Part shown: positions 1 through 64,000 of the stretch, piece after piece
Layout: each line of letters starts with the position of its first letter
Position numbering within the stretch: the first letter of the stretch is position 1
DNA from: Synechococcus sp. Tobar12-5m-g
GTDB taxonomy: Bacteria > Cyanobacteriota > Cyanobacteriia > PCC-6307 > Cyanobiaceae
Assembly: GCF_024345415.1 (NCBI RefSeq)
Contig: NZ_JAGQBB010000010.1
Location: 1 to 64,000 of the forward strand
Reading direction: 5' to 3'
DNA: 64,000 bases
The notes under the pieces: model-generated
What the model saw: only the letters and a program-made list of their open reading frames with translations
The model's database searches: none
What the model was told of the DNA's origin: nothing
Program-made: the position numbers and the translations under genes

Positions 1-138
1 TACCCGCCCTCTCGGGCTTCCTCGGCTCCGCGGTCTCTCAACCGCTTCTGAAACTTACAGCATCAACGGCTTCCGCCCCCTCTGCTCCAAGCCCCCTGCA
101 ACGCTCGCCTCTCGGCTCCCGCGCAGTTCATCAACCTA

Positions 139-960
139 TCACACATCTCCTCCCTCTCCTACCAACGCCTCCGCCCAGGGCAGGAAAATCTCCAGGGTGG
201 CTCGATCTCGGGCCGCCAAAACCGGGAAATCTGTGTCGGCATGGTTCTCACCCGCCTCCAGATGCTCCGGGCTGTTCACCAGCCATCGGAGCGGACAGCC
301 CAGCTCCGTGAGCACCAGCCAGGCCGCAGCCAGATCCCAGATCTTCGGTGTGGCCTCCAGGGCAGCCACGGTCTGTCCCATCGCCACGCTGACCAGATTG
401 AGGCTGGCGACCCCGAGCAAGCGGATCTTGCCGGGGAACCGGCGATCGGGCAGCTTCTGCAGCACCCCGATCGAGCGGCTGCAGAGCGAGGCGCAACCGA
501 TGAGCTGCCCATGGGAGGACGGCGGCTCCAGACGCTTGCCGTTCCTCCAGGCCCCCTGGCCGCGCACAGCCACGATGCGCTGCCGCAGGGGGGGCACATC
601 CAGAATCGCCAGAACGGGGACTCCCGCTTCGAAGCGGGCCAGGGATATCGCCCAGTAGGGAATTCCCGCCGCGAAATTGGTGGTCCCATCGAGGGGATCC
701 ACCACCCAGAAGGCCGGGGAGCCGGGGATGATCTTGTCGCCCTCCTCACTGAGAACCCCCTCCCCTGGATAGAGCTGATCCAGCCCGTGCACCAGTGTGT
801 GATCGCTCCAGCGATCACAGGCCGTGATCAAGCTGCCATCGGCCTTGGCCTCCGCGGCCATGTGGCCGAAATCGAGACGCTGGCGGCTGGCGACGTCATC
901 AAGAAGGGCCTGGATGGGCCAGGCTTCCAGAGGGGGAGTGGATGGGTGGGGAGGGTTCAT
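139..960 (-). CDS. Inositol-monophosphatase-family sugar phosphatase
   Basis: A 273-aa member of the Mg-dependent, lithium-sensitive phosphatase superfamily (SuhB/CysQ/IMPase fold), expected to remove phosphate from inositol phosphate or a related small phosphoester in the cytoplasm. The metal-site motifs are all visible: SEEGD at 71-75, VVDPLDGTTNF at 86-96 (D88 and D91) and WDLAA at 208-212. Length is normal for the family. The ATG overlaps the TGA of the upstream PucC-like gene (ATGA), so the two are probably translationally coupled and this is the last gene of the minus-strand run starting at uppP. The substrate cannot be read from sequence. Inositol-1-phosphate, histidinol phosphate and PAP are all possible in this superfamily. 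Confidence 0.9.
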   Translation of the reverse strand: MNPPHPSTPPLEAWPIQALLDDVASRQRLDFGHMAAEAKADGSLITACDRWSDHTLVHGLDQLYPGEGVLSEEGDKIIPGSPAFWVVDPLDGTTNFAAGIPYWAISLARFEAGVPVLAILDVPPLRQRIVAVRGQGAWRNGKRLEPPSSHGQLIGCASLCSRSIGVLQKLPDRRFPGKIRLLGVASLNLVSVAMGQTVAALEATPKIWDLAAAWLVLTELGCPLRWLVNSPEHLEAGENHADTDFPVLAARDRATLEIFLPWAEALVGEGGDV

Positions 961-2357
961 CCGAGCTCGATCGCCAGAACCTGTCCGAGGCTGCGGCTGG
1001 TGTCATCGCGGAACTGACGCAGATTCAGCCGGGAAAGCAGCAACAGCGCCGCAAACGCCATCAGGGTTTCGATCGAGAGCACCAAAGCAAAGGGTAGAAA
1101 TCGCGACGATTCCGCACTGATGGCGCGCCCCAGGTCGAGCAGGCCTCCGCCCAGCAGCTTGCCCAGGGCGCGGGACAAAGCCTGGGCCAGGCCCCACACC
1201 CCAACGAAGGTGCCCGCCGCCGCGGGCAGGGTGAGATCGAGCATCAAGCAAAGGGTGCTGTTGGTGCCGATCCCCGAAGCCAGGCCGAACACCAGCATCA
1301 CCGTCTTGAGTGCAGCCACCTGAGCGGTGAGTCCTGCCAGGAGCAGCAGCAGCATCGAGCCGGCGATCAGCTGACAGCCAAGCCTCGCCGTGGCCAGAGG
1401 GCCGAGACGGGGAACGATCCACCAGCCGGCCAGCACCAGGCCGACCAGGGTTCCGGATCCCCAGAGGGCATTGAGTCCGGCGGTCGCGGCGATCGGCATG
1501 CCAAAGACTTCGGCGCCGTAACTCTCCAGCACGGGATCCTGAAGGAACAGCGCCAGGGTGAACAGGATCAGGAAGAGGAAGAAGATCGCCACCTGACGGC
1601 TGGAGGTGACAAGCTGCCAGGCCCGTTTCAAGGTGATCGCGTCGTCCCTCTCGGCGCTGCGGCTCAGGTCCGCCTGGGCCCTGGCTGGTTCCATTCCCCA
1701 GGTGGCCAGCAACGTGAGAGCGAACACCACGGCGGCCGAGCGCAGCATGAACGGCACCAGGGCTGCCTCAAGCACGGCTGGATCCTTGACCCCATCCAGA
1801 TTCCTAAGACTGAGGGAGATCGCCACAGCCCCGGCGACGATGCCGACGGTGAGCATGCACCAGATGATCCCGACCGCTCTGGAGCGGTCCTTCTCTTCGG
1901 TGCGGTCGATGACCAGGGCCAGATAGGGCGTGCTGGCCATCGAAACGGCCAGCCCGTAGCAAGCAAACAACCCACAGAGCAGGGCCGCCCCCAGCACGGT
2001 GGCCTGCGAATCCTGCTGCTGGAACGCCCTGGCGAGGCTGAAAATCACCGGAACAACGAGCACCGCCAGGCCACAGAAGCAGGCGGCGCCCAACAGGATG
2101 TAGGGCGTGCGGTGTCGTCCAGCCCAGGCATAACGGTCGGAAATCTGCCCAAACAGCACCCGGGAGGGAGCAACGAACTGCTCAAACGCCAGGGCGCCCC
2201 CGACCAGAAGCGCGGGGAAGCCCAGCTCACTCACCATGACCCGGTTCAGCAGCCCGGCAAACACCACCGCCAGAAACCCCAGGCAGGCCTGAAAGAGACC
2301 GAGCCGCAAGGTGCCTGGTATGGAGAGCCGGGGGCTTGGTGAAGCAACCGGGTTCAT
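957..2357 (-). CDS. BCD/PucC-family MFS transporter
   Basis: A 466-aa polytopic membrane protein of the bacteriochlorophyll-delivery (PucC/LhaA) branch of the major facilitator superfamily, with about twelve hydrophobic segments. The N-terminal signature is clear: an MFS motif-A-like GQISDRYAWAGRHRTPY at 70-86, followed by a YILLG helix. PucC relatives in purple bacteria help assemble light-harvesting complexes. Cyanobacterial homologues are thought to handle chlorophyll or its delivery to thylakoid proteins, though the cargo is not proven. It lies in an apparent operon, its stop overlapping the start of the phosphatase gene and its start 73 bp downstream of the TolC-like gene. Family confidence is high, substrate confidence low. 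Confidence 0.88.
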   Translation of the reverse strand: MNPVASPSPRLSIPGTLRLGLFQACLGFLAVVFAGLLNRVMVSELGFPALLVGGALAFEQFVAPSRVLFGQISDRYAWAGRHRTPYILLGAACFCGLAVLVVPVIFSLARAFQQQDSQATVLGAALLCGLFACYGLAVSMASTPYLALVIDRTEEKDRSRAVGIIWCMLTVGIVAGAVAISLSLRNLDGVKDPAVLEAALVPFMLRSAAVVFALTLLATWGMEPARAQADLSRSAERDDAITLKRAWQLVTSSRQVAIFFLFLILFTLALFLQDPVLESYGAEVFGMPIAATAGLNALWGSGTLVGLVLAGWWIVPRLGPLATARLGCQLIAGSMLLLLLAGLTAQVAALKTVMLVFGLASGIGTNSTLCLMLDLTLPAAAGTFVGVWGLAQALSRALGKLLGGGLLDLGRAISAESSRFLPFALVLSIETLMAFAALLLLSRLNLRQFRDDTSRSLGQVLAIELG

Positions 2358-2430
2358 CCGGGCGGAAGAAAAAACCGCTGTGACCTTATCAAGGACGTGA
2401 ATGAAGCGATGATCGCCACCGCGTCGAAGC

Positions 2431-4137
2431 TCAAAGGCTGGAATCCAGCTGACAGGCCGGCTGCAGAGGCAGGGGTTCGATCGGAATCTGGGTGGCTGGA
2501 TCCGCGGCCGGCTTGGTTGCCGGCAGAACCGGGGGTTTGCAGAGGGCCACCTGATCGAGGCCCGTGCGACGGCGCAGCTCCGCCAGGCGCTTGTTATACC
2601 CGGTCACGGCGCTTGCGTAGCGGACTTCGGCCTGGGTGAGATCCCGCTGCGTGTCGACAACTTCCCGCTGGGTGGTGACACCGGCCTGGAAGCGAAGGCG
2701 CGCCAACCGGAGCGACTCCCGCGCAGACGTCACCTCCCGGGTGGTGGTGGCGATATCGCGGTTGTTCTTGAGCAATTCGTAGAAGCTGGTTTCCACCTCC
2801 TGGCGGATCCCATCGCGGCGGCTGGCGAACAGAAAGCGGTTTTGCTCGGCGACCTGCTTCTGCTGGCGGTACTGGGCGGCAGCGCGGCCGCCGTCAAACA
2901 GCGACCAGCTCAGGTTGAGACCGATCGCATTGTCGACGCCGTAGGTCAGGGTGTCGGTCGTGTTTGTATTCGCAGAACTGACCGTGTTCTGACCGTTGAA
3001 ACGGTTCCAACTGAAGTTGTTGACGATGCTGAGGAAGGGCTGCACCGCACCGAGCGAGGCATTGGCGTTGCTGTTGGCGATCGAGATGTCGAGAATGATC
3101 TGATCGAGTTCTTCGCGGAAGGCATAGGCCGCCACGATGCTCTCCTGCAGAGAAGGCAACCAGGACGCCAGCACCCGGGCCGGCTCCTTGGCCGTGGGCG
3201 TCACGTTCTGGGGCAGATCGAGAAAGGCGGCCAGGGTGCGGCGGGCCACGGACTGATCCGACAGCGCCGTCGTCAGCAGTTGCTGGTCGCGGGCCAGCTG
3301 GGTTTCGGCCTGCAGCACCTCCAGCTTGGTGGACACGCCCGCCTGGAAGCGGGCCCTGGCATCCCGGAGGCTCACCAGGGAGGCGCGCACCGATTCCTGG
3401 CCGATCCGCACGTTCTCATCGGCGAGCTGCAGATCGAAGTAGGCCTGGGCGACCTGGAGCCGCAGATCCCTCAGGGCGATCAGGTACTGGTTCTGGGCCT
3501 GTTCGTATTGATCCCGGGCCGCGGCGATCTGGGGCACCCGCTGGGGGTTGATCAGATCCCAGTTGATGCCGATGCTCATCCGGGCGCCATAGCTCACGGA
3601 ATTTTTTGTGGTGGTTTTGTTGGGGGTGGTGCAGGGACCGTTCCTAGGGCAGGCAGGAAAGTTTGTGTCACTGCTGAAACTATTGGTCAGGCCTGGAAAG
3701 CTGTCGGTCGACGTGTTGAGGTTGATGGTGGGATACCAGGCCGAGATCTGCGCCCGCAGGTTGGATTTGGCCTGATCCACCTGGGAAGCCACCGCCTTGA
3801 GATTGGGGTTGTTCACCTCCGCGATGGTTTCCACATCCCGCAGCCCCAGGGGCCTGAGTTCCTGAATCCGCACCTGGTTGGGCTTGGTGGGCAAAGCCAG
3901 CGATGGCGGAGCTCCCAGGCGCTGGAGGCTGGGGTCGAGCTGGGTCGCCGCCGGGGCCAGCACGGTGGGATCCGACTTGGGGCGGTTGCCGATCACCGCC
4001 GGGGCCAGGGGCAGCTCGTCCGAGGCCACCGGGGGTTGCGCTGGCGAGGCCGCCGGCTGTCCCCAACCCGGCAGCGCCGAGACGGGGGCCAAGGCCATCC
4101 CTGCGAGTGCCGTGATTGCAAGGATCGAAGGCCGCAC
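2431..4137 (-). CDS. TolC-family outer-membrane efflux protein
   Basis: A 568-aa TolC/OEP-type protein when started at the GTG at 4137. This start gives a signal peptide (MRPSILAITALAGMALAPV) and begins 29 bp after the stop of the upstream DUF512 gene. Any ATG start further upstream would overlap that gene heavily. After a Pro/Ala-rich linker, two internally similar long-helix repeats follow, each with the family signature of a helical LRLARLRFQAGVTTQREVVD-type segment (also SLRDARARFQAGVSTKLEVL). TolC proteins form trimeric channels through the outer membrane for type I secretion or drug efflux. No inner-membrane partner pump is adjacent, so the exported substrate is unknown. It probably serves several inner-membrane systems. 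Confidence 0.88.
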   Translation of the reverse strand: MRPSILAITALAGMALAPVSALPGWGQPAASPAQPPVASDELPLAPAVIGNRPKSDPTVLAPAATQLDPSLQRLGAPPSLALPTKPNQVRIQELRPLGLRDVETIAEVNNPNLKAVASQVDQAKSNLRAQISAWYPTINLNTSTDSFPGLTNSFSSDTNFPACPRNGPCTTPNKTTTKNSVSYGARMSIGINWDLINPQRVPQIAAARDQYEQAQNQYLIALRDLRLQVAQAYFDLQLADENVRIGQESVRASLVSLRDARARFQAGVSTKLEVLQAETQLARDQQLLTTALSDQSVARRTLAAFLDLPQNVTPTAKEPARVLASWLPSLQESIVAAYAFREELDQIILDISIANSNANASLGAVQPFLSIVNNFSWNRFNGQNTVSSANTNTTDTLTYGVDNAIGLNLSWSLFDGGRAAAQYRQQKQVAEQNRFLFASRRDGIRQEVETSFYELLKNNRDIATTTREVTSARESLRLARLRFQAGVTTQREVVDTQRDLTQAEVRYASAVTGYNKRLAELRRRTGLDQVALCKPPVLPATKPAADPATQIPIEPLPLQPACQLDSSL

Positions 4138-4165
4138 GCCAATCAGATCGTGGTTCAGCCAGAGC

Positions 4166-5554
4166 TTAAGGAAACGAGGCTGTTGCGCCGATGCAGGCGG
4201 CCACGAAATCATCCGCTCCATCCACCAGCCGAACCGGCACCGGGCACTGGCCACGGAACTGGTCGAGGCTCAGATCGTCGAGGAAGACCGGCGCCCCCTG
4301 GCGCAACACCACCGAAGGGAGGAGAAGCTGATCACCCAGATCCATCCCGGCCAACCCCGTCAAGAGGTCCGAGCCGGTCAGCAGCCCCGTGACCACCTGG
4401 TCCTGGCCCCAATAGGGACTGGGCAGGCCATGGAGGATCAGCTCCAGGCCACCGACGCGGTTGAGCCTCTCCACCACGGGGCAGAGGGCCTCGGCCACCA
4501 GCCGCCCCACCACCCAGCTGATCCGGCGGGGAGCCGCCAGCCGCTCCGGCAAGGTCTCGGTGGCCCGCGCCAGGGATTCGAGGAAGGCCCGGATGCTGCC
4601 GACGCCATTCTCCTGCTGGGGAAGATCCTCGTAGGCGGCGCGGGTGGGCAAAGGGAGGCCCGCCATCAGGTACCACTCATCGGAGAGCCAGGCGAAGCGG
4701 CTGCCCAGGCTGGCCAGGAAGCTGGCCTGCATCGACTCCACCTGGGCGATGACGGCCCGGGCGCAGGCACGATCGACAGGCACCAAGCCGTCCTGGCTTG
4801 GCCGGAAACGGGTCAGCCCCACCGGCACCACCGCCACGGAGAGCACCGCCGGCCAGGGTTCGGCGGCAAAGCTGGCCAGGTCGTTCAGGCTGCGCTCCAG
4901 GGCCGCACCATCGTTCAGGCCGGGACAAACCACCACCTGGGCATGGATCTGCAGCCGACGCTGGGCAAACCAGGCCAGCTGGTCCAGGAGCAACCCCGCC
5001 CGGGGATTGACCAGCAGGCGCCGCCGCAGGTCAGGATCGGTGGCATGGACCGAGACAAACAGGGGGGAGAGGCGCTGGGCCTCGATCCGCTCCCAGTCGG
5101 CCGGGGTGAGGTTGGTGAGGGTGAGATAGGAGCCGTAAAGAAAGCTGAGCCGGTAATCGTCATCCTTGACATACAGGCTGCGACGCCTGCCGGGGGGTTG
5201 CTGGTCGATGAAGCAGAAGGCGCAATGGTTGTTGCATTGCCGCAGGCCATCGAACAGCGCCTCGGTGAATCCCAGTCCCAGGCCCTCATCGGCGTCCTTC
5301 TCGATCTGCAGACGGTGAAGCGAACCCTCGGGATCCTCCACCTCAAGCAGGAGGTCTTCCTCCGCGACCAGGACCTGCAGATCGATCAGGTCCCTGGGCC
5401 TCACCCCATTGACGCTGAACAACCGGTCGCCGGGTTGAAAGCCGAGCTCCTCGCCGATCGATCCGGGCGCCACGGTGGCCACCACCGCCGGCTGCGGCGG
5501 GCGATCAGCGGGACCGGCTTGCAGCGCAACTCCGGCGGAAGGCTCATTCCACAC
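4166..5554 (-). CDS. DUF512/TIGR03279 putative Fe-S oxidoreductase
   Basis: About 462 aa, a conserved cyanobacterial protein with an N-terminal PDZ-like segment (VAPGSIGEELGFQPGD) and a radical-SAM-like DUF512 region. The cluster motif CNNHCAFC places cysteines at 107, 111 and 114 (CX3CX2C), followed by FIDQQPPGRRRSLYVKDDDY, typical of the family. The reaction is unknown; radical chemistry is an inference from the Cys motif. I chose the GTG at 5554 because longer forms run into uppP, whose stop is at 5601, and a GGAGGG lies about 18 nt upstream. A GTG closer to the PDZ segment is possible. It lies between uppP and the TolC-like gene on the same strand. Confidence 0.85.
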   Translation of the reverse strand: MWNEPSAGVALQAGPADRPPQPAVVATVAPGSIGEELGFQPGDRLFSVNGVRPRDLIDLQVLVAEEDLLLEVEDPEGSLHRLQIEKDADEGLGLGFTEALFDGLRQCNNHCAFCFIDQQPPGRRRSLYVKDDDYRLSFLYGSYLTLTNLTPADWERIEAQRLSPLFVSVHATDPDLRRRLLVNPRAGLLLDQLAWFAQRRLQIHAQVVVCPGLNDGAALERSLNDLASFAAEPWPAVLSVAVVPVGLTRFRPSQDGLVPVDRACARAVIAQVESMQASFLASLGSRFAWLSDEWYLMAGLPLPTRAAYEDLPQQENGVGSIRAFLESLARATETLPERLAAPRRISWVVGRLVAEALCPVVERLNRVGGLELILHGLPSPYWGQDQVVTGLLTGSDLLTGLAGMDLGDQLLLPSVVLRQGAPVFLDDLSLDQFRGQCPVPVRLVDGADDFVAACIGATASFP

Positions 5555-5600
5555 GGAATCTGCGCTGCAGGGCCCTCCAGTGTGGACGACGGGGACCCGA

Positions 5601-6479
5601 TCAGCCGGCTGGGCTGCCCGACCTGGCCGCCCAGGCCAGCAGAAACGCCCCGAAGCCAAGCCGGTAGGCGACGAACAGCCAGGTGCTGTGGTTCTGCAGG
5701 AAACGCAGCAACCAGGCGATCGCCAGCCAGGACACCACCGCCGCCGAAATGATCCCCACCAGCATGGGAACCGGGCCGAGCGCCGCATCGGTCGCGAAGG
5801 CCGATTTGAGCTCCACCAGGCCGGCCAGCGTGATCGCGGGGATGCCCAGCAGGAACGAGAACCGGGCCGCCGCCGATCGCTCCCAGCCATCCAACAGCGA
5901 GGCCGTCAGGGTGCTGCCGGAGCGCGACACTCCGGGGATCAGCGCCAGGGTCTGGGCCAACCCGACCCAGACTCCGTCGATGGGGCGAACCCGGGCCAGG
6001 TCGCGGCTCCGCTGGCCCAGCGTTTCGGCCAGGGCCAGGAGCAACGCCATCACGATCGAAACGATGCCGATCGAAGCGATCCCACGCAGGGGAGAGGTTT
6101 CGTAGCCCGGCCAGAACAGCTTGATCGCCAGCCCAGCCAGCACGATCGGCACCGTGCCGATCGCCATCGCCAGGCCGAGCCGCGCCGAGGGATCCTTCCA
6201 CTGGCCGAGACGAAAAGCGCGGCTGATGCCACGCAGCACAGCGGCCAGGTCCTGGCGGAAATAGAGAATCACGGCCGCGATGCTGCCCAGCTGGATCACC
6301 GCGGTCACGGCGACCCCCGGATCCCCCCAACCCAGCAGCACGGGCACGACCTTGAGATGGGCCGTGCTGCTGATCGGCAGAAACTCGGTCAGCCCCTGCA
6401 CGACCCCCAGCACAAGGGCATGCCAGCAGGCCTCGAAGAGGCCAATGCCAGGGGCCGATACGGCGGTGGACATCGGCAC
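5601..6479 (-). CDS. uppP: Undecaprenyl-diphosphatase (bacitracin resistance)
   Basis: A 292-aa BacA/UppP integral membrane enzyme that converts undecaprenyl pyrophosphate to undecaprenyl phosphate, recycling the lipid carrier for peptidoglycan, O-antigen and exopolysaccharide. Both catalytic loops are present: LTEFLPISSTAHL at 30-42 (catalytic Glu32) and PGVSRSGST at 182-190. Around eight hydrophobic helices are visible and the length is typical. It is the first gene of a minus-strand run continuing with DUF512, TolC-like, PucC-like and phosphatase genes. An alternative start at the second Met (residue 3) cannot be excluded. Confidence 0.96.
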   Translation of the reverse strand: MPMSTAVSAPGIGLFEACWHALVLGVVQGLTEFLPISSTAHLKVVPVLLGWGDPGVAVTAVIQLGSIAAVILYFRQDLAAVLRGISRAFRLGQWKDPSARLGLAMAIGTVPIVLAGLAIKLFWPGYETSPLRGIASIGIVSIVMALLLALAETLGQRSRDLARVRPIDGVWVGLAQTLALIPGVSRSGSTLTASLLDGWERSAAARFSFLLGIPAITLAGLVELKSAFATDAALGPVPMLVGIISAAVVSWLAIAWLLRFLQNHSTWLFVAYRLGFGAFLLAWAARSGSPAG

Positions 6480-6570
6480 CAGGACAAACGGTTGAGAGAC
6501 CGACCCTATGGCCGGACGCCCATCCAGACCACGACAGCCTTCCCTTAAGGTTGATTACCTTTCTTCACAC

Positions 6571-7314
6571 ATGCCGGTGTTCGGGGCTCCAGCCACTCTC
6601 CTGCCTGCCGCCCCATTCAGCCTGTTGCTGAGGATTCCCGTCGCTCCGGCCCAACCCTTGGCGGGGGCCTGGAATCGAGCGGCCGTGGCGGCCATGCTGG
6701 TGGTCCTGCCCGTGTTCCTGCAAGCCCCCTGGGTGCGGCTCCAGCCCTTCAGTGCGGCTGTCTTCTCCGCTGGGCTGCTGACGGCAGCGCTTCTGCTCGA
6801 TCGGCTCGGCCACGGTCGCTGGCGGGAGGTTGGCCAGCTGCTGCTCGGCTTCACCGGCAGCTGGCTTGGGGGATGCCTGTTCTGGGGATGGTTCCGTCTC
6901 CATCCCGTCCTGCACCTGCCGATCGAAGCCTTTGCCCTCCCCCTGGCGCTGGCCGGCATCAACGGACGCTGGCGGATCGCCTGCAGCTTCTACCTGGCCT
7001 CCCTGGCCGGTACGGCCTGCACCGACACGGCGATGGCCCTGACCGGGGTCATCGCCTACTGGCCCCTGGTTCTGCAAGCCCCACTCGCCGAAGCCCCCGG
7101 GCTGCTGACCCTGGCCGGCCGCCAGCTGCTCCATCCCTCCGCCTTGCTGACGGTCGCCGCCGCCGGCAGCGGCTTGATCCTGGTGGCACGCCGGCTGTGG
7201 CCAGGCGGGAGCGCTTCACGGATCGCCGCAGCCGTTCTGCTCACCACCCTGGTGGTGGATGGGCTGTTTCTGGCCGCAGCCCTGCTCAGCCCCCGGCTGA
7301 GTGGCTTGATCTGA
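6571..7314 (+). CDS. DUF3120-type integral membrane protein
   Basis: A 247-aa, very hydrophobic protein with roughly six to seven predicted membrane segments, matching the cyanobacteria-restricted DUF3120 family as I recall it. I chose the ATG at 6571 (MPVFGAPATLLPAAPF) because the 21 residues before it are polar and unlike the rest. Recognisable features include a Leu/Ala-rich first helix and the LPLALAGINGRWRIACSFYL region in the middle. Function is unknown. It lies 119 bp upstream of psbU on the same strand and is divergent from uppP. Family assignment is moderate and no catalytic residues can be pointed to. Confidence 0.75.
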   Translation: MPVFGAPATLLPAAPFSLLLRIPVAPAQPLAGAWNRAAVAAMLVVLPVFLQAPWVRLQPFSAAVFSAGLLTAALLLDRLGHGRWREVGQLLLGFTGSWLGGCLFWGWFRLHPVLHLPIEAFALPLALAGINGRWRIACSFYLASLAGTACTDTAMALTGVIAYWPLVLQAPLAEAPGLLTLAGRQLLHPSALLTVAAAGSGLILVARRLWPGGSASRIAAAVLLTTLVVDGLFLAAALLSPRLSGLI

Positions 7315-7433
7315 GGACCCTTCGGGAGAATTGAAGAACTGCGAATGCTCAAGCAGGTGAGCTGGGATTGCCTGGAGTGCGCCTGTAGCCTTGGCGAGGC
7401 CACGACTGGCGATCCAAACGAGGAGATTTTGCG

Positions 7434-7811
7434 ATGAAACGGCTGGTTGCCTGGCTGATGAGCGGTGTTCTTGTTGCCGGCCTGCTTCTGTCCCTGTTGC
7501 TTCCCGCGGCCGCCCAGGCGGAGGAGCGCCGGAACGTGGCCGACGACAAGATCGCCGCGTCCGAGGGCAAGGTGGACCTGAACAACTCCCCGGTCAGAAG
7601 CTTCCAGCAGTTTCCCGGGATGTACCCCACCCTTGCCGGCAAGATCGTTTTGGGCGGGCCCTATGAAACCATCGATGATGTGTTGAGTCTTGATCTCACC
7701 GAGCGGCAGAAGGAACTCTTCGCGAAGTATCGGGACAACTTCACCATCACCCCCTCCTCCATTGCTCTCAACGAAGGGTTTGATCGCATCAACAACGGGG
7801 TCTACCGCTGA
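7434..7811 (+). CDS. psbU: Photosystem II 12 kDa extrinsic protein PsbU
   Basis: A 125-aa precursor of the lumenal PsbU subunit that caps and stabilises the Mn4CaO5 oxygen-evolving cluster in cyanobacterial photosystem II. A Sec-type signal peptide covers residues 1-29 (cleavage after AQA), giving a mature protein of about 96 aa. The mature part holds the helix-hairpin-helix-like KVDLNNSPVRSFQQFPGMYP segment and the family-typical ending LNEGFDRINNGVYR. A strong GAGGAG ribosome binding site precedes the ATG, and a clear intrinsic terminator follows 26 bp after the stop, so this looks like a monocistronic unit. Presence of psbU argues against Prochlorococcus. Confidence 0.97.
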   Translation: MKRLVAWLMSGVLVAGLLLSLLLPAAAQAEERRNVADDKIAASEGKVDLNNSPVRSFQQFPGMYPTLAGKIVLGGPYETIDDVLSLDLTERQKELFAKYRDNFTITPSSIALNEGFDRINNGVYR

Positions 7812-7837
7812 GATCCCAGCTCCCGTTCATCTCTGAA

Positions 7838-7867
7838 GCCGTCGGCTCCCTTCCGGCGGCTTTTTTG
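7838..7867 (+). terminator. Intrinsic terminator after psbU
   Basis: An 8-bp stem (GCCGTCGG paired with CCGGCGGC, one G-U pair) with a short CTCCCTT-type loop is followed directly by TTTTTT. It sits between psbU and nadB and should end psbU transcription. The nadB start follows only 9 bp later. Confidence 0.88.
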
Positions 7868-7875
7868 TTGGCTCC

Positions 7876-9561
7876 TTGACTGACTCCAAGGCTGCGGATG
7901 GGCCAGCACAACCGCCGCTCAGGGCGCGCTGGGATGTGGTGGTGATCGGCGGTGGTGCCGCCGGATTGATGGCCTGCCTGGAGCTCCCCGGGGCCTTTCG
8001 GGTCCTGCTGATCAGCAAGGAGAAGGCACCCCGCTCAGCCAGCCGCTGGGCCCAGGGGGGCATTGCCTCGGTGACCGGGCCCGAGGACAGTTTCGAGAGC
8101 CATCGGGACGACACCCTCAAAGCCGGCGTCGGCCTCTGCGACGCCGACGCCGTGGAGTTGCTGGTGCACCAGGCTCCTGGCTGCGTCAAGCGTTTGCTCG
8201 AGCTCGGCATGGCCTTCGATCGGGTGGACGGGGGACTGAGCGCCACCCTGGAAGCGGCCCACAGCCATCGCCGGGTTCTCCATGCCCAGGACCGAACCGG
8301 CGGGGCCCTGGTGGAGGCCCTGGAGCGGGAGGCGAGCCGGAGACCCCAGCTGACGCAGCGCAAGGGATTGGTTGCCCTGAAGCTCTGGGTCGAGCAGGGT
8401 CGCTGCTGTGGCGTTCAGGTGCTGGAGGGGGATCGGGTGCGCTGGATCCAGGCCAGGGCGGTGGTGCTGGCCAGTGGCGGCGGGGGTCATCTGTTCGAGA
8501 AAACCACCAACCCCTCCCAGGCCACCGGCGACGGGGTGGCGATGGCCTGGGAGGCCGGCGCCCAGGTGCGCGATCTCGAATTCGTTCAATTCCATCCCAC
8601 GGCGCTGATGCTGCCGGGGGCTCCCCATTTCCTGATCTCCGAGGCGGTGCGGGGGGAAGGGGCCCGCCTGATCGACGAGGCGGGCCGCAGCCCGGTGGCC
8701 CAACTGCCCGGTCGGGACCTGGCCCCCCGGGATCAGGTGAGCCGCGCCCTGGTGCGGACCATGCAGGAGCAGGGGGTGGATCGGCTCTGGCTCGACCTGC
8801 GGCCCGTTGGCAGCGCGCTGCTGGAGAAGCAGTTCCCCACCATCCTCGGGCGCTGCCGCGAGCTGGGCCTGGAACCCACCACCGCTCCGATCCCGATCGC
8901 CCCAGCCGCCCACTACTGGATGGGAGGGGTCAGCACCAACCTCACGGCGGCCACCAGCCTGCCGGGCCTCTACGCCGTCGGTGAAGTGGCCTGCACGGGG
9001 GTGCACGGCGCCAACCGCCTGGCCAGCAATTCGCTGATGGAATGCCTGGTGTTCGCCCGCCAGCTGGGCAGCCTGCGCCTGGAGATCACCGAGCGGCAAC
9101 CCCTGTCAGGAGCCGGGGTTGAACCCTGGATCCAGGCGGATCGCGAGTCCGGCGCCGATCTCGATGGGCCCACCCTCGCGGCCAGGATCGAAGCCCTGCG
9201 TAGGCGCTGCTGGCGTGTCGCCGGCGTGGAGCGGAGTGGGAGCCCGTTGTGGCGCGCCCTGGTCGCCACCCGGGCCGAACGCCGCGAGCTGGATCAGCAG
9301 CCGTTGCTTCAGCAGCTCGAGAGGCTCCAGCCTGGACACCAACTGCAGCTCACGGCCCAGCAACAGAGCCGCCTGCGGCCCCTCCAGGATCTGCGCCAGA
9401 TGCTCACCCTGGCCGAGCTGTTGATCGAAGCAGCCCTGTTCCGGGAGGAAAGCCGCGGCGGCCATTTCCGCACCGATGCCCCCTCCCCTCAACCCTTCTG
9501 GCGGCGCCACACCGTTCAGACAAGGGGCAAGGCGATCAGCACGACAGCCCTGGGGGGCTGA
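7876..9561 (+). CDS. nadB: L-aspartate oxidase
   Basis: A 561-aa FAD enzyme that oxidises L-aspartate to iminoaspartate, the first step of de novo NAD synthesis together with NadA. The dinucleotide-binding GGGAAG is at 25-30, the RWAQGGIASV flavin motif at 58-67, and HGANRLASNS at 377-386, which is diagnostic for the succinate dehydrogenase/fumarate reductase/NadB flavoprotein family. The C-terminal helical domain is complete. The start is a TTG at 7876 placed right behind the psbU terminator with a weak ribosome binding site; no ATG is available before the FAD motif. The gene converges on the VKOR gene with a 1-bp gap. Confidence 0.94.
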   Translation: MTDSKAADGPAQPPLRARWDVVVIGGGAAGLMACLELPGAFRVLLISKEKAPRSASRWAQGGIASVTGPEDSFESHRDDTLKAGVGLCDADAVELLVHQAPGCVKRLLELGMAFDRVDGGLSATLEAAHSHRRVLHAQDRTGGALVEALEREASRRPQLTQRKGLVALKLWVEQGRCCGVQVLEGDRVRWIQARAVVLASGGGGHLFEKTTNPSQATGDGVAMAWEAGAQVRDLEFVQFHPTALMLPGAPHFLISEAVRGEGARLIDEAGRSPVAQLPGRDLAPRDQVSRALVRTMQEQGVDRLWLDLRPVGSALLEKQFPTILGRCRELGLEPTTAPIPIAPAAHYWMGGVSTNLTAATSLPGLYAVGEVACTGVHGANRLASNSLMECLVFARQLGSLRLEITERQPLSGAGVEPWIQADRESGADLDGPTLAARIEALRRRCWRVAGVERSGSPLWRALVATRAERRELDQQPLLQQLERLQPGHQLQLTAQQQSRLRPLQDLRQMLTLAELLIEAALFREESRGGHFRTDAPSPQPFWRRHTVQTRGKAISTTALGG

Positions 9562-9562
9562 C

Positions 9563-10489
9563 TCAGGGGAGGGCAGGACCCTTGAACCCACTCCATTCGG
9601 CCAGTTTTGCCAGCGGCTTGACGCCGGAATCGAGACGCCCGTTGATCTCCCAGGTGGGAAAGCCTTCGATCTTCTTCTGTTCGCAGAGCGCCCTCTGGCT
9701 GTTCACCCCATCGGGAGCGCATTCGATGACGGTGAGCTTCGCGGTCGCCTCCTTGCCAAACAGTTCCTTCTGTTCATGGCAATGGGGACACCAGTAGGCG
9801 GAGTACATGACCGCCCCCCGTGCCTTGAGATGCTCGGCCAGGGCGAGGGTGGCCGGTGTGCTGGCGCTGACGACGGCCGGAGGCGTTCCCTTGGTGGTGA
9901 GTGCAGCCGGGCGATCGACGGAGGCCGCCCAGCCCAGCCCGACCAGCCCCACCACCAGCGCCACGATCACCCCGCGAAACACGAGCTGGCCTCGGTCTTC
10001 CCAATCGCCGCCCGCCAGGCTCAAGGCGAAGAGCGACAGGCTCAACACGGCCGAGAGCACACAGAAGAAACAGAACGCCTTGATCTTGACGATCAGCAGA
10101 CCCATCAGCAGCAGGCTGAACACGACCATGCCACCGGTTACCAGGAACAGCCCCCACCAGCTCCGCTCCGAGAGGCTGGAGCGGAGCTCGCCCTTCAACA
10201 CCAGCGGCAACACAGCCAGCACCAGAACCGTGGCGTAGGCAAGGAAGCCGAACAGGGAGAGGGGCTGGCCGAACAGGCTTCCCCAGACGCTGTTGAGCAC
10301 CTTGTCGCAACCATCGGCTCCCCCCGGACAGCTGAGCTGCCCGATCACCCCCCAGCGCTTCAGGGTGATGGTTCCGGTGTCGATCACGCCGATGGTGGCC
10401 AGCACCGCCATCACCACCCGGATCCAGCGATGGTTGGGTTCGCCGCGGCGACGACTGCTCAGGCGGCTGGTCAGGCGGGTGGTGGTCAC
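9563..10489 (-). CDS. VKOR-thioredoxin fusion disulfide oxidoreductase
   Basis: A 308-aa fusion of an integral membrane vitamin K epoxide reductase domain (about 20-195, four to five helices) with a C-terminal thioredoxin-like domain (about 205-300). Redox cysteines visible are C54 and C61 in the lumenal loop, the CFFC pair C140/C143 next to the quinone site, and CPHC at 234-237. Cyanobacterial homologues form disulfides in periplasmic and lumenal proteins, passing electrons to quinone. A further pair, C257 and C269, lies in the thioredoxin domain. The ATG overlaps the btpA stop (ATGA), so the two are co-translated. Lumenal disulfides matter for photosystem II assembly, which fits the btpA link. 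Confidence 0.94.
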   Translation of the reverse strand: MTTTRLTSRLSSRRRGEPNHRWIRVVMAVLATIGVIDTGTITLKRWGVIGQLSCPGGADGCDKVLNSVWGSLFGQPLSLFGFLAYATVLVLAVLPLVLKGELRSSLSERSWWGLFLVTGGMVVFSLLLMGLLIVKIKAFCFFCVLSAVLSLSLFALSLAGGDWEDRGQLVFRGVIVALVVGLVGLGWAASVDRPAALTTKGTPPAVVSASTPATLALAEHLKARGAVMYSAYWCPHCHEQKELFGKEATAKLTVIECAPDGVNSQRALCEQKKIEGFPTWEINGRLDSGVKPLAKLAEWSGFKGPALP

Positions 10490-11364
10490 GGCGACGGGTG
10501 CCAGTGGGGCGATTGTGGCAGCAGCTGCTTGAGGGCCGCCACCCGCCCCGGATCCACCGGGCGGCTGATCAACCCGTCCTGCTTGAGGGCGGTGCCGGCG
10601 ATCACACCGTTGCAGAAGGGGGCCAGCTGGCGCATCAGCGCCAGGGTGGCCCCGCTGCCGATCAGCACCGGCGCGCCCAGCGAGGCCGCCATCGCCGTCT
10701 CCAGGTTGGGCCGGGCGGTGGGCTGGCCGGTGCCCGCACCCGAGACGATCACCCCGTCGGCCCCGCCGCGCTGCAGGGTATCGGCCACGGCCTCGGCCAT
10801 GCCGAGCGGGGCCAACGGCGCACCGTGCTTGACCAGCACATCGGCCAGGATCAGAATTGCCTCGGCCCCTAGCAGTCGACGGCGTCGCAACAACTCGGCC
10901 GCCTGACCCTCGATCACCCCCTGATCGGTCACGGTGGCACCGCTGAGCACGTTGACCCTCAGAAAGCGAGCCCCGCTGACCTGGGCAATCGCCAGGGCCG
11001 CCAGGGCGTCATTGCGGAGCACATTGATCCCCAGCGGCAAGGCGGTTTCAGCCGCCACGCATGTCGCCAGTCGGGTCATGGCCGCCACGGTCTCCGGCGG
11101 CACGGCTCCGCGCCAGAAGGGCACATCACCGAAATTCTCCACGATCAGGCCATCGGCTCCGCCATCGCGATAGGCGCGGGCATCGGCGCAGGCGGCGGCC
11201 AGCACCGCCTCGAAATCGCCCTGCCAACCAGGCGAGCCCGGCAGCGGATGGAGGTGCACCACGCCGATCAGGGGGCAGGGTTGCGGGAACAGACCCTGCC
11301 AGCGGCCGGGCGCCAGGCGCTCCTGGGGCGAGAAACCAGAAGCGGGGGGATCGGGATGCCGCAT
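10486..11364 (-). CDS. btpA: Photosystem I biogenesis protein BtpA
   Basis: A 292-aa TIM-barrel protein of the BtpA/SgcQ family. In Synechocystis, BtpA is a peripheral thylakoid membrane protein needed for stable accumulation of photosystem I reaction-centre proteins; its chemistry is unknown. Family marks are [14 protein letters not shown] near the N-terminus, [15 protein letters not shown] in an early barrel strand, [20 protein letters not shown] in the middle and VLIGSGAT near the end. It is the first gene of a two-gene unit with the VKOR fusion and is divergent from rimO with only 41 bp between the starts, so promoters must be compact or overlapping. Confidence 0.93.
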
Positions 11365-11405
11365 CTCATAGGGTGTTCGTATCGTGGCTTTGGCCTGACC
11401 ATCCG

Positions 11406-12755
11406 ATGAGCCAAACCGTCAGCCGGCCCACTGTGGCCTTCGCCCACCTGGGCTGTGAGAAGAACCGGGTGGACACCGAGCACATGCTGGGCCTGCTGGC
11501 CGAGGCGGGCTACGGCATCAGCGCTGACGAGAGCGACGCGGCCGTGGTGGTGGTGAACACCTGCAGCTTCATCGAGGAGGCTCGCACCGAATCGGTGCGC
11601 ACCCTGGTCGAACTGGCCGAGCAGGGCAAGGAGATCATCATCGCCGGCTGCCTGGCCCAGCACTTCCAGGAGGAGCTGCTCGAATCGCTGCCGGAAGCCC
11701 GGGCGATCGTGGGCACCGGCGATTACCAGCACATCGTGGAGGTGCTCAGGCGGGTGGAGGCGGGCGAGCGGGTGAACCGGGTGAGCGCCGTTCCCACCTT
11801 CGTGGCCGACGAGCACCTGCCCCGCTACCGCACCACCTCCGAAGCGGTGGCCTACCTGAAGGTGGCCGAAGGCTGCGACTACCGCTGCGCCTTCTGCATC
11901 ATTCCGAAGCTGCGGGGCGACCAGCGTTCGCGGCCGATCGAATCGATCGTGGCCGAGGCCCAGCAACTGGCGGCCCAGGGGGTCAAGGAGCTGATCCTGA
12001 TCAGTCAGATCACCACCAACTACGGCCTCGACCTCTACGGAAAACCCCGCCTGGCCGAGCTGCTGAGGGCCCTCGGTGAGGTGGAGATTCCCTGGATCCG
12101 GGTGCACTACGCCTACCCCACCGGCCTCACCCCCGAGGTGCTCGCCGCCTACCGGGAGGTGCCCAACGTGCTGCCCTACCTGGATCTGCCGCTGCAGCAC
12201 AGCCACCCCGAGGTGCTGCGGGCCATGAACCGCCCCTGGCAAACCAACGTGAACAGTGCCCTGCTCGAGCGCATCCGCTCCCAGCTGCCCGATGCGGTGC
12301 TGCGCACCACCTTCATCGTCGGCTTCCCGGGTGAAACCGAGGAGCATTTCCAACACCTGCTGAACTTCGTCGAGGGGCAGCTCTTCGACCATGTCGGCGT
12401 GTTCACGTTTTCCTCGGAGGAGGGAACCGCGGCGGCCGATCTGCCGGATCCGGTGGCGCCCGAGATCGCCGCAGAACGCCGGGACCGGCTGATGGCCCTG
12501 CAGCAACCGATCGCCACCGATCGCAACGCCGCCTGGCTGGGCCGCACCGTCGAGGTGCTGATTGAGCAGGAGAACCCCTCCACGGGCGCCATGCTGGGCC
12601 GCTGCGCCCGCTTCGCCCCCGATGTGGATGGTGAGGTGCGCGTCAGCCCGGGGGAAGGGGGCCTCTGTGCCGCCCCGGGCACCATGGTGCCGGTGCGGAT
12701 CACCGCAGCCGACACCTACGACCTGGAAGGTTCTGTGGTGAGGGTTGGTGCTTGA
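11406..12755 (+). CDS. rimO: Ribosomal protein S12 methylthiotransferase RimO
   Basis: A 449-aa radical-SAM methylthiotransferase that adds a methylthio group to the conserved Asp of ribosomal protein S12. The N-terminal UPF0004 domain binds the auxiliary cluster through C17, C53 and C82. The radical-SAM cluster uses CDYRCAFC (C157, C161, C164), and a C-terminal TRAM domain follows from about 380. The ATG at 11406 gives the standard N-terminus; longer forms would read through the btpA 5' region. Its stop overlaps the TTG start of the next gene (TTGA), indicating coupling to the MFS transporter. Confidence 0.96.
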
Positions 12756-13981
12756 GGGGCTGGATCCAACGGAACCAGCGCACCACCTTTCTGATCGCCT
12801 CCGGGCTCAGCACCGCCGGTTCGTTCGCGGGGATCACGGCCAAGGGCTGGATCCTGATGCACGACACCGCCAACCCCTTGCTGCTGGCCCTGCACTTCGG
12901 CGCCCTGGCGATGCCCAGCCTGCTGGTGAGTGGCTCTGCCGGCGTGCTCACCGACCGGATCGGCTGCGAGCGGGTGCTGATCCGCTCCCAGTGGGGGCTG
13001 TTGGCGGGGGCCTCGCTCGGGGCAATTGCCATCCCACTGCTGGCCGGCTCCGCCCAGGTGGTGTTGCTGTTGCTGAGCACCCTCGTCGTGGGGATCTCCA
13101 GCGCCTTCGAACTCACCGCCCGCAACAAATACTGCGCCCTGCTGGTGGATGAACCCCAGCAGCTGGCCCCTTACCTCACCAGCTTTTCGGTGGTGTTCAA
13201 CGTGGGGAAGCTGGTGGGGCCACCGATCGGAGGCCTGCTGCTCGCCCTGAGCGGCCCCACGGCGGCCCTCACCATCGACGCGGCCAGCTACCTGCTGCCG
13301 ATCGCCACCGTGCTCTGGCTGCTCAATCCCCACAGGGAAACCGAGCAGCGAAGCCAGCGGGGCCAGGCCGCTTCCCTGGCCACGGCCTGGCGGGAATGCG
13401 GCGCCCCCCTGCGCCATGTGCTGGTGTTCACGGCCCTGGCCTGCCTGGCCGTGTTCTTCCACCCGGGGCTTGCTCCCCTGATCGCCAGGCAGGTACTCGG
13501 GCCCAGCCCCCAGGCCCTGGGCCTGTTCACCAGCGTGCTGGCCGCCGGGAGCATCAGCGGTGGCCTGCTGCTGCAACGCCACAGTCTCTGGCTCAGCCAG
13601 AGACCCTCCCTGCTGCTGGGGGGCTGCACGCTGCTGACCAGCCTGGCCCAACTCGGCATGGCCCTGCCGGCTGGTGGGAACTTCAAACTGGCGATGACCT
13701 TCTGCATCGGCGCCGGCACCGCCGGTCTGCTGGCCGGCAGCAACGTGATCACCCAGGTGGCCTCCGCGCCTGTGCTACGGGGCCGCATGGCCGGGTTGGG
13801 ACAGATCGCCTTCCTGGGCGGCGGCGGCCTGAGCGGATTGCTGGCGGCGGGCCTCAGCCTTCGGCTCGGATTGCAGGCCACCTTTGCCGTGATGGGCGGT
13901 GTCGGGATGGCCCTTGCCGTCTGGGAACTGATTCACCGTCCCCGCACCTTGCTGCGAGCCCCCGGAGTCAGATCAGCTTGA
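12752..13981 (+). CDS. MFS exporter, EntS/MFS_3-like
   Basis: A 409-aa major facilitator protein with about twelve membrane helices, closest in character to the EntS-like exporter group. It begins [18 protein letters not shown] and shows a loop 2-3 motif [15 protein letters not shown] where MFS motif A is expected. The TTG start overlaps the rimO stop by 4 nt (TTGA). The 3' end runs 14 bp into the 3' end of petL on the opposite strand. The substrate is unknown; siderophore or drug export is typical of the subfamily but there is no siderophore locus nearby. Confidence 0.86.
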
Positions 13982-14060
13982 TCCCCCGGAGCACGGTGGA
14001 GAGCAGGAAGGCGGTGGCAAGCCCTGCCCCGACCAGTCCCAGATAAAGCACCACGCCCAT
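13968..14060 (-). CDS. petL: Cytochrome b6f complex subunit PetL
   Basis: A 30-aa single-helix peptide, MGVVLYLGLVGAGLATAFLL followed by [10 protein letters not shown]. Length, one membrane helix and the C-terminal basic-Ile-Lys-Leu-Ile ending match cyanobacterial PetL, the small peripheral subunit at the edge of the cytochrome b6f monomer that stabilises the complex. The N-terminal pattern (GVVLYLGL) also fits the GAVFYIVF pattern of Mastigocladus PetL as I remember it. It is easily missed because of its size. It converges on the MFS gene with a 14-bp coding overlap and is transcribed towards it from the spacer before the radical SAM gene. Another small photosynthetic peptide is the only real alternative. 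Confidence 0.82.
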   Translation of the reverse strand: MGVVLYLGLVGAGLATAFLLSTVLRGIKLI

Positions 14061-14162
14061 GGTTGCCGAAGGCACACAGCGCTGCCATTAGAGCAGAACA
14101 AGGCCCGATCGTTGGAGCAGCGCCTAGGGTGGCCACCAATCAACACGGGACCAGAGCGGCTT

Positions 14163-14202
14163 TGCGGAACGAAAGGTCTGCACTGCGGAACAAAAGGTCT
14201 GC
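14163..14202. repeat. 19-bp tandem direct repeat, 21-bp period
   Basis: TGCGGAAC(G/A)AAAGGTCTGC occurs twice, at 14163-14181 and 14184-14202, differing at one base. The period of 21 bp equals two helical turns, which would place both copies on one face of the DNA. The repeat lies 29 bp before the ATG of the radical SAM gene, in the 170-bp spacer from petL. A paired operator or a leader duplication are both possible. Confidence 0.7.
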
Positions 14203-14230
14203 GTGGAATCCATCGACACCCCGGAACGGC

Positions 14231-15835
14231 ATGCGCGCCCTGCTCATCTACCCGGAATTCCCCAAGACCTTCTGGAGCTACGAGAAGATTCTCGAGCTGG
14301 TCAATCGCAAGGTGCTGCTGCCCCCACTGGGCATGGTCACCGTGGCCGCCCTGCTTCCCCAGCACTGGGAGTTCAAGCTGGCCGACCGCAACGTGCGGGA
14401 GGTCACTGAAGAGGAATGGAACTGGGCTGAACTGGTGATCATTTCGGGGATGATCGTGCAGAAGGCCGACATGGCCGCCCAGATGGCCAAGGCCAAGCAG
14501 CGGGGGCTGCCCGTGGCCGTGGGCGGTCCGTTCGCCAGTTCAACGCCGGATGCGCCCGAGCTGGATCTCGCCGACTTCAAGATTCTCGATGAAGGGGAAA
14601 TCACACTCCCCATGTTCGTTGAGGCGATCGAGCGGGGAGACAGCCAGGGCCGTTTCTCCTCCAATGGCGAGAAGCCGGATGTCACCGGCACCCCAATCCC
14701 CCGCTTCGACCTGCTCGAGCTCGATGCCTACGACTCGATGTCGGTGCAATTCTCCAGGGGCTGTCCGTTTCAGTGCGAATTCTGCGACATCATCGTGCTG
14801 TATGGGCGCAAGCCCCGCACGAAATCACCAGACCAACTGATTGCCGAGTTGCAATCCCTCTACGATCTCGGCTGGCGGCGTTCGATCTTTTTGGTTGACG
14901 ATAACTTCATCGGCAACAAGCGCAACGCCAAGTTGTTGCTGCCTGCCATCAAGGAATGGCAGATCGAGCATGGCTATCCCTTCAGCTTCGCCACCGAAGC
15001 CTCCGTGGATCTGGCCTCCGATGAGGAGATGATGCAGATGATGGCCGAGAGCCGTTTCGACAGTGTGTTTCTCGGCATCGAAACCCCCGACGAAGCCAGC
15101 CTGGAGACAGCCAAGAAACTCCAGAACATGCGCAGTTCCCTGGAGGAATCCGTGGATCGGATCACCTCCTATGGCATCCGTGTGATGGCCGGGTTCATCA
15201 TCGGCTTCGATGGGGAAAAAACCGGCGCCGGCCAGCGCATTGTTGAATTCGTGACCCGCACCGGCATCCCCGCCGCCATGATGGGCATGCTCCAGGCCCT
15301 TCCCAACACGGGGCTCTGGTATCGCCTGGAGAAGGAGGGGCGGCTGGTGCAGGACAAGGCGGCCGCCAAGGGGGTCAACCAGACCAATCTGCTGAACTTC
15401 GTTCCGACGAGGCCCATCCGCGAGATTGCCAACGAATACGTGGATGCCTTCTGTGCCCTCTATGAACCCAATGCCTACATGGACAGGGTTTATCACTATT
15501 ACCTCAAGGTGGGAACTCCGCGCTGGCAGAAGTTCCTCAAGCCGGCCGATGCCGCCGCCAAGCTGCCCAGCTGGACCGATGTCCGGGCTCTTGCGATCGT
15601 GGTCTGGCGTCAGGGAATCCGGCGGGACACCCGCGGCCGCTTCTGGCGCTACATGCTGGGGATTGCCCGGCAGAATCCCGCCCAGCTGGAGCAATTCCTC
15701 GTTGTGCTGGCCCACAACGAACACTTCATGGAATACCGCAGCGTGGTGACCCTCGAAATCGAAAGCCAGCTCAAGACCCTGCCACCGGAACTTCCGCCTC
15801 CATCGGCGGTGGTCAAAGAGTTGCAACCGGCCTGA
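14231..15835 (+). CDS. B12-binding-domain radical SAM protein (DUF4070 type)
   Basis: A 534-aa protein with an N-terminal cobalamin-binding-like Rossmann domain (about 1-150), a radical SAM core (about 165-370) and a C-terminal DUF4070-like helical region. The cluster motif is SRGCPFQCEFCDI with C178, C182 and C185. FLVDDNFIGNKRNAK and the conserved GIETPDE segment follow. Relatives include hopanoid- and bacteriochlorophyll-modifying methylases, and many are of unknown substrate. I chose the ATG at 14231 (MRALLIYPEFPKTFWSYEK) because it opens the conserved domain. An upstream in-frame extension is low-complexity and contains the direct repeat. Substrate is unknown; a lipid or pigment methylation would fit the family. 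Confidence 0.9.
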   Translation: MRALLIYPEFPKTFWSYEKILELVNRKVLLPPLGMVTVAALLPQHWEFKLADRNVREVTEEEWNWAELVIISGMIVQKADMAAQMAKAKQRGLPVAVGGPFASSTPDAPELDLADFKILDEGEITLPMFVEAIERGDSQGRFSSNGEKPDVTGTPIPRFDLLELDAYDSMSVQFSRGCPFQCEFCDIIVLYGRKPRTKSPDQLIAELQSLYDLGWRRSIFLVDDNFIGNKRNAKLLLPAIKEWQIEHGYPFSFATEASVDLASDEEMMQMMAESRFDSVFLGIETPDEASLETAKKLQNMRSSLEESVDRITSYGIRVMAGFIIGFDGEKTGAGQRIVEFVTRTGIPAAMMGMLQALPNTGLWYRLEKEGRLVQDKAAAKGVNQTNLLNFVPTRPIREIANEYVDAFCALYEPNAYMDRVYHYYLKVGTPRWQKFLKPADAAAKLPSWTDVRALAIVVWRQGIRRDTRGRFWRYMLGIARQNPAQLEQFLVVLAHNEHFMEYRSVVTLEIESQLKTLPPELPPPSAVVKELQPA

Positions 15836-15853
15836 CCGAGCCTGAGCGGGCCC

Positions 15854-16288
15854 CTAATCCTGGATGTAGGGCCTGCCTTCCCTCAGGCAGGCCTCGGCTT
15901 TCTGCAGTTCCCTGCCGAGATAGAGGGCATGGTCCAGGCGACTGACCGGTAGGGGATCCCCCTCCTCGGTCAAGCGAATTCCCAGCTCCTTGGCCGTACG
16001 GCCTTCATACACCTTCGCGGGCAACCTTGGATCGCCGCCACGGCAACTGAGCACGGCGCCGGTGTCGGGATCGGTGGCCAGGCCCCGGTCATTGATCGCA
16101 TTGGGGTAATGCTCGGCAATCAGCAGGCCAGCGGCTGTATCCACCTTGATCAGCAGATAACCGGCGGGATCGAGAGCAATGAAACGGTCGGAGAGGCGTG
16201 CATCGAGGATGTCCCCTGCCTGCTCCGAGAACAACGCAGCGCTCTCGATCAATGGCGTAGCCAATGGCTCGGCTTTGTTCTGCTCCAT
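15854..16288 (-). CDS. DUF4346 domain protein
   Basis: A 144-aa protein matching the cyanobacteria-wide DUF4346 family. Recognisable stretches are FIALDPAGYLLIKVD, the central AEHYPNAINDRGLATDPDTG and the C-terminal RLDHALYLGRELQKAEACL ending in PYIQD. It has no signal peptide or membrane segment, so it should be cytoplasmic. The biochemical role is unknown. In some cyanobacteria this domain is fused to dihydropteroate-synthase-like proteins, so a folate or pterin connection is conceivable. It converges with the radical SAM gene across an 18-bp gap and is 43 bp downstream of the GNAT-like gene on the same strand. Confidence 0.85.
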   Translation of the reverse strand: MEQNKAEPLATPLIESAALFSEQAGDILDARLSDRFIALDPAGYLLIKVDTAAGLLIAEHYPNAINDRGLATDPDTGAVLSCRGGDPRLPAKVYEGRTAKELGIRLTEEGDPLPVSRLDHALYLGRELQKAEACLREGRPYIQD

Positions 16289-16330
16289 GGGTCGAGCGTG
16301 CTTGATCCGATACTGATCAGGCCATGAACC

Positions 16331-17509
16331 CTAGTCCGCCTCCAGGGGCAGCTCCCGGCGACTGAAGGGAAGCTCGGCGTTCACCGCCTCCAGCTCCTCC
16401 AGCAACTGGGCGTTGGCAAGCGGCAACCAGTTGCGCAGAATCCGATCGAAGCCACGGTCTTGCCAGCGATGCAGGCTGGCCCGAGGCTGGGCGATGAAGC
16501 CGCGGCGACGCTTGTGGCTGCCGCCGGCACCGGGATCGAAGCTGCGGATGCCCTGCTCGATCGCCCAGGCGATCGGCGCGTAGTAGCACACCTCGAAGTG
16601 CAGGTTTTCAATCTCCTCGCTGCTGCCCCAGTAGCGCCCCCAGAGCGACGCTGCCGTGTAGACGCAGAGCGACAGAGCGACCGGATCACGCGGATCACCG
16701 CGATGGGCACTGAACAAGACGATGTTGGGGCGCAGCTCGGCGGCGGCGAAACGGAAGAACTCTTCGGTGAGGTACTTGCTGCCCCAGGCCCCCCAGCGGT
16801 CACAGTGCCGGGCATAGAACCCGTGCATGCGGTGCACCATCCCCTCGGAGAGGTCCTCCCCCGCCAATGCCGTCACCGTGAGTCCCGCCGCGGCGATCGA
16901 GCGCCGCTCACGGCGGATGTTGCGGCGCTGGTTGGCATTGAAGCTGGCCAGGTAATCGTCGAAACAGGTGAAGCCATCGTTGCTCCAGAGGCTCTGCTGG
17001 TTCAGCCAGGTGGCACAGCCGGCCTGCTCCGCCAGCAGCTGCCAGCTGGGATCGACGTAGAGAAAGTTGCAGCTCAGGATGCGTTGCTCGCGGCAGAACG
17101 CGTCGATCAGCTCCAGCATCACCGCGGTGAGGGCGGCGGCGTCTTCGCCGGGGGCGACATGGAAGCGGTAGCCCTCCACCGGGCTGAGCGGACTCATGCC
17201 CAGCAGCTTCGGGTAATAGCGCAGGCCCAGCTGACCAGCCAGCTGGGCGAAGGACTGGTCGAAGACGAACTCGCCGTAGCTGTGTCCCTTGAGGTAGAGC
17301 GGCGCAACGGCCACCAGGGTCTGGTCCCGCCACAGGCCGAGGTGGCAAGGCTGCCAACCCTGCCGGGGGACGACGCTGCCGGATGTCTCCAGCCCGTGCA
17401 GCCAGCGCCAGTCGTAGAAGGGCAGACCGGCAGCCGCCGTAAGCGCCTGCCACTGGGCCTCCGGGATCTCGCCGATCGCCCGGTGCCAGCGGGCCTGCAG
17501 CTCAGCCAT
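16331..17509 (-). CDS. GNAT-like / peptidogalycan biosynthesis-type protein (DUF482)
   Basis: A 392-aa cytoplasmic protein of the DUF482/FemAB-like acyltransferase group within the GNAT fold. The conserved regions are PFYDWRWLHGLETSGSV near residue 30, the central FNANQRRNIRRERRSI, and LHFEVCYYAPIAWAIEQGI with FDPGAGGSHKRRRGF near the C-terminus. Members are proposed to transfer amino acids or acyl groups onto peptidoglycan or other substrates, but the reaction is not established. Start at 17509 (MAELQARWHRAIGEIPEAQW) fits the family; longer versions run into the divergent hypothetical gene's leader. Confidence 0.85.
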   Translation of the reverse strand: MAELQARWHRAIGEIPEAQWQALTAAAGLPFYDWRWLHGLETSGSVVPRQGWQPCHLGLWRDQTLVAVAPLYLKGHSYGEFVFDQSFAQLAGQLGLRYYPKLLGMSPLSPVEGYRFHVAPGEDAAALTAVMLELIDAFCREQRILSCNFLYVDPSWQLLAEQAGCATWLNQQSLWSNDGFTCFDDYLASFNANQRRNIRRERRSIAAAGLTVTALAGEDLSEGMVHRMHGFYARHCDRWGAWGSKYLTEEFFRFAAAELRPNIVLFSAHRGDPRDPVALSLCVYTAASLWGRYWGSSEEIENLHFEVCYYAPIAWAIEQGIRSFDPGAGGSHKRRRGFIAQPRASLHRWQDRGFDRILRNWLPLANAQLLEELEAVNAELPFSRRELPLEAD

Positions 17510-17558
17510 GGGGGGCAAATCCGATCCGACCGAGTGGCGGCTGCGCAAAACTAACGGG

Positions 17559-17996
17559 ATGACCCGAACAGCGGTGCGCCGCGCACCCAGCCCGACAGCC
17601 TGGCTCCTGGGAGCCCTCGGCACCGCGATGCTCGCCACGCCAGCTCAGGCCAGCCTGCTGGGGCCGGTGCTCCAATTGTTGCGGCCCCAGTTGGAGCAGC
17701 GCCTCACCCGCCTCTGCCTCACTGTGGCGGCCGGGGGCCAGGGCGCCCTGGAGCGGAGCCTGCAGGAGCCCTGCCGCCAGCTGGCGGGTCCGGCCAGCCG
17801 GTGCCTGATCCAGGAGGCCGAAACCAGCGGCCGCAGCTTCGGGGTGATCACCGAGCTGGTGGCGGGCCGCTTCGGCGATGACAGCGAGGTGGTGGTGAAA
17901 CGCTGCGCTGCCAGGCTGCTGGGGCTCCCCCCCGAGACGCTCAAGGAGGTGCCGATACGGGAGCTGAAGCAACGCTTCGGACTCCCGGCCGGTTAG
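17559..17996 (+). CDS. Hypothetical exported protein
   Basis: A 145-aa protein I do not recognise. Residues 1-32 form a convincing Sec signal peptide (MTRTAVRRAPSP, a hydrophobic AWLLGALGTAMLATP core, then AQAS). The mature part is mostly helical, rich in Leu and Arg, with four cysteines that could form disulfides in the periplasm or lumen. It lacks obvious catalytic motifs. It starts divergently from the GNAT-like gene with 49 bp between starts, and its 3' end overlaps the RibD-like gene by 4 bp. Base composition matches its neighbours. The signal peptide and clean start support a real gene. Confidence 0.65.
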   Translation: MTRTAVRRAPSPTAWLLGALGTAMLATPAQASLLGPVLQLLRPQLEQRLTRLCLTVAAGGQGALERSLQEPCRQLAGPASRCLIQEAETSGRSFGVITELVAGRFGDDSEVVVKRCAARLLGLPPETLKEVPIRELKQRFGLPAG

Positions 17997-18685
17997 CCCC
18001 CGTTCGCTTGATGCTCCCCCGGTCGCCTGCGGTAGCGAAGCAGCAGCTCCCCACCGCCGAGAGCGCGGTGCTCCTCCAGGTCCCAGCCCGTGCCGGGCGG
18101 CAGCGCCGGTGCAGGGCACCAGCCATGCCCTCCCCCCAACAGCACGGGGCAGAGGGTGAGCTGGAGTTCATCCACCCAGGCACCGGCCAACAGCGATGCC
18201 GCCAGCTCGGCTCCGCCCAGCAACACCAGCCGCTCCAGCCCCAGGCGCCGGAGCTCGGGCAAGCTGCTCGCCCAGGTCCGGACCATGAACCGGCGATCGA
18301 ACCCGGGTGTGAGCGGGCCAGGGTCAGACGGCCTGGCCGGGTCCGCCTCAGCCCCCAGGAGCAACCAGCGCTGCAGCGGCTGCTCGAAAAAGGGCAGGGC
18401 AGCCTCAAAGGCCCCGCTGCGGCTGGCCACCAGGGCAATCGGCTGGGGAGAACGCTGAGCCTGCTGCCGCGCCTGGAGCAACTCAGGGCGGTGGATCAGG
18501 CAGGTGGAGCGGTGCAGCCGCAGGGTGCGGGCGCCGATCAGGCAACCATCCGCCCAGGCCAGGGCTTCCTCCAGAACCCGGCGGTCACCACGGCCCCCCA
18601 GCTGGGCGGCCCCACCGGCTGGGGGGGCCAACTTTCCGTCGAGGCTGATCGCCAGCACCAGACGCAGCTCGGGCAGGAGGCTCAA
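17993..18685 (-). CDS. RibD C-terminal/DHFR-like reductase
   Basis: A 230-aa protein with the RibD reductase-domain fold, which in riboflavin synthesis reduces the ribosyl side chain of the pyrimidine intermediate using NADPH. Visible motifs are LRLVLAISLDGKLAPPAGG at the N-terminus, DGCLIGARTLRLHRS, and LVLLGGAELAASLL with LTLCPVLLGGG near the C-terminus. The deaminase half of a full RibD is absent, so this is a stand-alone reductase. It overlaps the pterin synthase gene by 4 nt on the same strand, so it may reduce a pterin rather than a riboflavin precursor (inference). Confidence 0.86.
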   Translation of the reverse strand: MSLLPELRLVLAISLDGKLAPPAGGAAQLGGRGDRRVLEEALAWADGCLIGARTLRLHRSTCLIHRPELLQARQQAQRSPQPIALVASRSGAFEAALPFFEQPLQRWLLLGAEADPARPSDPGPLTPGFDRRFMVRTWASSLPELRRLGLERLVLLGGAELAASLLAGAWVDELQLTLCPVLLGGGHGWCPAPALPPGTGWDLEEHRALGGGELLLRYRRRPGEHQANGG

Positions 18686-19626
18686 ACGGCGGCGAGGACC
18701 TCCAGGGCGGCCGGGCGCATGTCGAGCAGGGGCGTTTCCGCGAAGACTTCGGCCGCATTGTTGGGGCTTTCCTGCAGCCGCACCTTGTGGAGGCTGGCCC
18801 CGATGGCGGCGATTGGCGCGCTGAGCAGGTCAACGATGTGCAGGGCGATGTTCTCGGCGGTGGGGACACAGCGGGCGAAGTGCTCCACATCCTTGTTGAG
18901 GAAGGTGTGGTCGAAGGGCTCCACCACAAGGTTTTGGACGAGTTGCTGCAGCTCAGCAAGATCGCAGACCATGCCGGTGCGGGGATCGATCCTGCCCCGG
19001 ACCGTGACATCGAGCAGGTAGTTGTGGCCGTGGCCATGGGGGCGGGCGCACTTGCCGTAAATCCGTTCGTTCTCGGCCTGGGAGAGCTCGGGGCGGGCCA
19101 GGCGGTGGGCGGCGGCGAAATGGGTGCGAATCGAGAGGAAGGCTTCCATGGAGTTGTCGAGCACGTCGGCCCAGAGGGTGGGTTGTTCGTAGAGGCGCAG
19201 GCCGATCAGGGGGAGATGGGGCGCCAGCCGCTGCCAGATCGCCTGGCAGAGGGCCTCGGTGGTGGGCAGCCGGCCGTCGGGTGCGCTGAGATCGAATTCG
19301 GGCCAGCAGTCGTTGAGGAAACGGAAATCCAGCTGGTCGGTCACCTCGCGGCGGATGGCGTGCTTGACCTCCGAGAGGTTCAGCACCATGCCGTCCTCAT
19401 CAAGACCGCCACCCATCGCCACGATCAGTTCGTAGTTGTGGCCATGGCCGGGGGCGAGACTGCAACGGCCGAAGTGCACCTGGTTCTGGGCTTCGCTGAG
19501 CTCGGGCAAGCGGTAGAGGTGGCTGGAGCTGAAGGTGGCGCGGCGGGTGATCACGCAGGGTCGGCCCTGTCCATGGGCCACTGGGCCGTTGATCATCACC
19601 CCGGGGGCCTGCATCGGGTTTCCCAT
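18682..19626 (-). CDS. Tandem-domain 6-carboxy/6-pyruvoyl-tetrahydropterin synthase
   Basis: A 314-aa protein with two complete PTPS/QueD domains, at about 25-160 and 165-300. Each has zinc His ligands and a nearby Cys: H36, C55, H61 and H63 in the first, H174, C193, H199 and H201 in the second. The catalytic Asp-His dyad is D239-H240 in the second domain, but in the first it reads D100-F101, so the first domain is probably impaired. Single-domain family members make 6-pyruvoyl-tetrahydropterin or the 7-deazaguanine precursor from dihydroneopterin triphosphate. Start at 19626 (MGNPMQAPGVMINGP) leaves 55 bp to the divergent aroK. It overlaps the RibD-like reductase, suggesting a pterin pathway such as glycosylated pterins known from cyanobacteria. 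Confidence 0.88.
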   Translation of the reverse strand: MGNPMQAPGVMINGPVAHGQGRPCVITRRATFSSSHLYRLPELSEAQNQVHFGRCSLAPGHGHNYELIVAMGGGLDEDGMVLNLSEVKHAIRREVTDQLDFRFLNDCWPEFDLSAPDGRLPTTEALCQAIWQRLAPHLPLIGLRLYEQPTLWADVLDNSMEAFLSIRTHFAAAHRLARPELSQAENERIYGKCARPHGHGHNYLLDVTVRGRIDPRTGMVCDLAELQQLVQNLVVEPFDHTFLNKDVEHFARCVPTAENIALHIVDLLSAPIAAIGASLHKVRLQESPNNAAEVFAETPLLDMRPAALEVLAAV

Positions 19627-19681
19627 CGTGTTGCAGCATCCTAAGAAGGGCGATCCCCTGATCCAAAGCCTTTTCGCCTCG

Positions 19682-20272
19682 ATGTCGTCCCCGTCCGGTT
19701 CCGGTCTGCCTGACCCCGGCCCATCCGATCGACCGCTGTTGGATCGTCTGGGCGGCATCAACCTTTACCTGGTGGGAATGATGGGGGCAGGCAAGAGTGC
19801 CGTGGGTCGCCCCCTGGCTGAGGGCCTGGGCTATCGCTTCATCGACGCCGATCTGGTGCTCGAGCAAGCGGCGGGACAGACCATCCCGGAGCTGTTCGCG
19901 GCGGCAGGCGAGCAGGGCTTCCGGGATCTGGAGTCCTCCGTGCTGGCGCGCATCGCCAGCTGGCATTCGCTTGTGGTGGCCACCGGGGGGGGGGTGGTGC
20001 TGCGCCCCGACAACTGGGGCCAGCTGCGGCAAGGCATCGTGGTCTGGCTCGATGCTCCAGAGGCCCTGCTGCTGGAGCGACTGGCGGCCGATCCCACCCC
20101 ACGGCCGTTGATGGGCGGCCCCGACCCGGCCGCTAAGCTGCGGACCTTGCTCAACCAGCGGCGGACGCTGTACGGCCAGGCGGATGTGCACATCCAGCAG
20201 GACGGAAGCCCGCCAGCGGCGGTGGCGGGCCAGGTGCTCGCGGCGCTGCCTGGGGTGCTGAAGCGGTCCTAG
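19682..20272 (+). CDS. aroK: Shikimate kinase
   Basis: A 196-aa P-loop kinase that phosphorylates shikimate at the 3-OH with ATP in the pathway to chorismate and aromatic amino acids. The Walker A sequence GMMGAGKSAVG is at 32-42, followed by FIDADLVLE (shikimate-binding Asp) at 53-61, the conserved GEQGFRDLES at 76-85 and TGGGVVL at 101-107. The LID arginine lies in the RPLMGG region. The N-terminal 20 residues are a Pro/Ser-rich extension typical of picocyanobacterial versions. It is divergent from the pterin synthase, and its stop overlaps the 3' end of the CRR7-like gene. Confidence 0.95.
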   Translation: MSSPSGSGLPDPGPSDRPLLDRLGGINLYLVGMMGAGKSAVGRPLAEGLGYRFIDADLVLEQAAGQTIPELFAAAGEQGFRDLESSVLARIASWHSLVVATGGGVVLRPDNWGQLRQGIVVWLDAPEALLLERLAADPTPRPLMGGPDPAAKLRTLLNQRRTLYGQADVHIQQDGSPPAAVAGQVLAALPGVLKRS

Positions 20273-20532
20273 CGGCGGGGCGGCTCCAACCGCACGGCGA
20301 ACCACTGCGCCGTTCGTCCTGGCTCCAGCTCCAGTTCGCAGGCCGTATCAAGCAACCGCTCGGCCCGGGCCCGATCATGGGGAAAGTCGGCCAGATCGGC
20401 CGGCGGCTCCGGCAGACCAGCCAACAGCTCGGCCAGCCAGCCCACGGTTTCTTCCGCCGTCAGGGTTCGTTCGCCAGCCTGGGGTTCGAGGACGACGTAA
20501 TGATCGCGTTGGCGCAGCAGCGGATCCGACAT
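20269..20532 (-). CDS. Chlororespiratory reduction 7 (CRR7)-family protein
   Basis: An 87-aa soluble protein matching the CRR7 family. The N-terminus MSDPLLRQRDHYVVLEPQAG and the C-terminal LLDTACELELEPGR and WFAVRLE are the recognisable blocks. In chloroplasts CRR7 is required for assembly of the NDH-1 complex that runs cyclic electron flow and chlororespiration. Cyanobacterial homologues are conserved but less studied. It follows the GST gene by 9 bp on the same strand and converges on aroK with a 4-bp overlap. Another NDH-1 gene, ndhO, lies elsewhere in this window. Confidence 0.82.
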   Translation of the reverse strand: MSDPLLRQRDHYVVLEPQAGERTLTAEETVGWLAELLAGLPEPPADLADFPHDRARAERLLDTACELELEPGRTAQWFAVRLEPPRR

Positions 20533-20541
20533 GGGCAGAGT

Positions 20542-21312
20542 TCAATCGGGCGGATCGCCTGGACCCGTCCCCTCGGCGACCGGGGGAGCACCGGCGGCTT
20601 CAGTCACCCGGCCGAGGCTGACGTAGAGCCGGTCCCTCCAAGCGAAAAGGGGCAGGAGCAGGGGATGATCGGCCACTCCGGGAACACCCAGGCCCGCCAG
20701 GGGCGCTCCGGCACTGGCGGGGAACCGGAGCAGGTAGAGCTGGGCGGCCACGGCCAGATCCGCCAACGAGAGCTGATCACCCACCAGAAACGGCTGGCTG
20801 TCGACCAGCATCGCCAGTTGCTCGAGGCTGGTCTGCAACTGCTGGCGGCCATCGCGGGAGATCACCTCGCCGAGGCTGCTGAGCAACTCACCCGGAAACG
20901 CCCCCAGCAGGGAGCGGAGGGGGCCTGGAGTCGCCTCCGGCAGCAGGGCACCCCGCAGGACGCCGTCCTGGCTGGCGGCTTGCCAAAGGGCAAGGCGCAC
21001 CCCGGCGGCCAGGGTGGTGTCGGCCCAGTCCTCCAGCAGCAGCACCCGGGCCCGCTCGAGCGGATCGGCGGGGATCAGCGGCGGAGCCTTCCCCTGGCCA
21101 TCGAGATAGACGGCGATGGCCGAGGAATCGGCGATCACCTCCGCCCCATCGCGGAGCACCGGCACCTGCCGCTGCCCAGAGAGCCGGAACAGCTCCAGCT
21201 GGCCGAGGCCAGGGGTGACCTCCACCACCGTGTAGTCCAGGCCACGGGCGGCGAGGTTCAGCCGAACCTTCTCGCAGAAGGCGGAATGCCTGAACTGGTA
21301 AAGCTCCAACAT
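20542..21312 (-). CDS. Glutathione S-transferase family protein
   Basis: A 256-aa GST with an N-terminal thioredoxin-like domain (1-80; [18 protein letters not shown], then the cis-Pro motif RQVPVLRDG and [11 protein letters not shown] for glutathione binding) and a C-terminal all-helical domain including [19 protein letters not shown], the N-capping-box segment. It would conjugate or reduce electrophiles with glutathione, or act in a related thiol reaction; the substrate is unknown. I chose the ATG at 21312 ([10 protein letters not shown]), which gives the standard GST start. It is divergent from the DUF751 gene and lies directly upstream of the CRR7-like gene. Confidence 0.9.
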
Positions 21313-21408
21313 CGTCGTCGCGAACAGCGTCGCCTCGAACCCCTTGGCGGCAGAGTAGCTCTCATTCCGTGAACCCTCGCGCAGGGGCACCGCAGCGCAC
21401 CCCAAGCC

Positions 21409-21615
21409 ATGAAGGATTTCTTTCTCAACGTGACGCGCTACCCGCGCTATCTGGTGGCCTTCAGCCTGGGGGTGTTCAACTCGGTGCTCGAACCGCTGGC
21501 CCGCCGGGGCAGCAATCCCGTCACGGCCGTGGCGCTGATCGGGGCCCTGCTGAGTGGCTTGCTCAGCCTGGCCCTGGTGCTGCGTGCGATGGTGAATCCC
21601 GCACCGCTGGCATAG
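21409..21615 (+). CDS. DUF751 (Ycf33-like) small membrane protein
   Basis: A 68-aa protein beginning [20 protein letters not shown], which is the hallmark of the cyanobacterial and plastid DUF751/Ycf33 family. Two hydrophobic segments (about 15-27 and 40-60) suggest a thylakoid or plasma membrane location. Its role is not known, though the plastid homologue suggests a photosynthetic function. It lies 2 bp upstream of rbfA, so the two form a transcription unit with nagZ and the zeta-like kinase further down. Confidence 0.9.
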
Positions 21616-21617
21616 GC

Positions 21618-22019
21618 ATGGCACAGGGCCGACGGGTGGAGCGGGTCGCGGCGCTGATCCGGCGCGAAGTCAGCGAACTGCTCGTCCAGGGCATCAAGGA
21701 CGAGCGGGTGGGGCTCGGCATGGTGAGCGTCACCGAGGTGGAGGTGGCCGGCGACCTGCAGCACTGCAAGATCTTTGTGAGCATCTATGGCAGCGAGGAC
21801 GACCGCCAGAAGGCCCTGGCCGGCCTGACCTCCGCCACGCCGTTCGTGAAGGGGGAACTGGGCCGGCGGCTGAAACTGCGGCGCACCCCCGAGGTGATCT
21901 TCCAGCTCGATCGCGGCATCGAGAAAGGCACCTCAGTGCTGGGGCTTCTCAACCAACTCGGACGCCAGCGGGACGAGAAGGGTGAGGTGCCAACGGGCAG
22001 TGATGCGCCCTGCGCCTGA
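21618..22019 (+). CDS. rbfA: Ribosome-binding factor A
   Basis: A 133-aa KH-fold RbfA, which binds the 30S subunit near the 5' helix of 16S rRNA and helps late maturation, especially in the cold. Family motifs are [17 protein letters not shown] at the start, the [20 protein letters not shown] strand-turn-strand region and [17 protein letters not shown] near residue 100. The start at 21618 follows the DUF751 stop by 2 bp. Its last 17 bp overlap the nagZ start, so the group is transcribed and probably translated together. Confidence 0.94.
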
Positions 22020-23631
22020 CTGGCGCCAGCTGAGCCTGCCGCAGCAGGTGGCCCGCCTGTTGGTGGTGCGGGGCAGCGGCCACCTGGGCGATGGCCAGCG
22101 CCGTTATCCCCGCTGGGAGCTGCCCAACGCTGAGCTGAAGCGCCTCCTGGGCGAAGGGGTGGGAGGGGTGATCCTGCTGGGCGGCAGTGCCGCCGAACTG
22201 CGCTGGCGCACCGACCAGCTGCGGCGCTGGGCGGGCCACGACCTGCTGCTCTGCGCCGATGTGGAGGAAGGGGTCGGCCAACGCTTCGAGGGGGCCAGCT
22301 GGCTGGTGCCCCCCCTGGCCATCGGCCGGCTCCACGGCAGCGATCAGGCCAGGGCGCTCGCCCTGGCCGCCGCCTACGGGCGCTGCACCGGCCGCCAGGC
22401 CCGCCTGCTGGGCCTGAACTGGGTTCTGGCGCCGGTCTGCGATGTGAACAACAATCCGGCCAATCCGGTGATCAACGTGCGGGCCTGGGGGGAGGATCCC
22501 GCCACGGCGGGGCGCCTGGCGGCCGCCTTCATCACCGCCGCCCAGGCCGAGGGGGTGCTCTGCTGCGCCAAGCACTTCCCCGGCCACGGCGACACCGCCA
22601 GCGACTCCCACCTGGAGCTGCCCGTCCTGCCCCACGGCCGCGGCCGGCTGGAGGCGGTGGAGCTGCCCCCCTTTCGCGCCGCGATCGCAGCGGGCGTGGC
22701 CACGGTGATGACCGCCCACCTCCAGCTGCCGGAGCTGGATCCAGGCCGCCCCGCCACCCTCTCGCCCGTGGTGCTCGACCAACTGCTGCGCCGGGAACTG
22801 GGCTTCGGCGGGCTGGTGGTGACCGATGCCCTGGTGATGGAGGCGATTGCCGGACGGTGGGGCGCCGGTGAAGCGGCGGTGCTGGCCTTCGAAGCCGGGG
22901 CGGATCTGCTGCTGATGCCCGCCGATGCCAACGTCGCGATGGCGGCCCTGCTGGCGGCCCTGGGGAGCGGGCGGATCAGCCGGGAGAGGCTGGAGCTCAG
23001 CCTGCAAAGGCGCGAACGGGCCCTGGAAGCGGTGGCGCCGGCGTTGGCAGGAGCAGGGTCTGGATCAGAGGCTGTGGAGGGGCTCGAATCCAGCAGCGAG
23101 AGGGCCCTGGCCCGGGAGCTGGGGGAGGTGAGCCTTCAGGCCCAGGGCAACCCCGGCCTTCCACCGGGGCCGGGCCTGAATCTGATCCGGCTCGACAGCA
23201 CCCTGGCCAACCCCTGCCTGCCGCTGATGGCCCCCGCCCTGCAGCGACCGGCCCAAAGCGGCTACGCCGCCTGCCTGATCGATGGGCGCAGCCCCAGCCC
23301 CTGGAACAGCAACTCCGCCGCGCCCCTGGCCCTGGAGCGGCTGCCGCCGGGGCCGGTGCTGCTGCAGCTGTTCGTGCGGGGCAACCCCTTCCGCGGCAGC
23401 GCCGGCGGCGAAGAACCTTGGCCTGCGGTGATCAGCCAGCTCCTGGCGGCCGGCCGGCTGGCGGGGCTGGCCATCTACGGCAGCCCCTACCTGTGGCAGG
23501 CGTTGCAACCCTTGCTGCCAGCAGGCCTCCCGGCGGCCTACTCCCCCGGCCAGATGCCCCTGGCCCAGGCCATACTCCTGGATGCCCTCGACCTCACGGG
23601 CGGCGGCCTCGAAGGCGGATTCACCGACTGA
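22003..23631 (+). CDS. nagZ: Glycoside hydrolase family 3, NagZ-type beta-N-acetylhexosaminidase
   Basis: A 542-aa GH3 enzyme. The catalytic domain has [14 protein letters not shown] at 190-203, with the D201/H203 acid-base dyad characteristic of NagZ, and [10 protein letters not shown] with the nucleophile D275. NagZ removes N-acetylglucosamine from muropeptides during peptidoglycan turnover. No signal peptide is visible, in keeping with cytoplasmic recycling. Residues beyond about 350 form an extra C-terminal domain not found in short NagZ proteins. The start overlaps rbfA by 17 bp. The zeta-like kinase begins 4 bp after its stop, pairing an enzyme that releases GlcNAc with a relative of UDP-GlcNAc kinases. 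Confidence 0.87.
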
Positions 23632-23634
23632 GCC

Positions 23635-24516
23635 ATGACAGCCCTGCCGGCCTGGCGGATCGCCGCCCTCTCCGCCCTGATTGCCTTCGGCCTGGCGGCC
23701 CCGCAGATCCGGGCCAGTCCGGTTGCCGGGGAAGGCCCTGCCGTTGGGCAGGGCTGCCAATGGCTCAACCGTTTTGGCCGGCCTGACATCACACCGGCGG
23801 CGATTGACTGGTTGGAGCGCTGCCTGGTCGGCCTCCCCTCCACCAAGAGTGCCAATTCAACGGATCAGGGCTATACAAAAGACCGCCAGAAACTCCACGA
23901 CGACATCATCGAAAAAGCAAGGTCAGGGAAGCCCTGCATCACCACCGGACGGCCCTTCGCCATCCTCACCGGAGGCCCACCGGGTGCCGGAAAAACCACC
24001 TGGCTGAAGCGACACATCCCCAGCTCGGTGCTCCAGAACACCTACAGGATCGATGCCGATGAGGTACGCGAAGCCTTGCCGGAATACCAGGGCTGGAATG
24101 CCAGTGCCACCCAGGAAGAGGTTCGCGACATCGTCGACCAGCAGCTTCAGGCCATCTCAAAACCATGCCCACTCCATGTGATCTACGACGGAACCATGGC
24201 CCGGGCTGATCGCTACCTGACGCTGATTCCAGCGCTGAAGCGCATGGGCTACAGGGTTTTCCTTGTCCAGGTGGTGATTCCCGAGGCGATCAGCCAACGG
24301 AGGGTTCTGGATCGCTACCAGGCCACAGGGCGCTTTGTACCGCGCTCGATCGTGAAGGCCTTCTATGGCCAGGGAGCAATGGTCTTCCGGCAGTTGGCAC
24401 CATCGGCGAACGGCTCGATCCAGGTGGATGGAATCACCGGCAGAATCCTGAGAAGCCAGGGAGATCCCCTCCCAAGGATGCAACCTTCGCCCGGGGCGGC
24501 GCCCAACAAGTCGTAA
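23635..24516 (+). CDS. Zeta-toxin-like P-loop kinase with N-terminal signal peptide
   Basis: A 293-aa protein. Residues 1-28 look like a Sec signal (AALSALIAFGLAAP core ending at IRAS). A linker follows, then a zeta-toxin/PezT-type kinase domain: Walker A TGGPPGAGKTT at 112-122, RIDADEVREALPEYQGW at 138-154, VIYDGTMARADRYL at 182-195 and ERY/GRFVP-like DRYQATGRFVP at 226-236. Zeta toxins phosphorylate UDP-GlcNAc and block peptidoglycan synthesis; chromosomal relatives can be housekeeping. No antitoxin gene is adjacent. The ATG lies 4 bp after nagZ. A TTG at codon 60 would give a cytoplasmic form. Base composition is somewhat more AT-rich than its neighbours, which hints at transfer but is not proof. 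Confidence 0.8.
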   Translation: MTALPAWRIAALSALIAFGLAAPQIRASPVAGEGPAVGQGCQWLNRFGRPDITPAAIDWLERCLVGLPSTKSANSTDQGYTKDRQKLHDDIIEKARSGKPCITTGRPFAILTGGPPGAGKTTWLKRHIPSSVLQNTYRIDADEVREALPEYQGWNASATQEEVRDIVDQQLQAISKPCPLHVIYDGTMARADRYLTLIPALKRMGYRVFLVQVVIPEAISQRRVLDRYQATGRFVPRSIVKAFYGQGAMVFRQLAPSANGSIQVDGITGRILRSQGDPLPRMQPSPGAAPNKS

Positions 24517-24579
24517 CGATCCAAACCGATCAAACGCGCCACGGGTAGATCAAATCTGAACCCATCAGCCGTGCATCGA

Positions 24580-25560
24580 ATGCCTCAGCAGAAGCTTTCC
24601 GAGCCCGCCCACCAGGTTTCCAAGATGAGGTCTGCAGGCCCGATCCTGCTGGCCGGCTATGTGCTTGTTTCAGGACTTCGCAGCACGGTGCTGAAGGGAT
24701 TGCAGCTCTTCGGCGCCGCCAATTCCATCGGTGGCGAGAATCCGATCAGCTTCTGCAATGTCTTTTTTCTCTCCCAATCCCTGGTGGGAATCGCCCTGGT
24801 GCGCGCCGAACCTCGGGTGGTCTGGGATGAGATTCGCACCCTTCCTCCTGCCGCAGCCCGAGCCATCGCCGCCGATTCCTTCCTGGGTTGCTTCCTGGCC
24901 CCAGTCGCGTTCTATCTCTCCCTCGATCGCCTGTCCGTCATCACCCAGACCCTGCTGTTCTCGCTGACCTTGCCCGCTTCCGCTTTGCTGGCGCTGGTCT
25001 GGCTGAAGGAGAAACTACCGCAACGCTTCTGGCTCAGCCTCACCTTGATCCTGGGCGGATTGCTGGTCGGCAAGATCCTGGGAGCGCCGGGTGGCGGGAT
25101 GGAAATGAGTGATTGGAAGGGGGTGTCCTGGGCCCTGGTGTCGGTCCTGGCCACGGCCCTGCGCAACTGCATCCGGCGCAAGACCGCGAGCTACGGGCTT
25201 TCGCGGGGACTGACCGTGGGGGTCACCAACCTGGCTGGAGCGATTGTTTTCCTGTTCATCGCCCTGCGTCTCTACGGACCGCAGCACTTCATGTTTCTGG
25301 AAGCCTGGTGGGTGTTCTGGGTGATCGTGGTCTATGGAATCACCCTGTCCCTGGGCACCGAAGTTCTGCGGCAGATCTGTGGGCGGTTGTTCGCCGTCAC
25401 GCCCCTTGCCCTGGGTGGCAGCGCCAGCATCATCGTGAGCGTGGTGAGTGCGGCGGCCTTTCTTGGCGAGCCGTTCAACGCCATCACCGCCTTGAGCCTG
25501 GGCCTGATCATGGCGGGGATCACCCAGCGCTTTTTTCGCCCCCGGGCCCAATCCAGCTGA
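24580..25560 (+). CDS. DMT/EamA-family transporter
   Basis: A 326-aa drug/metabolite transporter with about ten membrane helices arranged as two EamA repeats. The first repeat ends with the conserved LPASALLALVWLKEKLP, and the second with SIIVSVVSAAAFLGEPFNAITALSLGLIMAGI. The family exports or imports metabolites such as amino acids, nucleobases or sugars; the substrate cannot be inferred here. Start is the ATG at 24580; a GTG three codons earlier (24571) is an equally possible start. It follows the zeta-like kinase on the same strand with a 63-bp gap. Confidence 0.87.
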   Translation: MPQQKLSEPAHQVSKMRSAGPILLAGYVLVSGLRSTVLKGLQLFGAANSIGGENPISFCNVFFLSQSLVGIALVRAEPRVVWDEIRTLPPAAARAIAADSFLGCFLAPVAFYLSLDRLSVITQTLLFSLTLPASALLALVWLKEKLPQRFWLSLTLILGGLLVGKILGAPGGGMEMSDWKGVSWALVSVLATALRNCIRRKTASYGLSRGLTVGVTNLAGAIVFLFIALRLYGPQHFMFLEAWWVFWVIVVYGITLSLGTEVLRQICGRLFAVTPLALGGSASIIVSVVSAAAFLGEPFNAITALSLGLIMAGITQRFFRPRAQSS

Positions 25561-25614
25561 AGGGGAGCCCGGTGGTCACCCCCTTTAGGCTCCGCCCAGG
25601 CGCCCCATACACCG

Positions 25615-26808
25615 ATGCTCAGCCTCTCGATGATCGTGCGGGATGAGGCCGAGCGCCTGGACGCCTGCCTGGCTTCGGTGGCGGGCTTCGTTGATGAGCT
25701 TGTGGTGGTGGACACCGGCTCGGGTGATGCCACCGTGGAGATTGCCCGAAGCCACGGCGCCACGGTGCACCAGGTCCCCTGGCCGGGGGATTTCGCCGAG
25801 GCCCGCAACCAGGCCCTGGCATGGGCGAGCTGCGATTGGGTGCTGGTGCTGGATGCCGACGAACAGCTTCTACCCGAGGCCCGAGGCCCCCTGCGGGCCC
25901 TGATGGCGCTCCCGGATGTGCTGGTGGTCAACCTGCTGCGGCTGGAGCGCGGCGCCCGGCAGTCTCCCTACTCCAGTGTGAGTCGGCTGTTTCGGCGCCA
26001 TCCGGCCATCCGCTGGAGCCGCGCCTATCACGCGATGGTGGATGACAGCGTGGCGGCCCTGATCGAGCATGAGCCCCACTGGCGCATCGCCGCCTGCCCC
26101 CAGCCCGCCCTGAGCCATGACGGCTACCGGCCGGAGCTGCTGGCGGACGGCGGCAAGGCCGCCCGCCTGCGCCAGGCCATGGAGCGGGAACTGCGCGATA
26201 ACCCGGGGGATCCCTATGCCAGCGCCAAGCTGGGAGGGCTGGAGATCAGCGAAGGGCAGCGGGAGCGGGGGCTGGCGCTGTTGGAGGAAGGTCTGGCCCG
26301 TTGCCCTGCCGAGGCCCACCCGGAGCGCTACGAACTCCTGCTGCACCTGGCGATGGCGGAAGCCGCCGGGCATCCCGGCCGGGCGATCGACCTGTACCAC
26401 CAGGCCCTGGCCCTGCCCCTCAATCCCCGCCTCTGCCTGGGGGCCCAGCTGAACCTGGCGGCGCTGCTGCTGAACCAGGGCGAGGCCGAGGCCGCCCTGC
26501 CGCTCTGCGAGACAGCCACACGGCGGGCACCGGAGGTGGCGCTCGGCTGGTTCAATCTCGGCCTGATCCGCCGCCGCCTCGGTGACATCGCCGGGGCGAT
26601 CGAGGCCTACGGCACCGCTCTGCAGCTCAGCCCCGACCATGCCGAAGCCCACCAGAATCTGGCGGTGGCCCAGCTGCTGGGGGGGAACATCGACGCGGCC
26701 CGCCAGAGCTTCGGCGAGGCGATCCGCCTGCTGCGACGCCAGGGAAGGGCTGGGGATGCCGACCAGTTGCTCCGCCAGGCCGGTGCGATGGTGAAGCTCC
26801 AGGTCTGA
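25615..26808 (+). CDS. Family 2 glycosyltransferase fused to TPR repeats
   Basis: A 397-aa protein. Residues 1-200 are a GT-A fold family 2 glycosyltransferase: SLSMIVRDEAERLDACLASV at the start, VDTGSGDAT for the nucleotide pocket and the metal-binding LVLDADEQL at about 81-89. Residues 210-390 hold about four to five tetratricopeptide repeats (ALGWFNLGLIRRRLGDIAGA and AEAHQNLAVAQLLGGNIDAA). Such GT2-TPR proteins are thought to decorate peptides or surface polymers with sugars. No signal peptide or membrane helix is seen. It lies 4 bp upstream of hemD, so cotranscription is likely although no functional link is obvious. Confidence 0.88.
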   Translation: MLSLSMIVRDEAERLDACLASVAGFVDELVVVDTGSGDATVEIARSHGATVHQVPWPGDFAEARNQALAWASCDWVLVLDADEQLLPEARGPLRALMALPDVLVVNLLRLERGARQSPYSSVSRLFRRHPAIRWSRAYHAMVDDSVAALIEHEPHWRIAACPQPALSHDGYRPELLADGGKAARLRQAMERELRDNPGDPYASAKLGGLEISEGQRERGLALLEEGLARCPAEAHPERYELLLHLAMAEAAGHPGRAIDLYHQALALPLNPRLCLGAQLNLAALLLNQGEAEAALPLCETATRRAPEVALGWFNLGLIRRRLGDIAGAIEAYGTALQLSPDHAEAHQNLAVAQLLGGNIDAARQSFGEAIRLLRRQGRAGDADQLLRQAGAMVKLQV

Positions 26809-26812
26809 GCCG

Positions 26813-27670
26813 ATGCGCGAAGCCAACCCAGAGCCCAGCGCCAGCGGTTCACCCCGGCCACCGCTCGAAGGCCGCACCGTGGTGGTGACCCGGGCCGAGC
26901 GGCAGTTGGGGGAGGCGCGGCAACGGTTCGAGCGGGCTGGTGCCCGGGTGCTCGACCTGCCCGCCCTGGTGATTGGCCCTCCCGATGAATGGGGCCCCCT
27001 CGACGACGCCCTCGCCGAGCTCGATGACTTCCATTGGCTGGTCTTCTCCAGCAGCAACGGCGTGGACGCCGTGGAGCAGCGCCTGGAGCGGATCGGCCGC
27101 AACCTTGCCAGCCGACCCCGCCCCCTGAAGATCGCGGCGGTGGGAGTCAAAACCGCCGCACACCTCGAAGCCCTCCGGGCCCCGGCCGACTTCGTGCCGC
27201 CCACCTTCGTGGCTGAGAGCCTGATCGAACACTTTCCCGTGTCGGGTTGGGGGCTGCGCTTGCTGTTGCCCCGGGTGCAGAGCGGCGGCCGCTCGCTGCT
27301 GGGCGAAGCCTTCGGCGAAGCCGGCGCCCGGGTTGTGGAGGTGGCCGCCTATGAATCACGTTGCCCGCAGCACATGCCACCGGCCACCGCCGCTGCCCTG
27401 GGGCAGAAGGGGATCGATGCGATCACCTTCAGCAGCGGCAAGACCGTGCTGCACAGCCGCCAACTGCTGGAGCAGAGCTTGGGTGCTGGTTGGCGCGATC
27501 TCCTGGAGCGGGTGGCGCTGATTTCGATCGGGCCCCAGACCAGCCGCGCCTGCCGGGAGTTGCTCGGGAGGGTGGATGGGGAAGCTGATCCCCACGATCT
27601 TGAAGGCCTGGTGGGAAGCTGCATCGCCACCCTGGCGAGCCGCCCCGACCTCAGAGCAGCGCGGGGTTGA
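26813..27670 (+). CDS. hemD: Uroporphyrinogen-III synthase
   Basis: A 285-aa two-domain enzyme that closes hydroxymethylbilane to uroporphyrinogen III, the branch point for chlorophyll, heme, phycobilins and B12. Sequence identity is poor in this family, but the order of motifs fits: GRTVVVTRAERQLGEARQRF at the start, DFHWLVFSSSNGVDAV, KIAAVGVKTAAHL, and the later IDAITFSSGKTVLHS and RVALISIGPQTSRACREL. An N-terminal Pro/Ser-rich tail of about 20 residues is likely disordered. It follows the GT2-TPR gene by 4 bp, and its 3' end overlaps the convergent lipoprotein gene by 20 bp. Confidence 0.92.
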   Translation: MREANPEPSASGSPRPPLEGRTVVVTRAERQLGEARQRFERAGARVLDLPALVIGPPDEWGPLDDALAELDDFHWLVFSSSNGVDAVEQRLERIGRNLASRPRPLKIAAVGVKTAAHLEALRAPADFVPPTFVAESLIEHFPVSGWGLRLLLPRVQSGGRSLLGEAFGEAGARVVEVAAYESRCPQHMPPATAAALGQKGIDAITFSSGKTVLHSRQLLEQSLGAGWRDLLERVALISIGPQTSRACRELLGRVDGEADPHDLEGLVGSCIATLASRPDLRAARG

Positions 27671-28202
27671 TCCGGGCGCTGATCGTCCGCTGGCCCTGGC
27701 GGAGCCACAGGCGGCCCGCCCTGGCATCGATCGAAGCCACGCTCCAACCGGCGGGAAGCAGGGGGGTGGTGCGGCCGCCGTGGTCGCCGGGCGAGAGGCT
27801 GCCGCTCTCGTTGCCGTAGGTCACCAGGGCCTGGGGCACGCCCCCGACGCTGACAACCCCGTTGAACTGAAACCCCTTCGGCAGAGTGATCGGAGTCTGG
27901 AGGCCGGGCCGGCTGCCGGGCGGACCCGCTGGCGGGGCCTGGGGCGGGCGGGGCAGGGGGGCAAAGGGGTCGAGGCGCCGCTCCGGAGTGGTGGCCAGCA
28001 CCTGCTGGGGAGTTGGCAGAGGCGTGAAACCGTTTGAAGCCGGTGTGCCTGCCGCAGCCGCAACGGCCGGGGGCTTGGCGGAATCCCCAGCGGGGGAGAC
28101 TTGGGGGGTCAGCGCCAACACCTGGGCTTCAGGACCTGGCGGCGGGGCACTGGCGCAACTGGCCAGGGCAGGGAGCGCCAGGGTGGCCAGGAAGCACCGC
28201 AA
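27651..28202 (-). CDS. Putative lipoprotein, PilP-like C-terminal domain
   Basis: A 183-aa protein started at a TTG at 28202, which directly follows the SRPBCC stop (TGAATTG). This start yields a lipoprotein signal with lipobox LASC (lipidated Cys16). Residues 16-105 are Pro/Ala-rich and probably unstructured. The C-terminal 75 residues (GFQFNGVVSVGGVPQALVTY, then VASIDARAGRLWLR) form a small beta-rich domain resembling the PilP/GspC-type domain of pilus assembly. That resemblance is weak and only inference; no pilus genes are adjacent. It is the third gene of a minus-strand set with crtQ and the SRPBCC protein. Confidence 0.66.
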   Translation of the reverse strand: MRCFLATLALPALASCASAPPPGPEAQVLALTPQVSPAGDSAKPPAVAAAAGTPASNGFTPLPTPQQVLATTPERRLDPFAPLPRPPQAPPAGPPGSRPGLQTPITLPKGFQFNGVVSVGGVPQALVTYGNESGSLSPGDHGGRTTPLLPAGWSVASIDARAGRLWLRQGQRTISARINPALL

Positions 28203-28203
28203 T

Positions 28204-28650
28204 TCAGACGATTGCCTGGCCCCGTTCCACGAGATCCTTGAAGCGATCAAGATTGGCCTGGAGCTCCCGGGTGACGATGCCCCCCAGGATGGCGGGTTCC
28301 ATCAGCGGCGCAAGCACCCCGGGCAACTCGTAGCTCACCGTGAGGCGAACGGCCGTGAGCGACTCGCTCTGGGGATAGAAACGCACGGCGCCCTTGGTGG
28401 GCAGCCCTCCCACCGATTCCCAATGGAGCTGCTGCGCTTCGACCCGCTGGGAGATCCTGGCCTTCCAATGAAAGCGGAAACCCTGGGCGGAGAGAGTCCA
28501 GTCGGTGAGATTTGGATCGTCGAGGGTTTTCACCGATTCGATCCAACGCATCCAGCGCGGCATCGCCTCCAGGTCGCTCCACACCTCCCAGACCCGATTG
28601 GCCGGGGCATTGATTTCAGTGGTGACGCTGTGCTCCAGCCAACGGCCCAT
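28204..28650 (-). CDS. SRPBCC (cyclase/dehydrase-like) protein
   Basis: A 148-aa protein of the START/SRPBCC fold (polyketide cyclase/dehydrase family), starting MGRWLEHSVTTEINAPANRV. The early segment with VWEVWSDLEAMPRWMRWIES is the classic family signature. This fold makes a hydrophobic pocket for lipids, pigments or polyketides. It lies 5 bp downstream of crtQ on the same strand, and this gene pair recurs in cyanobacteria, so it may bind or deliver carotenoids (inference). There are no catalytic residues that would define a reaction. Confidence 0.88.
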   Translation of the reverse strand: MGRWLEHSVTTEINAPANRVWEVWSDLEAMPRWMRWIESVKTLDDPNLTDWTLSAQGFRFHWKARISQRVEAQQLHWESVGGLPTKGAVRFYPQSESLTAVRLTVSYELPGVLAPLMEPAILGGIVTRELQANLDRFKDLVERGQAIV

Positions 28651-28655
28651 GGTGA

Positions 28656-30134
28656 TCAGGCCACCGCGGCGCAAGGAGCCAGCCGGACCGGCAGATCGAG
28701 GATGGCCGCCGCCGCCAGCCGGCCACTCATGGTGGCGCCCTCCATCGAATCGATGTAGTCCTGGCGGGTGTAGCTGCCGGCCAGGAAGAAGTTGGCCACC
28801 GGGGTGCGCTGCTGTGGACGGAATGGCTCCATGCCCGGGGCCTCCCGATAGAGCGACTGGGCCAATTTCACCACATTGCTCCAGATCAAGGTGAGGTCCC
28901 GGGCGGAAGGGAACAGGTCCCGCACCTGGGCATCCACCGCAGCAGCGATCGCCTCGTTGCCCTTGGCGATCCAGGGATCGCCGGGGGTGAGCACGCACTG
29001 CAGCAGGGAGCCCTGGCCCTCGCGGCGGTAGTCGTCGGGGCTGGCCAGGGCCAGATCAGCGAAGCAGCTGAAATCGGCGTCGGCGGTGTACAGCAAGTTG
29101 TTGAGCCCCGTGGGGCGGCCCAGATCGCTGCGGGCGGCGCGGTTGGCCTCCGAATCGCCCAGTTCGGTCACCCAGCCGTCGTAGCGGAGCTGCACGGTGG
29201 CCACCGGCACGGCATCAAGCTTGTAGATGGCATCGAACTGAGGGAAGCGCCGCCAGGCCAGCGGCAGCAGCCGCTGGATGCCCGGCACGTCACAGGCCGC
29301 CAGATAGGCGTCTGCCTCCACGGTGACCTCGCCCTCGGGTGTGCCCAGGCGCAGGCTGGTGATCCGAGGGGCTTCGCTGCCGATCTCCTCGTAACGCACC
29401 TCGCTGACGCGATGGCGCAGGTGCAGACGGGCGCCCCGGGCTTCGATGTAGTCGAGGATCGGCCGGTGCAGCCAGCGATGGGGCGAGCCCCTGAGCAGGT
29501 TGAGCTGGGAGGCCTCGGTGCGGGTGGCGAACATCAGGAAGATCGTCAGCATGCAGCGGGCGGAAATCGCGGCGCAATCAATGAAGCCGAGGGCATAGGC
29601 AATCGGATCCCACATCCGCTCGATGCTGCGCTCGCTGCCGCCGTGGCCCACGAACCAGGTTTTGAAGCTGATCCGATCCAGGTCACGGATCACCGCCATG
29701 GCGCCGTCGTAGTCGACCAGGCCCCGCACGATCGGGCTGGTGCCAAGGGCCAGGGCATTGCGCAGCTTGTCGATCCAGTCGAGCTGGGGCGTGGTGAAGA
29801 AGGCCTTGAGGCCGTTGAAGGGGGCGCCGATCGGAAAGCGAAAATCCAGCTCCCGCAGGTCGCCGCCCTTGTTGACGAACAGGTGGGTGTGGTCCTTCGG
29901 GAGCAGGTTCTCGAAGGCCCCCACCTTGCGCATCAGGGCAAAGAGGTTGGCGTAGTTGAAGAAGAACACATGCAGCCCCATCTCAATGTGGTTGCCGCCT
30001 GAATCCACCCAGCTGCCCACCTTGCCGCCCACGAATGGCCGGACCTCATAGAGGTCCACCTGGTGGCCGGCATCACAGAGGTCGACGGCCGCCGACAAGC
30101 CGGCCAGACCCGCACCCACGATGGCGACCCGCAC
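28656..30134 (-). CDS. crtQ: Zeta-carotene desaturase
   Basis: A 492-aa plant-type (CrtQ/ZDS) FAD desaturase that converts zeta-carotene to lycopene using plastoquinone. The FAD motif [17 protein letters not shown] is at 3-19, followed by [14 protein letters not shown] and [20 protein letters not shown], which separates ZDS from phytoene desaturase. The conserved C-terminal [20 protein letters not shown] (456-475) binds the flavin. It is a peripheral thylakoid/plasma membrane protein. The gene leads an operon with SRPBCC and lipoprotein genes and is divergent from the IscA-type gene across a 150-bp spacer with several repeats. Confidence 0.96.
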
Positions 30135-30157
30135 CCCGTCTCTCCGACTTTCCCTGA

Positions 30158-30244
30158 CTCTATGGAGCCACCCGCTGCGGCGGCGGTCGTTCTGAAGCGG
30201 TTGCCGAGAAGCGGTTGTCCAAAAACCAGGCAGCCTCCATAGAG
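30158..30244. repeat. Inverted and direct repeats in crtQ-iscA spacer
   Basis: A perfect 10-bp inverted repeat, CTCTATGGAG at 30158-30167 and CTCCATAGAG at 30235-30244, brackets a direct repeat GAAGCGGTTG at 30194-30203 and 30208-30217 (14-bp period). The spacer must contain both divergent promoters. The repeats look like regulator sites or a structured leader rather than coding sequence. Confidence 0.6.
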
Positions 30245-30284
30245 TGGAGGCAATGTGTCCATCCGATCCCGCAAGGCGCCCCCC

Positions 30285-30695
30285 ATGAGCAGCACGATCG
30301 CAACGGTGTCAGTGGAGATGGTCCCGGCCACCCACACCGGCAAGGACGGCAAGGGGATCCTGATCACCGATCCGGCCATGAAGCAGCTGGCCAGCCTGAC
30401 CCAGCAGCAGGGCGAAGAAAAACTGCTGCGGGTGGGTGTCCGCTCCGGCGGCTGCAGCGGCATGAGCTACACCATGGATTTCGTGGCCGCCGACGCCATC
30501 GCCGACGACGACGCGGTGTATGTGTACCAACCTGCCGGGGCCGCGAGCTTCCGGGTGGTGTGCGACCCGAAGAGCCTGCTGTACATCTACGGCATGCAGC
30601 TCGATTTCAGCTCCGCCCTGATTGGCGGTGGTTTCAATTTCACGAACCCGAACGCCAGCCAGACCTGTGGCTGCGGCAGTTCCTTCGCCGTCTGA
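30285..30695 (+). CDS. Iron-sulfur assembly protein, HesB/IscA/SufA type
   Basis: A 136-aa A-type carrier protein that holds and passes on iron-sulfur clusters. The three ligand cysteines are present: C57 in SGGCSGM and C128/C130 in QTCGCGSS. The stretch [19 protein letters not shown] is the standard signature. An N-terminal extension of about 22 residues precedes the core. I chose the ATG at 30285 ([13 protein letters not shown]). Iron-sulfur supply is heavily needed for photosystem I and NDH-1. It is divergent from crtQ and 60 bp upstream of a TPR protein. Confidence 0.93.
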
Positions 30696-30755
30696 ACTGG
30701 CGGCAGCATCGAACATGGGAACCTGAAGGGATTCCCTCGATCACCGCCGCTGCCG

Positions 30756-31184
30756 ATGACGGCCTCCAGCCCTTCCGCCGAATCCCAGTTCGATCAGGCG
30801 ATCCACCGGTACCAGGAGGGCGCCCCGGCCGCCGAGCTGATCGACGATTTTGTGGCGATCACAGCCCAGGCCCCACGCCTCTCCGCCGCCTGGACCTGCC
30901 TGGCCTGGCTGCAGCTGCTGGAGGACCAGCCGGAGCAGGCCTTGCGCTCGGCGCGCACGGCCGTGAAGCTCAATCCTCAGGATCCGCAGTCGCGCATCAA
31001 TCTCTGTCTGGCGATGCTGGACACCGGCGCCAAGGGGGTGCGCGAACACATTGATCTGGTCCTTCGGGTGACAGCGGTGGCGCCCGAGCTGGCCACCGAA
31101 CTGCAGGGTTCGATCGCCGATGGCCTGCGGCGCAAGCCCGGCTGGAAGGCGCTGGAGAAGGTGAAGAACTGGCTGCAGGGGTGA
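30756..31184 (+). CDS. Small TPR protein
   Basis: A 142-aa soluble protein with two to three tetratricopeptide-like helices: SAAWTCLAWLQLLEDQPEQA and LRSARTAVKLNPQDPQSRIN, followed by the conserved-looking C-terminus LRRKPGWKALEKVKNWLQG. TPR modules mediate protein-protein contacts; no partner can be named. The Lys/Trp-rich C-terminal end recurs in cyanobacterial versions of this small protein as I recall. It lies between the IscA-type gene and the LpxB-related gene on the same strand. Confidence 0.78.
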   Translation: MTASSPSAESQFDQAIHRYQEGAPAAELIDDFVAITAQAPRLSAAWTCLAWLQLLEDQPEQALRSARTAVKLNPQDPQSRINLCLAMLDTGAKGVREHIDLVLRVTAVAPELATELQGSIADGLRRKPGWKALEKVKNWLQG

Positions 31185-31212
31185 ACGGGAGGCCCTCGGG
31201 AGCCCCAGCGGC

Positions 31213-32415
31213 ATGAAGCGCGTTCTGTTGCTCAGCAATGGCCATGGTGAGGATCTGAGCGCCAGCCTGATCGGCGATCGGCTCCAGGCGAGCGGTGTGG
31301 CCGTGCAGGCCCTGCCCCTGGTGGGCCATGGGGCCGCCTACAGGCAAGCGGGCATCGCGGTGCTGGGCCGCACCCGCGAATTCAGCACCGGCGGCCTGGG
31401 CTACACCAGCCTGGGCGGGCGGCTGACCGAGCTGTTCCAGGGCCAGGTGAGCTACCTGCTCGGCCGGCTGGGCCTGTTCCTGCGTCAGAGCCGACAGGCC
31501 GATCTTGTGGTGGTGGTCGGTGATGTGATCCCGGTGCTGGCCGCCTGGTTGTGCCGGCGGCCGGTGGTGACCTACCTCGTGGCCTACTCCAGCCACTACG
31601 AGGGCCGGCTGCGGCTGCCTTGGCCATGCGGCGGCTGCCTGCGCAGCCAGCGGTTCCGGCGGGTGTTCAGCCGCGATGCCTTCTCCGCCACCGATCTCAC
31701 GGCCCAGCTGGGGCGACCGGTGCGGTTTCTCGGCAACCCCTTTCTCGATCCCGCCCTGGCAGCAGCTCCACCGCCTGACAGCGAGGAGCAGCCAGCAGCA
31801 CCATCGGCCCAGGCGCTCGCCCTTCTGCCGGGAAGCCGGCTGCCGGAGGCCGAGCGCAATCTGGAGTTGATGCTTCTGGTTCTGGAGCGGCTTCCAGCCC
31901 CTCTGCAGCAGCCGGATCGCCTGGGTCTGGAGGCCGCCCTGGTGAAGGGATTCCAGCTGGAGCAGATCGTCGCCCTGGCGGCCCGGCTGGGCTGGAGGCT
32001 GGAGGGCAGGAGCCTGCGCCGCGGACCCCTGGAGCTTCGGCTGCACTGGGGGCGCTTTCCCGCCGTGCTGCAGCGAGCCAGCCTCCTGCTCTCCATGACT
32101 GGCACCGCCGCCGAGCAGGCGGTTGGGCTAGGCAAACCGGTGATGCAGCTGGTCGGGTTCGGGCCGCAGTTCACCCCGGCCTTTGCCGAAGCCCAACGGC
32201 GCCTGCTGGGTCCCTCCTTGGCCTGCAGCGCCGGGGAACCGGGAACCGAACAAAGCCTGGGTGGCACCGCCCGGCTCCTGTCGGAGCAGCTCGAAGCGCT
32301 GGTGATCGGCACGGACCTGGCGGATCGCTGCCGGGCCAACGGGCTGGAGCGGATCGGCGGCCCGGGGGGCTCAGCGAGAATGGCGGAGCAGATCCTGGCC
32401 GTGCTGGATGACTGA
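31213..32415 (+). CDS. Lipid-A-disaccharide-synthase-related protein
   Basis: A 400-aa protein of the cyanobacterial TIGR03492 family, related to LpxB and to GT-B fold glycosyltransferases. It opens with VLLLSNGHGEDLSASLIGDR, where true LpxB has its glycine-rich loop, and has ADLVVVVGDVIPVLAAWL and TYLVAYSSHYEGRL in the N-domain, then a C-domain with LLPGSRLPEAERNLELML and LLSMTGTAAEQAVGLGKPVM. The acceptor is unknown and it is probably not lipid A itself. Its stop overlaps the next small membrane protein by 8 bp. Confidence 0.88.
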   Translation: MKRVLLLSNGHGEDLSASLIGDRLQASGVAVQALPLVGHGAAYRQAGIAVLGRTREFSTGGLGYTSLGGRLTELFQGQVSYLLGRLGLFLRQSRQADLVVVVGDVIPVLAAWLCRRPVVTYLVAYSSHYEGRLRLPWPCGGCLRSQRFRRVFSRDAFSATDLTAQLGRPVRFLGNPFLDPALAAAPPPDSEEQPAAPSAQALALLPGSRLPEAERNLELMLLVLERLPAPLQQPDRLGLEAALVKGFQLEQIVALAARLGWRLEGRSLRRGPLELRLHWGRFPAVLQRASLLLSMTGTAAEQAVGLGKPVMQLVGFGPQFTPAFAEAQRRLLGPSLACSAGEPGTEQSLGGTARLLSEQLEALVIGTDLADRCRANGLERIGGPGGSARMAEQILAVLDD

Positions 32416-32692
32416 ACCGGCTTCGAGGCCCCTGATCGAGCGTCTGAAGGGTTGGCTTGACAACCTGCTGGTGGCCGATGTCTTCCTGGTGATCGCCGGA
32501 GCCATCTGGTTCGGGGTGGCTATTGCGCTGCACAGCCGGAAGGTGGAGGCACCCCTGGAGCTGTTTCAGCAGCTCTGGACTCCAGTGTTCACCCCAGCGA
32601 TCGGGGTGCTGATGGCCGCATCGGTGCTCAGCGGGATTCTGGGCTGGTGGCAGCGGCGAGGGCCGCGGCAAGCTCCGGGTAGTGGAAGCTGA
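32408..32692 (+). CDS. Small two-helix membrane protein, unknown
   Basis: A 94-aa protein with two hydrophobic segments (about 22-43, LVADVFLVIAGAIWFGVAIAL, and 60-80, FTPAIGVLMAASVLSGILGW) joined by a short polar loop. The N- and C-termini are polar and basic. I do not recognise a named family, but the clean start overlapping the LpxB-related stop by 8 bp suggests a real, co-translated gene. Its last 65 bp overlap the 3' end of the convergent SDR gene in a different frame, which is unusually long for this window. Confidence 0.7.
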   Translation: MTEPASRPLIERLKGWLDNLLVADVFLVIAGAIWFGVAIALHSRKVEAPLELFQQLWTPVFTPAIGVLMAASVLSGILGWWQRRGPRQAPGSGS

Positions 32693-33563
32693 AGCCTTGG
32701 CCCTGCAGGCGCTCCGGCACCACCTCCTGGCCCTGGAGCACCACCTGGGCCCCGTCACCGAGCAGGAGCTGCAGCACCGGGCCCGGCACCGGCAGCAGGC
32801 TGGGTCGCCCCAGCACCTTGCCCAGGGCGTTAGCAAACGTTGCCATCGAAACCGGATTCGGCGCCACGGCGTTGTAGGCACCCCCGTAGGCCGGATCCTC
32901 CAGCGCCGTGGCGATCAAGGCGCAGAGGTCGTCGCGGTGGATCCAGCTCATCCACTGGCCGCCCGAGCCGATCGGCCCACCGAGCCCGGCGCGGAACACC
33001 GGCAGCATCTTGCCGAGGGCTCCGCCATCGGCGGCGAGCACGATGCCGATCCGCAGTTTCACCACCCTGGCTAAAGCAGCCGCCCCATCGGCGGCCGCCT
33101 CCCACTGGCTGCAGAGGCGGCCGAGCACATCATCGGCGGGAGGGCTCGCCTCGCTGAACCGCTGCTCCAGGCTCGTGCCGTAGTAGCCCACCGCCGAGCC
33201 ACTCACCAGCACCGCCGGCGGGCGCGGCTGGGAGGCCATCGCCTCGACCAGAAGCCGGGTGGTCTGCAGGCGGCTGTTGACCAGCAGGCGAACGTGATCG
33301 GCCGTCCATCGCTTCTCGGCGATCGGCTCGCCGGCCAGGTTCACCACCCCCTCGGCCTCGGCCATGGCAGCGGCCAGCTCGGGCTGCTTCCAGCTGTCGG
33401 CCTGGGCAGGGTCGGCCACGAGCCGATCCAGGCGGGGATGCTGCAGACCATCGAGGCTGCCTGGCCGGCGACTCACCACGCTGCAGGCATGGCCCCGCTC
33501 CAGCAGAAGGGGAACCAGGGCCCGCCCGACGAAACCCGTGCATCCGAGCAGCAGCAGGCGCAT
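32628..33563 (-). CDS. TIGR01777-family NAD-dependent epimerase/SDR protein
   Basis: A 311-aa extended short-chain-dehydrogenase protein of the YfcH/SULA type. It starts MRLLLLGCTGFVGRALVPLL with the nucleotide-binding GCTGFVG, then VVNLAGEPIAEKRWT, the SGSAVGYYG active-site tyrosine region, and the DUF1731 C-terminal segment (MATFANALGKVLGRPSLLPV). In plants the homologue is the giant chloroplast/SulA-like protein affecting division and amyloplast size. The bacterial function is unknown. Start at 33563 gives the Rossmann motif directly. It converges with the small membrane protein. Confidence 0.9.
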   Translation of the reverse strand: MRLLLLGCTGFVGRALVPLLLERGHACSVVSRRPGSLDGLQHPRLDRLVADPAQADSWKQPELAAAMAEAEGVVNLAGEPIAEKRWTADHVRLLVNSRLQTTRLLVEAMASQPRPPAVLVSGSAVGYYGTSLEQRFSEASPPADDVLGRLCSQWEAAADGAAALARVVKLRIGIVLAADGGALGKMLPVFRAGLGGPIGSGGQWMSWIHRDDLCALIATALEDPAYGGAYNAVAPNPVSMATFANALGKVLGRPSLLPVPGPVLQLLLGDGAQVVLQGQEVVPERLQGQGFSFHYPELAAALAAATSPESR

Positions 33564-33592
33564 GGCGATCGTTCCCCCGGGGTGAGCCCAGG

Positions 33593-34840
33593 CTAGGAGC
33601 CGGGGTTGGCCAGGACCGGCGTGGGCGTGGTGAGGCCGAGGCGACGGGCCAGGGGCACCAGGGCGAAGCCCTGACCCAGCAGGCCCAGCAGCACCACCCC
33701 GAGGGCCAACGGCGGCATCAGGTGACCCCAGGGCACGCCGCTGGCGGCGGCCTGAATCGCCATGGCGATCGGCACCGCACCCCGCAGACCGGCCATGCCC
33801 ACAAAGAGCTTTTCTTCCTGGCTGTAGCCCGCGCCCACCAGCATCCCCTGCACCATGAGCCAACGCGCCAGCAGCATCGCCAGGAACAACGCCAACGCCC
33901 AGCCGAAGGTCTGCACCACCTCCTGGGGATCCACCACCAGCCCCATGCAGAGGAACAACATCAGCTCGGCCATCTTGGTGAAGCCGGCATGGGCCTCCTC
34001 CATGGCTGGCTGATCCCCGTCCGGGCTGTTGCCCAGCACCAGCCCGGCGATGAAGGCCGCCAGCAGGCCACTTCCACCCAGCAATTCCGTGGCACCCACC
34101 AGCAGCAGCAGCTCCGCCAGGCTCATCACCGCCAGCACCGAAGGGCCGGCCTTGCCGCGGTGCTTCGCGAGCAGGAACTGGGCGACGCTGCCGCCCATGA
34201 AGCCCAGCAAGCCGCCCAACAGAAACTGACGCACCACGTCGATCACCAGTCCGGAAGGGGCTGTGGCAGCCCCCCCCGCCATGGCGAGGGCAAGGCCCGA
34301 GAACACCACGGCCACCGGATCGTTCACCGCCGATTCCACCTCGATCAGGGCGAGCAGCCGCAGAGGCAGCCGGTCGGAGAGGGGACGCAGCATGGCCAGC
34401 ACCGCCGAGGCATCGGTGCTGCAGACCATCGCTCCGACGAACAGCGCCAGGGGCAGGCTTGGGGGAATCTCACCGCCGGGGAGCTGCTGGAAGCCCAGCA
34501 CCACCCCCATCAACAACAGGGCGGTGATCAGGGAACCGGCGGTGGCCAGGCGGGTGGCCGGCCGCACCACGGAGCGGACCCGGTGCCAGTTCGTGGTGAG
34601 GCCACCGAAGAAGAGCACCAGCACCAACGCCACCTGGGCCACCTCCTCGGCCTTGGCGAGGCTGAGCAGCGGCAGGGGTTCCCCGGGCAACGCATCGAGG
34701 TTGTTATCGGTGAGCAACCCGAGCACGAGCACCAGCAGGATGCCGGGCACCCGCACCTTGACGGCGAGCGAATCGAGCAGAACGGCCGCCAGCAGCAGGG
34801 CGCCGAACACCGCCAGCGCCATGGCCAGGGTCGAACTCAC
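33593..34840 (-). CDS. CPA-type cation/proton antiporter
   Basis: A 415-aa integral membrane protein with about twelve to thirteen helices, of the NhaP2/KefB-like monovalent cation:proton antiporter group. Diagnostic pieces are VALVLVLFFGGLTTNW, FVGAMVCSTDASAVLAML (with the SSTD-like Asp), the ESAVNDPVAVVFSG pair of acidic residues in the transport helix, and KLFVGMAGLRGAVPIAMAI. It would exchange Na+ or K+ for protons at the plasma or thylakoid membrane. No C-terminal TrkA domain is present. It is divergent from ndhO, 57 bp between starts, and upstream of the SDR gene on the same strand. Confidence 0.92.
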   Translation of the reverse strand: MSSTLAMALAVFGALLLAAVLLDSLAVKVRVPGILLVLVLGLLTDNNLDALPGEPLPLLSLAKAEEVAQVALVLVLFFGGLTTNWHRVRSVVRPATRLATAGSLITALLLMGVVLGFQQLPGGEIPPSLPLALFVGAMVCSTDASAVLAMLRPLSDRLPLRLLALIEVESAVNDPVAVVFSGLALAMAGGAATAPSGLVIDVVRQFLLGGLLGFMGGSVAQFLLAKHRGKAGPSVLAVMSLAELLLLVGATELLGGSGLLAAFIAGLVLGNSPDGDQPAMEEAHAGFTKMAELMLFLCMGLVVDPQEVVQTFGWALALFLAMLLARWLMVQGMLVGAGYSQEEKLFVGMAGLRGAVPIAMAIQAAASGVPWGHLMPPLALGVVLLGLLGQGFALVPLARRLGLTTPTPVLANPGS

Positions 34841-34897
34841 GGAGGTGCCACCACAGTCGAGGGGGTTCTAGCCTGCCTTTGCCGCATTGTCCGTGTG

Positions 34898-35137
34898 ATG
34901 GCCGAAACTCCCGCAGCCGCGATCAAGACCGCAATCAAGAAAGGAAGCCTGGTCAAGGTGAACGGGGCCGCCTATGCCGGCAGCCTCGAAGCCGCGGCGA
35001 GCGATCCCACCCCGCCCGCCTACCTGTTCGAAGGGCCCGGCGAGGTGCTGGCCATCCGGGGCGACTACGCCCAGCTGCACTGGAGCCTGCCGATTCCCGA
35101 CGTGTGGCTGCGGCTGGATCAACTGGAAGCCTTCTGA
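34898..35137 (+). CDS. ndhO: NAD(P)H-quinone oxidoreductase subunit O
   Basis: A 79-aa NDH-1 subunit specific to cyanobacteria and chloroplasts. It regulates the hydrophilic arm of NDH-1 involved in cyclic electron flow and respiration. The recognisable core is IKKGSLVKVNGAAYAGSLEA, then YLFEGPGEVLAIRGDYAQL and the end VWLRLDQLEAF. Start is the ATG at 34898 just downstream of the antiporter promoter region. A longer upstream reading frame is only an antisense shadow of the antiporter gene. It converges on the J-domain gene with an 11-bp gap. Confidence 0.94.
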   Translation: MAETPAAAIKTAIKKGSLVKVNGAAYAGSLEAAASDPTPPAYLFEGPGEVLAIRGDYAQLHWSLPIPDVWLRLDQLEAF

Positions 35138-35148
35138 GCGCCGGTGCT

Positions 35149-35811
35149 TCAGAGCTCCAGGCGGCGCCGCTCCTGTTGAAGCAAGCTGCGGCGGTGCTTC
35201 GCCTCCCGCAGCATTTCGCGCCCATCGCTCAGGTAGCTGTCCACGTAGCCCAGGGTGTAGCGCTCCAGTTCGGCCAGGGCGTCCTGCACCTGGCTGAGGC
35301 AGTGGTAGAGGCTGAGGCCGAACCCCTTGGCGGCGGCTGGGCAAGCCAGCGAACGAAACAGCGCCTCCACCTTCTCGAGCTTGGCCTTGCTCTGGGCGAG
35401 AAAGGCGCAGAACGACTCCATCAGGGCGTCGTCGTAGGGATCGGCGGAGAGGGCCCGCAGCTGGGCGGGGAAGGGGTTGATCACCTGGGCCAGCAACCGA
35501 TCGATCGGGGCGTAAACCTGCTGCAGCCAGGCCACCAGCTCGCCGTCCCGTGAGCGCCCGCGTCGGTGCGAAGGAGCGGCATGACCAGTGCCGACGAAGC
35601 CGGCCCGTTCCTGGTCATAGCGGCGGCGCTGCTCCACATCGCCCAGCACCGCCCAGGCGGCGTTGAGGGACAGGATCACCGTGGCATCGCCCCCGGCATC
35701 GGGATGGTGCCGCTTCACCAGGGCGCGGTAGGCCGCCTTGATGGCCGCGGCACTGGCACCGGGGGCGACCCCCAACACGGCGTAAAGCTCTGTCGTGGCG
35801 GGCGAAACCAT
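35149..35811 (-). CDS. J-domain protein
   Basis: A 220-aa protein with an N-terminal J domain (about 8-75) including LVKRHHPDAGGDATVILSL, where HPD is the DnaK-stimulating tripeptide. The rest is a helical region ending in a charged Arg/Glu segment (REMLREAKHRRSLLQQERRR), likely coiled coil. There is no Gly/Phe or zinc-finger region, so it is a class III J protein that recruits DnaK to one partner. Start at 35811 (MVSPATT) is chosen because the porin terminator ends at 35871. An ATG at 35838 is possible and would add nine residues. Confidence 0.85.
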   Translation of the reverse strand: MVSPATTELYAVLGVAPGASAAAIKAAYRALVKRHHPDAGGDATVILSLNAAWAVLGDVEQRRRYDQERAGFVGTGHAAPSHRRGRSRDGELVAWLQQVYAPIDRLLAQVINPFPAQLRALSADPYDDALMESFCAFLAQSKAKLEKVEALFRSLACPAAAKGFGLSLYHCLSQVQDALAELERYTLGYVDSYLSDGREMLREAKHRRSLLQQERRRLEL

Positions 35812-35870
35812 CAGGGAACCGAAGGGCGGATCCATCATCGCCAGGGTGGTCCATCGTTGCGCGATCACCC

Positions 35871-35898
35871 AACAGAAAGCCCCCCGTTTCCGGGGGGC
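35871..35898 (-). terminator. Terminator of porin A
   Basis: On the minus strand the sequence GCCCCCCG, tetraloop GAAA, CGGGGGGC forms an 8-bp stem followed by TTTCTGTT. It ends the transcript of the porin whose stop codon is at 35934-35936, and also forms the 3' hairpin of the Yfr1-like element described separately. Confidence 0.85.
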
Positions 35899-35942
35899 GC
35901 TGGTGTGGTGTGTGAGGAGGTCGGTGCTGAGGATCAGAACCG
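35871..35942 (-). ncRNA. Yfr1-like RNA element in porin A 3' end
   Basis: On the minus strand three parts follow each other. First is a hairpin spanning the porin stop codon (35942-35922: CGGT-T-CTGA, loop TCC, TCAG-C-ACCG, one mismatch). Second is a 23-nt unpaired stretch (35921-35899) reading ACCUCCUCACACACC and then ACACCAGC. Third is the GC-rich terminator hairpin. Yfr1, a cyanobacterial sRNA, is known to consist of two hairpins flanking an unpaired segment with the core ACUCCUCACAC. The element here has the same layout and the core with one extra C. Whether it is a separate RNA or only part of the porin mRNA cannot be told from sequence. yfr1 normally lies between guaB and trxA, which are not in this window. 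Confidence 0.5.
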
Positions 35943-37631
35943 GAAGGTGGTCTGCACCAGGCCGCCGAAGACATTGAAGTCGTCGTTGCTGCCGGTGTTC
36001 TGGCCGAGGGGACGGCTCAGGTAGAAGATCGCCGGGGTGACCGAGATGTTGTCGGAGACCCGGAAGCGATACCACCACTCCCAGACGTAGTTGCCGTCGT
36101 CGGGGGTGGTGCTGGCATCCTTGTTGGTGCCGGAAGACAACTGAGTGGCGAAGGTGCCTTGACCGACGGCCATGCCGGCGGCATTGCCTTTCGCGAACAC
36201 ATTATTCCACTGGAGACCCGCAAACCAGCTCTGGGACTGGGTGACATAAGGAGTAGAGAACTCCAGTCCGTTGCTTCTGATGTCGTTATCGGTGAGGGTG
36301 TTAATGCCCCAACCAACGCTCAGCGAGGGGATGAACCCTCCTGCCTTCTTGGGTTGCCAGTAGGCATTGACGGCGAAGTTGTTGGATTCACCGTTGGCCA
36401 GGAAGGAGCTGTTGGAGGCAGCAAAGCCCGTGCTGCGGCGGAAGTTGGTGGCTGCCTGGCCATAGCGGTAAGCCAGGGAGATGTTCCACTGGGGCGCTGT
36501 GTAGTTCAGCTGGGCCAGGAAGTTGCCGCGGGCGCAATCCGTGCCAATGCCACCTTCGCTACCAGAGCAAGTAAACGGGTTGCTCTCATATACGGTGCCC
36601 ACGTTACCTTGCTGGGCCACATAGCTGGCACCGAAGCTGAAGGCGCCTTGCCCCTTCTTGACATTCTGTTTCCAGATACCAGCCAGCAGAGAACCGGTTG
36701 CCTTGTTATAGACGCCCGGGGCACCATGGACAGAGAAATAATCAAGAATATTGCTGTTGTAAACCGAGGGGTTCACTGCCAGCGATTCGGTGTTCCGAGC
36801 TTTGGGGCCAACGATGAAGCTGAACTCCTTGCCAACGGGGAAGCGGTAGTAGAGACGATCAATACCGACACCATCGGAACCACCGAAGCCATTACTGGCT
36901 TTATCAAGCGTGGTCAGGTTGACAGGATCACCACTGCCTGCGTTGAAGGCATTGGCAAAATTCCCGGAGCGAAGACGGGTGTAGAGCAGGTCCTTGCCGG
37001 TGAAGCTGGTCAGGAAGTTCAGGCGAACGTCATAGCTGAAGGTGGTGGCACCGTTGGCCTGATTGTAGATATCAGACGTTTTACGGCCTGTGTTTGCCGG
37101 AGGCACAGAAGACAGCGAGCCATTGCGATCACCACCGGCAATGAGGGCACCCAGCACGAAGTTGGCTTCGCCCTGGAGCTTGGTGGTGGTGGAGAACTGG
37201 CTGGCTTCGAGTTCACCCACCTTGGCCTCGAGGCCATCCACCCGACCCTTGAGCACGGCGAGCTCGGCTTCGAACTCCTTCATCAGCCGACGGAGCTCAT
37301 CGGTCACCTCGGTGATCCGATCGAGGCAGGCGTTGAGGAGAGCGGCGGCTTCCCAGCGGCTCAGCGGCTGCTTGCCGCGGAAGGTGCCGTCGGGATAACC
37401 GGCTACGCAGCCATATTGCTCAACCAGGTTGGAGAGAGCCTGATAGGCCCACTCGGTGGGTTGAACATCGGAGAACTGGCTGATGCTGGTGACTTGATTC
37501 TGGCTCTTCGCGGTGGAAGGCCGGGCATACTTGTTGATGCCATCGAGATTGAGATCTGCGGCGGATGCGGCCAAGGGGCTCAAAAGCCCAAGGGCAACAG
37601 GCGCCAGCAGCAGTTGCTGGAACGGTTTCAT
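35934..37631 (-). CDS. SLH-domain outer-membrane porin A (som/OprB type)
   Basis: A 565-aa cyanobacterial major porin. Signal peptide is 1-24 (ending ASA). An S-layer homology domain at 53-107 (FSDVQPTEWAYQALSNLVEQ, then YPDGTF and LSRWEAAALLNACLDRI) binds the peptidoglycan-linked polymer. A coiled coil at about 108-143 (ELRRLMKEFEAELAVLKGRV) spans the periplasm, and an OprB-type beta-barrel from about 150 ends in the typical terminal Phe (TTFRF). These proteins let inorganic ions and small solutes through the outer membrane. Its paralogue lies directly upstream on the same strand. The mRNA start carries GGUGUGAGGAUCC before the ATG, a Yfr1-type target. Confidence 0.95.
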   Translation of the reverse strand: MKPFQQLLLAPVALGLLSPLAASAADLNLDGINKYARPSTAKSQNQVTSISQFSDVQPTEWAYQALSNLVEQYGCVAGYPDGTFRGKQPLSRWEAAALLNACLDRITEVTDELRRLMKEFEAELAVLKGRVDGLEAKVGELEASQFSTTTKLQGEANFVLGALIAGGDRNGSLSSVPPANTGRKTSDIYNQANGATTFSYDVRLNFLTSFTGKDLLYTRLRSGNFANAFNAGSGDPVNLTTLDKASNGFGGSDGVGIDRLYYRFPVGKEFSFIVGPKARNTESLAVNPSVYNSNILDYFSVHGAPGVYNKATGSLLAGIWKQNVKKGQGAFSFGASYVAQQGNVGTVYESNPFTCSGSEGGIGTDCARGNFLAQLNYTAPQWNISLAYRYGQAATNFRRSTGFAASNSSFLANGESNNFAVNAYWQPKKAGGFIPSLSVGWGINTLTDNDIRSNGLEFSTPYVTQSQSWFAGLQWNNVFAKGNAAGMAVGQGTFATQLSSGTNKDASTTPDDGNYVWEWWYRFRVSDNISVTPAIFYLSRPLGQNTGSNDDFNVFGGLVQTTFRF

Positions 37632-37635
37632 TGGA

Positions 37636-37645
37636 TCCTCACACC
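37636..37645 (-). promoter_or_regulatory. Porin A ribosome binding site with Yfr1-target sequence
   Basis: Minus-strand GGTGTGAGGA at 37645-37636, four bases before the ATG. GUGUGAGGA is the exact complement of UCCUCACAC in the Yfr1 core and also contains the Shine-Dalgarno GAGGA. Pairing there would block ribosome entry, as is established for porin mRNAs of Prochlorococcus MED4. Confidence 0.6.
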
Positions 37646-37655
37646 AATTGAGGGG

Positions 37656-37671
37656 GCTTCCATAGGGAAGC
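37656..37671 (-). other. Small hairpin in porin A 5' leader
   Basis: GCTTCC-CTAT-GGAAGC is a 6-bp stem with a 4-base loop, ending 10 bases before the Yfr1-type site. It could stabilise the leader or present the ribosome binding site. The rest of the leader up to the porin B terminator shows no promoter that I can place with confidence. Confidence 0.4.
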
Positions 37672-37810
37672 TTGGCGAAGTCTATCCGATCGAGCTTGCT
37701 TTGACCACAGCAAAACGGCGGAGTGGTGTGTTCTGGGATACCCCATTTTGGGTCCCCAAGGCCATCGGAGCAACAGTCAATCGGAGTGCCTGATCTTCAT
37801 CAAGGTGCCA

Positions 37811-37838
37811 TAAAAAAGCCACAGCCTTAAGCTGTGGC
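37811..37838 (-). terminator. Terminator of porin B
   Basis: On the minus strand GCCACAGC, loop TTAAG, GCTGTGGC is an 8-bp perfect stem followed by TTTTTTA. It lies about 110 bp after the porin B stop. The 3' UTR between stop and terminator holds a second perfect hairpin at 37891-37926. Confidence 0.9.
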
Positions 37839-37890
37839 CAAGAAAGAAGGAACTCGATGAGGGGTGCTTGGAAGGAAACGAATGAATTGA

Positions 37891-37926
37891 TTTTCGGCTG
37901 ATGGTGTGTGAGGGATCAGCCGAAAA
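37891..37926 (-). promoter_or_regulatory. Perfect 12-bp hairpin in porin B 3' UTR exposing an anti-Shine-Dalgarno loop
   Basis: The stem TTTTCGGCTGAT (37926-37915 on the minus strand) pairs perfectly with ATCAGCCGAAAA (37902-37891). The 12-nt loop reads CCCUCACACACC. The loop complements GUGUGUGAGG in the porin B 5' leader over 10 nt and the porin A leader over 8 nt (GUGUGAGG). It is too far from a T-run to be a terminator, and the real terminator follows downstream. I read it as a regulatory RNA element. Confidence 0.6.
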
Positions 37927-37946
37927 CCTTGAGGTGGCCTAAGCGA

Positions 37947-39545
37947 TCAGAACTTGAAGGTGGTCTTGAGCAGGCCGCCAAAGTTGTTCAGATCGGCCCT
38001 GAAATCAGTGCCTACATCTTGGCCCAAGGGAGCACTGAGATAGTAGATCGCAGGCGTCACGCTGATGTTGTCGGTGACCTGGAACTTGTACCACCACTCC
38101 CAGGCATATTGCCCGTCGTTGGCATCAAAGCTGGCGTCATCACCTGTTTTGGTCAGGAAGGTGGGCTGACCGACGGCCATGCCGGCAGCATTGCCCTTGA
38201 TGAACACATCGTTCCACTGCAAACCAACATACCAGGACTGGGATTGGGCGTTATCGAACGTTACGCAATCCACACCCACGCAGCTGGAGTCAATCGTGTA
38301 CTGGTTGATGCCCCAGCCTGTGCTGATTGAAGGAATCCAGCCGGAATTGGAGGGCTGCCAGTAGCCACTGACGCCAACGGAGTTGACGCTGTTAGCGAAA
38401 AGAAAACCCGTGACAGCCGTAGGGGTGCCGTTGCCTCCGTAGAGGCCAGCAACCCCATTGGGGGTGGAGTAGGTGTAAGCAACGGCAAGGCCGAAGTTGC
38501 TACCCGTGTAGGCGATCTGGGCGGTGCCGGTCTGCTGGGAGCAATCGTTGCCGATGCCGCCGCAGGTGGCGCTGTCAAGGCTTGGGCTGCCCACGTTGCC
38601 ATTGGCGGCCACGTAGTTGACACTCGCACTGAAGCCCCCGCTCTTCCACCACAGACCACCACCTGCGCCGAGGTTGAGGCTGTAGGCGCCGGGAGCACCG
38701 CCGTAGGTGAAGATGTCGAGAACGGTGTCAGCGGGGTACACGCTGGGCCAGACAGCCAGCATGTCGTCCTGACGGACCCGGGGACCGACGGTGGCGGTGA
38801 AGCTGCTGCCGATCGGGAACTGGTAGAAGAGCCGGTTGATCATGACCGAGTCAGGACCGGGAGGGCCTTCGAAGGCCACTTCCAGGGCGTTCAGGCCAAC
38901 GATGGGCTGGCCGTAGGGGCCGTCACCGAAGTTGCCGGCGCGCAGGCGGGTGCGCAGCAGGTCTTTGCCGGTGAAGCTGGTGTCGAAGTCAATCCGCAGG
39001 TCGTAGTTGAAGGCGGTGGCACCTTGAAGCTGCTGGGCCAGATCCGTGCGGGTACTGTCACCGCTGTAGGCGTTGGCACCGATCACGAAGGTGGCCTGAC
39101 CTTTCAGCTTGGTGGTGGTGGAGAACTGGTTGGCCTCCAGCTCACCCACCTTGGCCTCGAGGCCATCCACCCGGCCCTTGAGCACGGCGAGTTCGGCTTC
39201 GAACTCCTTCATCAGGCGACGGAGCTCGTCGGTCACCTCGGTGATGCGGTCGAGGCAGGCGTTGAGCAGGGCGGCGGCTTCCCAGCGGCTCAGCGGCTTC
39301 TTGCCGCGGAAGGTGCCATCGGGATAGCCAGCGACGCAGCCGTAGCGCTCCACCAGGTTGGAGAGAGCCTGGTAGGCCCACTCGGTGGGCTGAACGTCGG
39401 AGAATTGGGTGATGCTTGTGACCTGCTCCTCGGAGCCGGCGTACTTGTTGACGCCGTTGATGTTCAGCTCAGAGGCCGAAACGGCCATCGGAGCCAGCAG
39501 ACCGAGGGCTGCAGGCGCCAGCAGCAATTGCTGGAAAAGTTTCAT
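37947..39545 (-). CDS. SLH-domain outer-membrane porin B (som/OprB type)
   Basis: A 532-aa paralogue of porin A with the same parts: signal peptide 1-24, SLH domain (FSDVQPTEWAYQALSNLVER), coiled coil and OprB-type beta-barrel ending TTFKF. The SLH and coiled-coil regions are almost identical to porin A while the barrels differ strongly, pointing to a duplication followed by barrel diversification or exchange. Start at 39545 (MKLFQQLLLAPAALGLLAPM). The barrel contains several Cys pairs (for example in the region with CGGIGNDCSQQ) that might form surface disulfides. It has its own terminator, so porins A and B are separate units. Leader and 3' UTR carry the complementary motifs described. Confidence 0.95.
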   Translation of the reverse strand: MKLFQQLLLAPAALGLLAPMAVSASELNINGVNKYAGSEEQVTSITQFSDVQPTEWAYQALSNLVERYGCVAGYPDGTFRGKKPLSRWEAAALLNACLDRITEVTDELRRLMKEFEAELAVLKGRVDGLEAKVGELEANQFSTTTKLKGQATFVIGANAYSGDSTRTDLAQQLQGATAFNYDLRIDFDTSFTGKDLLRTRLRAGNFGDGPYGQPIVGLNALEVAFEGPPGPDSVMINRLFYQFPIGSSFTATVGPRVRQDDMLAVWPSVYPADTVLDIFTYGGAPGAYSLNLGAGGGLWWKSGGFSASVNYVAANGNVGSPSLDSATCGGIGNDCSQQTGTAQIAYTGSNFGLAVAYTYSTPNGVAGLYGGNGTPTAVTGFLFANSVNSVGVSGYWQPSNSGWIPSISTGWGINQYTIDSSCVGVDCVTFDNAQSQSWYVGLQWNDVFIKGNAAGMAVGQPTFLTKTGDDASFDANDGQYAWEWWYKFQVTDNISVTPAIYYLSAPLGQDVGTDFRADLNNFGGLLKTTFKF

Positions 39546-39550
39546 GGAAT

Positions 39551-39560
39551 CCTCACACAC
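39551..39560 (-). promoter_or_regulatory. Porin B ribosome binding site with Yfr1-target sequence
   Basis: Minus-strand GTGTGTGAGG at 39560-39551, followed by ATTCC and the ATG at 39545. Including the next A, the 11-nt GUGUGUGAGGA is a perfect complement of UCCUCACACAC found in the 3' end of porin A, and over 9 nt of the Yfr1 core. Confidence 0.6.
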
Positions 39561-39657
39561 GAGATGGCGCAAAGCGCACAACACCACAGTCACCCGGGCG
39601 GAACAGGGTGGCCAAGGAGGTTGTGCCAGAACGCGGAACGGCCATCGGGCGTTCAAA

Positions 39658-41790
39658 GTGTCGGGGCCCCGCGGCAAGCCCCTGGTTGCCCATCGTCTGC
39701 GCTTGCCAGTGCCCCGGAGAGCGGCGGGCTGGTGGCTGGCGCTCGGCCTGATCTGGCTCGCCTGCACCGCCGCCGACCGGCTCTGGCTCCGGCTCGACCA
39801 GCGGCTGCCGGCCTGGGATCAGGCCGAATACCTCAACAGTGCCGTCGACCATGGCCGCGCCCTGGGCCTGCTCCCGGGCGGTGGCTGGCAGGGCTGGAGC
39901 GCCCTGCTGGATCTCTCCCCCAAGATCCCGCCCCTGGCCAGCCTGGTGAACGGCACCGTGATGGCCGCCGCCGGCGACACCCCCGACCAGGCCAGCTGGG
40001 CCCTTGCCCTCTGGCAGGCGCTGCTGCTGGCCGTGGTGGCTGGCTGGGGGCGGCAGCTGGTGGGCCCGGGGTTCGGCCTGCTGGCGGCGGCTCTGGTTGG
40101 GCTCACTCCGGCGCTGGCCGCCCTGCGGGTGGATTTCACCCTCGATCTGCCGCTCACCGCCACCGCGCTGCTGGCGCTGTGGTTGCTGGGGCGCTGGGTC
40201 GCACCGGCCCCCACCGGCGGCCGCTGGAGCCAGGGGCTCGCCGCCGCGGGAGCCATCGCGGCGGCCGTGCTGGTGAAGCAGAGCGCCCTGCTCGTGCTGG
40301 TGCTCCCCTGCCTCTGGGCCGCGGCGCTGGGCCTGGGCAGCCGGGGACGGCGGCTGCAGGTGCTGGCGGCCCTGGCCCTGGTGGTGGGGGTCAGCCTTCC
40401 CTGGCTGCATCACAACTGGATCACCACCCTCGGCGGTACCAACAGGGCGGTGATCGAATCGGGGGCGCGGGAGGGGGATCCGGAGCCCTTCAGCACCGCC
40501 AGCTTGCTCTGGTACCCAAGGCTCTGGCCCGAGCAGCTCGGGATTCCCCTGCTGGGCCTCGGGGTGCTGGGGGGACTGCTGGCCTGGTTCGAGCGGCTAC
40601 GAACCGGGCCTGGGGCAAGGCTAGCAAGCGAAAACGGCGGCGAAAGCGGCCGGGGCTGGGGCTGGGTGATCGGCTGCGCCCTGGCCGGCTGGATCTGCAC
40701 CAGCCTCAGCCCCAACAAGGATCCGCGCTACATCGCCCCGGTGCTGCCCCTGCTGGTGCTGCTGCTGGGCTGGGGCTGGTGGAGCCTGCTGCGGCGCGCC
40801 CGGGGGCGCTGGGGGCTGGCGGCGGCGGCCTCGCTGCTCGGGGTCGGGCTGGCCGCGGCCGGGACCACGACGGCGGTGGAGCGAACCGGGCAGATCGAGA
40901 CCCAGCCAGGCTCGCCCCTTCCCGCCGTGCTCGCGGCGCTGCGGCAACAGGTGGGCAACCAACCCACCACCCTGATGGTGATTCCCTCGGCCGGCCCGGT
41001 CAACCAACACAACGCCACCAGCTTCGGGCGCCTCGGCGGGGGGCAGATCCTCGGCCGGGAAATCGGCAAGCGGGAGCAGGAGCAGCCCCTGGTGCTCAAC
41101 CAGGCCGATTGGGTCCTGCTGGCCAGTGGCGATCAGGGCACCAAACGGGAGGAGTCGCGGCGCCTGAGCGGGGAGGTGCGGCGGGATGGCCGTTTCCGGA
41201 TGGTTGGCAACTGGCCCTGGGACAAGGGGCGCCAGCTCGAGCTGTGGCGGCGCCGAGCCGAGGCCCCGCCAGCCCAGCGGTTTGACGGACCGTTCATCAC
41301 CTTGGCAAGGGGGCTGGAGCGGGGGCCGGCCGGGCTGGCGGCGATGTCCGATGCCATCGGCTCCCAGCACCAGCTCGATGGCCACTTTCTTTATCAACAA
41401 CGCGTCAGCGATTGGGCCCAGCAACGGCTGCGGCTGAACCGATCCGATCCCGATGCGCTCTGGAGCCTGGCGCTGCTGGCGGTGCTGCGCAACCGGCCCG
41501 CCGAAGCGGACGGCTGGTTCGCCCGGCTCGAGCAACTCGAGCGAACCAATCCCTGGCCCAGCGCCTACCGGGCCGTGGTGCTGCTGGCCGACTGGCAGGC
41601 CGGCACGGCCGCCTCCGTTGCCAAAGCCGCCTCCCTGAGGTTCGAGCAGCCCGTGCTGCCGGCCCTCGCGGATCTGGCCGGTGTCCTGCGGGGTGATCTG
41701 GGCCGGATCCAGCCGGCCAGGGAGTCCATACCCCGCGCCATCGAGGCGGTCCGCAGCGAACTGGAGGCCGCAGCGAAGCCCCGCCAGTAA
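39658..41790 (+). CDS. GT39/ArnT-like membrane glycosyltransferase A
   Basis: About 710 aa when started at the GTG at 39658 (MSGPRGKPLVAH). TTG and GTG codons a little further in are alternatives and no ribosome binding site decides. The N-terminal part has eight to twelve helices and the acidic loop LPAWDQAEYLN, where PMT/ArnT-type GT-C enzymes keep the catalytic Asp. The C-terminal 200 residues are soluble and include TPR-like helices (DALWSLALLAVLRNRPAEAD). Such enzymes move sugars from polyprenyl phosphate to lipids or proteins outside the membrane. It opens a four-gene set of polytopic proteins running to 46718 and is divergent from porin B. Confidence 0.82.
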   Translation: MSGPRGKPLVAHRLRLPVPRRAAGWWLALGLIWLACTAADRLWLRLDQRLPAWDQAEYLNSAVDHGRALGLLPGGGWQGWSALLDLSPKIPPLASLVNGTVMAAAGDTPDQASWALALWQALLLAVVAGWGRQLVGPGFGLLAAALVGLTPALAALRVDFTLDLPLTATALLALWLLGRWVAPAPTGGRWSQGLAAAGAIAAAVLVKQSALLVLVLPCLWAAALGLGSRGRRLQVLAALALVVGVSLPWLHHNWITTLGGTNRAVIESGAREGDPEPFSTASLLWYPRLWPEQLGIPLLGLGVLGGLLAWFERLRTGPGARLASENGGESGRGWGWVIGCALAGWICTSLSPNKDPRYIAPVLPLLVLLLGWGWWSLLRRARGRWGLAAAASLLGVGLAAAGTTTAVERTGQIETQPGSPLPAVLAALRQQVGNQPTTLMVIPSAGPVNQHNATSFGRLGGGQILGREIGKREQEQPLVLNQADWVLLASGDQGTKREESRRLSGEVRRDGRFRMVGNWPWDKGRQLELWRRRAEAPPAQRFDGPFITLARGLERGPAGLAAMSDAIGSQHQLDGHFLYQQRVSDWAQQRLRLNRSDPDALWSLALLAVLRNRPAEADGWFARLEQLERTNPWPSAYRAVVLLADWQAGTAASVAKAASLRFEQPVLPALADLAGVLRGDLGRIQPARESIPRAIEAVRSELEAAAKPRQ

Positions 41791-41816
41791 CCTCCAGCCG
41801 AGCAGCCCGGTGAACG

Positions 41817-43355
41817 ATGCCCGTCGCAGAACCCTCCGCGACCGGGCGCGGCGCCGCCGGCCTTCCCCTCTGGTTTCCCCTGGCCCTCGGGCTCGGGCTG
41901 CGGCTGGTGCAGATCCAGGCGCCGATCCTGGGGGTCCACAGCTGGCGCCAGGCCGACACGGCCGCCATGGCCCGCAACTTCGTGGAGCAGGGTCTGGTGT
42001 TCTGGCGTCCCCAGATCGACTGGGGGGGGGCAGGAAGCGGCCTGGTGGAGGCGGAATTTCCCCTCTATCCCTACAGCGTGGCCCTGCTGTATCGCCTGAT
42101 CGGGGTGCATGAGTGGCTGGCCCGGGGCCTTTCGGTGGCGCTGAGCGTGCTGACGATCTGGCTGCTGATCCGGATCGGACGGCGGCTGGTGGGCGCCAGG
42201 GCGGGCTGGTGGGGGGGAGTGTTCGTGGCGGTGCTGCCGATTCCGGTTTTTTATGGCCGCAGCGTGCAGCCGGAGGCGGCCCTGCTGTTCCTGGCCGCCC
42301 TCTGCCTTGAGCGGTTCCTGGCCTGGCTGGAGCGCGGCAAACCCCTGGCGCTCCTGGTGGCCTGGCTGGCCTTCTGCGGAGCCTGTCTGATCAAGGTACT
42401 GCCCTTCGTCTGGCTTGGGGTGCCCCTGCTCTGGCTCTGGGGGTCACGCCGCCGCTGGCGGGTGCTCCGCCATCCCGGGACCTGGCTGTTTCCCCTGACC
42501 GCCCTGGCGGTGACAGCTCTTTGGTATTGGCATGCCCACCGGCTTGGCCAGAGCAGCGGCCTGAGTTTCGGATTCTGGGGTGGGGAGGCCCACCGCTACA
42601 CCTGGCTAGACCTGCTTGGCCCCAGCTACTGGGCCGGTCTGGCCCTGAGGATCACGGTCCGGAACCTGGCGGTGGTGGGGCTGCCGCTGCTGGCACTGGG
42701 GCTGGTGGCGCTTCGCCGCATCCCGGACCGGCAGCAGCGAAGCCGGGCCCTGGTGCTGCCGATCGGCCTGGGGGCTGTGATCGCCGCCGGGGCCTTGGCA
42801 CCGGAGAGCAGCGCCGTCCACGAGTATTACCAATTGCCGCTCACCCTGTTCGCCGGTCCCCTGATCGGCCTGGGCTGGGTGCGGCTGGAGCAGGGAGCCG
42901 TGCCCTTCCTGAGCGGCAAGGGCTGGATCGTGCTGGCCTTGCTGATGGTTGTCAGCCTGACGGTCCTGACGATCGACTACTGGAGCCGGGAGCGAACGGC
43001 CGGTTCGGCGACCCTGGCGCTGGCCGAGCGGATCCGGCGGGACACCCCCGCCGGGGGGCGGGTGGTGGTGGTGAGCGGCTCGGACCCCACCGTTCTCTAT
43101 CTGGCCCACCGCAAGGGATGGCTGGTCTCGCCGGAGGGCCTGATGAAGCGCAGCCCGAACGAGTGGCGCGAACAGGGGGCGGAGGCTCTGGCCGGGAGCT
43201 ATCGGGAGGTCGAAAGCTTCCTGCCCTTCGAGGATGGTCCCGGCAAGACCAGGCTGCAGCAATGGGTCCGCAGCCATTCGGGGGTGGAGGAGGCGGATTC
43301 GGGCTTTCTGATCCGGCTCGCCCCGGCTGGGCCTGGGCCCCAACCAACCCCCTGA
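41817..43355 (+). CDS. GT39/ArnT-like membrane glycosyltransferase B
   Basis: A 512-aa GT-C fold protein with about eleven helices. The first lumenal loop holds GVHSWRQADTAAMARNF, a conserved WRQADT motif of this GT39/DUF subgroup, and VEAEFPLYPY follows. RSVQPEAALLFLAALCLERF is another typical segment. It is likely to use a polyprenyl-linked sugar at the outer face of the membrane; acceptor unknown. It is 26 bp downstream of glycosyltransferase A and followed after 5 bp by C, so the set is an operon. Confidence 0.86.
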   Translation: MPVAEPSATGRGAAGLPLWFPLALGLGLRLVQIQAPILGVHSWRQADTAAMARNFVEQGLVFWRPQIDWGGAGSGLVEAEFPLYPYSVALLYRLIGVHEWLARGLSVALSVLTIWLLIRIGRRLVGARAGWWGGVFVAVLPIPVFYGRSVQPEAALLFLAALCLERFLAWLERGKPLALLVAWLAFCGACLIKVLPFVWLGVPLLWLWGSRRRWRVLRHPGTWLFPLTALAVTALWYWHAHRLGQSSGLSFGFWGGEAHRYTWLDLLGPSYWAGLALRITVRNLAVVGLPLLALGLVALRRIPDRQQRSRALVLPIGLGAVIAAGALAPESSAVHEYYQLPLTLFAGPLIGLGWVRLEQGAVPFLSGKGWIVLALLMVVSLTVLTIDYWSRERTAGSATLALAERIRRDTPAGGRVVVVSGSDPTVLYLAHRKGWLVSPEGLMKRSPNEWREQGAEALAGSYREVESFLPFEDGPGKTRLQQWVRSHSGVEEADSGFLIRLAPAGPGPQPTP

Positions 43356-43360
43356 GAGCC

Positions 43361-45049
43361 ATGGATCACGCCAACCCTGATCCAGGCCATCCGCGCGTCC
43401 CTTGGCGCGGCCTGCTGCTGCTCTGGGGCGTCGCCCTGATCCTGGCCTTCGCGGGCCTGGGCAACCTGCCGCTGCGCGACTGGGATGAGGGCATCGTGGC
43501 CCGGGTGAGCCTGGAAATCGCCGATCGGGGTTTGCCCCAGGGGCTGCTGCCGACGCTGTGGGGGGACCCCTATCGGAACAAGCCCCCCGGGCTCCATCTC
43601 CTCATCGCCGGGGCCATCTCGCTCTGGCGCCTTGGCAGCGCCGCCGCCGCCGATGCCCTCCCGCCGGAGTGGGTGGTTCGGCTGGTGCCGGCGGTGCTCT
43701 CGACCCTGGTGGTGCCCCTGGTGGGGCTGGTTCAGTTCCAGCTGCGGCCGGGCCAACGGGCCACGGCCCTGGCCACAGCAGCCGTGATGGTGAGCCTGCT
43801 GCCGGTGGCACGCCACGGCCGCCTGGCGATGCTGGACGGCACCCAGCTTTCGGCCATGGCCCTGCTGTGGTGGGCCCTGCTGCGCAGTCGGGCCGCCGGA
43901 AGCTCAGCGCTGCGGGAAGGGGGCCTGGCCGGGCTGGCCGGAAGCGGGCTGTTGCTGCTGAAGGCGCCGATCCTGCTGCCGGCCCTGGCGGCTGGGCTGA
44001 TCGGGCTGGCCCTTGACCCCAGCGGTGGCCGGCCCCGCTGGACACCTCTGATGACAGGTCTGGGGCTGGGGTTGGCCCCTGGGCTCGGCTGGCATCTCTG
44101 GCATGGACTGAAGCGTGGAAGCGACGCCCTCTGGCTCTGGGGCGGAGACGGGGTCACCCGGGTGCTGCTGGATGCCGGCGAAGGCAGTGACCTGGGTTGG
44201 AGGGTTCCCCTGATCAAGTTGCTGGAGGGCGGCTGGCCCTGGCTGCCGCTCTGGCCGTTGGCGCTGGTTCTGGCCTGGCGGCAGCGCCACACTCCCTGGG
44301 GGCGGTGGTGCCTGGTGCTCCAGGGGGTGCTGGCGGCGGCGATCCTGCCGCTGCGCACCCAGCTGCCCTGGTACAGCCACCCACTCTGGTTGCCCTTCGC
44401 CCTGCTCTGCGGGCCGCTTCTACCCCTGTTGCTGCAACCCCGGCGGGATCGCCCAGCGCTGCAGGTCGTGCCGGTGCTCTGGGCCCTGCTCGGCGGCGTT
44501 CTGCTGCTGCTCTCCCTGGTCGCCGCGAGCAGCCGAACCGGACTGCCCGCCGCCGCCAGCCTGCTTGTTTTGCCGGCGGGGGTGGGCCTGCTGGCTGGGG
44601 GCCTGCTTCTCCAGTGCCCGCTTGAGCGGCAGCGCCGCTGTGGCCTGGTCTTGCTGCTGACGGGCTGGTGCCTTTCCCTCCTGCTGCTCTTCCAGGGTCC
44701 GCTGTGGAACTGGGAATTGAACGAACGCGACGCCGTTCGCCCCGTGGCCAGGCTGGCCAGGGAAGCGGCGGCAGTGGCGGTCGATCGCTCGCTGCCGATC
44801 TACATGACGGGAGACTCCGGGCAGCGACCGAGCCTCAGCTGGTATGCCCAGCGAAGGATCCTGCGGTTGCCGGAGAGGGCAGAGCCAAGCTCTCCCCAGC
44901 AGTTCCTGCTGATCGAGAAAGCCATCGAACCGCCCCCCCCGCTGCTGCTCCAGGCGGGTGCCCGTTGCCGGCTCACGGGGCTGGGCGAGCAGGGCTGGCA
45001 GCTCTGGCGTTGCACACTCCCGGATCAATCCGATGCACCGAGACACTGA
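43361..45049 (+). CDS. GT39/ArnT-like membrane glycosyltransferase C
   Basis: A 562-aa GT-C fold protein, with about twelve helices. The catalytic loop is LPLRDWDEGIVARVSLEI (Asp/Glu of the DxD-like DWDE), followed by WGDPYRNKPPGLHLLI, the classic ArnT/PMT PPLH-type motif. RHGRLAMLDGTQLSAMALLW is also typical. The long Leu-rich helices make up most of the rest, and a short soluble C-terminal domain follows from about 465. Start is the ATG at 43361; a longer reading frame upstream is the shadow of gene B. It is followed by the DUF2079 gene with a 17-bp overlap. Confidence 0.88.
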   Translation: MDHANPDPGHPRVPWRGLLLLWGVALILAFAGLGNLPLRDWDEGIVARVSLEIADRGLPQGLLPTLWGDPYRNKPPGLHLLIAGAISLWRLGSAAAADALPPEWVVRLVPAVLSTLVVPLVGLVQFQLRPGQRATALATAAVMVSLLPVARHGRLAMLDGTQLSAMALLWWALLRSRAAGSSALREGGLAGLAGSGLLLLKAPILLPALAAGLIGLALDPSGGRPRWTPLMTGLGLGLAPGLGWHLWHGLKRGSDALWLWGGDGVTRVLLDAGEGSDLGWRVPLIKLLEGGWPWLPLWPLALVLAWRQRHTPWGRWCLVLQGVLAAAILPLRTQLPWYSHPLWLPFALLCGPLLPLLLQPRRDRPALQVVPVLWALLGGVLLLLSLVAASSRTGLPAAASLLVLPAGVGLLAGGLLLQCPLERQRRCGLVLLLTGWCLSLLLLFQGPLWNWELNERDAVRPVARLAREAAAVAVDRSLPIYMTGDSGQRPSLSWYAQRRILRLPERAEPSSPQQFLLIEKAIEPPPPLLLQAGARCRLTGLGEQGWQLWRCTLPDQSDAPRH

Positions 45050-46718
45050 ACTGCACCGCACCCCTGAACGGAGCCCTGCATTGACGCAGCAAAGCCGTTC
45101 CTGGAACCACCTGGTCCTGGTGGCCGCCCTGCTGTTTGCCGTGGTGGGGCTGTCCCTGCAGTGGTGGCGCCTGCAGGTTCTTGCCGCCACCTATGACCAG
45201 GGCATCTTTCTTCAGGTGCTGTGGAACACCCTTCACGGCCACCCGTTCGAGAGCACCCTGTCCTCCCAGCTCTCGGCGAGCGTGACCCGTGACGACCAGT
45301 TACCGGCCTTGGGCTACCAGCGGTTGGGCCAGCATTTCACTCCAGCTCTGGTGCTCTGGGCTCCGCTTGTGGGCTTGCTCGGTGCCGGAGCCTTGCCCCT
45401 GGTTCAGGTGGGGCTGATGAGCGGGGCCGGTCTGGTGCTGCATCGGTTTGCCCTCCAAACGCTTGGACGCAACAAGGATCGGCTCGCGGCCCTGCTGGCC
45501 TGCTCCTTTTTCGGAGCCAATGCCGTGCTCGGTCCCACCTGGGGCAATTTCACGGATCTTTGCCAGTTGCCCCTGGCCTTTTTTCTGCTCCTCTGGGGGC
45601 TCAAACAGCGGCACTGGTGGCTGGTGGCCCTCTGCACCGTGCTGATTCCGATGATCCGGGAGGACACCGGCGTGCTGCTGGTGGGGGTGAGCCTCTGGAT
45701 GCTCTGGCGGAGGAAGGAGCCATGGCCCCTGGCGCTTCTGCTTGGAGCGGTGGGAATCGGCTGGGTGGTGATCGTCACCAATGGGCTGATGCCCCTGTTC
45801 AGCGAAGACAATTCACGCCGCTTCATGGTGGAGAACTTCGGCCAGTTTCTGGGTGAACGTGATCGGGCCAGCAGCCTGGATGTGGGCGCCAGGATCCTCT
45901 CGCAACCCCTCGCCATCCTGCGGGAAATTCTCAACGAGCCAGGCGACACCCTTCGCTATCTCTTCGCGCAGAGTTTGCCACTTCTGTTCATTCCGTTGAT
46001 CTCCCGCGATGCCTGGCTGCTGATGGGGTTGCCCTTCCTGGGGTTGCTCCTCGCCCAGGGGAAACCACCACCCCTCGACATCAATGTGCGGTATGCATTG
46101 CTTGTGGTGCCAGGCCTGTTTGCCGGGGCCGTGCTCTGGTGGGAGCGGCATTCAAGCGCATTCCATCAGCCGCGGCTTCGCTCGGCCTGGATCGGGGCGA
46201 TTGGTCTCTCCATTCTGCTCACGATCACCAGCAATCCCAATCGAAGCCTCTCCTTCGTGATTCCTGACAGCGTGCGACCCTGGATCTACACCAACCCAAA
46301 ACAGCTCTGGGACCATGGTCAGGCCGCCAGGAGGATCGTGAACCAGATCCCACACACCGCCAGCGTTTCAGCCACCACACCCTTGGTTCCTTTGCTTGCT
46401 GAACGGGAGGTGCTGGTGCGGTTTCCCCGCAACTGGACCTATCTGGACAGGGCAGGACAAGCCCCAGAGGTTGACTGGATTGTGGCAGATCTGGAGATGC
46501 TGAATCGCCATCTGGATGTCTCGGATGGCGATCGCAAGGAACTGGCCAGCATCATGGAACTGATGCCCGAGCTCTCCCCCGCCTATGGACTTGTGGATGT
46601 GCAGGGCGGCATCGTGCTGATGGGCAGGGGCCTCAAGGATCGGGCCGATGCCGTGGAACTCCGGGCCAACCTGGTCACGAAACTCGAGGCAAGAGGACAG
46701 GGAACAGTTCCAAGGTGA
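45033..46718 (+). CDS. DUF2079 integral membrane protein
   Basis: A 561-aa polytopic protein of the DUF2079 family, which is distantly related to GT-C glycosyltransferases. Family pieces: TYDQGIFLQVLWNTLHGHPF, GQHFTPALVLWAPLVGLLGA, FTDLCQLPLAFFLLLWGL and PMIREDTGVLLVGVSLWM. Start at 45033 (MHRDTELHRTPERSP) overlaps glycosyltransferase C by 17 bp. It closes the four-gene set. Role unknown, but the repeated GT-C folds suggest surface or envelope glycosylation. Codon use becomes slightly more AT-rich towards its 3' end. Confidence 0.86.
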   Translation: MHRDTELHRTPERSPALTQQSRSWNHLVLVAALLFAVVGLSLQWWRLQVLAATYDQGIFLQVLWNTLHGHPFESTLSSQLSASVTRDDQLPALGYQRLGQHFTPALVLWAPLVGLLGAGALPLVQVGLMSGAGLVLHRFALQTLGRNKDRLAALLACSFFGANAVLGPTWGNFTDLCQLPLAFFLLLWGLKQRHWWLVALCTVLIPMIREDTGVLLVGVSLWMLWRRKEPWPLALLLGAVGIGWVVIVTNGLMPLFSEDNSRRFMVENFGQFLGERDRASSLDVGARILSQPLAILREILNEPGDTLRYLFAQSLPLLFIPLISRDAWLLMGLPFLGLLLAQGKPPPLDINVRYALLVVPGLFAGAVLWWERHSSAFHQPRLRSAWIGAIGLSILLTITSNPNRSLSFVIPDSVRPWIYTNPKQLWDHGQAARRIVNQIPHTASVSATTPLVPLLAEREVLVRFPRNWTYLDRAGQAPEVDWIVADLEMLNRHLDVSDGDRKELASIMELMPELSPAYGLVDVQGGIVLMGRGLKDRADAVELRANLVTKLEARGQGTVPR

Positions 46719-46770
46719 GCCCAGGGTTGATGAAGGGGATCGTTCGTCGTCATCTCCATTCATGAACGAT

Positions 46771-46806
46771 GCCCCCGGAGGCACCAGATTCGGTGACTCC
46801 GGGGGC
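46771..46806. other. Strong GC-rich hairpin
   Basis: GCCCCCGGAG and CTCCGGGGGC form a 10-bp stem, continued by CACC/GGTG after one mismatch. No T-run follows on either strand, so it is not a canonical terminator. It may end the DUF2079 transcript on the plus strand (53 bp after the stop) or the minigene transcript on the minus strand, or protect a 3' end from exonucleases. Confidence 0.6.
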
Positions 46807-46863
46807 TCTCGCCGGGTCCGCTCTGGCGCGGAACCGTTTGAACTCAGAGCAGGCTGCCTGACA

Positions 46864-46917
46864 TCAGACGGCGTTCTCCGCGATCAGCAGACCCTTGTAC
46901 ATGGAACTGTGGCTCAC
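46864..46917 (-). CDS. Candidate 17-aa microprotein with strong ribosome binding site
   Basis: GTG start at 46917, peptide MSHSSMYKGLLIAENAV, stop at 46864. GGGGAGGAGGTG (46932-46921) contains a near-perfect Shine-Dalgarno with five bases between AGGAGG and the GTG. Such a site is far better than those of most genes here. An upstream TATGAT (47030-47025) could be a -10 box, though no -35 is visible, and a strong hairpin follows 58 bp after the stop. The peptide is not recognised. It could be a microprotein, a leader peptide or chance. Confidence 0.4.
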   Translation of the reverse strand: MSHSSMYKGLLIAENAV

Positions 46918-47024
46918 GAACACCTCCTCCCCTGGGGGACAGCGTCAGCCGGTGGCGCATTCGGAGCGAGCAATGGAGCAAGCTCCAAAACCTCGTTCCA
47001 CGTCACTGCTGACAGAACACAATG

Positions 47025-47030
47025 ATCATA
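47025..47030 (-). promoter_or_regulatory. Possible -10 box (TATGAT) for the minigene
   Basis: Minus-strand TATGAT, one base off the TATAAT consensus, lies downstream of the psbD terminator and about 108 bp upstream of the minigene start. No TTGACA-like -35 is found at 16-18 bp, so this is tentative. Confidence 0.3.
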
Positions 47031-47063
47031 GCTGAAAATGGAGGGATCCCATGGGCTGATTGT

Positions 47064-47096
47064 CCATAAAAAAAGGCGCCCGATTGAGCGCCTTTT
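47064..47096 (-). terminator. Terminator of psbD
   Basis: AAAAGGCGC and GCGCCTTTT form a 9-bp perfect stem with an 8-base loop. On the minus strand it is followed by TTTTTTTAT and lies 71 bp after the psbD stop. On the plus strand the stem also ends in four Ts, so it may work in both directions. Confidence 0.9.
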
Positions 47097-47166
47097 GATT
47101 GGTTGGTGCAGTGATTGATCCTATTCAAAGATGGAAAGAGGATTCAAAGCTCCGTAGGATCACTCC

Positions 47167-48225
47167 TTAGAGAGCGTTACCACGGGGCAGGACCTCCTCA
47201 GGGAAGACGAAGTTTTCATGGGGCTGGTCGGCCGGTGCCATCCAGGCACGCAGACCTTCATTGAGAAGAATGTTCTTCGTGTAGAAGGTCTCGAACTCGG
47301 GGTCCTCAGCGGCGCGGATCTCCTGGGACACGAAGTCGTAGGCCCGTAGGTTCAGCGCCAGGCCGATGATGCCGATGCTGCTGGTCCACAGACCCATCAC
47401 CGGCACGAACAGCATGAAGAAGTGCAGCCAGCGCTTGTTCGAGAAGGCGATCCCGAAGATCTGGCTCCAGAAGCGGTTGGCCGTCACCATGGAATAGGTC
47501 TCCTCCTCCTGGGTGGGCTCGAACGCCTTGAAGGTGTTCGCCTGCTCGGAATCCTCGAACAGGGTGTTCTCCACCGTGGCGCCGTGGATGGCGCACAGCA
47601 GCGCACCGCCCAGGATGCCGGCCACCCCCATCATGTGGAAGGGGTTCAGGGTCCAGTTGTGGAAGCCCTGCAGGAACAGCAGGAAGCGGAAAATCGCCGC
47701 CACACCGAAGCTGGGAGCGAAGAACCAGCTGCTCTGGCCCAGGGGATAGATCAGGAACACGCTCACGAAGACCGCGATCGGCCCGGAGAAGGCGATCGCG
47801 TTGTAAGGGCGGATTCCCACCAGGCGGGCGATCTCGAACTGGCGCAGCATGAAGCCGATCAGGGAGAAGGCACCGTGCAGGGCGACGAACGGCCAGAGAC
47901 CGCCCAGTTGCACCCAGCGCACGAAGTCACCCTGGGCTTCCGGGCCCCAGAGCAGCAGCAGGCTGTGGCCCATGGCATCAGCGGGGGTGCTGACGGCGGC
48001 GGTGAGGAAGTTGCAGCCCTCCAGGTAGCTGCTGGCGATGCCGTGGGTGTACCAGGAGGTGGCGAAGGTGGTGCCGGTCAGCCAGCCGCCCAACGCCAGG
48101 TAAGCGGTGGGGAACAGCAACAGGCCGGACCAGCCGACAAAAACAAACCGGTCGCGCTTGAGCCAGTCGTCGAGGACATCGAACCATCCCCGTGTCGCCG
48201 GCGCGCGCCCTAGGGCAATCGTCAT
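47167..48225 (-). CDS. psbD: Photosystem II D2 protein
   Basis: A 352-aa D2 reaction-centre protein, the standard length, with five membrane helices binding the P680 chlorophylls, pheophytin, plastoquinone QA and the non-heme iron. Diagnostic stretches are [20 protein letters not shown] at the N-terminus, [40 protein letters not shown] (with a metal/quinone His) and the C-terminal [12 protein letters not shown]. Start at 48225 (MTIALGRAP) is canonical. No psbC follows, so this is the free-standing second copy (psbD2 type) rather than the psbDC operon. Such copies are often induced by high light. The gene ends in a strong terminator. Confidence 0.98.
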
Positions 48226-48456
48226 GGGTGCTTCATGAAGCGTTACATCCAAACCATACGCAGCCCGAGGGGGCGCCCGTGGCCAGCATGCCGCGGATCA
48301 CCAAAGATGAGCATTCCTTCTTAACTGGCTTCGCCGGGTCTTTCGGAGCTGGTTCATCCTGTGCCCTGTCATCCGGTGCCCTGCCATCCGGGCGGCACCC
48401 GTCAGCGCGGGGCCCCGCCATTCGCCAGAGTGAACCCTGGCCTTTCCCAACAACCC

Positions 48457-48723
48457 GTGTACGTCGTCGAGCTCTCCCTCAAGCTCAGCCCCATGCCCGT
48501 TTCGGTGCAGCGCAAGGAGCTGAGCGACGCCCAGGCCCTCTACGCGGAGATCAAGACCGCCCTTGAGACCGGCCAGCCCCGGGTGCTCGAGCTCTCCTGC
48601 GAGAAGGCGGAAGAAAAGCGGGTCAGCCTGCTGAGCAGCGAACTGGTGGCCCTGCAGATCTACGAGAAGTCGGCGGCGGGCGGAGGGGGCAGCAAGCGGC
48701 CCGGCTTCTCCTTCGACACCTGA
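48457..48723 (+). CDS. UPF0367 family protein
   Basis: An 88-aa protein matching cyanobacterial UPF0367. The core is [20 protein letters not shown], then [20 protein letters not shown] and the ending [12 protein letters not shown]. Function unknown; it is soluble with no catalytic motif. The GTG at 48457 (giving [13 protein letters not shown]) matches the usual start of the family. An in-frame GTG at 48430 is the alternative. It lies 2 bp upstream of the ABC ATPase gene, suggesting a unit, and is divergent from psbD with a 231-bp spacer in which I see no clear regulatory motif. Confidence 0.9.
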
Positions 48724-48725
48724 CC

Positions 48726-49421
48726 TTGACGAGCCCCTTGGTGGTGGAGCGGCTGGGCTTCACCTGGCCCTCCGGCAGCCCGGCCCTCAACCACTGCACT
48801 TTCAGCCTGCCGGAGGCCGGTCTCTGGATGCTGGTGGGCGGCAACGGCAGCGGCAAAAGCACCTTGCTGCGCTTGATCGCCGGCCTGCTTGAGCCGCAGC
48901 GGGGCCGCATCCAGTGCCCGTTCAAAACCGCCCTGGTGTTCCAGAACCCCGACCACCAACTGCTGCTGCCCAGCTGCGGCACCGATCTCCAGCTCTCCCT
49001 TCCCGAAGGGCTCGACCGCGGCCAGCGGCAAGCCAGGGTTGAAGCGGCCCTCGCCCAGGTGGGCCTCGATGGCTTCCAGCAACGGCCCATCCACACCCTC
49101 AGCGGCGGCCAGAAACAACGGCTGGCAATCGCCGGCGCCCTGGCAAGCGAGGCCAGCCTGCTGCTGCTCGATGAACCCACTGCCCTGCTGGATCCAACCA
49201 GCCAGGAGGAGGTGCTGGGGCTGATCCAACACCTCTGCAGCCGCCTGCCAGCGCCCCTGGCCGCGCTGTGGATCACCCATCGGCTGGAGGAACTGGAGCG
49301 CTGCGATGGAGCCGCCCTGATGGAGGCGGGGCAGCTGGGACCCTGGCAGGAGGGGCGCCGATTGCGGGAACGGCTGGAGCGGAGGCTTCCCCCCTTGCCT
49401 GGCGGCAAGGCTGAGGGGTAG
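48726..49421 (+). CDS. ABC transporter ATP-binding protein
   Basis: A 231-aa ATPase resembling the cobalt/energy-coupling-factor subfamily. Walker A is GGNGSGKST at 38-46, the Q-loop is in FQNPDHQLLLP, the signature is LSGGQKQRLAIAGAL near 125, Walker B with catalytic Glu is LLLLDEPTALLDP near 145-157, and the H-loop is WITHRLEEL. The FQNPDHQ motif is typical of ECF/CbiO ATPases. No permease lies next to it, so its membrane partner must be elsewhere. Start is a TTG at 48726. It ends 16 bp before tRNA-Asn. Confidence 0.88.
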   Translation: MTSPLVVERLGFTWPSGSPALNHCTFSLPEAGLWMLVGGNGSGKSTLLRLIAGLLEPQRGRIQCPFKTALVFQNPDHQLLLPSCGTDLQLSLPEGLDRGQRQARVEAALAQVGLDGFQQRPIHTLSGGQKQRLAIAGALASEASLLLLDEPTALLDPTSQEEVLGLIQHLCSRLPAPLAALWITHRLEELERCDGAALMEAGQLGPWQEGRRLRERLERRLPPLPGGKAEG

Positions 49422-49437
49422 GTTCACGAAGCCACGA

Positions 49438-49509
49438 TCCTCGGTAGCTCAGTGGTAGAGCGGTCGGCTGTTAACCGATTGGTCGCAGGTTCGAATCCCG
49501 CCCGGGGAG
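49438..49509 (+). tRNA. tRNA-Asn (GUU)
   Basis: A 72-nt cloverleaf. The acceptor stem TCCTCGG pairs with CCGGGGA (one G-U), with discriminator G. The D arm is GCTCAGTGGTAGAGC, the anticodon loop CTGTTAA gives anticodon GTT at 49470-49472, and the T arm has GGTTCGAATCC. CCA is not encoded, as usual in cyanobacteria. A run of six Ts follows immediately (49510-49515), which may end transcription. No integrase or attachment repeat is seen nearby. Confidence 0.97.
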
Positions 49510-49582
49510 TTTTTTGAAGAACGCCGCCTGCCTGCGCCTGCGGTGCATGCCGCCCCCACGACCCCGATCGAGCGCCTTGACA

Positions 49583-49652
49583 GGGGCCGATTCCAAAGCA
49601 AAAGGGAAGATTGAAGCTGAAGCCGTGGTGAGGCAGTGAAAGAATCGGCCCC
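49583..49652. repeat. 11-bp perfect inverted repeat upstream of rpaA
   Basis: GGGGCCGATTC (49583-49593) and GAATCGGCCCC (49642-49652) are perfect complements separated by 48 bases in the 197-bp spacer before rpaA. A TTGACA sequence (49577-49582) abuts the left arm but lacks a -10 at the right distance. The arms could pair in RNA to make a long leader hairpin, or be two half-sites for a regulator. Confidence 0.55.
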
Positions 49653-49706
49653 GATGCGCCTTGAGCTGCCGATGCACTGCCGCCATCACCGCACCGGCCA
49701 TCCACG

Positions 49707-50447
49707 ATGAAGCCCTGCATCCTGCTGATCGAAGACGACCGGGACATGCGGGAGCTGGTGGCGGGCCATCTTGAGCACAGCGGCTTTCGGGTCGAGTGCG
49801 CCGCCGATGGGATCAAGGGCCAGGCCCTGGCCCTGCAGGCCAATCCGGATGTGATCCTGCTCGATCTGATGCTTCCCCATGTGGATGGCATCACCCTCTG
49901 CCAGCGGCTGCGGCGGGATGAGCGCAGCGCCGGCATCCCGATCCTGATGATCACCGCCCTGGGGGGAACCAAAGACAAGGTGAGCGGCTTCAACTCCGGC
50001 GCCGACGATTACCTCACCAAACCCTTCGACCTCGAGGAGCTGCTGGCCAGGGTCAAGGCCCTGATCCGCCGCAGCGATCGGGCGCCCCTGTCCACCAAGC
50101 CGGGGGACATTCTCGACTTCGGCCCCCTGACCCTGGTGCGGGAGCGGTTCGAGGCGATCTGGTTCGAGCGGGCGGTGCGGCTCACCCACCTGGAATTCGA
50201 GCTGTTGCATTGCCTGCTGCAGCGGCACGGACAAACCGTGGCACCGCCGGTGATTCTCAAGGAGGTCTGGGGCTACGAACCCGATGACGACATCGAGACG
50301 ATCCGGGTGCATGTTCGCCATCTGCGCACGAAGCTGGAGCCCGACCCCCGCAAGCCCCGGTTCATCAAGACGGTCTATGGGGCTGGCTACTGCCTTGAAC
50401 TTCCCACCGATCCCCACCTGGAGCTGGGCGGGCTCACGTCCCCCTGA
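49707..50447 (+). CDS. rpaA: Response regulator RpaA
   Basis: A 246-aa OmpR-type regulator. The receiver has acidic residues D10/D11, phospho-acceptor D53 in VILLDLMLP and K105 in YLTKPFD; the winged-helix output domain follows from about 145 ([19 protein letters not shown]). The receiver [20 protein letters not shown] region and the linker [20 protein letters not shown] match RpaA rather than RpaB. RpaA is the output regulator of the cyanobacterial circadian clock through SasA, and regulates phycobilisome coupling. It converges on holB with a 14-bp overlap. Confidence 0.93.
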
Positions 50448-51393
50448 GCTCCAGCAAGGCCACCTCCCAGGCCAGCCGGGGTTGGACAAACCCCTTCAGC
50501 TGGCCGCGCAACCGCTCGATCCGGCCCTGGTCTCGGGGTTGGTGATCCCGGCGCCAGAGCTGCCATTGCCACCAATCCAGCAGCCAGAGCTGCTGGTCGA
50601 GATCCAGGGCTTCGCAGAGGTCGCGGGCCAGGGCCAGGGCCTCGATCGGAGCCGTGGAATCGGCGAGCAGCCGTGGGGCCAGGTCCTGGGGTAGCGACTG
50701 CCATTGCTGCCGGTGCCGCAGCAGGGCGCCAGGGGATCCTGCCGCCAGATCCAGCAGCGCCGTTGGGTCGACCGAAGCCGCAGGGCCGGCAGCGGATGCC
50801 TGCTCCAGCCGGTTCAGCACCTGGGCCATCGCCACCGCATCGAGGCGGGCGAAGGGGATCTGCTGGCAGCGGGAGCGGATCGTGCTCAGCAACCGCTCCG
50901 GCGCTGCCGTCAGCAGGATCAGCAGCCCATCCCCAGGCTCCTCCAGGGTCTTGAGCAGGGCGTTGGCCGCAGCTTCGGCCATCGCCTCGGCCGCTTCGAT
51001 CACCACCAGGCAGCGGCTGGCCTCAAGGGGGCGGCGGGCCAGAAAGCGGCTGACAGCGCGCACCTGCTCCAAGCGCAGCTGGGGCAAGGCCCGACTGGCG
51101 ACGCCCTGCTGCTCCGCCTGGGAGGCCGGCACCAGCTGGCCCTGGTGCTGGTAGGTGGGCTCCAGCCAGAGCAGGTCGGGATGGTTTCCCTCCAGCAGGC
51201 GCCGCCGCAGGCTGGAAGAACCCTCCAGGCCGGCCAGCAGGCCCTCGAGAAAGCGCCGGGCGGCCAGGCGCCGGCCGACGCCGTCGGGGCCGGCAAACAG
51301 GTAGGCCGGGGCCAGCCGCTGCCGATCGAGGCTGGCCCTGAGCAGGCCTACGGCCCGGGATTGGCCGACCAGGTCGGCGAACACATCAGCCAT
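50434..51393 (-). CDS. holB: DNA polymerase III subunit delta prime
   Basis: A 319-aa AAA+ clamp-loader subunit related to HolB. It opens [20 protein letters not shown], has the nucleotide-binding [19 protein letters not shown] (a degenerate Walker A, usual for delta prime), [40 protein letters not shown] (the SRC-containing sensor follows: [10 protein letters not shown]). Clamp-loading helps put the beta clamp on DNA. Start at 51393 ([11 protein letters not shown]) overlaps the tmk stop by 8 bp, and it is the last gene of the P-ATPase, tmk, holB run. Confidence 0.93.
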
Positions 51394-52060
51394 CGGCCTG
51401 GATCCCCACACGGCCGGCGACGGCGGCACGAATCGCCGCGGCCACCTCGGCGGTGGGCGGGGCGGCATCGATCCGCTGCCAGCCGCGCGCGGGGGCCAGG
51501 GCCGCAAAGCCCTGGCGAACCCGCTCCAGCAGGGCGATGCCGCCAGCTTCGATCCGATCGGCGGGGCGGTGGCGGTGGCCCCGCCGTTGCAGCGAAAGCT
51601 CCAGGGGCAGATCGAGCCAGAGGGTGAGATCGGCGCTCAGCCCTGCGGTGGCAATCGTTTCCAGCGTGGCGATCAGCTCCAGGCTGAGGCCGCGGCCATG
51701 GCCCTGGTAGGCGGCGGTGGAGCCGGTGAAGCGGTCACTCACCACCCAATCACCGGCCTCCAGGGCCGGGGCGATGAGCTCCTGGACATGCTGGGCCCGA
51801 TCTGCCGCGTAGAGCAGGAGCTCGGCGGTGGGGCAGGGAATCGAGGCCTCCGGCGGATGCAGCAGCAGCTGGCGCAGGGCCAGGCCCAGGGGGGTGCCGC
51901 CCGGCTCCCGGCTGACCACCAGCTCGGCCGCCTCGGGCATCAGGCCGCTGCTGGGGAGCCAGCGCCGGAGCAGCTCCAGCTGGGTGGTCTTGCCGCAGCC
52001 ATCGATGCCTTCGAGGACCAGAAACCTGCCCCGGCCAGGGCGGTCTTCAGGGGCGGCCAT
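51386..52060 (-). CDS. tmk: Thymidylate kinase
   Basis: A 224-aa kinase that makes dTDP from dTMP. Walker A GIDGCGKTTQ is at 18-27. The DRX/LID region includes SDRFTGSTAAYQGHGR, the DR motif for dTMP binding, and [16 protein letters not shown]. Start [11 protein letters not shown] at 52060 is preferred; an ATG five codons earlier is possible. It overlaps the P-ATPase stop by 14 bp and holB by 8 bp, so all three are co-translated. The tmk-holB pairing is a common replication gene pair. Confidence 0.95.
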   Translation of the reverse strand: MAAPEDRPGRGRFLVLEGIDGCGKTTQLELLRRWLPSSGLMPEAAELVVSREPGGTPLGLALRQLLLHPPEASIPCPTAELLLYAADRAQHVQELIAPALEAGDWVVSDRFTGSTAAYQGHGRGLSLELIATLETIATAGLSADLTLWLDLPLELSLQRRGHRHRPADRIEAGGIALLERVRQGFAALAPARGWQRIDAAPPTAEVAAAIRAAVAGRVGIQADG

Positions 52061-54455
52061 GCAGCGAAAGCGCATTGACCACCACCGTGATCGAACTGAC
52101 GGCCATCAGCAGGGCGGCGAAGGGCGGAGAGAGCAGCAGACCGAAACCCGGCAGCAGCAGGCCGGCGGCGATCGGCAGCATCACCAGGTTGTAGCCGAAG
52201 GCCCAGGCAAGGTTCTGGCGCACCTTGGCCATGGTGCGCCGGGCCAGGCGCAGGGCCTCCACCACGCCCTCGAGGCGCTCACCGAGGATCACCAGATCGG
52301 CGGTGTCCTGGGCGATCTGGGTGCCGGTGCCCACGGCGATGCCCAGGTCGGCAGCCGCCAGGGCAGGAGCGTCGTTGATCCCATCCCCGACCATCGCCAC
52401 CGGCCCCTGGTCGCGCCAACCCAGGATGTGCTCCAGTTTCTGCTCGGGCCGCAGCTCCCAGGCCAAGGTTCCCGGCAGCAGGCCCAGGGCCTCGCCAAGT
52501 CGCTGCACCGCCTGGCGGCGATCGCCGCTCAGCACCCCCAGCTGCAACCCCATCGCGTTGAGGGTCTCCAGGGTGCGGGCGGCATCGGGGCGCGGTTGAT
52601 CCTGCACGGCCACCAGGCCAAGGATGGAGGCGCCGGAGGCCACACCCATCACCGTGGCCCCATCGGCTTCCAGCGCAGCCACCTGGGTTTCGAGAGCCTC
52701 GCCACCGTTGAGGTCGAGTTGGGCAAGCCAATCGGGCCTGCCCACCCGGCAGACCCCTGCCAATCCAGTGATCTCCCCTTCCACACCGGCTCCGGCGAAG
52801 GTGGTGCTGCGGGCCACCTCCAGCAACGGCAACTGGCGCAACCGGGCCTCCTGCAGCAAGGCATGGCCAAGCGGATGACGGCTCTGCTGCTCGAGGCTGG
52901 CGGCCACCTGCAGGAGCCGCTCGGCCCCATCGGCTTCGGCTGGCTCCAGGGCGATCACCAGGGGGCGGCCCAGGGTGAGGGTGCCGGTCTTGTCGAACAG
53001 CACCGTCTGCAGGCGGGAGGCCATCTCGATCGCGTCGCCACCGCGGAACAGCAGCCCGGAGCGCGCCGCCAATCCCGATCCCACCGTGATCGCCGTGGGG
53101 GTCGCCAGGCCGAGGGCGCAGGGACAGGCCACCACCAGCACGGCGATCGCCAGTTGCAGGGCCAGGGAGAAGGGGGTGCCGCCGCCACCACCCAGCACCA
53201 CAGGCATGCCGCCGTGAGCAGCCATCCCGCCCTCGCCATGGGGTGAGGCGAGCAGCACCTGGGGCCAGAGCTGGGTGCCCCACCGCCACCAGAACAGAAA
53301 CGTGCCGAGGGCCAGCACCAGCACAGCCAGGCTGAAGCGGCCCGCGATCCGATCGGCAAGCCCCTGGATCGGCGCCTTGCGGGCCTGGGCCTGCTCCACC
53401 ATCGCGATGATCCGCGCCAGGGCGGTCTCGGCCCCGGCCCGGCGCACCTCCAGCACCAGGGGAGCCTGCAGATTCAGCATGCCGGCCTCCAGCTCGGTGC
53501 CGGGCTTGGCCTCCAGGGGCAGGGATTCCCCGCTGAAACTGGACACATCCACGGCGGAGCTGCCGTCGAGCACCACCCCATCGACCGGGATCCGGTCACC
53601 GGGGAGGAGGCGGAGCCGGTCGCCGGGCCGTAAGCCACCCACCCGCACCGGCCTGGGCGGGTCATCCCCCAGCAGGAGCAGGGCCGTATCCGGTTGCAGG
53701 TCCGCCAGCTCCTCGAGGGCGCGGCCGGTGCGGTGGCGGGCGCGCTCCTCAAGGAAGCGGCCCAGCAGCACGAAACCGAGCAGCATCACCGGCTCGTTGA
53801 AGAAGCAGGGCCAGCCGGAGCGGGGCCAGAGGAAGGCCACCAGACTTGCCAGGTAGGCGCTGCCCATGCCCAGCCCCACCAGGCTGTCCATGCCGGGAAC
53901 CCCATGCCAGGCCTGGGTGGCCCCGCGCACCAGGATGGAACGCCCCGGACCCAGCAGCGCCACACTGGCCAGCAGGGCATGGAACCACAGGGCTCCCAGG
54001 GGAGATCGGGGCAGGGTGCCGGCCATGGTGAGATGGCCGAGCCCGGAGAGCAGCAACAGGGCCAGCGCCACAATCAACTGGCGCCAGTCCTGCCACCAGC
54101 GCCGGTGATCCCCCTGCTCCGACCGGCTGAGCAGGGTGGAGCCGGGCTCCCGAGGTTGGGCGCTGAAACCGAGCGATTCGAGGCTGGCGATCAGGGCCCG
54201 CTCCGGATCCCGGGGATGATCGGGCTCCAAAGCCACCCAGGCGGTGCGGGTCAGCAGGTTGACGCTGGCCTGGCGGACGCCCGGCTGCTCCAGCAGCCGT
54301 TGCTCCACCGCCCGCACGCAACCGCCGCACTTCATTCCCTCCACATCCAGCAGCAAGGGCTCCAGCGGAACGGGGTCCGGCAGCAACGGGCCCAGCGGGG
54401 ATGGGGCGACGGGAGGGGTCACAGCCACAGCCGAGGGGCCCCAGGCTAGGGACAC
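52047..54455 (-). CDS. Copper-transporting P1B-type ATPase
   Basis: An 802-aa heavy-metal ATPase. The N-terminal HMA domain has GMKCGGC (C43, C46), the membrane ion site is CPC at 444-446, the phosphorylated Asp is D488 in DKTGTLT, and [20 protein letters not shown] follows. CPC plus the HMA motif indicates Cu+. Cyanobacteria use CtaA at the plasma membrane and PacS at the thylakoid to deliver copper to plastocyanin and oxidase; which one this is cannot be decided. The actuator loop reads SFSGESLP where TGES is usual. A His/Met-containing loop lies before the CPC helix (about 404-417). It is divergent from ycf3. Confidence 0.93.
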
Positions 54456-54532
54456 GGCCCTCTCGAAACCGGGGAGCCGTGAAGCAGGACGTCCGCAACC
54501 GTCAGGATGGGAGCACCGAGCCGTCCTCCGCC

Positions 54533-55054
54533 GTGCCCCGCAGCCAACGCAACGACAACTTCATCGACAAGAGCTTCACGGTGATGGCCGATCTGATCCT
54601 GAAGGTGCTGCCCACCAACCGGCGCTCCAAGGAGGCCTTCGCCTATTACCGCGACGGCATGAGCGCCCAGGGCGACGGCGAGTACGCCGAGGCCCTTGAG
54701 AACTACGAGGAGGCCCTGAAACTGGAGGACGACCCCAATGACCGGGCCTTCATCCTCTACAACATGGCCCTGGTCTTCACCAGCAACGGCGATCACCAGA
54801 AGGCCCTGGAGTTCTATGACCAGGTCCTGGAGCTCAACGGCAACATGCCCCAGGCCCTCAACAACATGGCGGTGATCCATCACCACCTCGGCTCCCTGGC
54901 CGAGGAGCGGGGCGACACCGATGAATCGGATCGCTGCTTCTCCCGGGCCGCCGAGTTCTGGGGCAGGGCGATCCGGATGGCCCCCAACAACTACATCGAG
55001 GCCCAGAACTGGCTGAAAACCAGCGGCCGCGGCTCCGTCGACGTGTACTTCTGA
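54533..55054 (+). CDS. ycf3: Photosystem I assembly protein Ycf3
   Basis: A 173-aa TPR protein, the exact family length, that chaperones assembly of photosystem I. Start is the GTG at 54533 giving [20 protein letters not shown], the canonical N-terminus. Three TPR units follow: [40 protein letters not shown] and [20 protein letters not shown]. The end is GRGSVDVYF. It lies on the thylakoid surface. It is divergent from the P-ATPase and convergent with radA (4-bp gap). Confidence 0.97.
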
Positions 55055-55058
55055 GGGT

Positions 55059-56480
55059 TCAGTCCGCCGCCGGATCGACCCCCAGGGCCGCCACCAGGGC
55101 ATCCGCCACGGTGGCCGCCTCCAGCACCTGCAGGTCGAGCTCCGTCGCGAGGGACCCCAGGCCGCTCGCGCGGGGCACCACGGCGCGATGGAAGCCCAGC
55201 CTGGCCGCCTCCTGCAGGCGCAGCTCCAACTGGCCCACCGGCCGCAGCTGCCCCCCCAGGCCCAGTTCCCCCACCAGCACCGTGCCGGCCGGCAGGGTGA
55301 GGTCGCGGTAGCTGGCCACCACCGCCGCCGCCACCCCCAGGTCCGCCGCCGGCTCCTCCACATCGAGGCCACCGGCCACGGCGAGATAACAATCGAAGCG
55401 GGAGAGCGGCAGGCCCAGGTGCTTCTCCAGCACCGCCAGGATCTGGTGCAGGCGGTTGATGCCGATGCCGGTCGCCGTGCGCCGCGGGCTGGCGTAGCTG
55501 GTGCCACTCACCAAGGACTGCAACTCCACCAGCAGGGGGCGGGTGCCCTCGCAGGCCACGATCGTGGCCGTGCCGGCGCAGGGGCCTTCGCTGCCGAGGA
55601 AAAGCTCACTGGGGTTGGTGACCTCGACCAGGCCCCGGTCGCGCATCTCGAACACCCCCAGTTCGTGGGTGGCACCGAAGCGGTTTTTCGCCGCCCGCAG
55701 CAGCCGGTGGCTGGCGAAGCGGTCCCCCTCGAAGGTGAGCACCGCATCCACCAGGTGTTCGAGCACCTTCGGACCCGCCAGCATCCCCTCCTTGGTGACA
55801 TGGCCCACCAGCAGCAGGGCCGTGTCCTGGCGCTTGGCCAGGCGCTGCAGGGCGGCGGCGCATTCCCGCACCTGGGCCACCGACCCGGGTGCGCTGGTGA
55901 GTTCGGCGTCGTGGAGCGCCTGGATGCTGTCGATGATCGCGACGGCGGGGCGGAGGGATTCCAGCTCCTGGAGCACGAGCTCCAGATCGGTTTCGGCCAG
56001 CAACTGCAGGCTGCCGGGCTCTGGGCCGGGACTGGCGTCGGGGCCGAGCCGACGCCAGCGCAATTTCACCTGCTGGGCCGACTCCTCGGCGCTCACATAG
56101 AGCACCGAGCAGGAGCGGGCCATCACCTGGGCGGCCTGGAGCAGCAGGGTCGACTTGCCGATCCCCGGATCGCCCCCCACCAGCACCAGGGAGCCCGGCA
56201 CCAGCCCTCCGCCCAGCACCCGGTCCAGTTCGTCGAAGCCACTGGCCAGCCGCGCCAGCGGCCGCTCCCCCACCGCCTGAATCGGCTGGGAACGGCGCGG
56301 GCGAGCATCCAGTTCCCCGATGGCCGCAGCGCCCGGGGCCCGGCGGCGGCGGCCATCGGGGGGAGGGCTGGCCTGCTCGACCAAGGTGTTCCAGCCACCA
56401 CAGCCGGGGCACCGGCCGAAGAACTGTCGCGCCTGGGCACCGCAGCTCTGACAGACGAAGGAAAAGGTGGCGCGTCCCAA
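55059..56480 (-). CDS. radA: DNA repair protein RadA (Sms)
   Basis: A 473-aa RecA-like helicase/branch-migration protein. N-terminal zinc finger cysteines C10, C13, C24 and C27; Walker A GGDPGIGKST at 102-111; the RadA-specific KNRFG motif in AAKNRFGATHELGVFEM; and a C-terminal Lon-protease-like domain (LSRFDCYLAVAGGLDVEEPA) without protease function. It drives DNA strand exchange in recombinational repair. The start is a TTG at 56480. It is divergent from rpaB across 91 bp and convergent with ycf3. Confidence 0.95.
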   Translation of the reverse strand: MGRATFSFVCQSCGAQARQFFGRCPGCGGWNTLVEQASPPPDGRRRRAPGAAAIGELDARPRRSQPIQAVGERPLARLASGFDELDRVLGGGLVPGSLVLVGGDPGIGKSTLLLQAAQVMARSCSVLYVSAEESAQQVKLRWRRLGPDASPGPEPGSLQLLAETDLELVLQELESLRPAVAIIDSIQALHDAELTSAPGSVAQVRECAAALQRLAKRQDTALLLVGHVTKEGMLAGPKVLEHLVDAVLTFEGDRFASHRLLRAAKNRFGATHELGVFEMRDRGLVEVTNPSELFLGSEGPCAGTATIVACEGTRPLLVELQSLVSGTSYASPRRTATGIGINRLHQILAVLEKHLGLPLSRFDCYLAVAGGLDVEEPAADLGVAAAVVASYRDLTLPAGTVLVGELGLGGQLRPVGQLELRLQEAARLGFHRAVVPRASGLGSLATELDLQVLEAATVADALVAALGVDPAAD

Positions 56481-56571
56481 GGCGGTGTATGAAGAATGGT
56501 GGCGTTCGGTGAACCCTGCGGCACTCAGGCCTTTTCAGTGGTCGGATCTGTTGTAATCCAGTCGCGCCGCG

Positions 56572-57318
56572 ATGACGGCTTCCCCCCCCGCCAAGGAAAC
56601 GATCCTGGTCGTCGATGACGAGGCCAGCATCCGCCGGATTCTGGAAACACGCCTCACGATGATCGGCTACCAGGTGGTCACCGCCTCCGACGGCGTCGAG
56701 GCCCTCGAAGCCTTTCGCCAGTCGAGTCCGGATCTCGTTGTGCTCGACGTGATGATGCCGAAGCTCGACGGCTACGGCGTCTGCCAGGAGCTCCGCAAGG
56801 AATCGGATGTGCCGATCGTGATGCTCACCGCCCTCGGCGATGTGGCCGACCGCATCACCGGCCTCGAACTCGGTGCCGACGACTACGTCGTCAAGCCGTT
56901 CAGCCCCAAGGAACTCGAGGCCCGCATCCGCTGTGTGCTCCGCCGGGTCGACAAGGAACAGGTGCTGGGCATTCCCAACTCCGGCGTGATCCAGGTGGGC
57001 GACCTGCGCATCGACACCAACAAACGCCAGGTGTACCGGGGCGAGGAACGCATCCGCCTCACCGGCATGGAGTTCAGCCTGCTGGAGCTGCTGGTCAGCC
57101 GCTCCGGGGAGCCGTTCAGCCGCGGCGAGATCCTCAAGGAGGTCTGGGGCTATACCCCCGAGCGTCACGTGGACACCCGGGTGGTGGATGTCCACATCTC
57201 CCGGCTGCGCTCCAAACTGGAAGATGATCCCGCCAACCCCGAGCTGATCCTCACGGCCCGGGGAACGGGGTATCTGTTCCAGCGCATCGTGGAAGCCGTT
57301 GGCAGCGAAGGACTCTGA
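56572..57318 (+). CDS. rpaB: Response regulator RpaB
   Basis: A 248-aa OmpR-type regulator with phospho-acceptor D59 in LVVLDVMMP, K108 in YVVKPFSPKE and a DNA-binding winged helix from about 145. The sequence KETILVVDDEASIRRILETR and LRIDTNKRQVYRGEERIRLT match RpaB (Ycf27), the essential cyanobacterial regulator that binds HLR1 sites in photosynthesis and high-light genes. Its 3' end overlaps plsX by 20 bp. It leads the lipid gene run plsX, fabH, fabD, plsC. Confidence 0.95.
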   Translation: MTASPPAKETILVVDDEASIRRILETRLTMIGYQVVTASDGVEALEAFRQSSPDLVVLDVMMPKLDGYGVCQELRKESDVPIVMLTALGDVADRITGLELGADDYVVKPFSPKELEARIRCVLRRVDKEQVLGIPNSGVIQVGDLRIDTNKRQVYRGEERIRLTGMEFSLLELLVSRSGEPFSRGEILKEVWGYTPERHVDTRVVDVHISRLRSKLEDDPANPELILTARGTGYLFQRIVEAVGSEGL

Positions 57319-58621
57319 ATTCGATCCCCGCCAACGGCGGGCAAAACCGAGCCGGGCGATCCGCCGATTGGTGATCTGGTATCGCCGCAACGCTGCCGTC
57401 ACCAGCCTGGTGGGCACGGCCACCTCTTCGGCCAGCACGGCGGCCTCCGCGGCCGGTTCTATGGCCGGCAGCATGGCCTCCACGGCCGGTTCGGTGCTGC
57501 AGCCCCTGATGATCCAGCCCCTGCGGCGCCTGCAGCAGGGGGGAATCCCCGTGGTGGCGCCGATCCGGGATGCCGACCGTCGCTGGGTGGCGGTCGATGG
57601 CATGGGGGGGGACTTCGCCCCCGGGCCGATTCTGGCCGGCTGTCTGGATGCCGTCAGGGTCTTGCCCCTGCGGATCCGCTTCGTCGCTGAGGCCGAGGCC
57701 GTGAAGCGGGCCGTGGCCGCCCTGAGTCTGGAAGACGAGCTCAACGAAGCCATCGCCGCCGGCCTGCTGCAGCTGATCAGCAGTGGCCCGTCGGTGGGCA
57801 TGCACGAGGAGGCCACGGTGGTGCGCCGCAAGCGCGACGCCAGCATCAACCTGGCGATGGACCAGGTCAGGGAGGGCCAGGCCGTGGCGGTGTATTCCGC
57901 CGGCAACTCCGGTGCCGTGATGGCTGCGGCCATCTTCCGGCTGGGCCGGTTGAAGGGCATCGAGCGGCCGGCCATCGGCGCCCTGTTCCCCACCAAGGAC
58001 CCGGCCGAGCAGGTGCTGGTGCTGGATGTCGGAGCGAACATGGACTGCAAACCCAGCTACCTGCATCAGTTCGCCCTGCTGGGCAGTATCTACAGCAGGG
58101 ATGTGCTGGGGGTGTCCAGGCCCCGGATCGGCCTGCTGAACATCGGCGAGGAGGCCTGCAAGGGCAACGACCTCACCCTCAAGGCCTATCCGCTGCTCGA
58201 GGCGGAGCCGCGCCTGCGCTTCGCCGGCAACTGCGAGGGCCGCGATGTGCTCTCCGGCCAGTTTGATGTGGTGGTCTGCGACGGCTACACCGGCAACGTG
58301 CTGCTCAAGTTCCTGGAATCGGTCGGTAGCGTGCTGCTCGATGTGCTGCGGGCCGAGCTGCCCCGCGGTCGTCGCGGCAAGGTGGGCTCCGCCTTCCTGC
58401 GCAGCAATCTGGTGCGGATCAAGAAACGGCTCGACCATGCCGAGCACGGCGGAGCGCTGCTGCTGGGCGTTGATGGGATCTGCGTGATCGGCCACGGCAG
58501 CAGCAAGGCCCTCTCGGTCGTGAGCGCCCTGCGCCTGGCCCAGCGGGCCGCCAGCCGCGGTGTGATGGACGATCTGCACCAGCTCAGCACCGAGGTGGGT
58601 GCGGCCCAGGCCTGTGGTTGA
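57299..58621 (+). CDS. plsX: Phosphate acyltransferase PlsX with N-terminal extension
   Basis: A 440-aa enzyme that makes acyl phosphate from acyl-ACP for phospholipid synthesis. The core starts near residue 98 (WVAVDGMGGDFAPGPILAG) and contains AVYSAGNSGAVMAAAIF, LLNIGEEACKGNDLT and VVCDGYTGNVLLKFLES. The first 95 residues are an extra segment: basic (RRAKPSRAIRRLVIWYRR), then an Ala/Ser/Thr/Gly-rich run up to about residue 65. Start is a TTG at 57299 inside the rpaB end. A start at the core is not excluded. It is followed by fabH after 12 bp. Confidence 0.93.
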   Translation: MAAKDSEFDPRQRRAKPSRAIRRLVIWYRRNAAVTSLVGTATSSASTAASAAGSMAGSMASTAGSVLQPLMIQPLRRLQQGGIPVVAPIRDADRRWVAVDGMGGDFAPGPILAGCLDAVRVLPLRIRFVAEAEAVKRAVAALSLEDELNEAIAAGLLQLISSGPSVGMHEEATVVRRKRDASINLAMDQVREGQAVAVYSAGNSGAVMAAAIFRLGRLKGIERPAIGALFPTKDPAEQVLVLDVGANMDCKPSYLHQFALLGSIYSRDVLGVSRPRIGLLNIGEEACKGNDLTLKAYPLLEAEPRLRFAGNCEGRDVLSGQFDVVVCDGYTGNVLLKFLESVGSVLLDVLRAELPRGRRGKVGSAFLRSNLVRIKKRLDHAEHGGALLLGVDGICVIGHGSSKALSVVSALRLAQRAASRGVMDDLHQLSTEVGAAQACG

Positions 58622-58633
58622 CTGATCCCAACG

Positions 58634-59674
58634 GTGGTCACGCAGGTGTCGCTCGGTCAGTTGGGCGCGGGGATGGCCCTGGTGGGCTGCGGCAGCGAAC
58701 TGCCCGGCCTCAGCCTCACCAATGAGCAGCTGAGCCAGCGGGTGGACACCAGCGACGCCTGGATCCGCAGCCGCACCGGCATCGCGTCCCGCCGGGTTGC
58801 CGGCCCCGACGAGACCCTGACCAGCCTGGCGACCGCCGCCGCCCGCAAGGCCCTGGACCACGCCGGCTGGCAGCCGGACGACCTCGATCTAATCCTGCTG
58901 GCCACCTCCAGCCCCGACGATCTGTTCGGCACCGCCCCCCGCATCCAGGGGGCCCTGGGGGCGAGCCAGGCGGTGGCCTTCGATCTCACCGCCGCCTGCA
59001 GCGGCTTCCTGTTCGCCCTGATCACCGCCGCCCAGTACCTCCGCGGGGGCAGCATGCGGCGGGCCCTGGTGATCGGCGCCGACCAGCTGAGCCGCTGGGT
59101 CGACTGGGACGACCGCAGCACCTGCGTGCTGTTCGGGGATGGGGCCGCAGCCGTGGCGCTCGAAGCCTGCGCCAGCGAACGCGACGGCCTGCTGGGCTTC
59201 CTGATGCGCTCCGATGGCAGCCGCGCCGCCTGCCTCTCCCTGGAGCAGGGCCTGGAGCGGCAACCCCTGGTGGAGGGCCACACCGCCCAAAGGGGCGGCT
59301 TTCTGCCGATTCACATGAATGGCCAGGAGGTCTACAAGTTCGCCGCTCGGGAAGTGCCGCTCCTGCTCGAGGCGCTGCTGGAGGCCACGGCCACGCCCGC
59401 GGCCCAGCTCGACTGGCTGTTGTTGCACCAGGCCAACCAGCGCATCCTCGATGCGGTGGCCTCCAGGCTCGCCGTTCCTGACGAACGGGTGTTGAGCAAC
59501 CTGGCCTGCTACGGCAACACCTCGGCCGCCACGATTCCTTTGATGCTCGACGAGGCGGTCCGGGATGGGCGCATCCGCTCGGGCCACCTGATCGCCACCA
59601 GTGGCTTCGGGGCCGGCCTGAGCTGGGGGGCCGCCCTGCTCCGCTGGCAGGGGCCCTCGGCCACCACCACCTAA
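58634..59674 (+). CDS. fabH: 3-oxoacyl-ACP synthase III
   Basis: A 346-aa thiolase-fold enzyme that starts fatty acid synthesis by joining acetyl-CoA to malonyl-ACP. The catalytic triad is visible: C122 in DLTAACSGF, H265 in LLLHQANQRI and N295 in ACYGNTSAA. Start is a GTG at 58634. The protein is a little longer at its N-terminus than E. coli FabH. It lies between plsX and fabD in a fatty-acid/phospholipid operon. Confidence 0.96.
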   Translation: MVTQVSLGQLGAGMALVGCGSELPGLSLTNEQLSQRVDTSDAWIRSRTGIASRRVAGPDETLTSLATAAARKALDHAGWQPDDLDLILLATSSPDDLFGTAPRIQGALGASQAVAFDLTAACSGFLFALITAAQYLRGGSMRRALVIGADQLSRWVDWDDRSTCVLFGDGAAAVALEACASERDGLLGFLMRSDGSRAACLSLEQGLERQPLVEGHTAQRGGFLPIHMNGQEVYKFAAREVPLLLEALLEATATPAAQLDWLLLHQANQRILDAVASRLAVPDERVLSNLACYGNTSAATIPLMLDEAVRDGRIRSGHLIATSGFGAGLSWGAALLRWQGPSATTT

Positions 59675-59702
59675 TCTCCAGCCGGTTCACCGAAGGGTTG
59701 CG

Positions 59703-60602
59703 ATGGGGATTGCCTGGGTGTTCCCCGGCCAGGGGTCACAGAAGCTCGGCATGGCCGAGGGCCTTCTGGAGCTGCCCGATGCCAGGCGGCGGTTCGGCGA
59801 AGCCTCCGAGAGGCTGGGCCGAGATCTGCTGGCGATCTGCGCCGGATCCAACCTCGCTACGGCCGGCGATCCCCGTGATCTGAACGACACCCGCAACACC
59901 CAGCCGGCGCTGTTCGTCGTCGAGAGCCTCCTGGTCGATGGCCTCAAGGCCCAGGGGCGCACTGCCCAGCTGGTGGCGGGCCACAGCCTCGGGGAACTGG
60001 TGGCCCTTTACGCGGCCAATGTGTTCGACGTCAGCACCGGGCTGGAGCTGATCCAACGGCGCAGTGAGCTGATGGCGGCAGCGGGTGGTGGGGCCATGAC
60101 CGCCGTGATCGGCTTCGAGCGGTGCGCGCTGGAGCGGCTGGTGGCCAGCACCGAGGCGGTGGTGATCGCCAACGACAACAGTCGCTCCCAGGTGGTGCTC
60201 TCCGGCACACCGGCGGCGGTGGCCCAGGTGGTCGGTGCCCTGCCCTGCAAGCGGGCCATCCCGCTTGCCGTTTCGGGGCCCTTCCATTCGCCGTTGATGC
60301 ACGATGCCGCCACCTCCTTCGAGGCCCTGCTCGAATCGATTCCCTTCGCGGACGCCACCATCCCCGTGCTCAGCAACACCGATCCCAGCCCCCAAACCGA
60401 CGCCCGGGTGCTCAAGGACCTACTCGCCCGCCAGATGGTGAGCGGCGTGCGCTGGCGCGAGACCATGGCCCAATTCGCCACCCACCAGATCCACACCGTG
60501 GTGGAGATCGGGCCCGGCCATGTGCTCAGTGGACTGGTCAAACGGGATCTCGAAGGACTGGTGACGGCCCGGATCGCCAATGCCAAGGATCTTGGATTTT
60601 GA
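59703..60602 (+). CDS. fabD: Malonyl-CoA:ACP transacylase
   Basis: A 299-aa enzyme that moves malonyl from CoA to acyl carrier protein. It begins MGIAWVFPGQGSQ; the nucleophile S95 lies in GHSLGE (93-98) and the catalytic H195 in FHSPLM. QPALFVVE and the later NDNSRSQVVLSG are also standard. The stop overlaps the TTG start of plsC (TTGA). With fabH it supplies fatty acid synthesis. Confidence 0.97.
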   Translation: MGIAWVFPGQGSQKLGMAEGLLELPDARRRFGEASERLGRDLLAICAGSNLATAGDPRDLNDTRNTQPALFVVESLLVDGLKAQGRTAQLVAGHSLGELVALYAANVFDVSTGLELIQRRSELMAAAGGGAMTAVIGFERCALERLVASTEAVVIANDNSRSQVVLSGTPAAVAQVVGALPCKRAIPLAVSGPFHSPLMHDAATSFEALLESIPFADATIPVLSNTDPSPQTDARVLKDLLARQMVSGVRWRETMAQFATHQIHTVVEIGPGHVLSGLVKRDLEGLVTARIANAKDLGF

Positions 60603-61330
60603 GTCCGCTCGCCCCAGGGCCTGAGCCGAGGTTCCCCCCACCGGCCCTGCTGACGCCGCAGCCCAGCTTCATCTACCGACTGGTCAGCTACCTGCTGGTC
60701 TTTCCGCTCTACCGGCTGCTGTTCCGGGGCCGCACCGCCAGCAACGGCCAGGTGCCCATGGAGGGTGCGCTCGTGGTGGTGGCCAACCATGGCTCCCACC
60801 TGGATCCGCCCCTGGTGGGCCATGCCCTGGGCCGGCCGGTGGCCTTCATGGCCAAGGCCGAGCTGTTTCGGGTGCCCCTGCTGGGGCCGATCATCCGGGC
60901 CTGTGGGGCCTACCCCGTGTCGCGAGGAGCCAGCGACCGCGAGGCGATTCGGGTCGCCATGGCCCGCCTGGCGGAGGGCTGGGCCACCGGCGTGTTCCTC
61001 GATGGCACCCGCCAGGGCAACGGCCGGGTGAACGATCCCCAGCACGGAGCAGCCTTTCTGGCCGCCAAGGCCGGCATCCCCCTGCTGCCGGTCGCCATCG
61101 TCAACAGCCACCGGGCGCTCGGCACCGGCCGGCTCTGGCCGCGGCTGGTGCCGATCCACATCCGCATTGGCCAGCCTGTCCCCCCGCCGGCCTCCCGCCG
61201 CCGTGCCGATCTGGAAGCCACCACCCTCGCCTGCCAGGAGCAGATCAACGGACTGCTGGATCAGGGTCTGCTGCCTCCCGCCAAGCTCAGGTCCGCGCTG
61301 CCGCCCACTGACCAGGATCACGACCGCTGA
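60599..61330 (+). CDS. plsC: 1-acyl-sn-glycerol-3-phosphate acyltransferase
   Basis: A 243-aa membrane-associated acyltransferase that forms phosphatidic acid. The HX4D motif is NHGSHLDPP (about 59-67), FLDGTRQGNGR follows (the usual FPEGTRS block altered), and AGIPLLPVAI is the third block. A hydrophobic N-terminal segment (SFIYRLVSYLLVFPLYRLLF) probably anchors it. The TTG start overlaps fabD by 4 nt. Its last 44 bp overlap the 3' end of the convergent YdcF-like gene. It completes a lipid operon started by plsX. Confidence 0.92.
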   Translation: MSPLAPGPEPRFPPPALLTPQPSFIYRLVSYLLVFPLYRLLFRGRTASNGQVPMEGALVVVANHGSHLDPPLVGHALGRPVAFMAKAELFRVPLLGPIIRACGAYPVSRGASDREAIRVAMARLAEGWATGVFLDGTRQGNGRVNDPQHGAAFLAAKAGIPLLPVAIVNSHRALGTGRLWPRLVPIHIRIGQPVPPPASRRRADLEATTLACQEQINGLLDQGLLPPAKLRSALPPTDQDHDR

Positions 61331-61859
61331 TCACCCAGATCACGGCCCTGAAGCCATCGCGCCAGGCCTTGCTTCGCCGCTCAGGAACACAACGCGGCCC
61401 ACAGGGCACCGTCACCGGCGTGAGCTGAATATGGCGGCTGCCGGCGATGATCCGGCCCACCAGCAGGGCCCGGTCCATGTGGTCGCTGCTGGTCACCAGA
61501 AGAACGTTGCGGACACCGGAGCGTTGCAGGTCGTCCACCACCGTGGTGAAGTTGGTGACGGTGTCGCTGGCGCGGTAATCGAGCTGGTACTGCTGGGGGG
61601 GCAGGCCCTCCTGGCGAAACAGCCACCGGGCGTATTCCGGGTTGCTGCCACCACTGACCATCAGGGGCAGCCCGTAGCGCTGGGCCAGCTGGCCGGCCCG
61701 CCGTTCCCGGGCCACATCCCCGCCCAGGACGAGGATCAGTTGGGGGGCCGAGGCTGACGATCTGGGCAGGAACGGGGCGGGGAAGGACCCAAACGCCGAG
61801 GCGCGGATCAACCCGGCCAGACCCAGACCGAGCAGAACCCATGGCACAAGCCTCCGCAT
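61287..61859 (-). CDS. YdcF/DUF218-family protein
   Basis: A 190-aa protein with an N-terminal membrane helix (MRRLVPWVLLGLGLAGLIRA) and a DUF218 Rossmann-like domain: PQLILVLGGDVARERRAGQL, GLPLMVSGGSNPEYARWL, ASDTVTNFTTVVDDLQ (the NTxxN motif) and VLLVTSSDHMDRALL. Family members are linked to cell-wall or polysaccharide metabolism; biochemical function is not settled. Start overlaps the tsaB stop by 1 bp. It is the third gene of the ycf34, tsaB run. Confidence 0.9.
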   Translation of the reverse strand: MRRLVPWVLLGLGLAGLIRASAFGSFPAPFLPRSSASAPQLILVLGGDVARERRAGQLAQRYGLPLMVSGGSNPEYARWLFRQEGLPPQQYQLDYRASDTVTNFTTVVDDLQRSGVRNVLLVTSSDHMDRALLVGRIIAGSRHIQLTPVTVPCGPRCVPERRSKAWRDGFRAVIWVISGRDPGQWAAART

Positions 61860-62494
61860 CAGGCCGTCGCCACCGGGCTGGTGGGATAGATCGGCAGGAC
61901 AGGCTGCCAGGGGGCAGGCCAGCCTGCCACCGCCGCCGCCTGGCTCAAAAGCAGCAGCTGGGTCAGATCGGCGGAGGCATCCACCCGTGCCTCGAAGCAA
62001 GCCTGCCCCGCCAGGGTGGCCGGGGCAGAAAAGAGGCGTGGCACCTCGTCTTCCGCCAGACCGCCCAACGCGACTGGATCCGCCTGGTAGCGGCCCGCCA
62101 CGAGGCCACGGCGCGGCAACGTCTGCGTGATCCAGAACGGTTCGCCCCTGGCTCCAGCCTCCCCGGCCAGCCAGAGTCGTCGGGCGATCAACAGAAAGCT
62201 GCTGAACCCATCGAGGGGGCGATCGAGTTGCTGGGCGAGGGTGCGGGCCAGCACCACCGTGAGCCGGGTACCGGTGAACCCCCCGGGCCCGGTGGCCACC
62301 GCCAGGCGACCCAGCTCCCTCCAGCGGCTGGCCGGAAGTAGCTGCTCCACACAGGCCAACAGATCATTGCCCAGGCTTCGGCCCAGGGGGTGGGTGGCCA
62401 GCGTCGCCGCGCCACCGCCGAGGGGCTGGAGGCCCACGGCGAGGGTGTCGCTGCTGCTGTGCAGGGCCAGAAGCCACGGAAGCACGTCGCTCAT
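61859..62494 (-). CDS. tsaB: tRNA t6A biosynthesis protein TsaB
   Basis: A 211-aa ASKHA-fold protein that works with TsaD, TsaE and TsaC to make threonylcarbamoyl-adenosine in tRNAs. It opens LLALHSSSDTLAVGL (the conserved DTS-like N-terminus reads HSSSDT) and has VATGPGGFTGTRLTVVLART, the family GPGSFTGLR block. Zinc or ATP residues of TsaD are absent, as expected. It overlaps the ycf34 stop by 4 bp (ATGA) and ydcF start by 1 bp. Confidence 0.92.
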   Translation of the reverse strand: MSDVLPWLLALHSSSDTLAVGLQPLGGGAATLATHPLGRSLGNDLLACVEQLLPASRWRELGRLAVATGPGGFTGTRLTVVLARTLAQQLDRPLDGFSSFLLIARRLWLAGEAGARGEPFWITQTLPRRGLVAGRYQADPVALGGLAEDEVPRLFSAPATLAGQACFEARVDASADLTQLLLLSQAAAVAGWPAPWQPVLPIYPTSPVATA

Positions 62495-62742
62495 CGGGGT
62501 GGCGACTCCCCGGGGCGCAACCGCAGCCAACGGCCCCGATCGACCCTGAAGCTGCTGCAGGCCCGCACATCCCATTCCACCCCAACCTGGGCTTCGGCCA
62601 GGTCGATCACCTGCACGTGGATGCGGGGCTCCCGGGGCTGGAAGTCGGGGTGGGCGGTGAGATGGGTGACACCGTGCTGGCGCTCCACCGCGTGATAGGC
62701 CTGGCAGCGGTCGACCCAGTGGCAGTCCACGCAGATGCACAT
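62491..62742 (-). CDS. ycf34: Ycf34 iron-sulfur protein
   Basis: An 83-aa protein starting MCICVDCHWVDRCQAYHAVE, the Ycf34 signature of cyanobacteria and red-lineage plastids. Cys 2, 4, 7 and 13 probably bind an iron-sulfur cluster. Synechocystis Ycf34 is reported as needed for efficient photosynthetic electron transport. The end RGRWLRLRPGESPP is also typical. The ATG at 62742 follows the family; longer N-terminal extensions are the shadow of the divergent gene. It is divergent from the CCA-adding enzyme gene with 64 bp between starts and overlaps tsaB by 4 bp. Confidence 0.93.
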   Translation of the reverse strand: MCICVDCHWVDRCQAYHAVERQHGVTHLTAHPDFQPREPRIHVQVIDLAEAQVGVEWDVRACSSFRVDRGRWLRLRPGESPPR

Positions 62743-62806
62743 CCCCCAGCGGCCCACGGACCGCACCATTCTGGGGTGGAGCGACCAGGGCGCCAGCGGC
62801 CTGGCC

Positions 62807-64000
62807 ATGGCGGCCACCACTCTGCGCCGCACCCTGCGGATCGAACACTGGCCCCTGCCCACCAGCGACCTGCCGTCCGGAACGGCGCTGGTCGGTGGTG
62901 CCGTGCGGGATGGGCTGCTGGGCCGCCTGGGGGCCCGGCCCGATCTGGATCTGGTGGTTCCCGGCGATGCGATCGCCCTGTGCGAGGAGCTGGGCCGCCG
63001 CTACGGCGGCACGGCGGTGGTGCTTGACGGGCAGCGCTCGATCGCCCGGGTGGTGCTGAGGGGCTGGTGCCTTGATCTGGCCCGCCAGGTGGGGGACAGC
63101 CTGGAGGAGGACCTCTGGCGGCGCGACTTCCGCCTCAATGCCCTGGCCCTGCCGCTCTCGCCGCAGATGCCCCTGCTGGACCCCACAGGCGGGCTGCGGG
63201 ATCTCGCCCTGGGGCAGGTGGTGGCGGTGCGCGAGGCCAATCTCCGCGACGATCCGCTGCGGCTGCTGCGAGGGATTCGCCTGGCCGCCGAGCTGGATTT
63301 CGAGCTGGGCGAGGTAACCGGCCGCTGGATCCAGGCCCATCACCGGCTGATCGGCGCCGTGGCTTCGGAGCGGGTGCTGGTGGAACTGGAGAAACTGGCC
63401 GGCTGCCCCGCGGGCAATCGTGGCCTTGCCGTTGCCTTGGAGAAACAACTGCTGGATCCCTGGCGGCCCGACCTCAGGGCCGCCGCCGAGGGCACAGCGG
63501 AAGCGATCCACGCGGCAACGCTGTGGAGCTTGCAGAGGCTCACCGGGGAGCGGGCCGGGAGCATCGGCCTGGGCCAGGATGAAGCCGCCGGTGCCCTCGG
63601 GCTGGCCCGCCTGGCGGTCCTGTTCGATGGCGAAGGGGTGCGCCGACTGCATGGCAGCCGCCATCTCCAACAGCGCTGTGGGCGGCTGCACCATTGGTGG
63701 AGGCAACTGATCGCGGCGGGAGCAGGGGTGGAGGAGCGGCTTGCGGCGATGGCGGAAGCGGAACGGCTGAGCCTGCACCAGCAACTGGCCGGCGACCTGC
63801 CCGCCCTGCTGCTGTTCTTCCCCGCCCCCCTGGCGATCGATTGGCTGCGGCGCTGGCGTGAGGACAGCGACCCCCTCTTTCACCCCCACGCCCCCGTGGA
63901 TGGCTGGACGCTGCAGCAGACCTTCGGGCTGGTGCCATCACGGCGTCTGGGACTCCTGCTCACCCACCTGACGGTGGAGCTGGCCTTCGGCCGGATCAAC
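62807..64000 (+). CDS. CCA tRNA nucleotidyltransferase/poly(A) polymerase family (partial)
   Basis: At least 398 aa, running off the window. The nucleotidyltransferase head has LVGGAVRDGLLGR (28-40) and metal Asp pair D47/D49 in DLDLVVPGD, then LWRRDFRLNALALPL, DPTGGLRDL and DDPLRLLRGIRLAAEL. A helical neck/body with an RNA-binding region follows. It would add or repair the CCA end of tRNAs or polyadenylate RNA. The tRNA-Asn in this window lacks encoded CCA, consistent with the need for such an enzyme. Start at 62807 (MAATTLRRTLRIEHW). Cut by the window end with no stop. Confidence 0.9.
   Translation, partial: MAATTLRRTLRIEHWPLPTSDLPSGTALVGGAVRDGLLGRLGARPDLDLVVPGDAIALCEELGRRYGGTAVVLDGQRSIARVVLRGWCLDLARQVGDSLEEDLWRRDFRLNALALPLSPQMPLLDPTGGLRDLALGQVVAVREANLRDDPLRLLRGIRLAAELDFELGEVTGRWIQAHHRLIGAVASERVLVELEKLAGCPAGNRGLAVALEKQLLDPWRPDLRAAAEGTAEAIHAATLWSLQRLTGERAGSIGLGQDEAAGALGLARLAVLFDGEGVRRLHGSRHLQQRCGRLHHWWRQLIAAGAGVEERLAAMAEAERLSLHQQLAGDLPALLLFFPAPLAIDWLRRWREDSDPLFHPHAPVDGWTLQQTFGLVPSRRLGLLLTHLTVELAFGRIN

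Follow-up and report, generated by a model that had tools for sequence, protein, structure and literature searches.

Yfr1 is an abundant RNA of cyanobacteria with nearly constitutive expression, and the tuning of its control over targets has been raised as an open question (PMC6974561). The RNA represses the Prochlorococcus MED4 porin leader PMM1121 4.7-fold when assayed in E. coli, and Yfr2 reverses this repression (PMC6778093). In MED4, Yfr2 binds strongly both to Yfr1 and to Yfr10 (PMC6778093). Lambrecht et al. describe Yfr10 as a stem whose loop holds the Yfr1 motif, with homologs that are conserved neither in place nor in structure (PMC6778093). In Vibrio, autoregulation by small RNAs from 3'UTRs is established (PMC7398697; reviewed in PMC9438474). 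The finding that we describe here is best called the presence of putative Yfr1/Yfr10-motif elements in the 3'UTRs of the porin targets of these very regulators. No prior description of such porin 3'UTR elements was found in the open-access literature, subscription papers and supplements being outside the scope of the search; this agrees with the preliminary description of the locus, which knew of none, and prior mention elsewhere is possible.

Motif elements behind two tandem porin genes

The window, a stretch of 64,000 nucleotides from Synechococcus sp. Tobar12-5m-g, contains two adjoining porin genes on the minus strand. Porin A (35934..37631; 565 aa, with an SLH domain and a beta-barrel) has orthologs in many Synechococcus and Cyanobium genomes. 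Porin B (37947..39545; 532 aa) lies immediately upstream and is 61% identical to porin A. A DnaJ-domain gene (35149-35830, minus strand) follows directly 3' of the porin A terminator.

At 35871-35942 of the minus strand, the preliminary description had proposed a Yfr1-like RNA, made up of a stop-codon hairpin, an unpaired motif and a GC-rich terminator, and by folding all three pieces are in place. The TGA of porin A is followed by TCCTCAGCACCGACCTCCTCACACACCACACCAGCGCCCCCCGGAAACGGGGGGCTTTCTG. A hairpin (35922..35942) spans this stop codon, the Yfr1-type motif CTCCTCACACACC (35907..35919) comes next, and the intrinsic terminator (35879..35898) is an 8-bp, all-GC hairpin that runs into TTTCTGTT. 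In the predicted fold, CUCCUCACACACC is unpaired and sits a few bases 5' of the terminator. The region folds better than its shuffles (z -4.6), with the terminator as the main contributor. In relatives, the motif stretch is kept at the porin 3' end and the stop-codon hairpin is not: of 23 orthologs, only 7 have the hairpin at p<0.05, and its p value in the nearest relative is 0.81. What remains of the proposed Yfr1-like element is thus a conserved, porin-linked Yfr1 core motif; the two-hairpin architecture is not supported, given a linear motif, a lack of conservation in the 5' hairpin and the absence of Rfam matches at E<=5.

The stronger of the two elements, which the preliminary description did not mention, lies about 2 kb away behind porin B. 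It is a Yfr10-type hairpin (37889..37928, minus strand), supported by folding, conservation, covariation and a covariance model (R2, below), with a perfect 14-bp stem and the loop CCCTCACACACC. Its sequence reads TTTTCGGCTGAT-CCCTCACACACC-ATCAGCCGAAAA as stem, loop and stem, the conserved motif CCCUCACACACC being part of the loop (37903..37914, minus strand), and an intrinsic terminator (37817..37839, minus strand) follows 3' of the hairpin. When motif flanks were compared with shuffled flanks, a stem around the motif was significant at p<0.01 in 22 of 27 porin B orthologs and in 1 of 25 porin A orthologs. There are therefore two forms of the motif, one presented in a loop at porin B and one linear, beside the terminator, at porin A.

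The porin B stem takes 18 distinct 8-bp versions among 23 hairpins, and the loop stays near CCUCACAC. Because MAFFT alignments placed the stems out of register, we used a model-fitted alignment to count covariation, and motif-anchored shuffles as a check. All 11 pairs of the model-fitted alignment have changed on both sides, covariation is 0.58 as against 0.19 after shuffling (0.61 and 0.25 in a cleaner set of 17), and the signal is lost when the pairing partner is slid by one base. Having been fitted to the structure, this alignment is biased towards it; the shuffle test on individual sequences is independent of it. A palindrome that acts at the DNA level was ruled out for porin B, as the stem sequence varies freely and the loop is fixed. 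Behind porin B at loci L128, L183 and L204 (genera g10 and g48), the motif CTCACAC occurs in two or three tandem copies.

Conservation and the porin leader site

As a word, the motif is unremarkable. CTCCTCACAC is expected 0.19 times per window, and genome-wide there are 19 one-mismatch copies of the Yfr1 core ACTCCTCACAC, against 22 for the reversed control. The porin-linked motif is real through its conservation, not through the word itself, since it stands behind most orthologous porins and is rare in the 3' flanks of other genes (7 of 652). These counts refer to CCTCACAC at no more than 130 nt from the stop codon, in tandem porin loci from public genomes, with the other genes drawn from the same loci. 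The motif follows 41 of 75 porins that carry the leader site described below and none of the 37 that lack it; Fisher tests on the counts give 7e-39 and 5e-10, values that are not true probabilities, as the sequences are related.

The leader site is the complement of the motif, GUGUGAGG, which in both porin leaders starts 13 bases 5' of the ATG, at the ribosome-binding site. In porin A, GTGTGAGG (37637..37644, minus strand) overlaps the Shine-Dalgarno region and is complementary to the motif as well as to the Yfr1 core; in porin B, GTGTGTGAGG (39551..39560, minus strand) is a perfect 10-bp complement of the porin B loop. Sites of the form GTGTGAGG...ATG occur seven times in the genome, three times at porins, and the control yields one site. 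The four others (G000 C16:12828, C41:5139, C43:3534 and C45:114470) are candidate non-porin targets of the Yfr1 type. The leader site recurs at a third porin of the genome (C13:49295), where a related CTCTCCACACACACC precedes the terminator, and three porins of this genome lack both the leader site and the 3' motif. Along this third porin (G000:C13:49295-50955, plus strand; loci L026-L029), protein matches switch between frames over a single long open frame, and the shifted segments contain TAG; compensating frameshifts or an assembly error are possible causes.

Freshwater and coastal Synechococcus and Cyanobium relatives keep the motif behind both porin A and porin B, and in genomes of genus g5, probably marine Synechococcus, one porin is still followed by a linear motif. 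Several genomes of genus g6 have the leader site without the 3' motif, and so do the porins examined in Prochlorococcus-like genomes. The latter show that the link between leader site and motif is not obligatory. Some picocyanobacterial porins outside the main set (L126, L131, L153) have degenerate ACTCCTCACC or CTCCTCACGC at the same 3' position.

The loop of porin B pairs over 10 bp with its own leader at -19.2 kcal/mol; among 9838 background windows, 41 do as well, some of them windows that overlap this leader. Outside the shared 8-mer, we found no compensatory changes that link the loop to the leader. When RNAduplex was run with the full-length elements against 198 ORF starts, the porin leaders were not singled out; the GC-rich terminator arms dominate these duplexes, which is why we relied on duplexes of the motif only. 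The combination of a matching leader site and a 3' element suggests, at the level of sequence, that porin messages may help to switch off their own translation.

Relation to Yfr1, Yfr10 and Yfr2

Rfam places the porin A and porin B elements in neither the Yfr1 nor the Yfr10 family: when the window and the interval 35800-39700 were scanned at E<=5, a tRNA was the only match, and nothing matched at the porins. The canonical yfr1 of this genome is the single match to RF01116 (G000:C1:98329-98385, 65 bits), so that the porin elements are indeed separate from it, as the preliminary description had held; the accession given there for Yfr1, RF00519, belongs to suhB. RF01116 finds yfr1 in 336 of 400 family genomes, and some of these (G112, G140, G161, G212, G217 and others) have two matches instead of one. 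The perfect Yfr1 core ACUCCUCACAC is absent from the window elements, which read CCUCCUCACAC at porin A and UCCCUCACAC at porin B. In this genome it occurs in canonical yfr1 only; several relatives have the exact core at porin B. A core between two hairpins, as in Yfr1, is seen in the window at porin A, with a 5' hairpin that is not conserved. Both elements lie at porin 3' ends and not between guaB and trxA, the location of yfr1.

Yfr10 is the closer comparison. Its motif in a loop on a stem is found at porin B, not at porin A, and by its architecture the porin B element is predicted to work like Yfr10. The Yfr10 of HL Prochlorococcus is encoded next to Yfr2; here the Yfr2-like RNA is on another contig. 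The preliminary description had suggested covariance searches, and these, fruitless with the Rfam models, succeeded in relatives with a custom model. This model, R2, was built from 17 porin B hairpins and run on 400 family genomes, and its 13 best matches all lie in porin 3'UTRs. Porin-adjacent matches outside the training set include those in G009, G045, G170, G047, G222, G194, G092 and G246, and the porin hairpin occurs in eight GTDB genera (g1, g10, g19, g31, g36, g38, g46 and g48), G121 included. Most of the other matches examined are in Prochlorococcus-like genomes. Four of the R2 matches are Rfam Yfr10 (RF02362) with Cyano-1 RNA (RF01701) directly downstream, and four more lie beside Cyano-1; a few fall inside genes and were taken as chance. 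We take Cyano-1 RNA to be equivalent to Yfr2, given that it neighbors Yfr10 and has a complementary 5' end. The local RF01701 RNA begins with GUGUGAGGGGU, and this 5' end is predicted to form duplexes with the porin B loop (-20.2 kcal/mol), the porin A motif (-20.3 kcal/mol) and Yfr1 (-23.1 kcal/mol).

It is conceivable, if rather speculative, that Prochlorococcus Yfr10 and the hairpins behind the porins represent one regulator in two states. In several Synechococcus and Cyanobium genera it would be part of its own target's message, forming a feedback loop; in Prochlorococcus it would stand alone beside its antagonist Yfr2, with porins that keep the target site and have no 3' element. If true, a regulatory RNA would here have moved between the 3'UTR of its target and an independent gene. 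That some Yfr10-like RNAs are hidden in the 3' ends of mRNAs may explain why they look scattered and poorly conserved.

Possible modes of action and known counterparts

We lean towards the reading that the 3'UTRs of porin A and porin B carry antisense elements of the Yfr1/Yfr10 type, which exert negative feedback on the porins, either via the porin start sites or via titration of Yfr2. Every porin transcript would include its element, and this element, released as a fragment of the 3'UTR or left in the message, would use its CCUCACAC to pair with GUGUGAGG at the porin ribosome-binding site and block translation, so that porin transcription would limit porin synthesis. Equally possible is that the element pairs with the local Yfr2 homolog and thereby frees Yfr1, which would act in the same direction. 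The possible partners of CCUCACAC would thus be the porin leaders, the local Yfr2 homolog and the same message in cis. A stable RNA, its processing and the sign of regulation are what we infer; negative feedback on the porins is the most robust inference on sign, since direct repression and Yfr2 titration both lead to it. A target message with its own Yfr1/Yfr10 recognition motif would answer the tuning question for porins, in that porin transcription would determine how much of the regulator, or of its antagonist, is present.

The elements might instead act solely as decoys that bind Yfr2 and not the porin leaders, so that porin messages release Yfr1 from Yfr2. The local Yfr2-like RNA is predicted to pair with both elements with energies (-20.2 and -20.3 kcal/mol) equal to or better than those of most leaders, in line with the strong binding of Yfr2 to Yfr1 and Yfr10 in MED4. 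We consider this unlikely as the whole explanation, as it does not account for the finding that among porins the motif is only behind those with the leader site, unless shared control by Yfr1 is responsible.

We give even less credence to a 3' motif that folds back on the ribosome-binding site of its own message with no separate small RNA. Complementarity within the same transcript extends over 8-10 bp in porin B messages and 7-10 bp in those of porin A, and no promoter-like site was recognized 5' of the elements; the search for a stand-alone promoter looked for sigma-70-like matches, and their absence is weak evidence. Such folding would have to contend with transcription-translation coupling over about 1.6 kb, and in the nearest relative the porin A motif pairs over 11 bp with the porin B leader and over only 9 bp with the leader of its own gene. 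That the elements are just structural 3' ends, a stabilising hairpin and a terminator that resemble Yfr1 by chance or shared ancestry, fits the chance-level frequency of the word in the genome and is nevertheless very improbable, as the loop is kept while the stem takes 18 versions, covariation around an invariant loop contradicts it, the hairpin recurs in eight GTDB genera and the motif is absent behind porins without the leader site.

Antisense elements that act in feedback, the reading that we favor, have counterparts in OppZ and CarZ, the autoregulatory 3'UTR small RNAs of Vibrio cholerae. In the window as in these RNAs, the element is in the 3'UTR, an intrinsic terminator follows it and it is complementary to its own message. 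Unlike OppZ and CarZ, to which they are unrelated in sequence, the putative porin elements have a motif family that also includes a free, global regulator and an antagonist. ApcZ of Synechocystis, like them, is a cyanobacterial regulatory RNA from the 3' end of an mRNA (PMC8136909), but its sequence and target are unrelated, and it has its own promoter. With Yfr1, the porin elements have in common the core CUCCUCACAC and their presumed target in the porin leaders; they differ from it in that they have no conserved 5' hairpin and no match to the model, and lie at another locus than the separate yfr1. Yfr10 (RF02362) is a separate RNA next to Yfr2, whereas the porin B hairpin is part of a porin 3'UTR and is not matched by the Rfam Yfr10 model; in both, the Yfr1 motif is presented in the loop of a stem, and the model built from the porin hairpins finds Yfr10.

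Follow-up and report, generated by a model that had tools for sequence, protein, structure and literature searches.

The mRNA of an outer-membrane porin of Synechococcus sp. Tobar12-5m-g is predicted to form a perfect hairpin in its 3′ UTR, with a loop complementary to porin Shine-Dalgarno (SD) regions. The question that this locus raises is what such an element does at the end of a porin message. The window, i.e. the whole stretch of DNA analysed, comprises 64,000 nucleotides (contig NZ_JAGQBB010000010.1, positions 1 to 64,000). The relevant features, in window coordinates, are the following:

37947..39545, minus strand: porin B, an SLH + OprB-type outer-membrane porin of 532 aa (open reading frame and translation; family named from sequence)
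39550..39560, minus strand: porin B SD region GUGUGUGAGGA (also given as GTGTGTGAGGA), a Yfr1-type target site (sequence)
37889..37928, minus strand: porin B 3′ UTR hairpin, 14 bp, with the seed exposed in the loop, a layout like that of Yfr10 (fold; covarying stems in relatives)
37906..37913, minus strand: invariant core CCUCACAC inside the porin B hairpin loop (alignments of relatives' hairpins)
37817..37839, minus strand: porin B intrinsic terminator (terminator prediction on sequence)
35934..37631, minus strand: porin A, 565 aa, the tandem paralogue downstream of B (open reading frame and translation)
37636..37645, minus strand: porin A SD region GGUGUGAGGA (also given as GGTGTGAGGA), a Yfr1-type target site (sequence)
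35907..35919, minus strand: porin A 3′ UTR element CUCCUCACACACC (also CTCCTCACACACC), unpaired, before the terminator, Yfr1-like layout (fold; same layout at relatives' loci L018 and L021-L027)
35879..35898, minus strand: porin A intrinsic terminator (terminator prediction on sequence)

Porins A and B are 61% identical and are both encoded on the minus strand, B upstream of A. On that strand the porin B hairpin consists of a left arm GGTTTTCGGCTGAT (37928-37915), a loop segment CCCTCACACACC (37914-37903) and a right arm ATCAGCCGAAAATC (37902-37889). The loop is CCCUCACACACC, and the stem is perfect over 14 bp with one G-U pair included; the 12 pairs counted in the original prediction are the inner ones. 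The hairpin forms in the predicted fold, the 36-mer having a minimum free energy of −14.9 kcal/mol (z = −7.25), equalled by none of 200 shuffles. Since the porin B reading frame ends at 37947 and its terminator occupies 37839-37817, the placement of the hairpin between stop codon and terminator was also correct. The same 11-mer, CCTCACACACC, recurs in the porin A 3′ UTR amid unrelated flanks, as had been claimed; there it is unpaired in the fold and lies 8 nt ahead of the terminator (35898-35879). The 2.95 Mb genome contains three copies of this 11-mer, two of them in the porin A and B 3′ UTRs and the third adjoining a possible mobile element, and no copy of the reversed control. Copying between the paralogues was rejected as the source of both elements, as their flanks and stems are unrelated.

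Over 10–11 bp the shared stretch complements the porin B SD region GUGUGUGAGGA, and over 8–9 bp the porin A SD region GGUGUGAGGA. Predicted duplexes of the elements with both porin SDs extend over 8–11 bp, with energies of −15 to −20 kcal/mol; that of the porin B loop with its own SD (CCUCACACAC/GUGUGUGAGG) has 10 bp and −19.2 kcal/mol. The energies for the porin A element and for the small RNA Yfr1 were not better than the best of 300 shuffled targets, and duplex energy alone thus proves nothing. The term anti-Shine-Dalgarno, under which the element was first described, is apt insofar as the element is complementary to porin SDs, but it is not the anti-SD of 16S rRNA.

Complementarity of a 3′ UTR motif to the SD region of its own message, as found for porin B, is known from icaR of Staphylococcus aureus, whose 3′ UTR pairs with its own SD (PMC3868564). 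The porin motif differs from that of icaR in being a known sRNA seed, common to paralogues and set in a covarying hairpin; and while icaR is subject to RNase III cleavage and a translation block, the porin likeness is one of sequence complementarity. Autoregulation by 3′ UTR-derived sRNAs is established for OppZ and CarZ of Vibrio cholerae, which pair with their own mRNA and repress it (PMC7398697), and ApcZ of Synechocystis is a 3′-end sRNA in a cyanobacterium (PMC8136909). The porin element would likewise be a 3′-end RNA; such RNAs arise by RNase E processing or from an internal promoter, whereas a porin RNA of this kind is a prediction from sequence.

The original observation holds, in a stronger form than first put, but the identity of the seed had been overlooked. 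By sequence, the cyanobacterial sRNAs Yfr1 and Yfr10 have CCUCACAC as their seed; this core lies at the heart of the ultraconserved Yfr1 motif ACUCCUCACAC (PMC2190773). Prochlorococcus Yfr1, which has the same seed, represses the porin mRNA PMM1121 about 4-fold via its 5′ UTR in E. coli (PMC6778093). Yfr10-type sRNAs carry the Yfr1 motif in the loop of a stem (PMC6778093). The true yfr1 gene of this genome (G000:C1:98329-98385) is matched by the Rfam covariance model RF01116 with 65 bits and lies between trxA and guaB, neighbours that were named by reading the sequence (L004). The same model gave no match at either porin element, even at E up to 10, so the porin elements are not copies of yfr1; that they are yfr1 itself was rejected by this result and by position, since they sit in porin 3′ UTRs and not between trxA and guaB. 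The undecamer ACUCCUCACAC is absent from both, A reading CCUCCUCACAC (10 of 11 positions) and B AUCCCUCACAC, with the 8-nt core CCUCACAC in common.

Each element nevertheless resembles one of the two sRNAs. The porin A element has the seed core of Yfr1 and stands unpaired right before a terminator hairpin, as the seed does in the 3′ half of Yfr1. Porin mRNAs are among the known targets of Yfr1, which differs from the porin elements in having a 5′ stem-loop. The porin B element shares with the Yfr10-type sRNAs of Prochlorococcus and marine Synechococcus a seed (CUCCUCACACAC) held in a single-stranded loop on a stem with unconserved flanks, a layout found in the porin B hairpin and in 14 others with different stems. 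The target set of Yfr10 overlaps that of Yfr1. Yfr10, however, is a separate small transcript (upstream of yfr2 in high-light Prochlorococcus), whereas the porin B element, as read from the DNA, is part of a porin mRNA 3′ UTR. It could instead be a free-standing Yfr10-type sRNA gene that has a promoter of its own and many targets and lies downstream of the porins by chance. Such a gene would fit the observation that Yfr10-type RNAs have only the motif in common, at unconserved genomic positions (PMC6778093). We consider it quite improbable: a search of 35700-39700 for a sigma-70-like promoter found none, although such a test is weak for a cyanobacterium, and the element recurs, with different flanks, after porins in about 15 genera.

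A scan that used both porins as queries yielded 76 loci of Synechococcus, Cyanobium and relatives. Of 132 distinct porin 3′ regions, 47 contained the heptamer CTCACAC; the reversed word occurred in 4, its reverse complement in 2, and shuffles gave 2.2 (maximum 6). Loop placement was tested on 50 motif instances that had not been selected for a stem: 19 were located in the loop of a perfect stem of at least 8 bp (expected share with shuffled flanks, 0.0027). In the closest tandem pairs (L018-L027) a hairpin loop holds the motif of the upstream porin, and the motif of the downstream porin precedes the terminator; L019 and L020 have CTCGCAC at the latter place. Four other porin 3′ UTRs (L049, L058, L073 and L084) have the seed twice, in a hairpin loop and again slightly downstream, where it is mostly unpaired.

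Fifteen porin 3′ UTR hairpins, that of porin B included and each distinct element represented once, were then compared. Their loops differ in length. They have 14 different inner 7-nt arms with a mean identity of 35%, and 105 of 105 inner pairs are standard, compared with 51% (maximum 77% in 10,000 deals) when right arms were randomly re-dealt. The loop sequence CCTCACAC is invariant in all fifteen, its eight positions being the only invariant columns of the alignment. The full pairing and the fixed core are partly expected, since only hairpins entered the set and CTCACAC was the search word. Stems that change and still pair fully around a conserved loop are what the original prediction had proposed to look for in relatives, and the free variation of the loop that would have contradicted it was not seen across lineages. 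An invariant loop, variable but paired arms and a stem that forms give good support to selection acting on a seed exposed in the loop, and the combination of variable stems with a fixed loop may be taken as its trace. A chance origin of the element was rejected on the basis of the genome count, the enrichment in porin 3′ regions, the loop placement and the re-dealing of arms.

The same comparison bears on whether the hairpin is mainly a 3′-end stability structure that blocks 3′ exonucleases, its loop sequence being incidental or inherited. Stable 3′ stems do protect mRNAs, and the stem here is stable and precedes a separate terminator. Yet the stems change completely while the 8-nt loop core is fixed, which is the reverse of a stem-only constraint, and porin A has the same core with no stem; we regard a mere stability function as very improbable.

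Coevolution of loop and SD was not visible, because both are invariant. Among porins lacking the exact motif, variants that keep pairing (wobble-keeping changes) were not clearly preferred. Across 201 genomes TCCTCACACACC was not clearly commoner than its reversed control; of its 63 matches, 16 fall in porin 3′ UTRs, about 10 resemble yfr1 genes and most others seem to be coding. For this sequence only the placement is telling, not the overall frequency.

The relation of the element to its putative target was followed in a survey of one genome per genus, covering 40 genera of the family and 87 porins. The site GTGTGAGG precedes the start codon in 56 of the 87, in most genera, AT-rich ones included. 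The 3′ motif follows 19 of these 56 porins, 2 of 7 with a partial match and, within this survey, none of the 24 without the site, some of which are fragments with the true start outside the stretch fetched (Fisher p = 0.0004). Restricted to independent pairs on the porin tree, the association was no longer significant; on that tree at least 15 changes of motif state occur. The element thus appears from these sequences to be patchy and quickly gained or lost, and it is found mostly in higher-GC genera; 37 of the 56 target-site porins are without the exact 7-mer. The earlier inference of selection on a loop-exposed seed is supported, with the limit that the element is patchy in the family and is not found in all target-site porins. 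Yfr1 was found in 35 of 41 genomes, and the 3′ elements therefore do not replace it.

A third porin of this genome, located outside the window (G000, C14:52429-54105; L011), shares 86% identity with porin B. The 3′ UTRs of the two agree into the left arm of the hairpin (GGTTTTCGGCTGATC) and part company there; GTGTGAGG is missing from the start region of this third porin. Target site and element were thus apparently lost together, probably via rearrangement at both flanks; since both flanks seem to have been replaced, the joint loss is suggestive only. A porin pseudogene (G000:C13:49294-50955; L014-L017, L245) retains the SD region TGTGTGAGGA and has in its 3′ UTR, ahead of the terminator, CTCTCCACACACACCCC, perhaps a decayed element.

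The main rival explanation makes the 3′ element a decoy for sRNAs of the Yfr2 family, which have a GUGUGAGG-type sequence in a 5′ single strand. Porin mRNA would then soak up Yfr2 and free Yfr1, an indirect feedback, or Yfr2 binding would alter mRNA stability. Yfr2 pairs physically with Yfr1/Yfr10 and relieves Yfr1 repression (PMC6778093). Synechocystis Yfr2 members carry GGTGTGTGAG or GGTGTGAGG, as read from oligonucleotides, those for Yfr2b/Yfr2c containing ggtgtgtgag and ggtgtgagg (PMC2662882); the element would thus have two pairing partners, Yfr2 and the porin SDs. A decoy, however, has no need to reside in mRNAs with a GUGUGAGG site, and yet among surveyed porins the element was found only there; a pattern search of this genome gave no clear Yfr2. 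We judge this explanation unlikely.

The reading that we favour, with a probability of about 0.58, is that the hairpin is a selected, Yfr10-like antisense element in the porin mRNA 3′ UTR that feeds back on porin translation. The loop seed CCUCACAC would pair with GUGUGAGG around porin SD sites, so that when porin mRNA is abundant its 3′ UTR would pair with the ribosome-binding sites of both porins. Pairing would lower translation and provide both negative feedback and cross-control of the two paralogues, the element acting within the mRNA or as a 3′-end fragment released by RNase. To the observed structure, complementarity, loop conservation with covarying stems and occurrence after target-site porins in the survey, this model adds pairing in vivo, repression as its outcome and action in cis or in trans, which we infer. 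As the seed in the tails of porin messages matches the ribosome-binding sites of the same messages, porins may encode their own brake. The element may also be redundant, because the Yfr1 of this genome can already bind the same sites. For a family-wide circuit, in which porin mRNAs targeted by the conserved sRNA Yfr1 would repeatedly have acquired an imitation of its seed in their own 3′ UTR, either looped out on a hairpin or ahead of the terminator, we see an even chance; the message would then be both target and antisense, and porin output would be linked to the Yfr1/Yfr2 network.

The seed was also encountered outside porin 3′ UTRs. At four loci of one genus (g9; L142, L144, L149 and L151) TCCTCACACACC is flanked by GGCC on both sides and lies 5 nt before an ATG (MKTFALAAA...), and a Yfr1-type seed may thus also occur in a 5′ UTR. 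At L143, L150 and L153 it lies just upstream of an ATG reading MSVAIP(I/V)TT; L150 also carries, on the opposite strand and at a distance of about 1.5 kb, a match to the glutamine-II riboswitch. On the minus strand of L137, near position 1660 and away from porins, CCATGGC-TCCTCACACACC-GCCATGG places the motif in a loop on a 7-bp stem; it may be a Yfr10-like RNA or chance, and it also lies within a long open frame.

What is new here is that, as far as the sequence tells, the seed is that of Yfr1/Yfr10 and is located inside mRNAs that are themselves Yfr1-type targets. The papers searched gave no description of an element of this kind in porin 3′ UTRs. Porins control entry into the cell, and Yfr1 is among the most conserved cyanobacterial sRNAs. 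A seed carried inside its own target mRNAs would be a concrete and easily tested case of 3′ UTR feedback; it could show how the seed of a trans-acting sRNA is taken over for action in cis, and it points to a possible connection of porin expression with the Yfr1/Yfr2 network.
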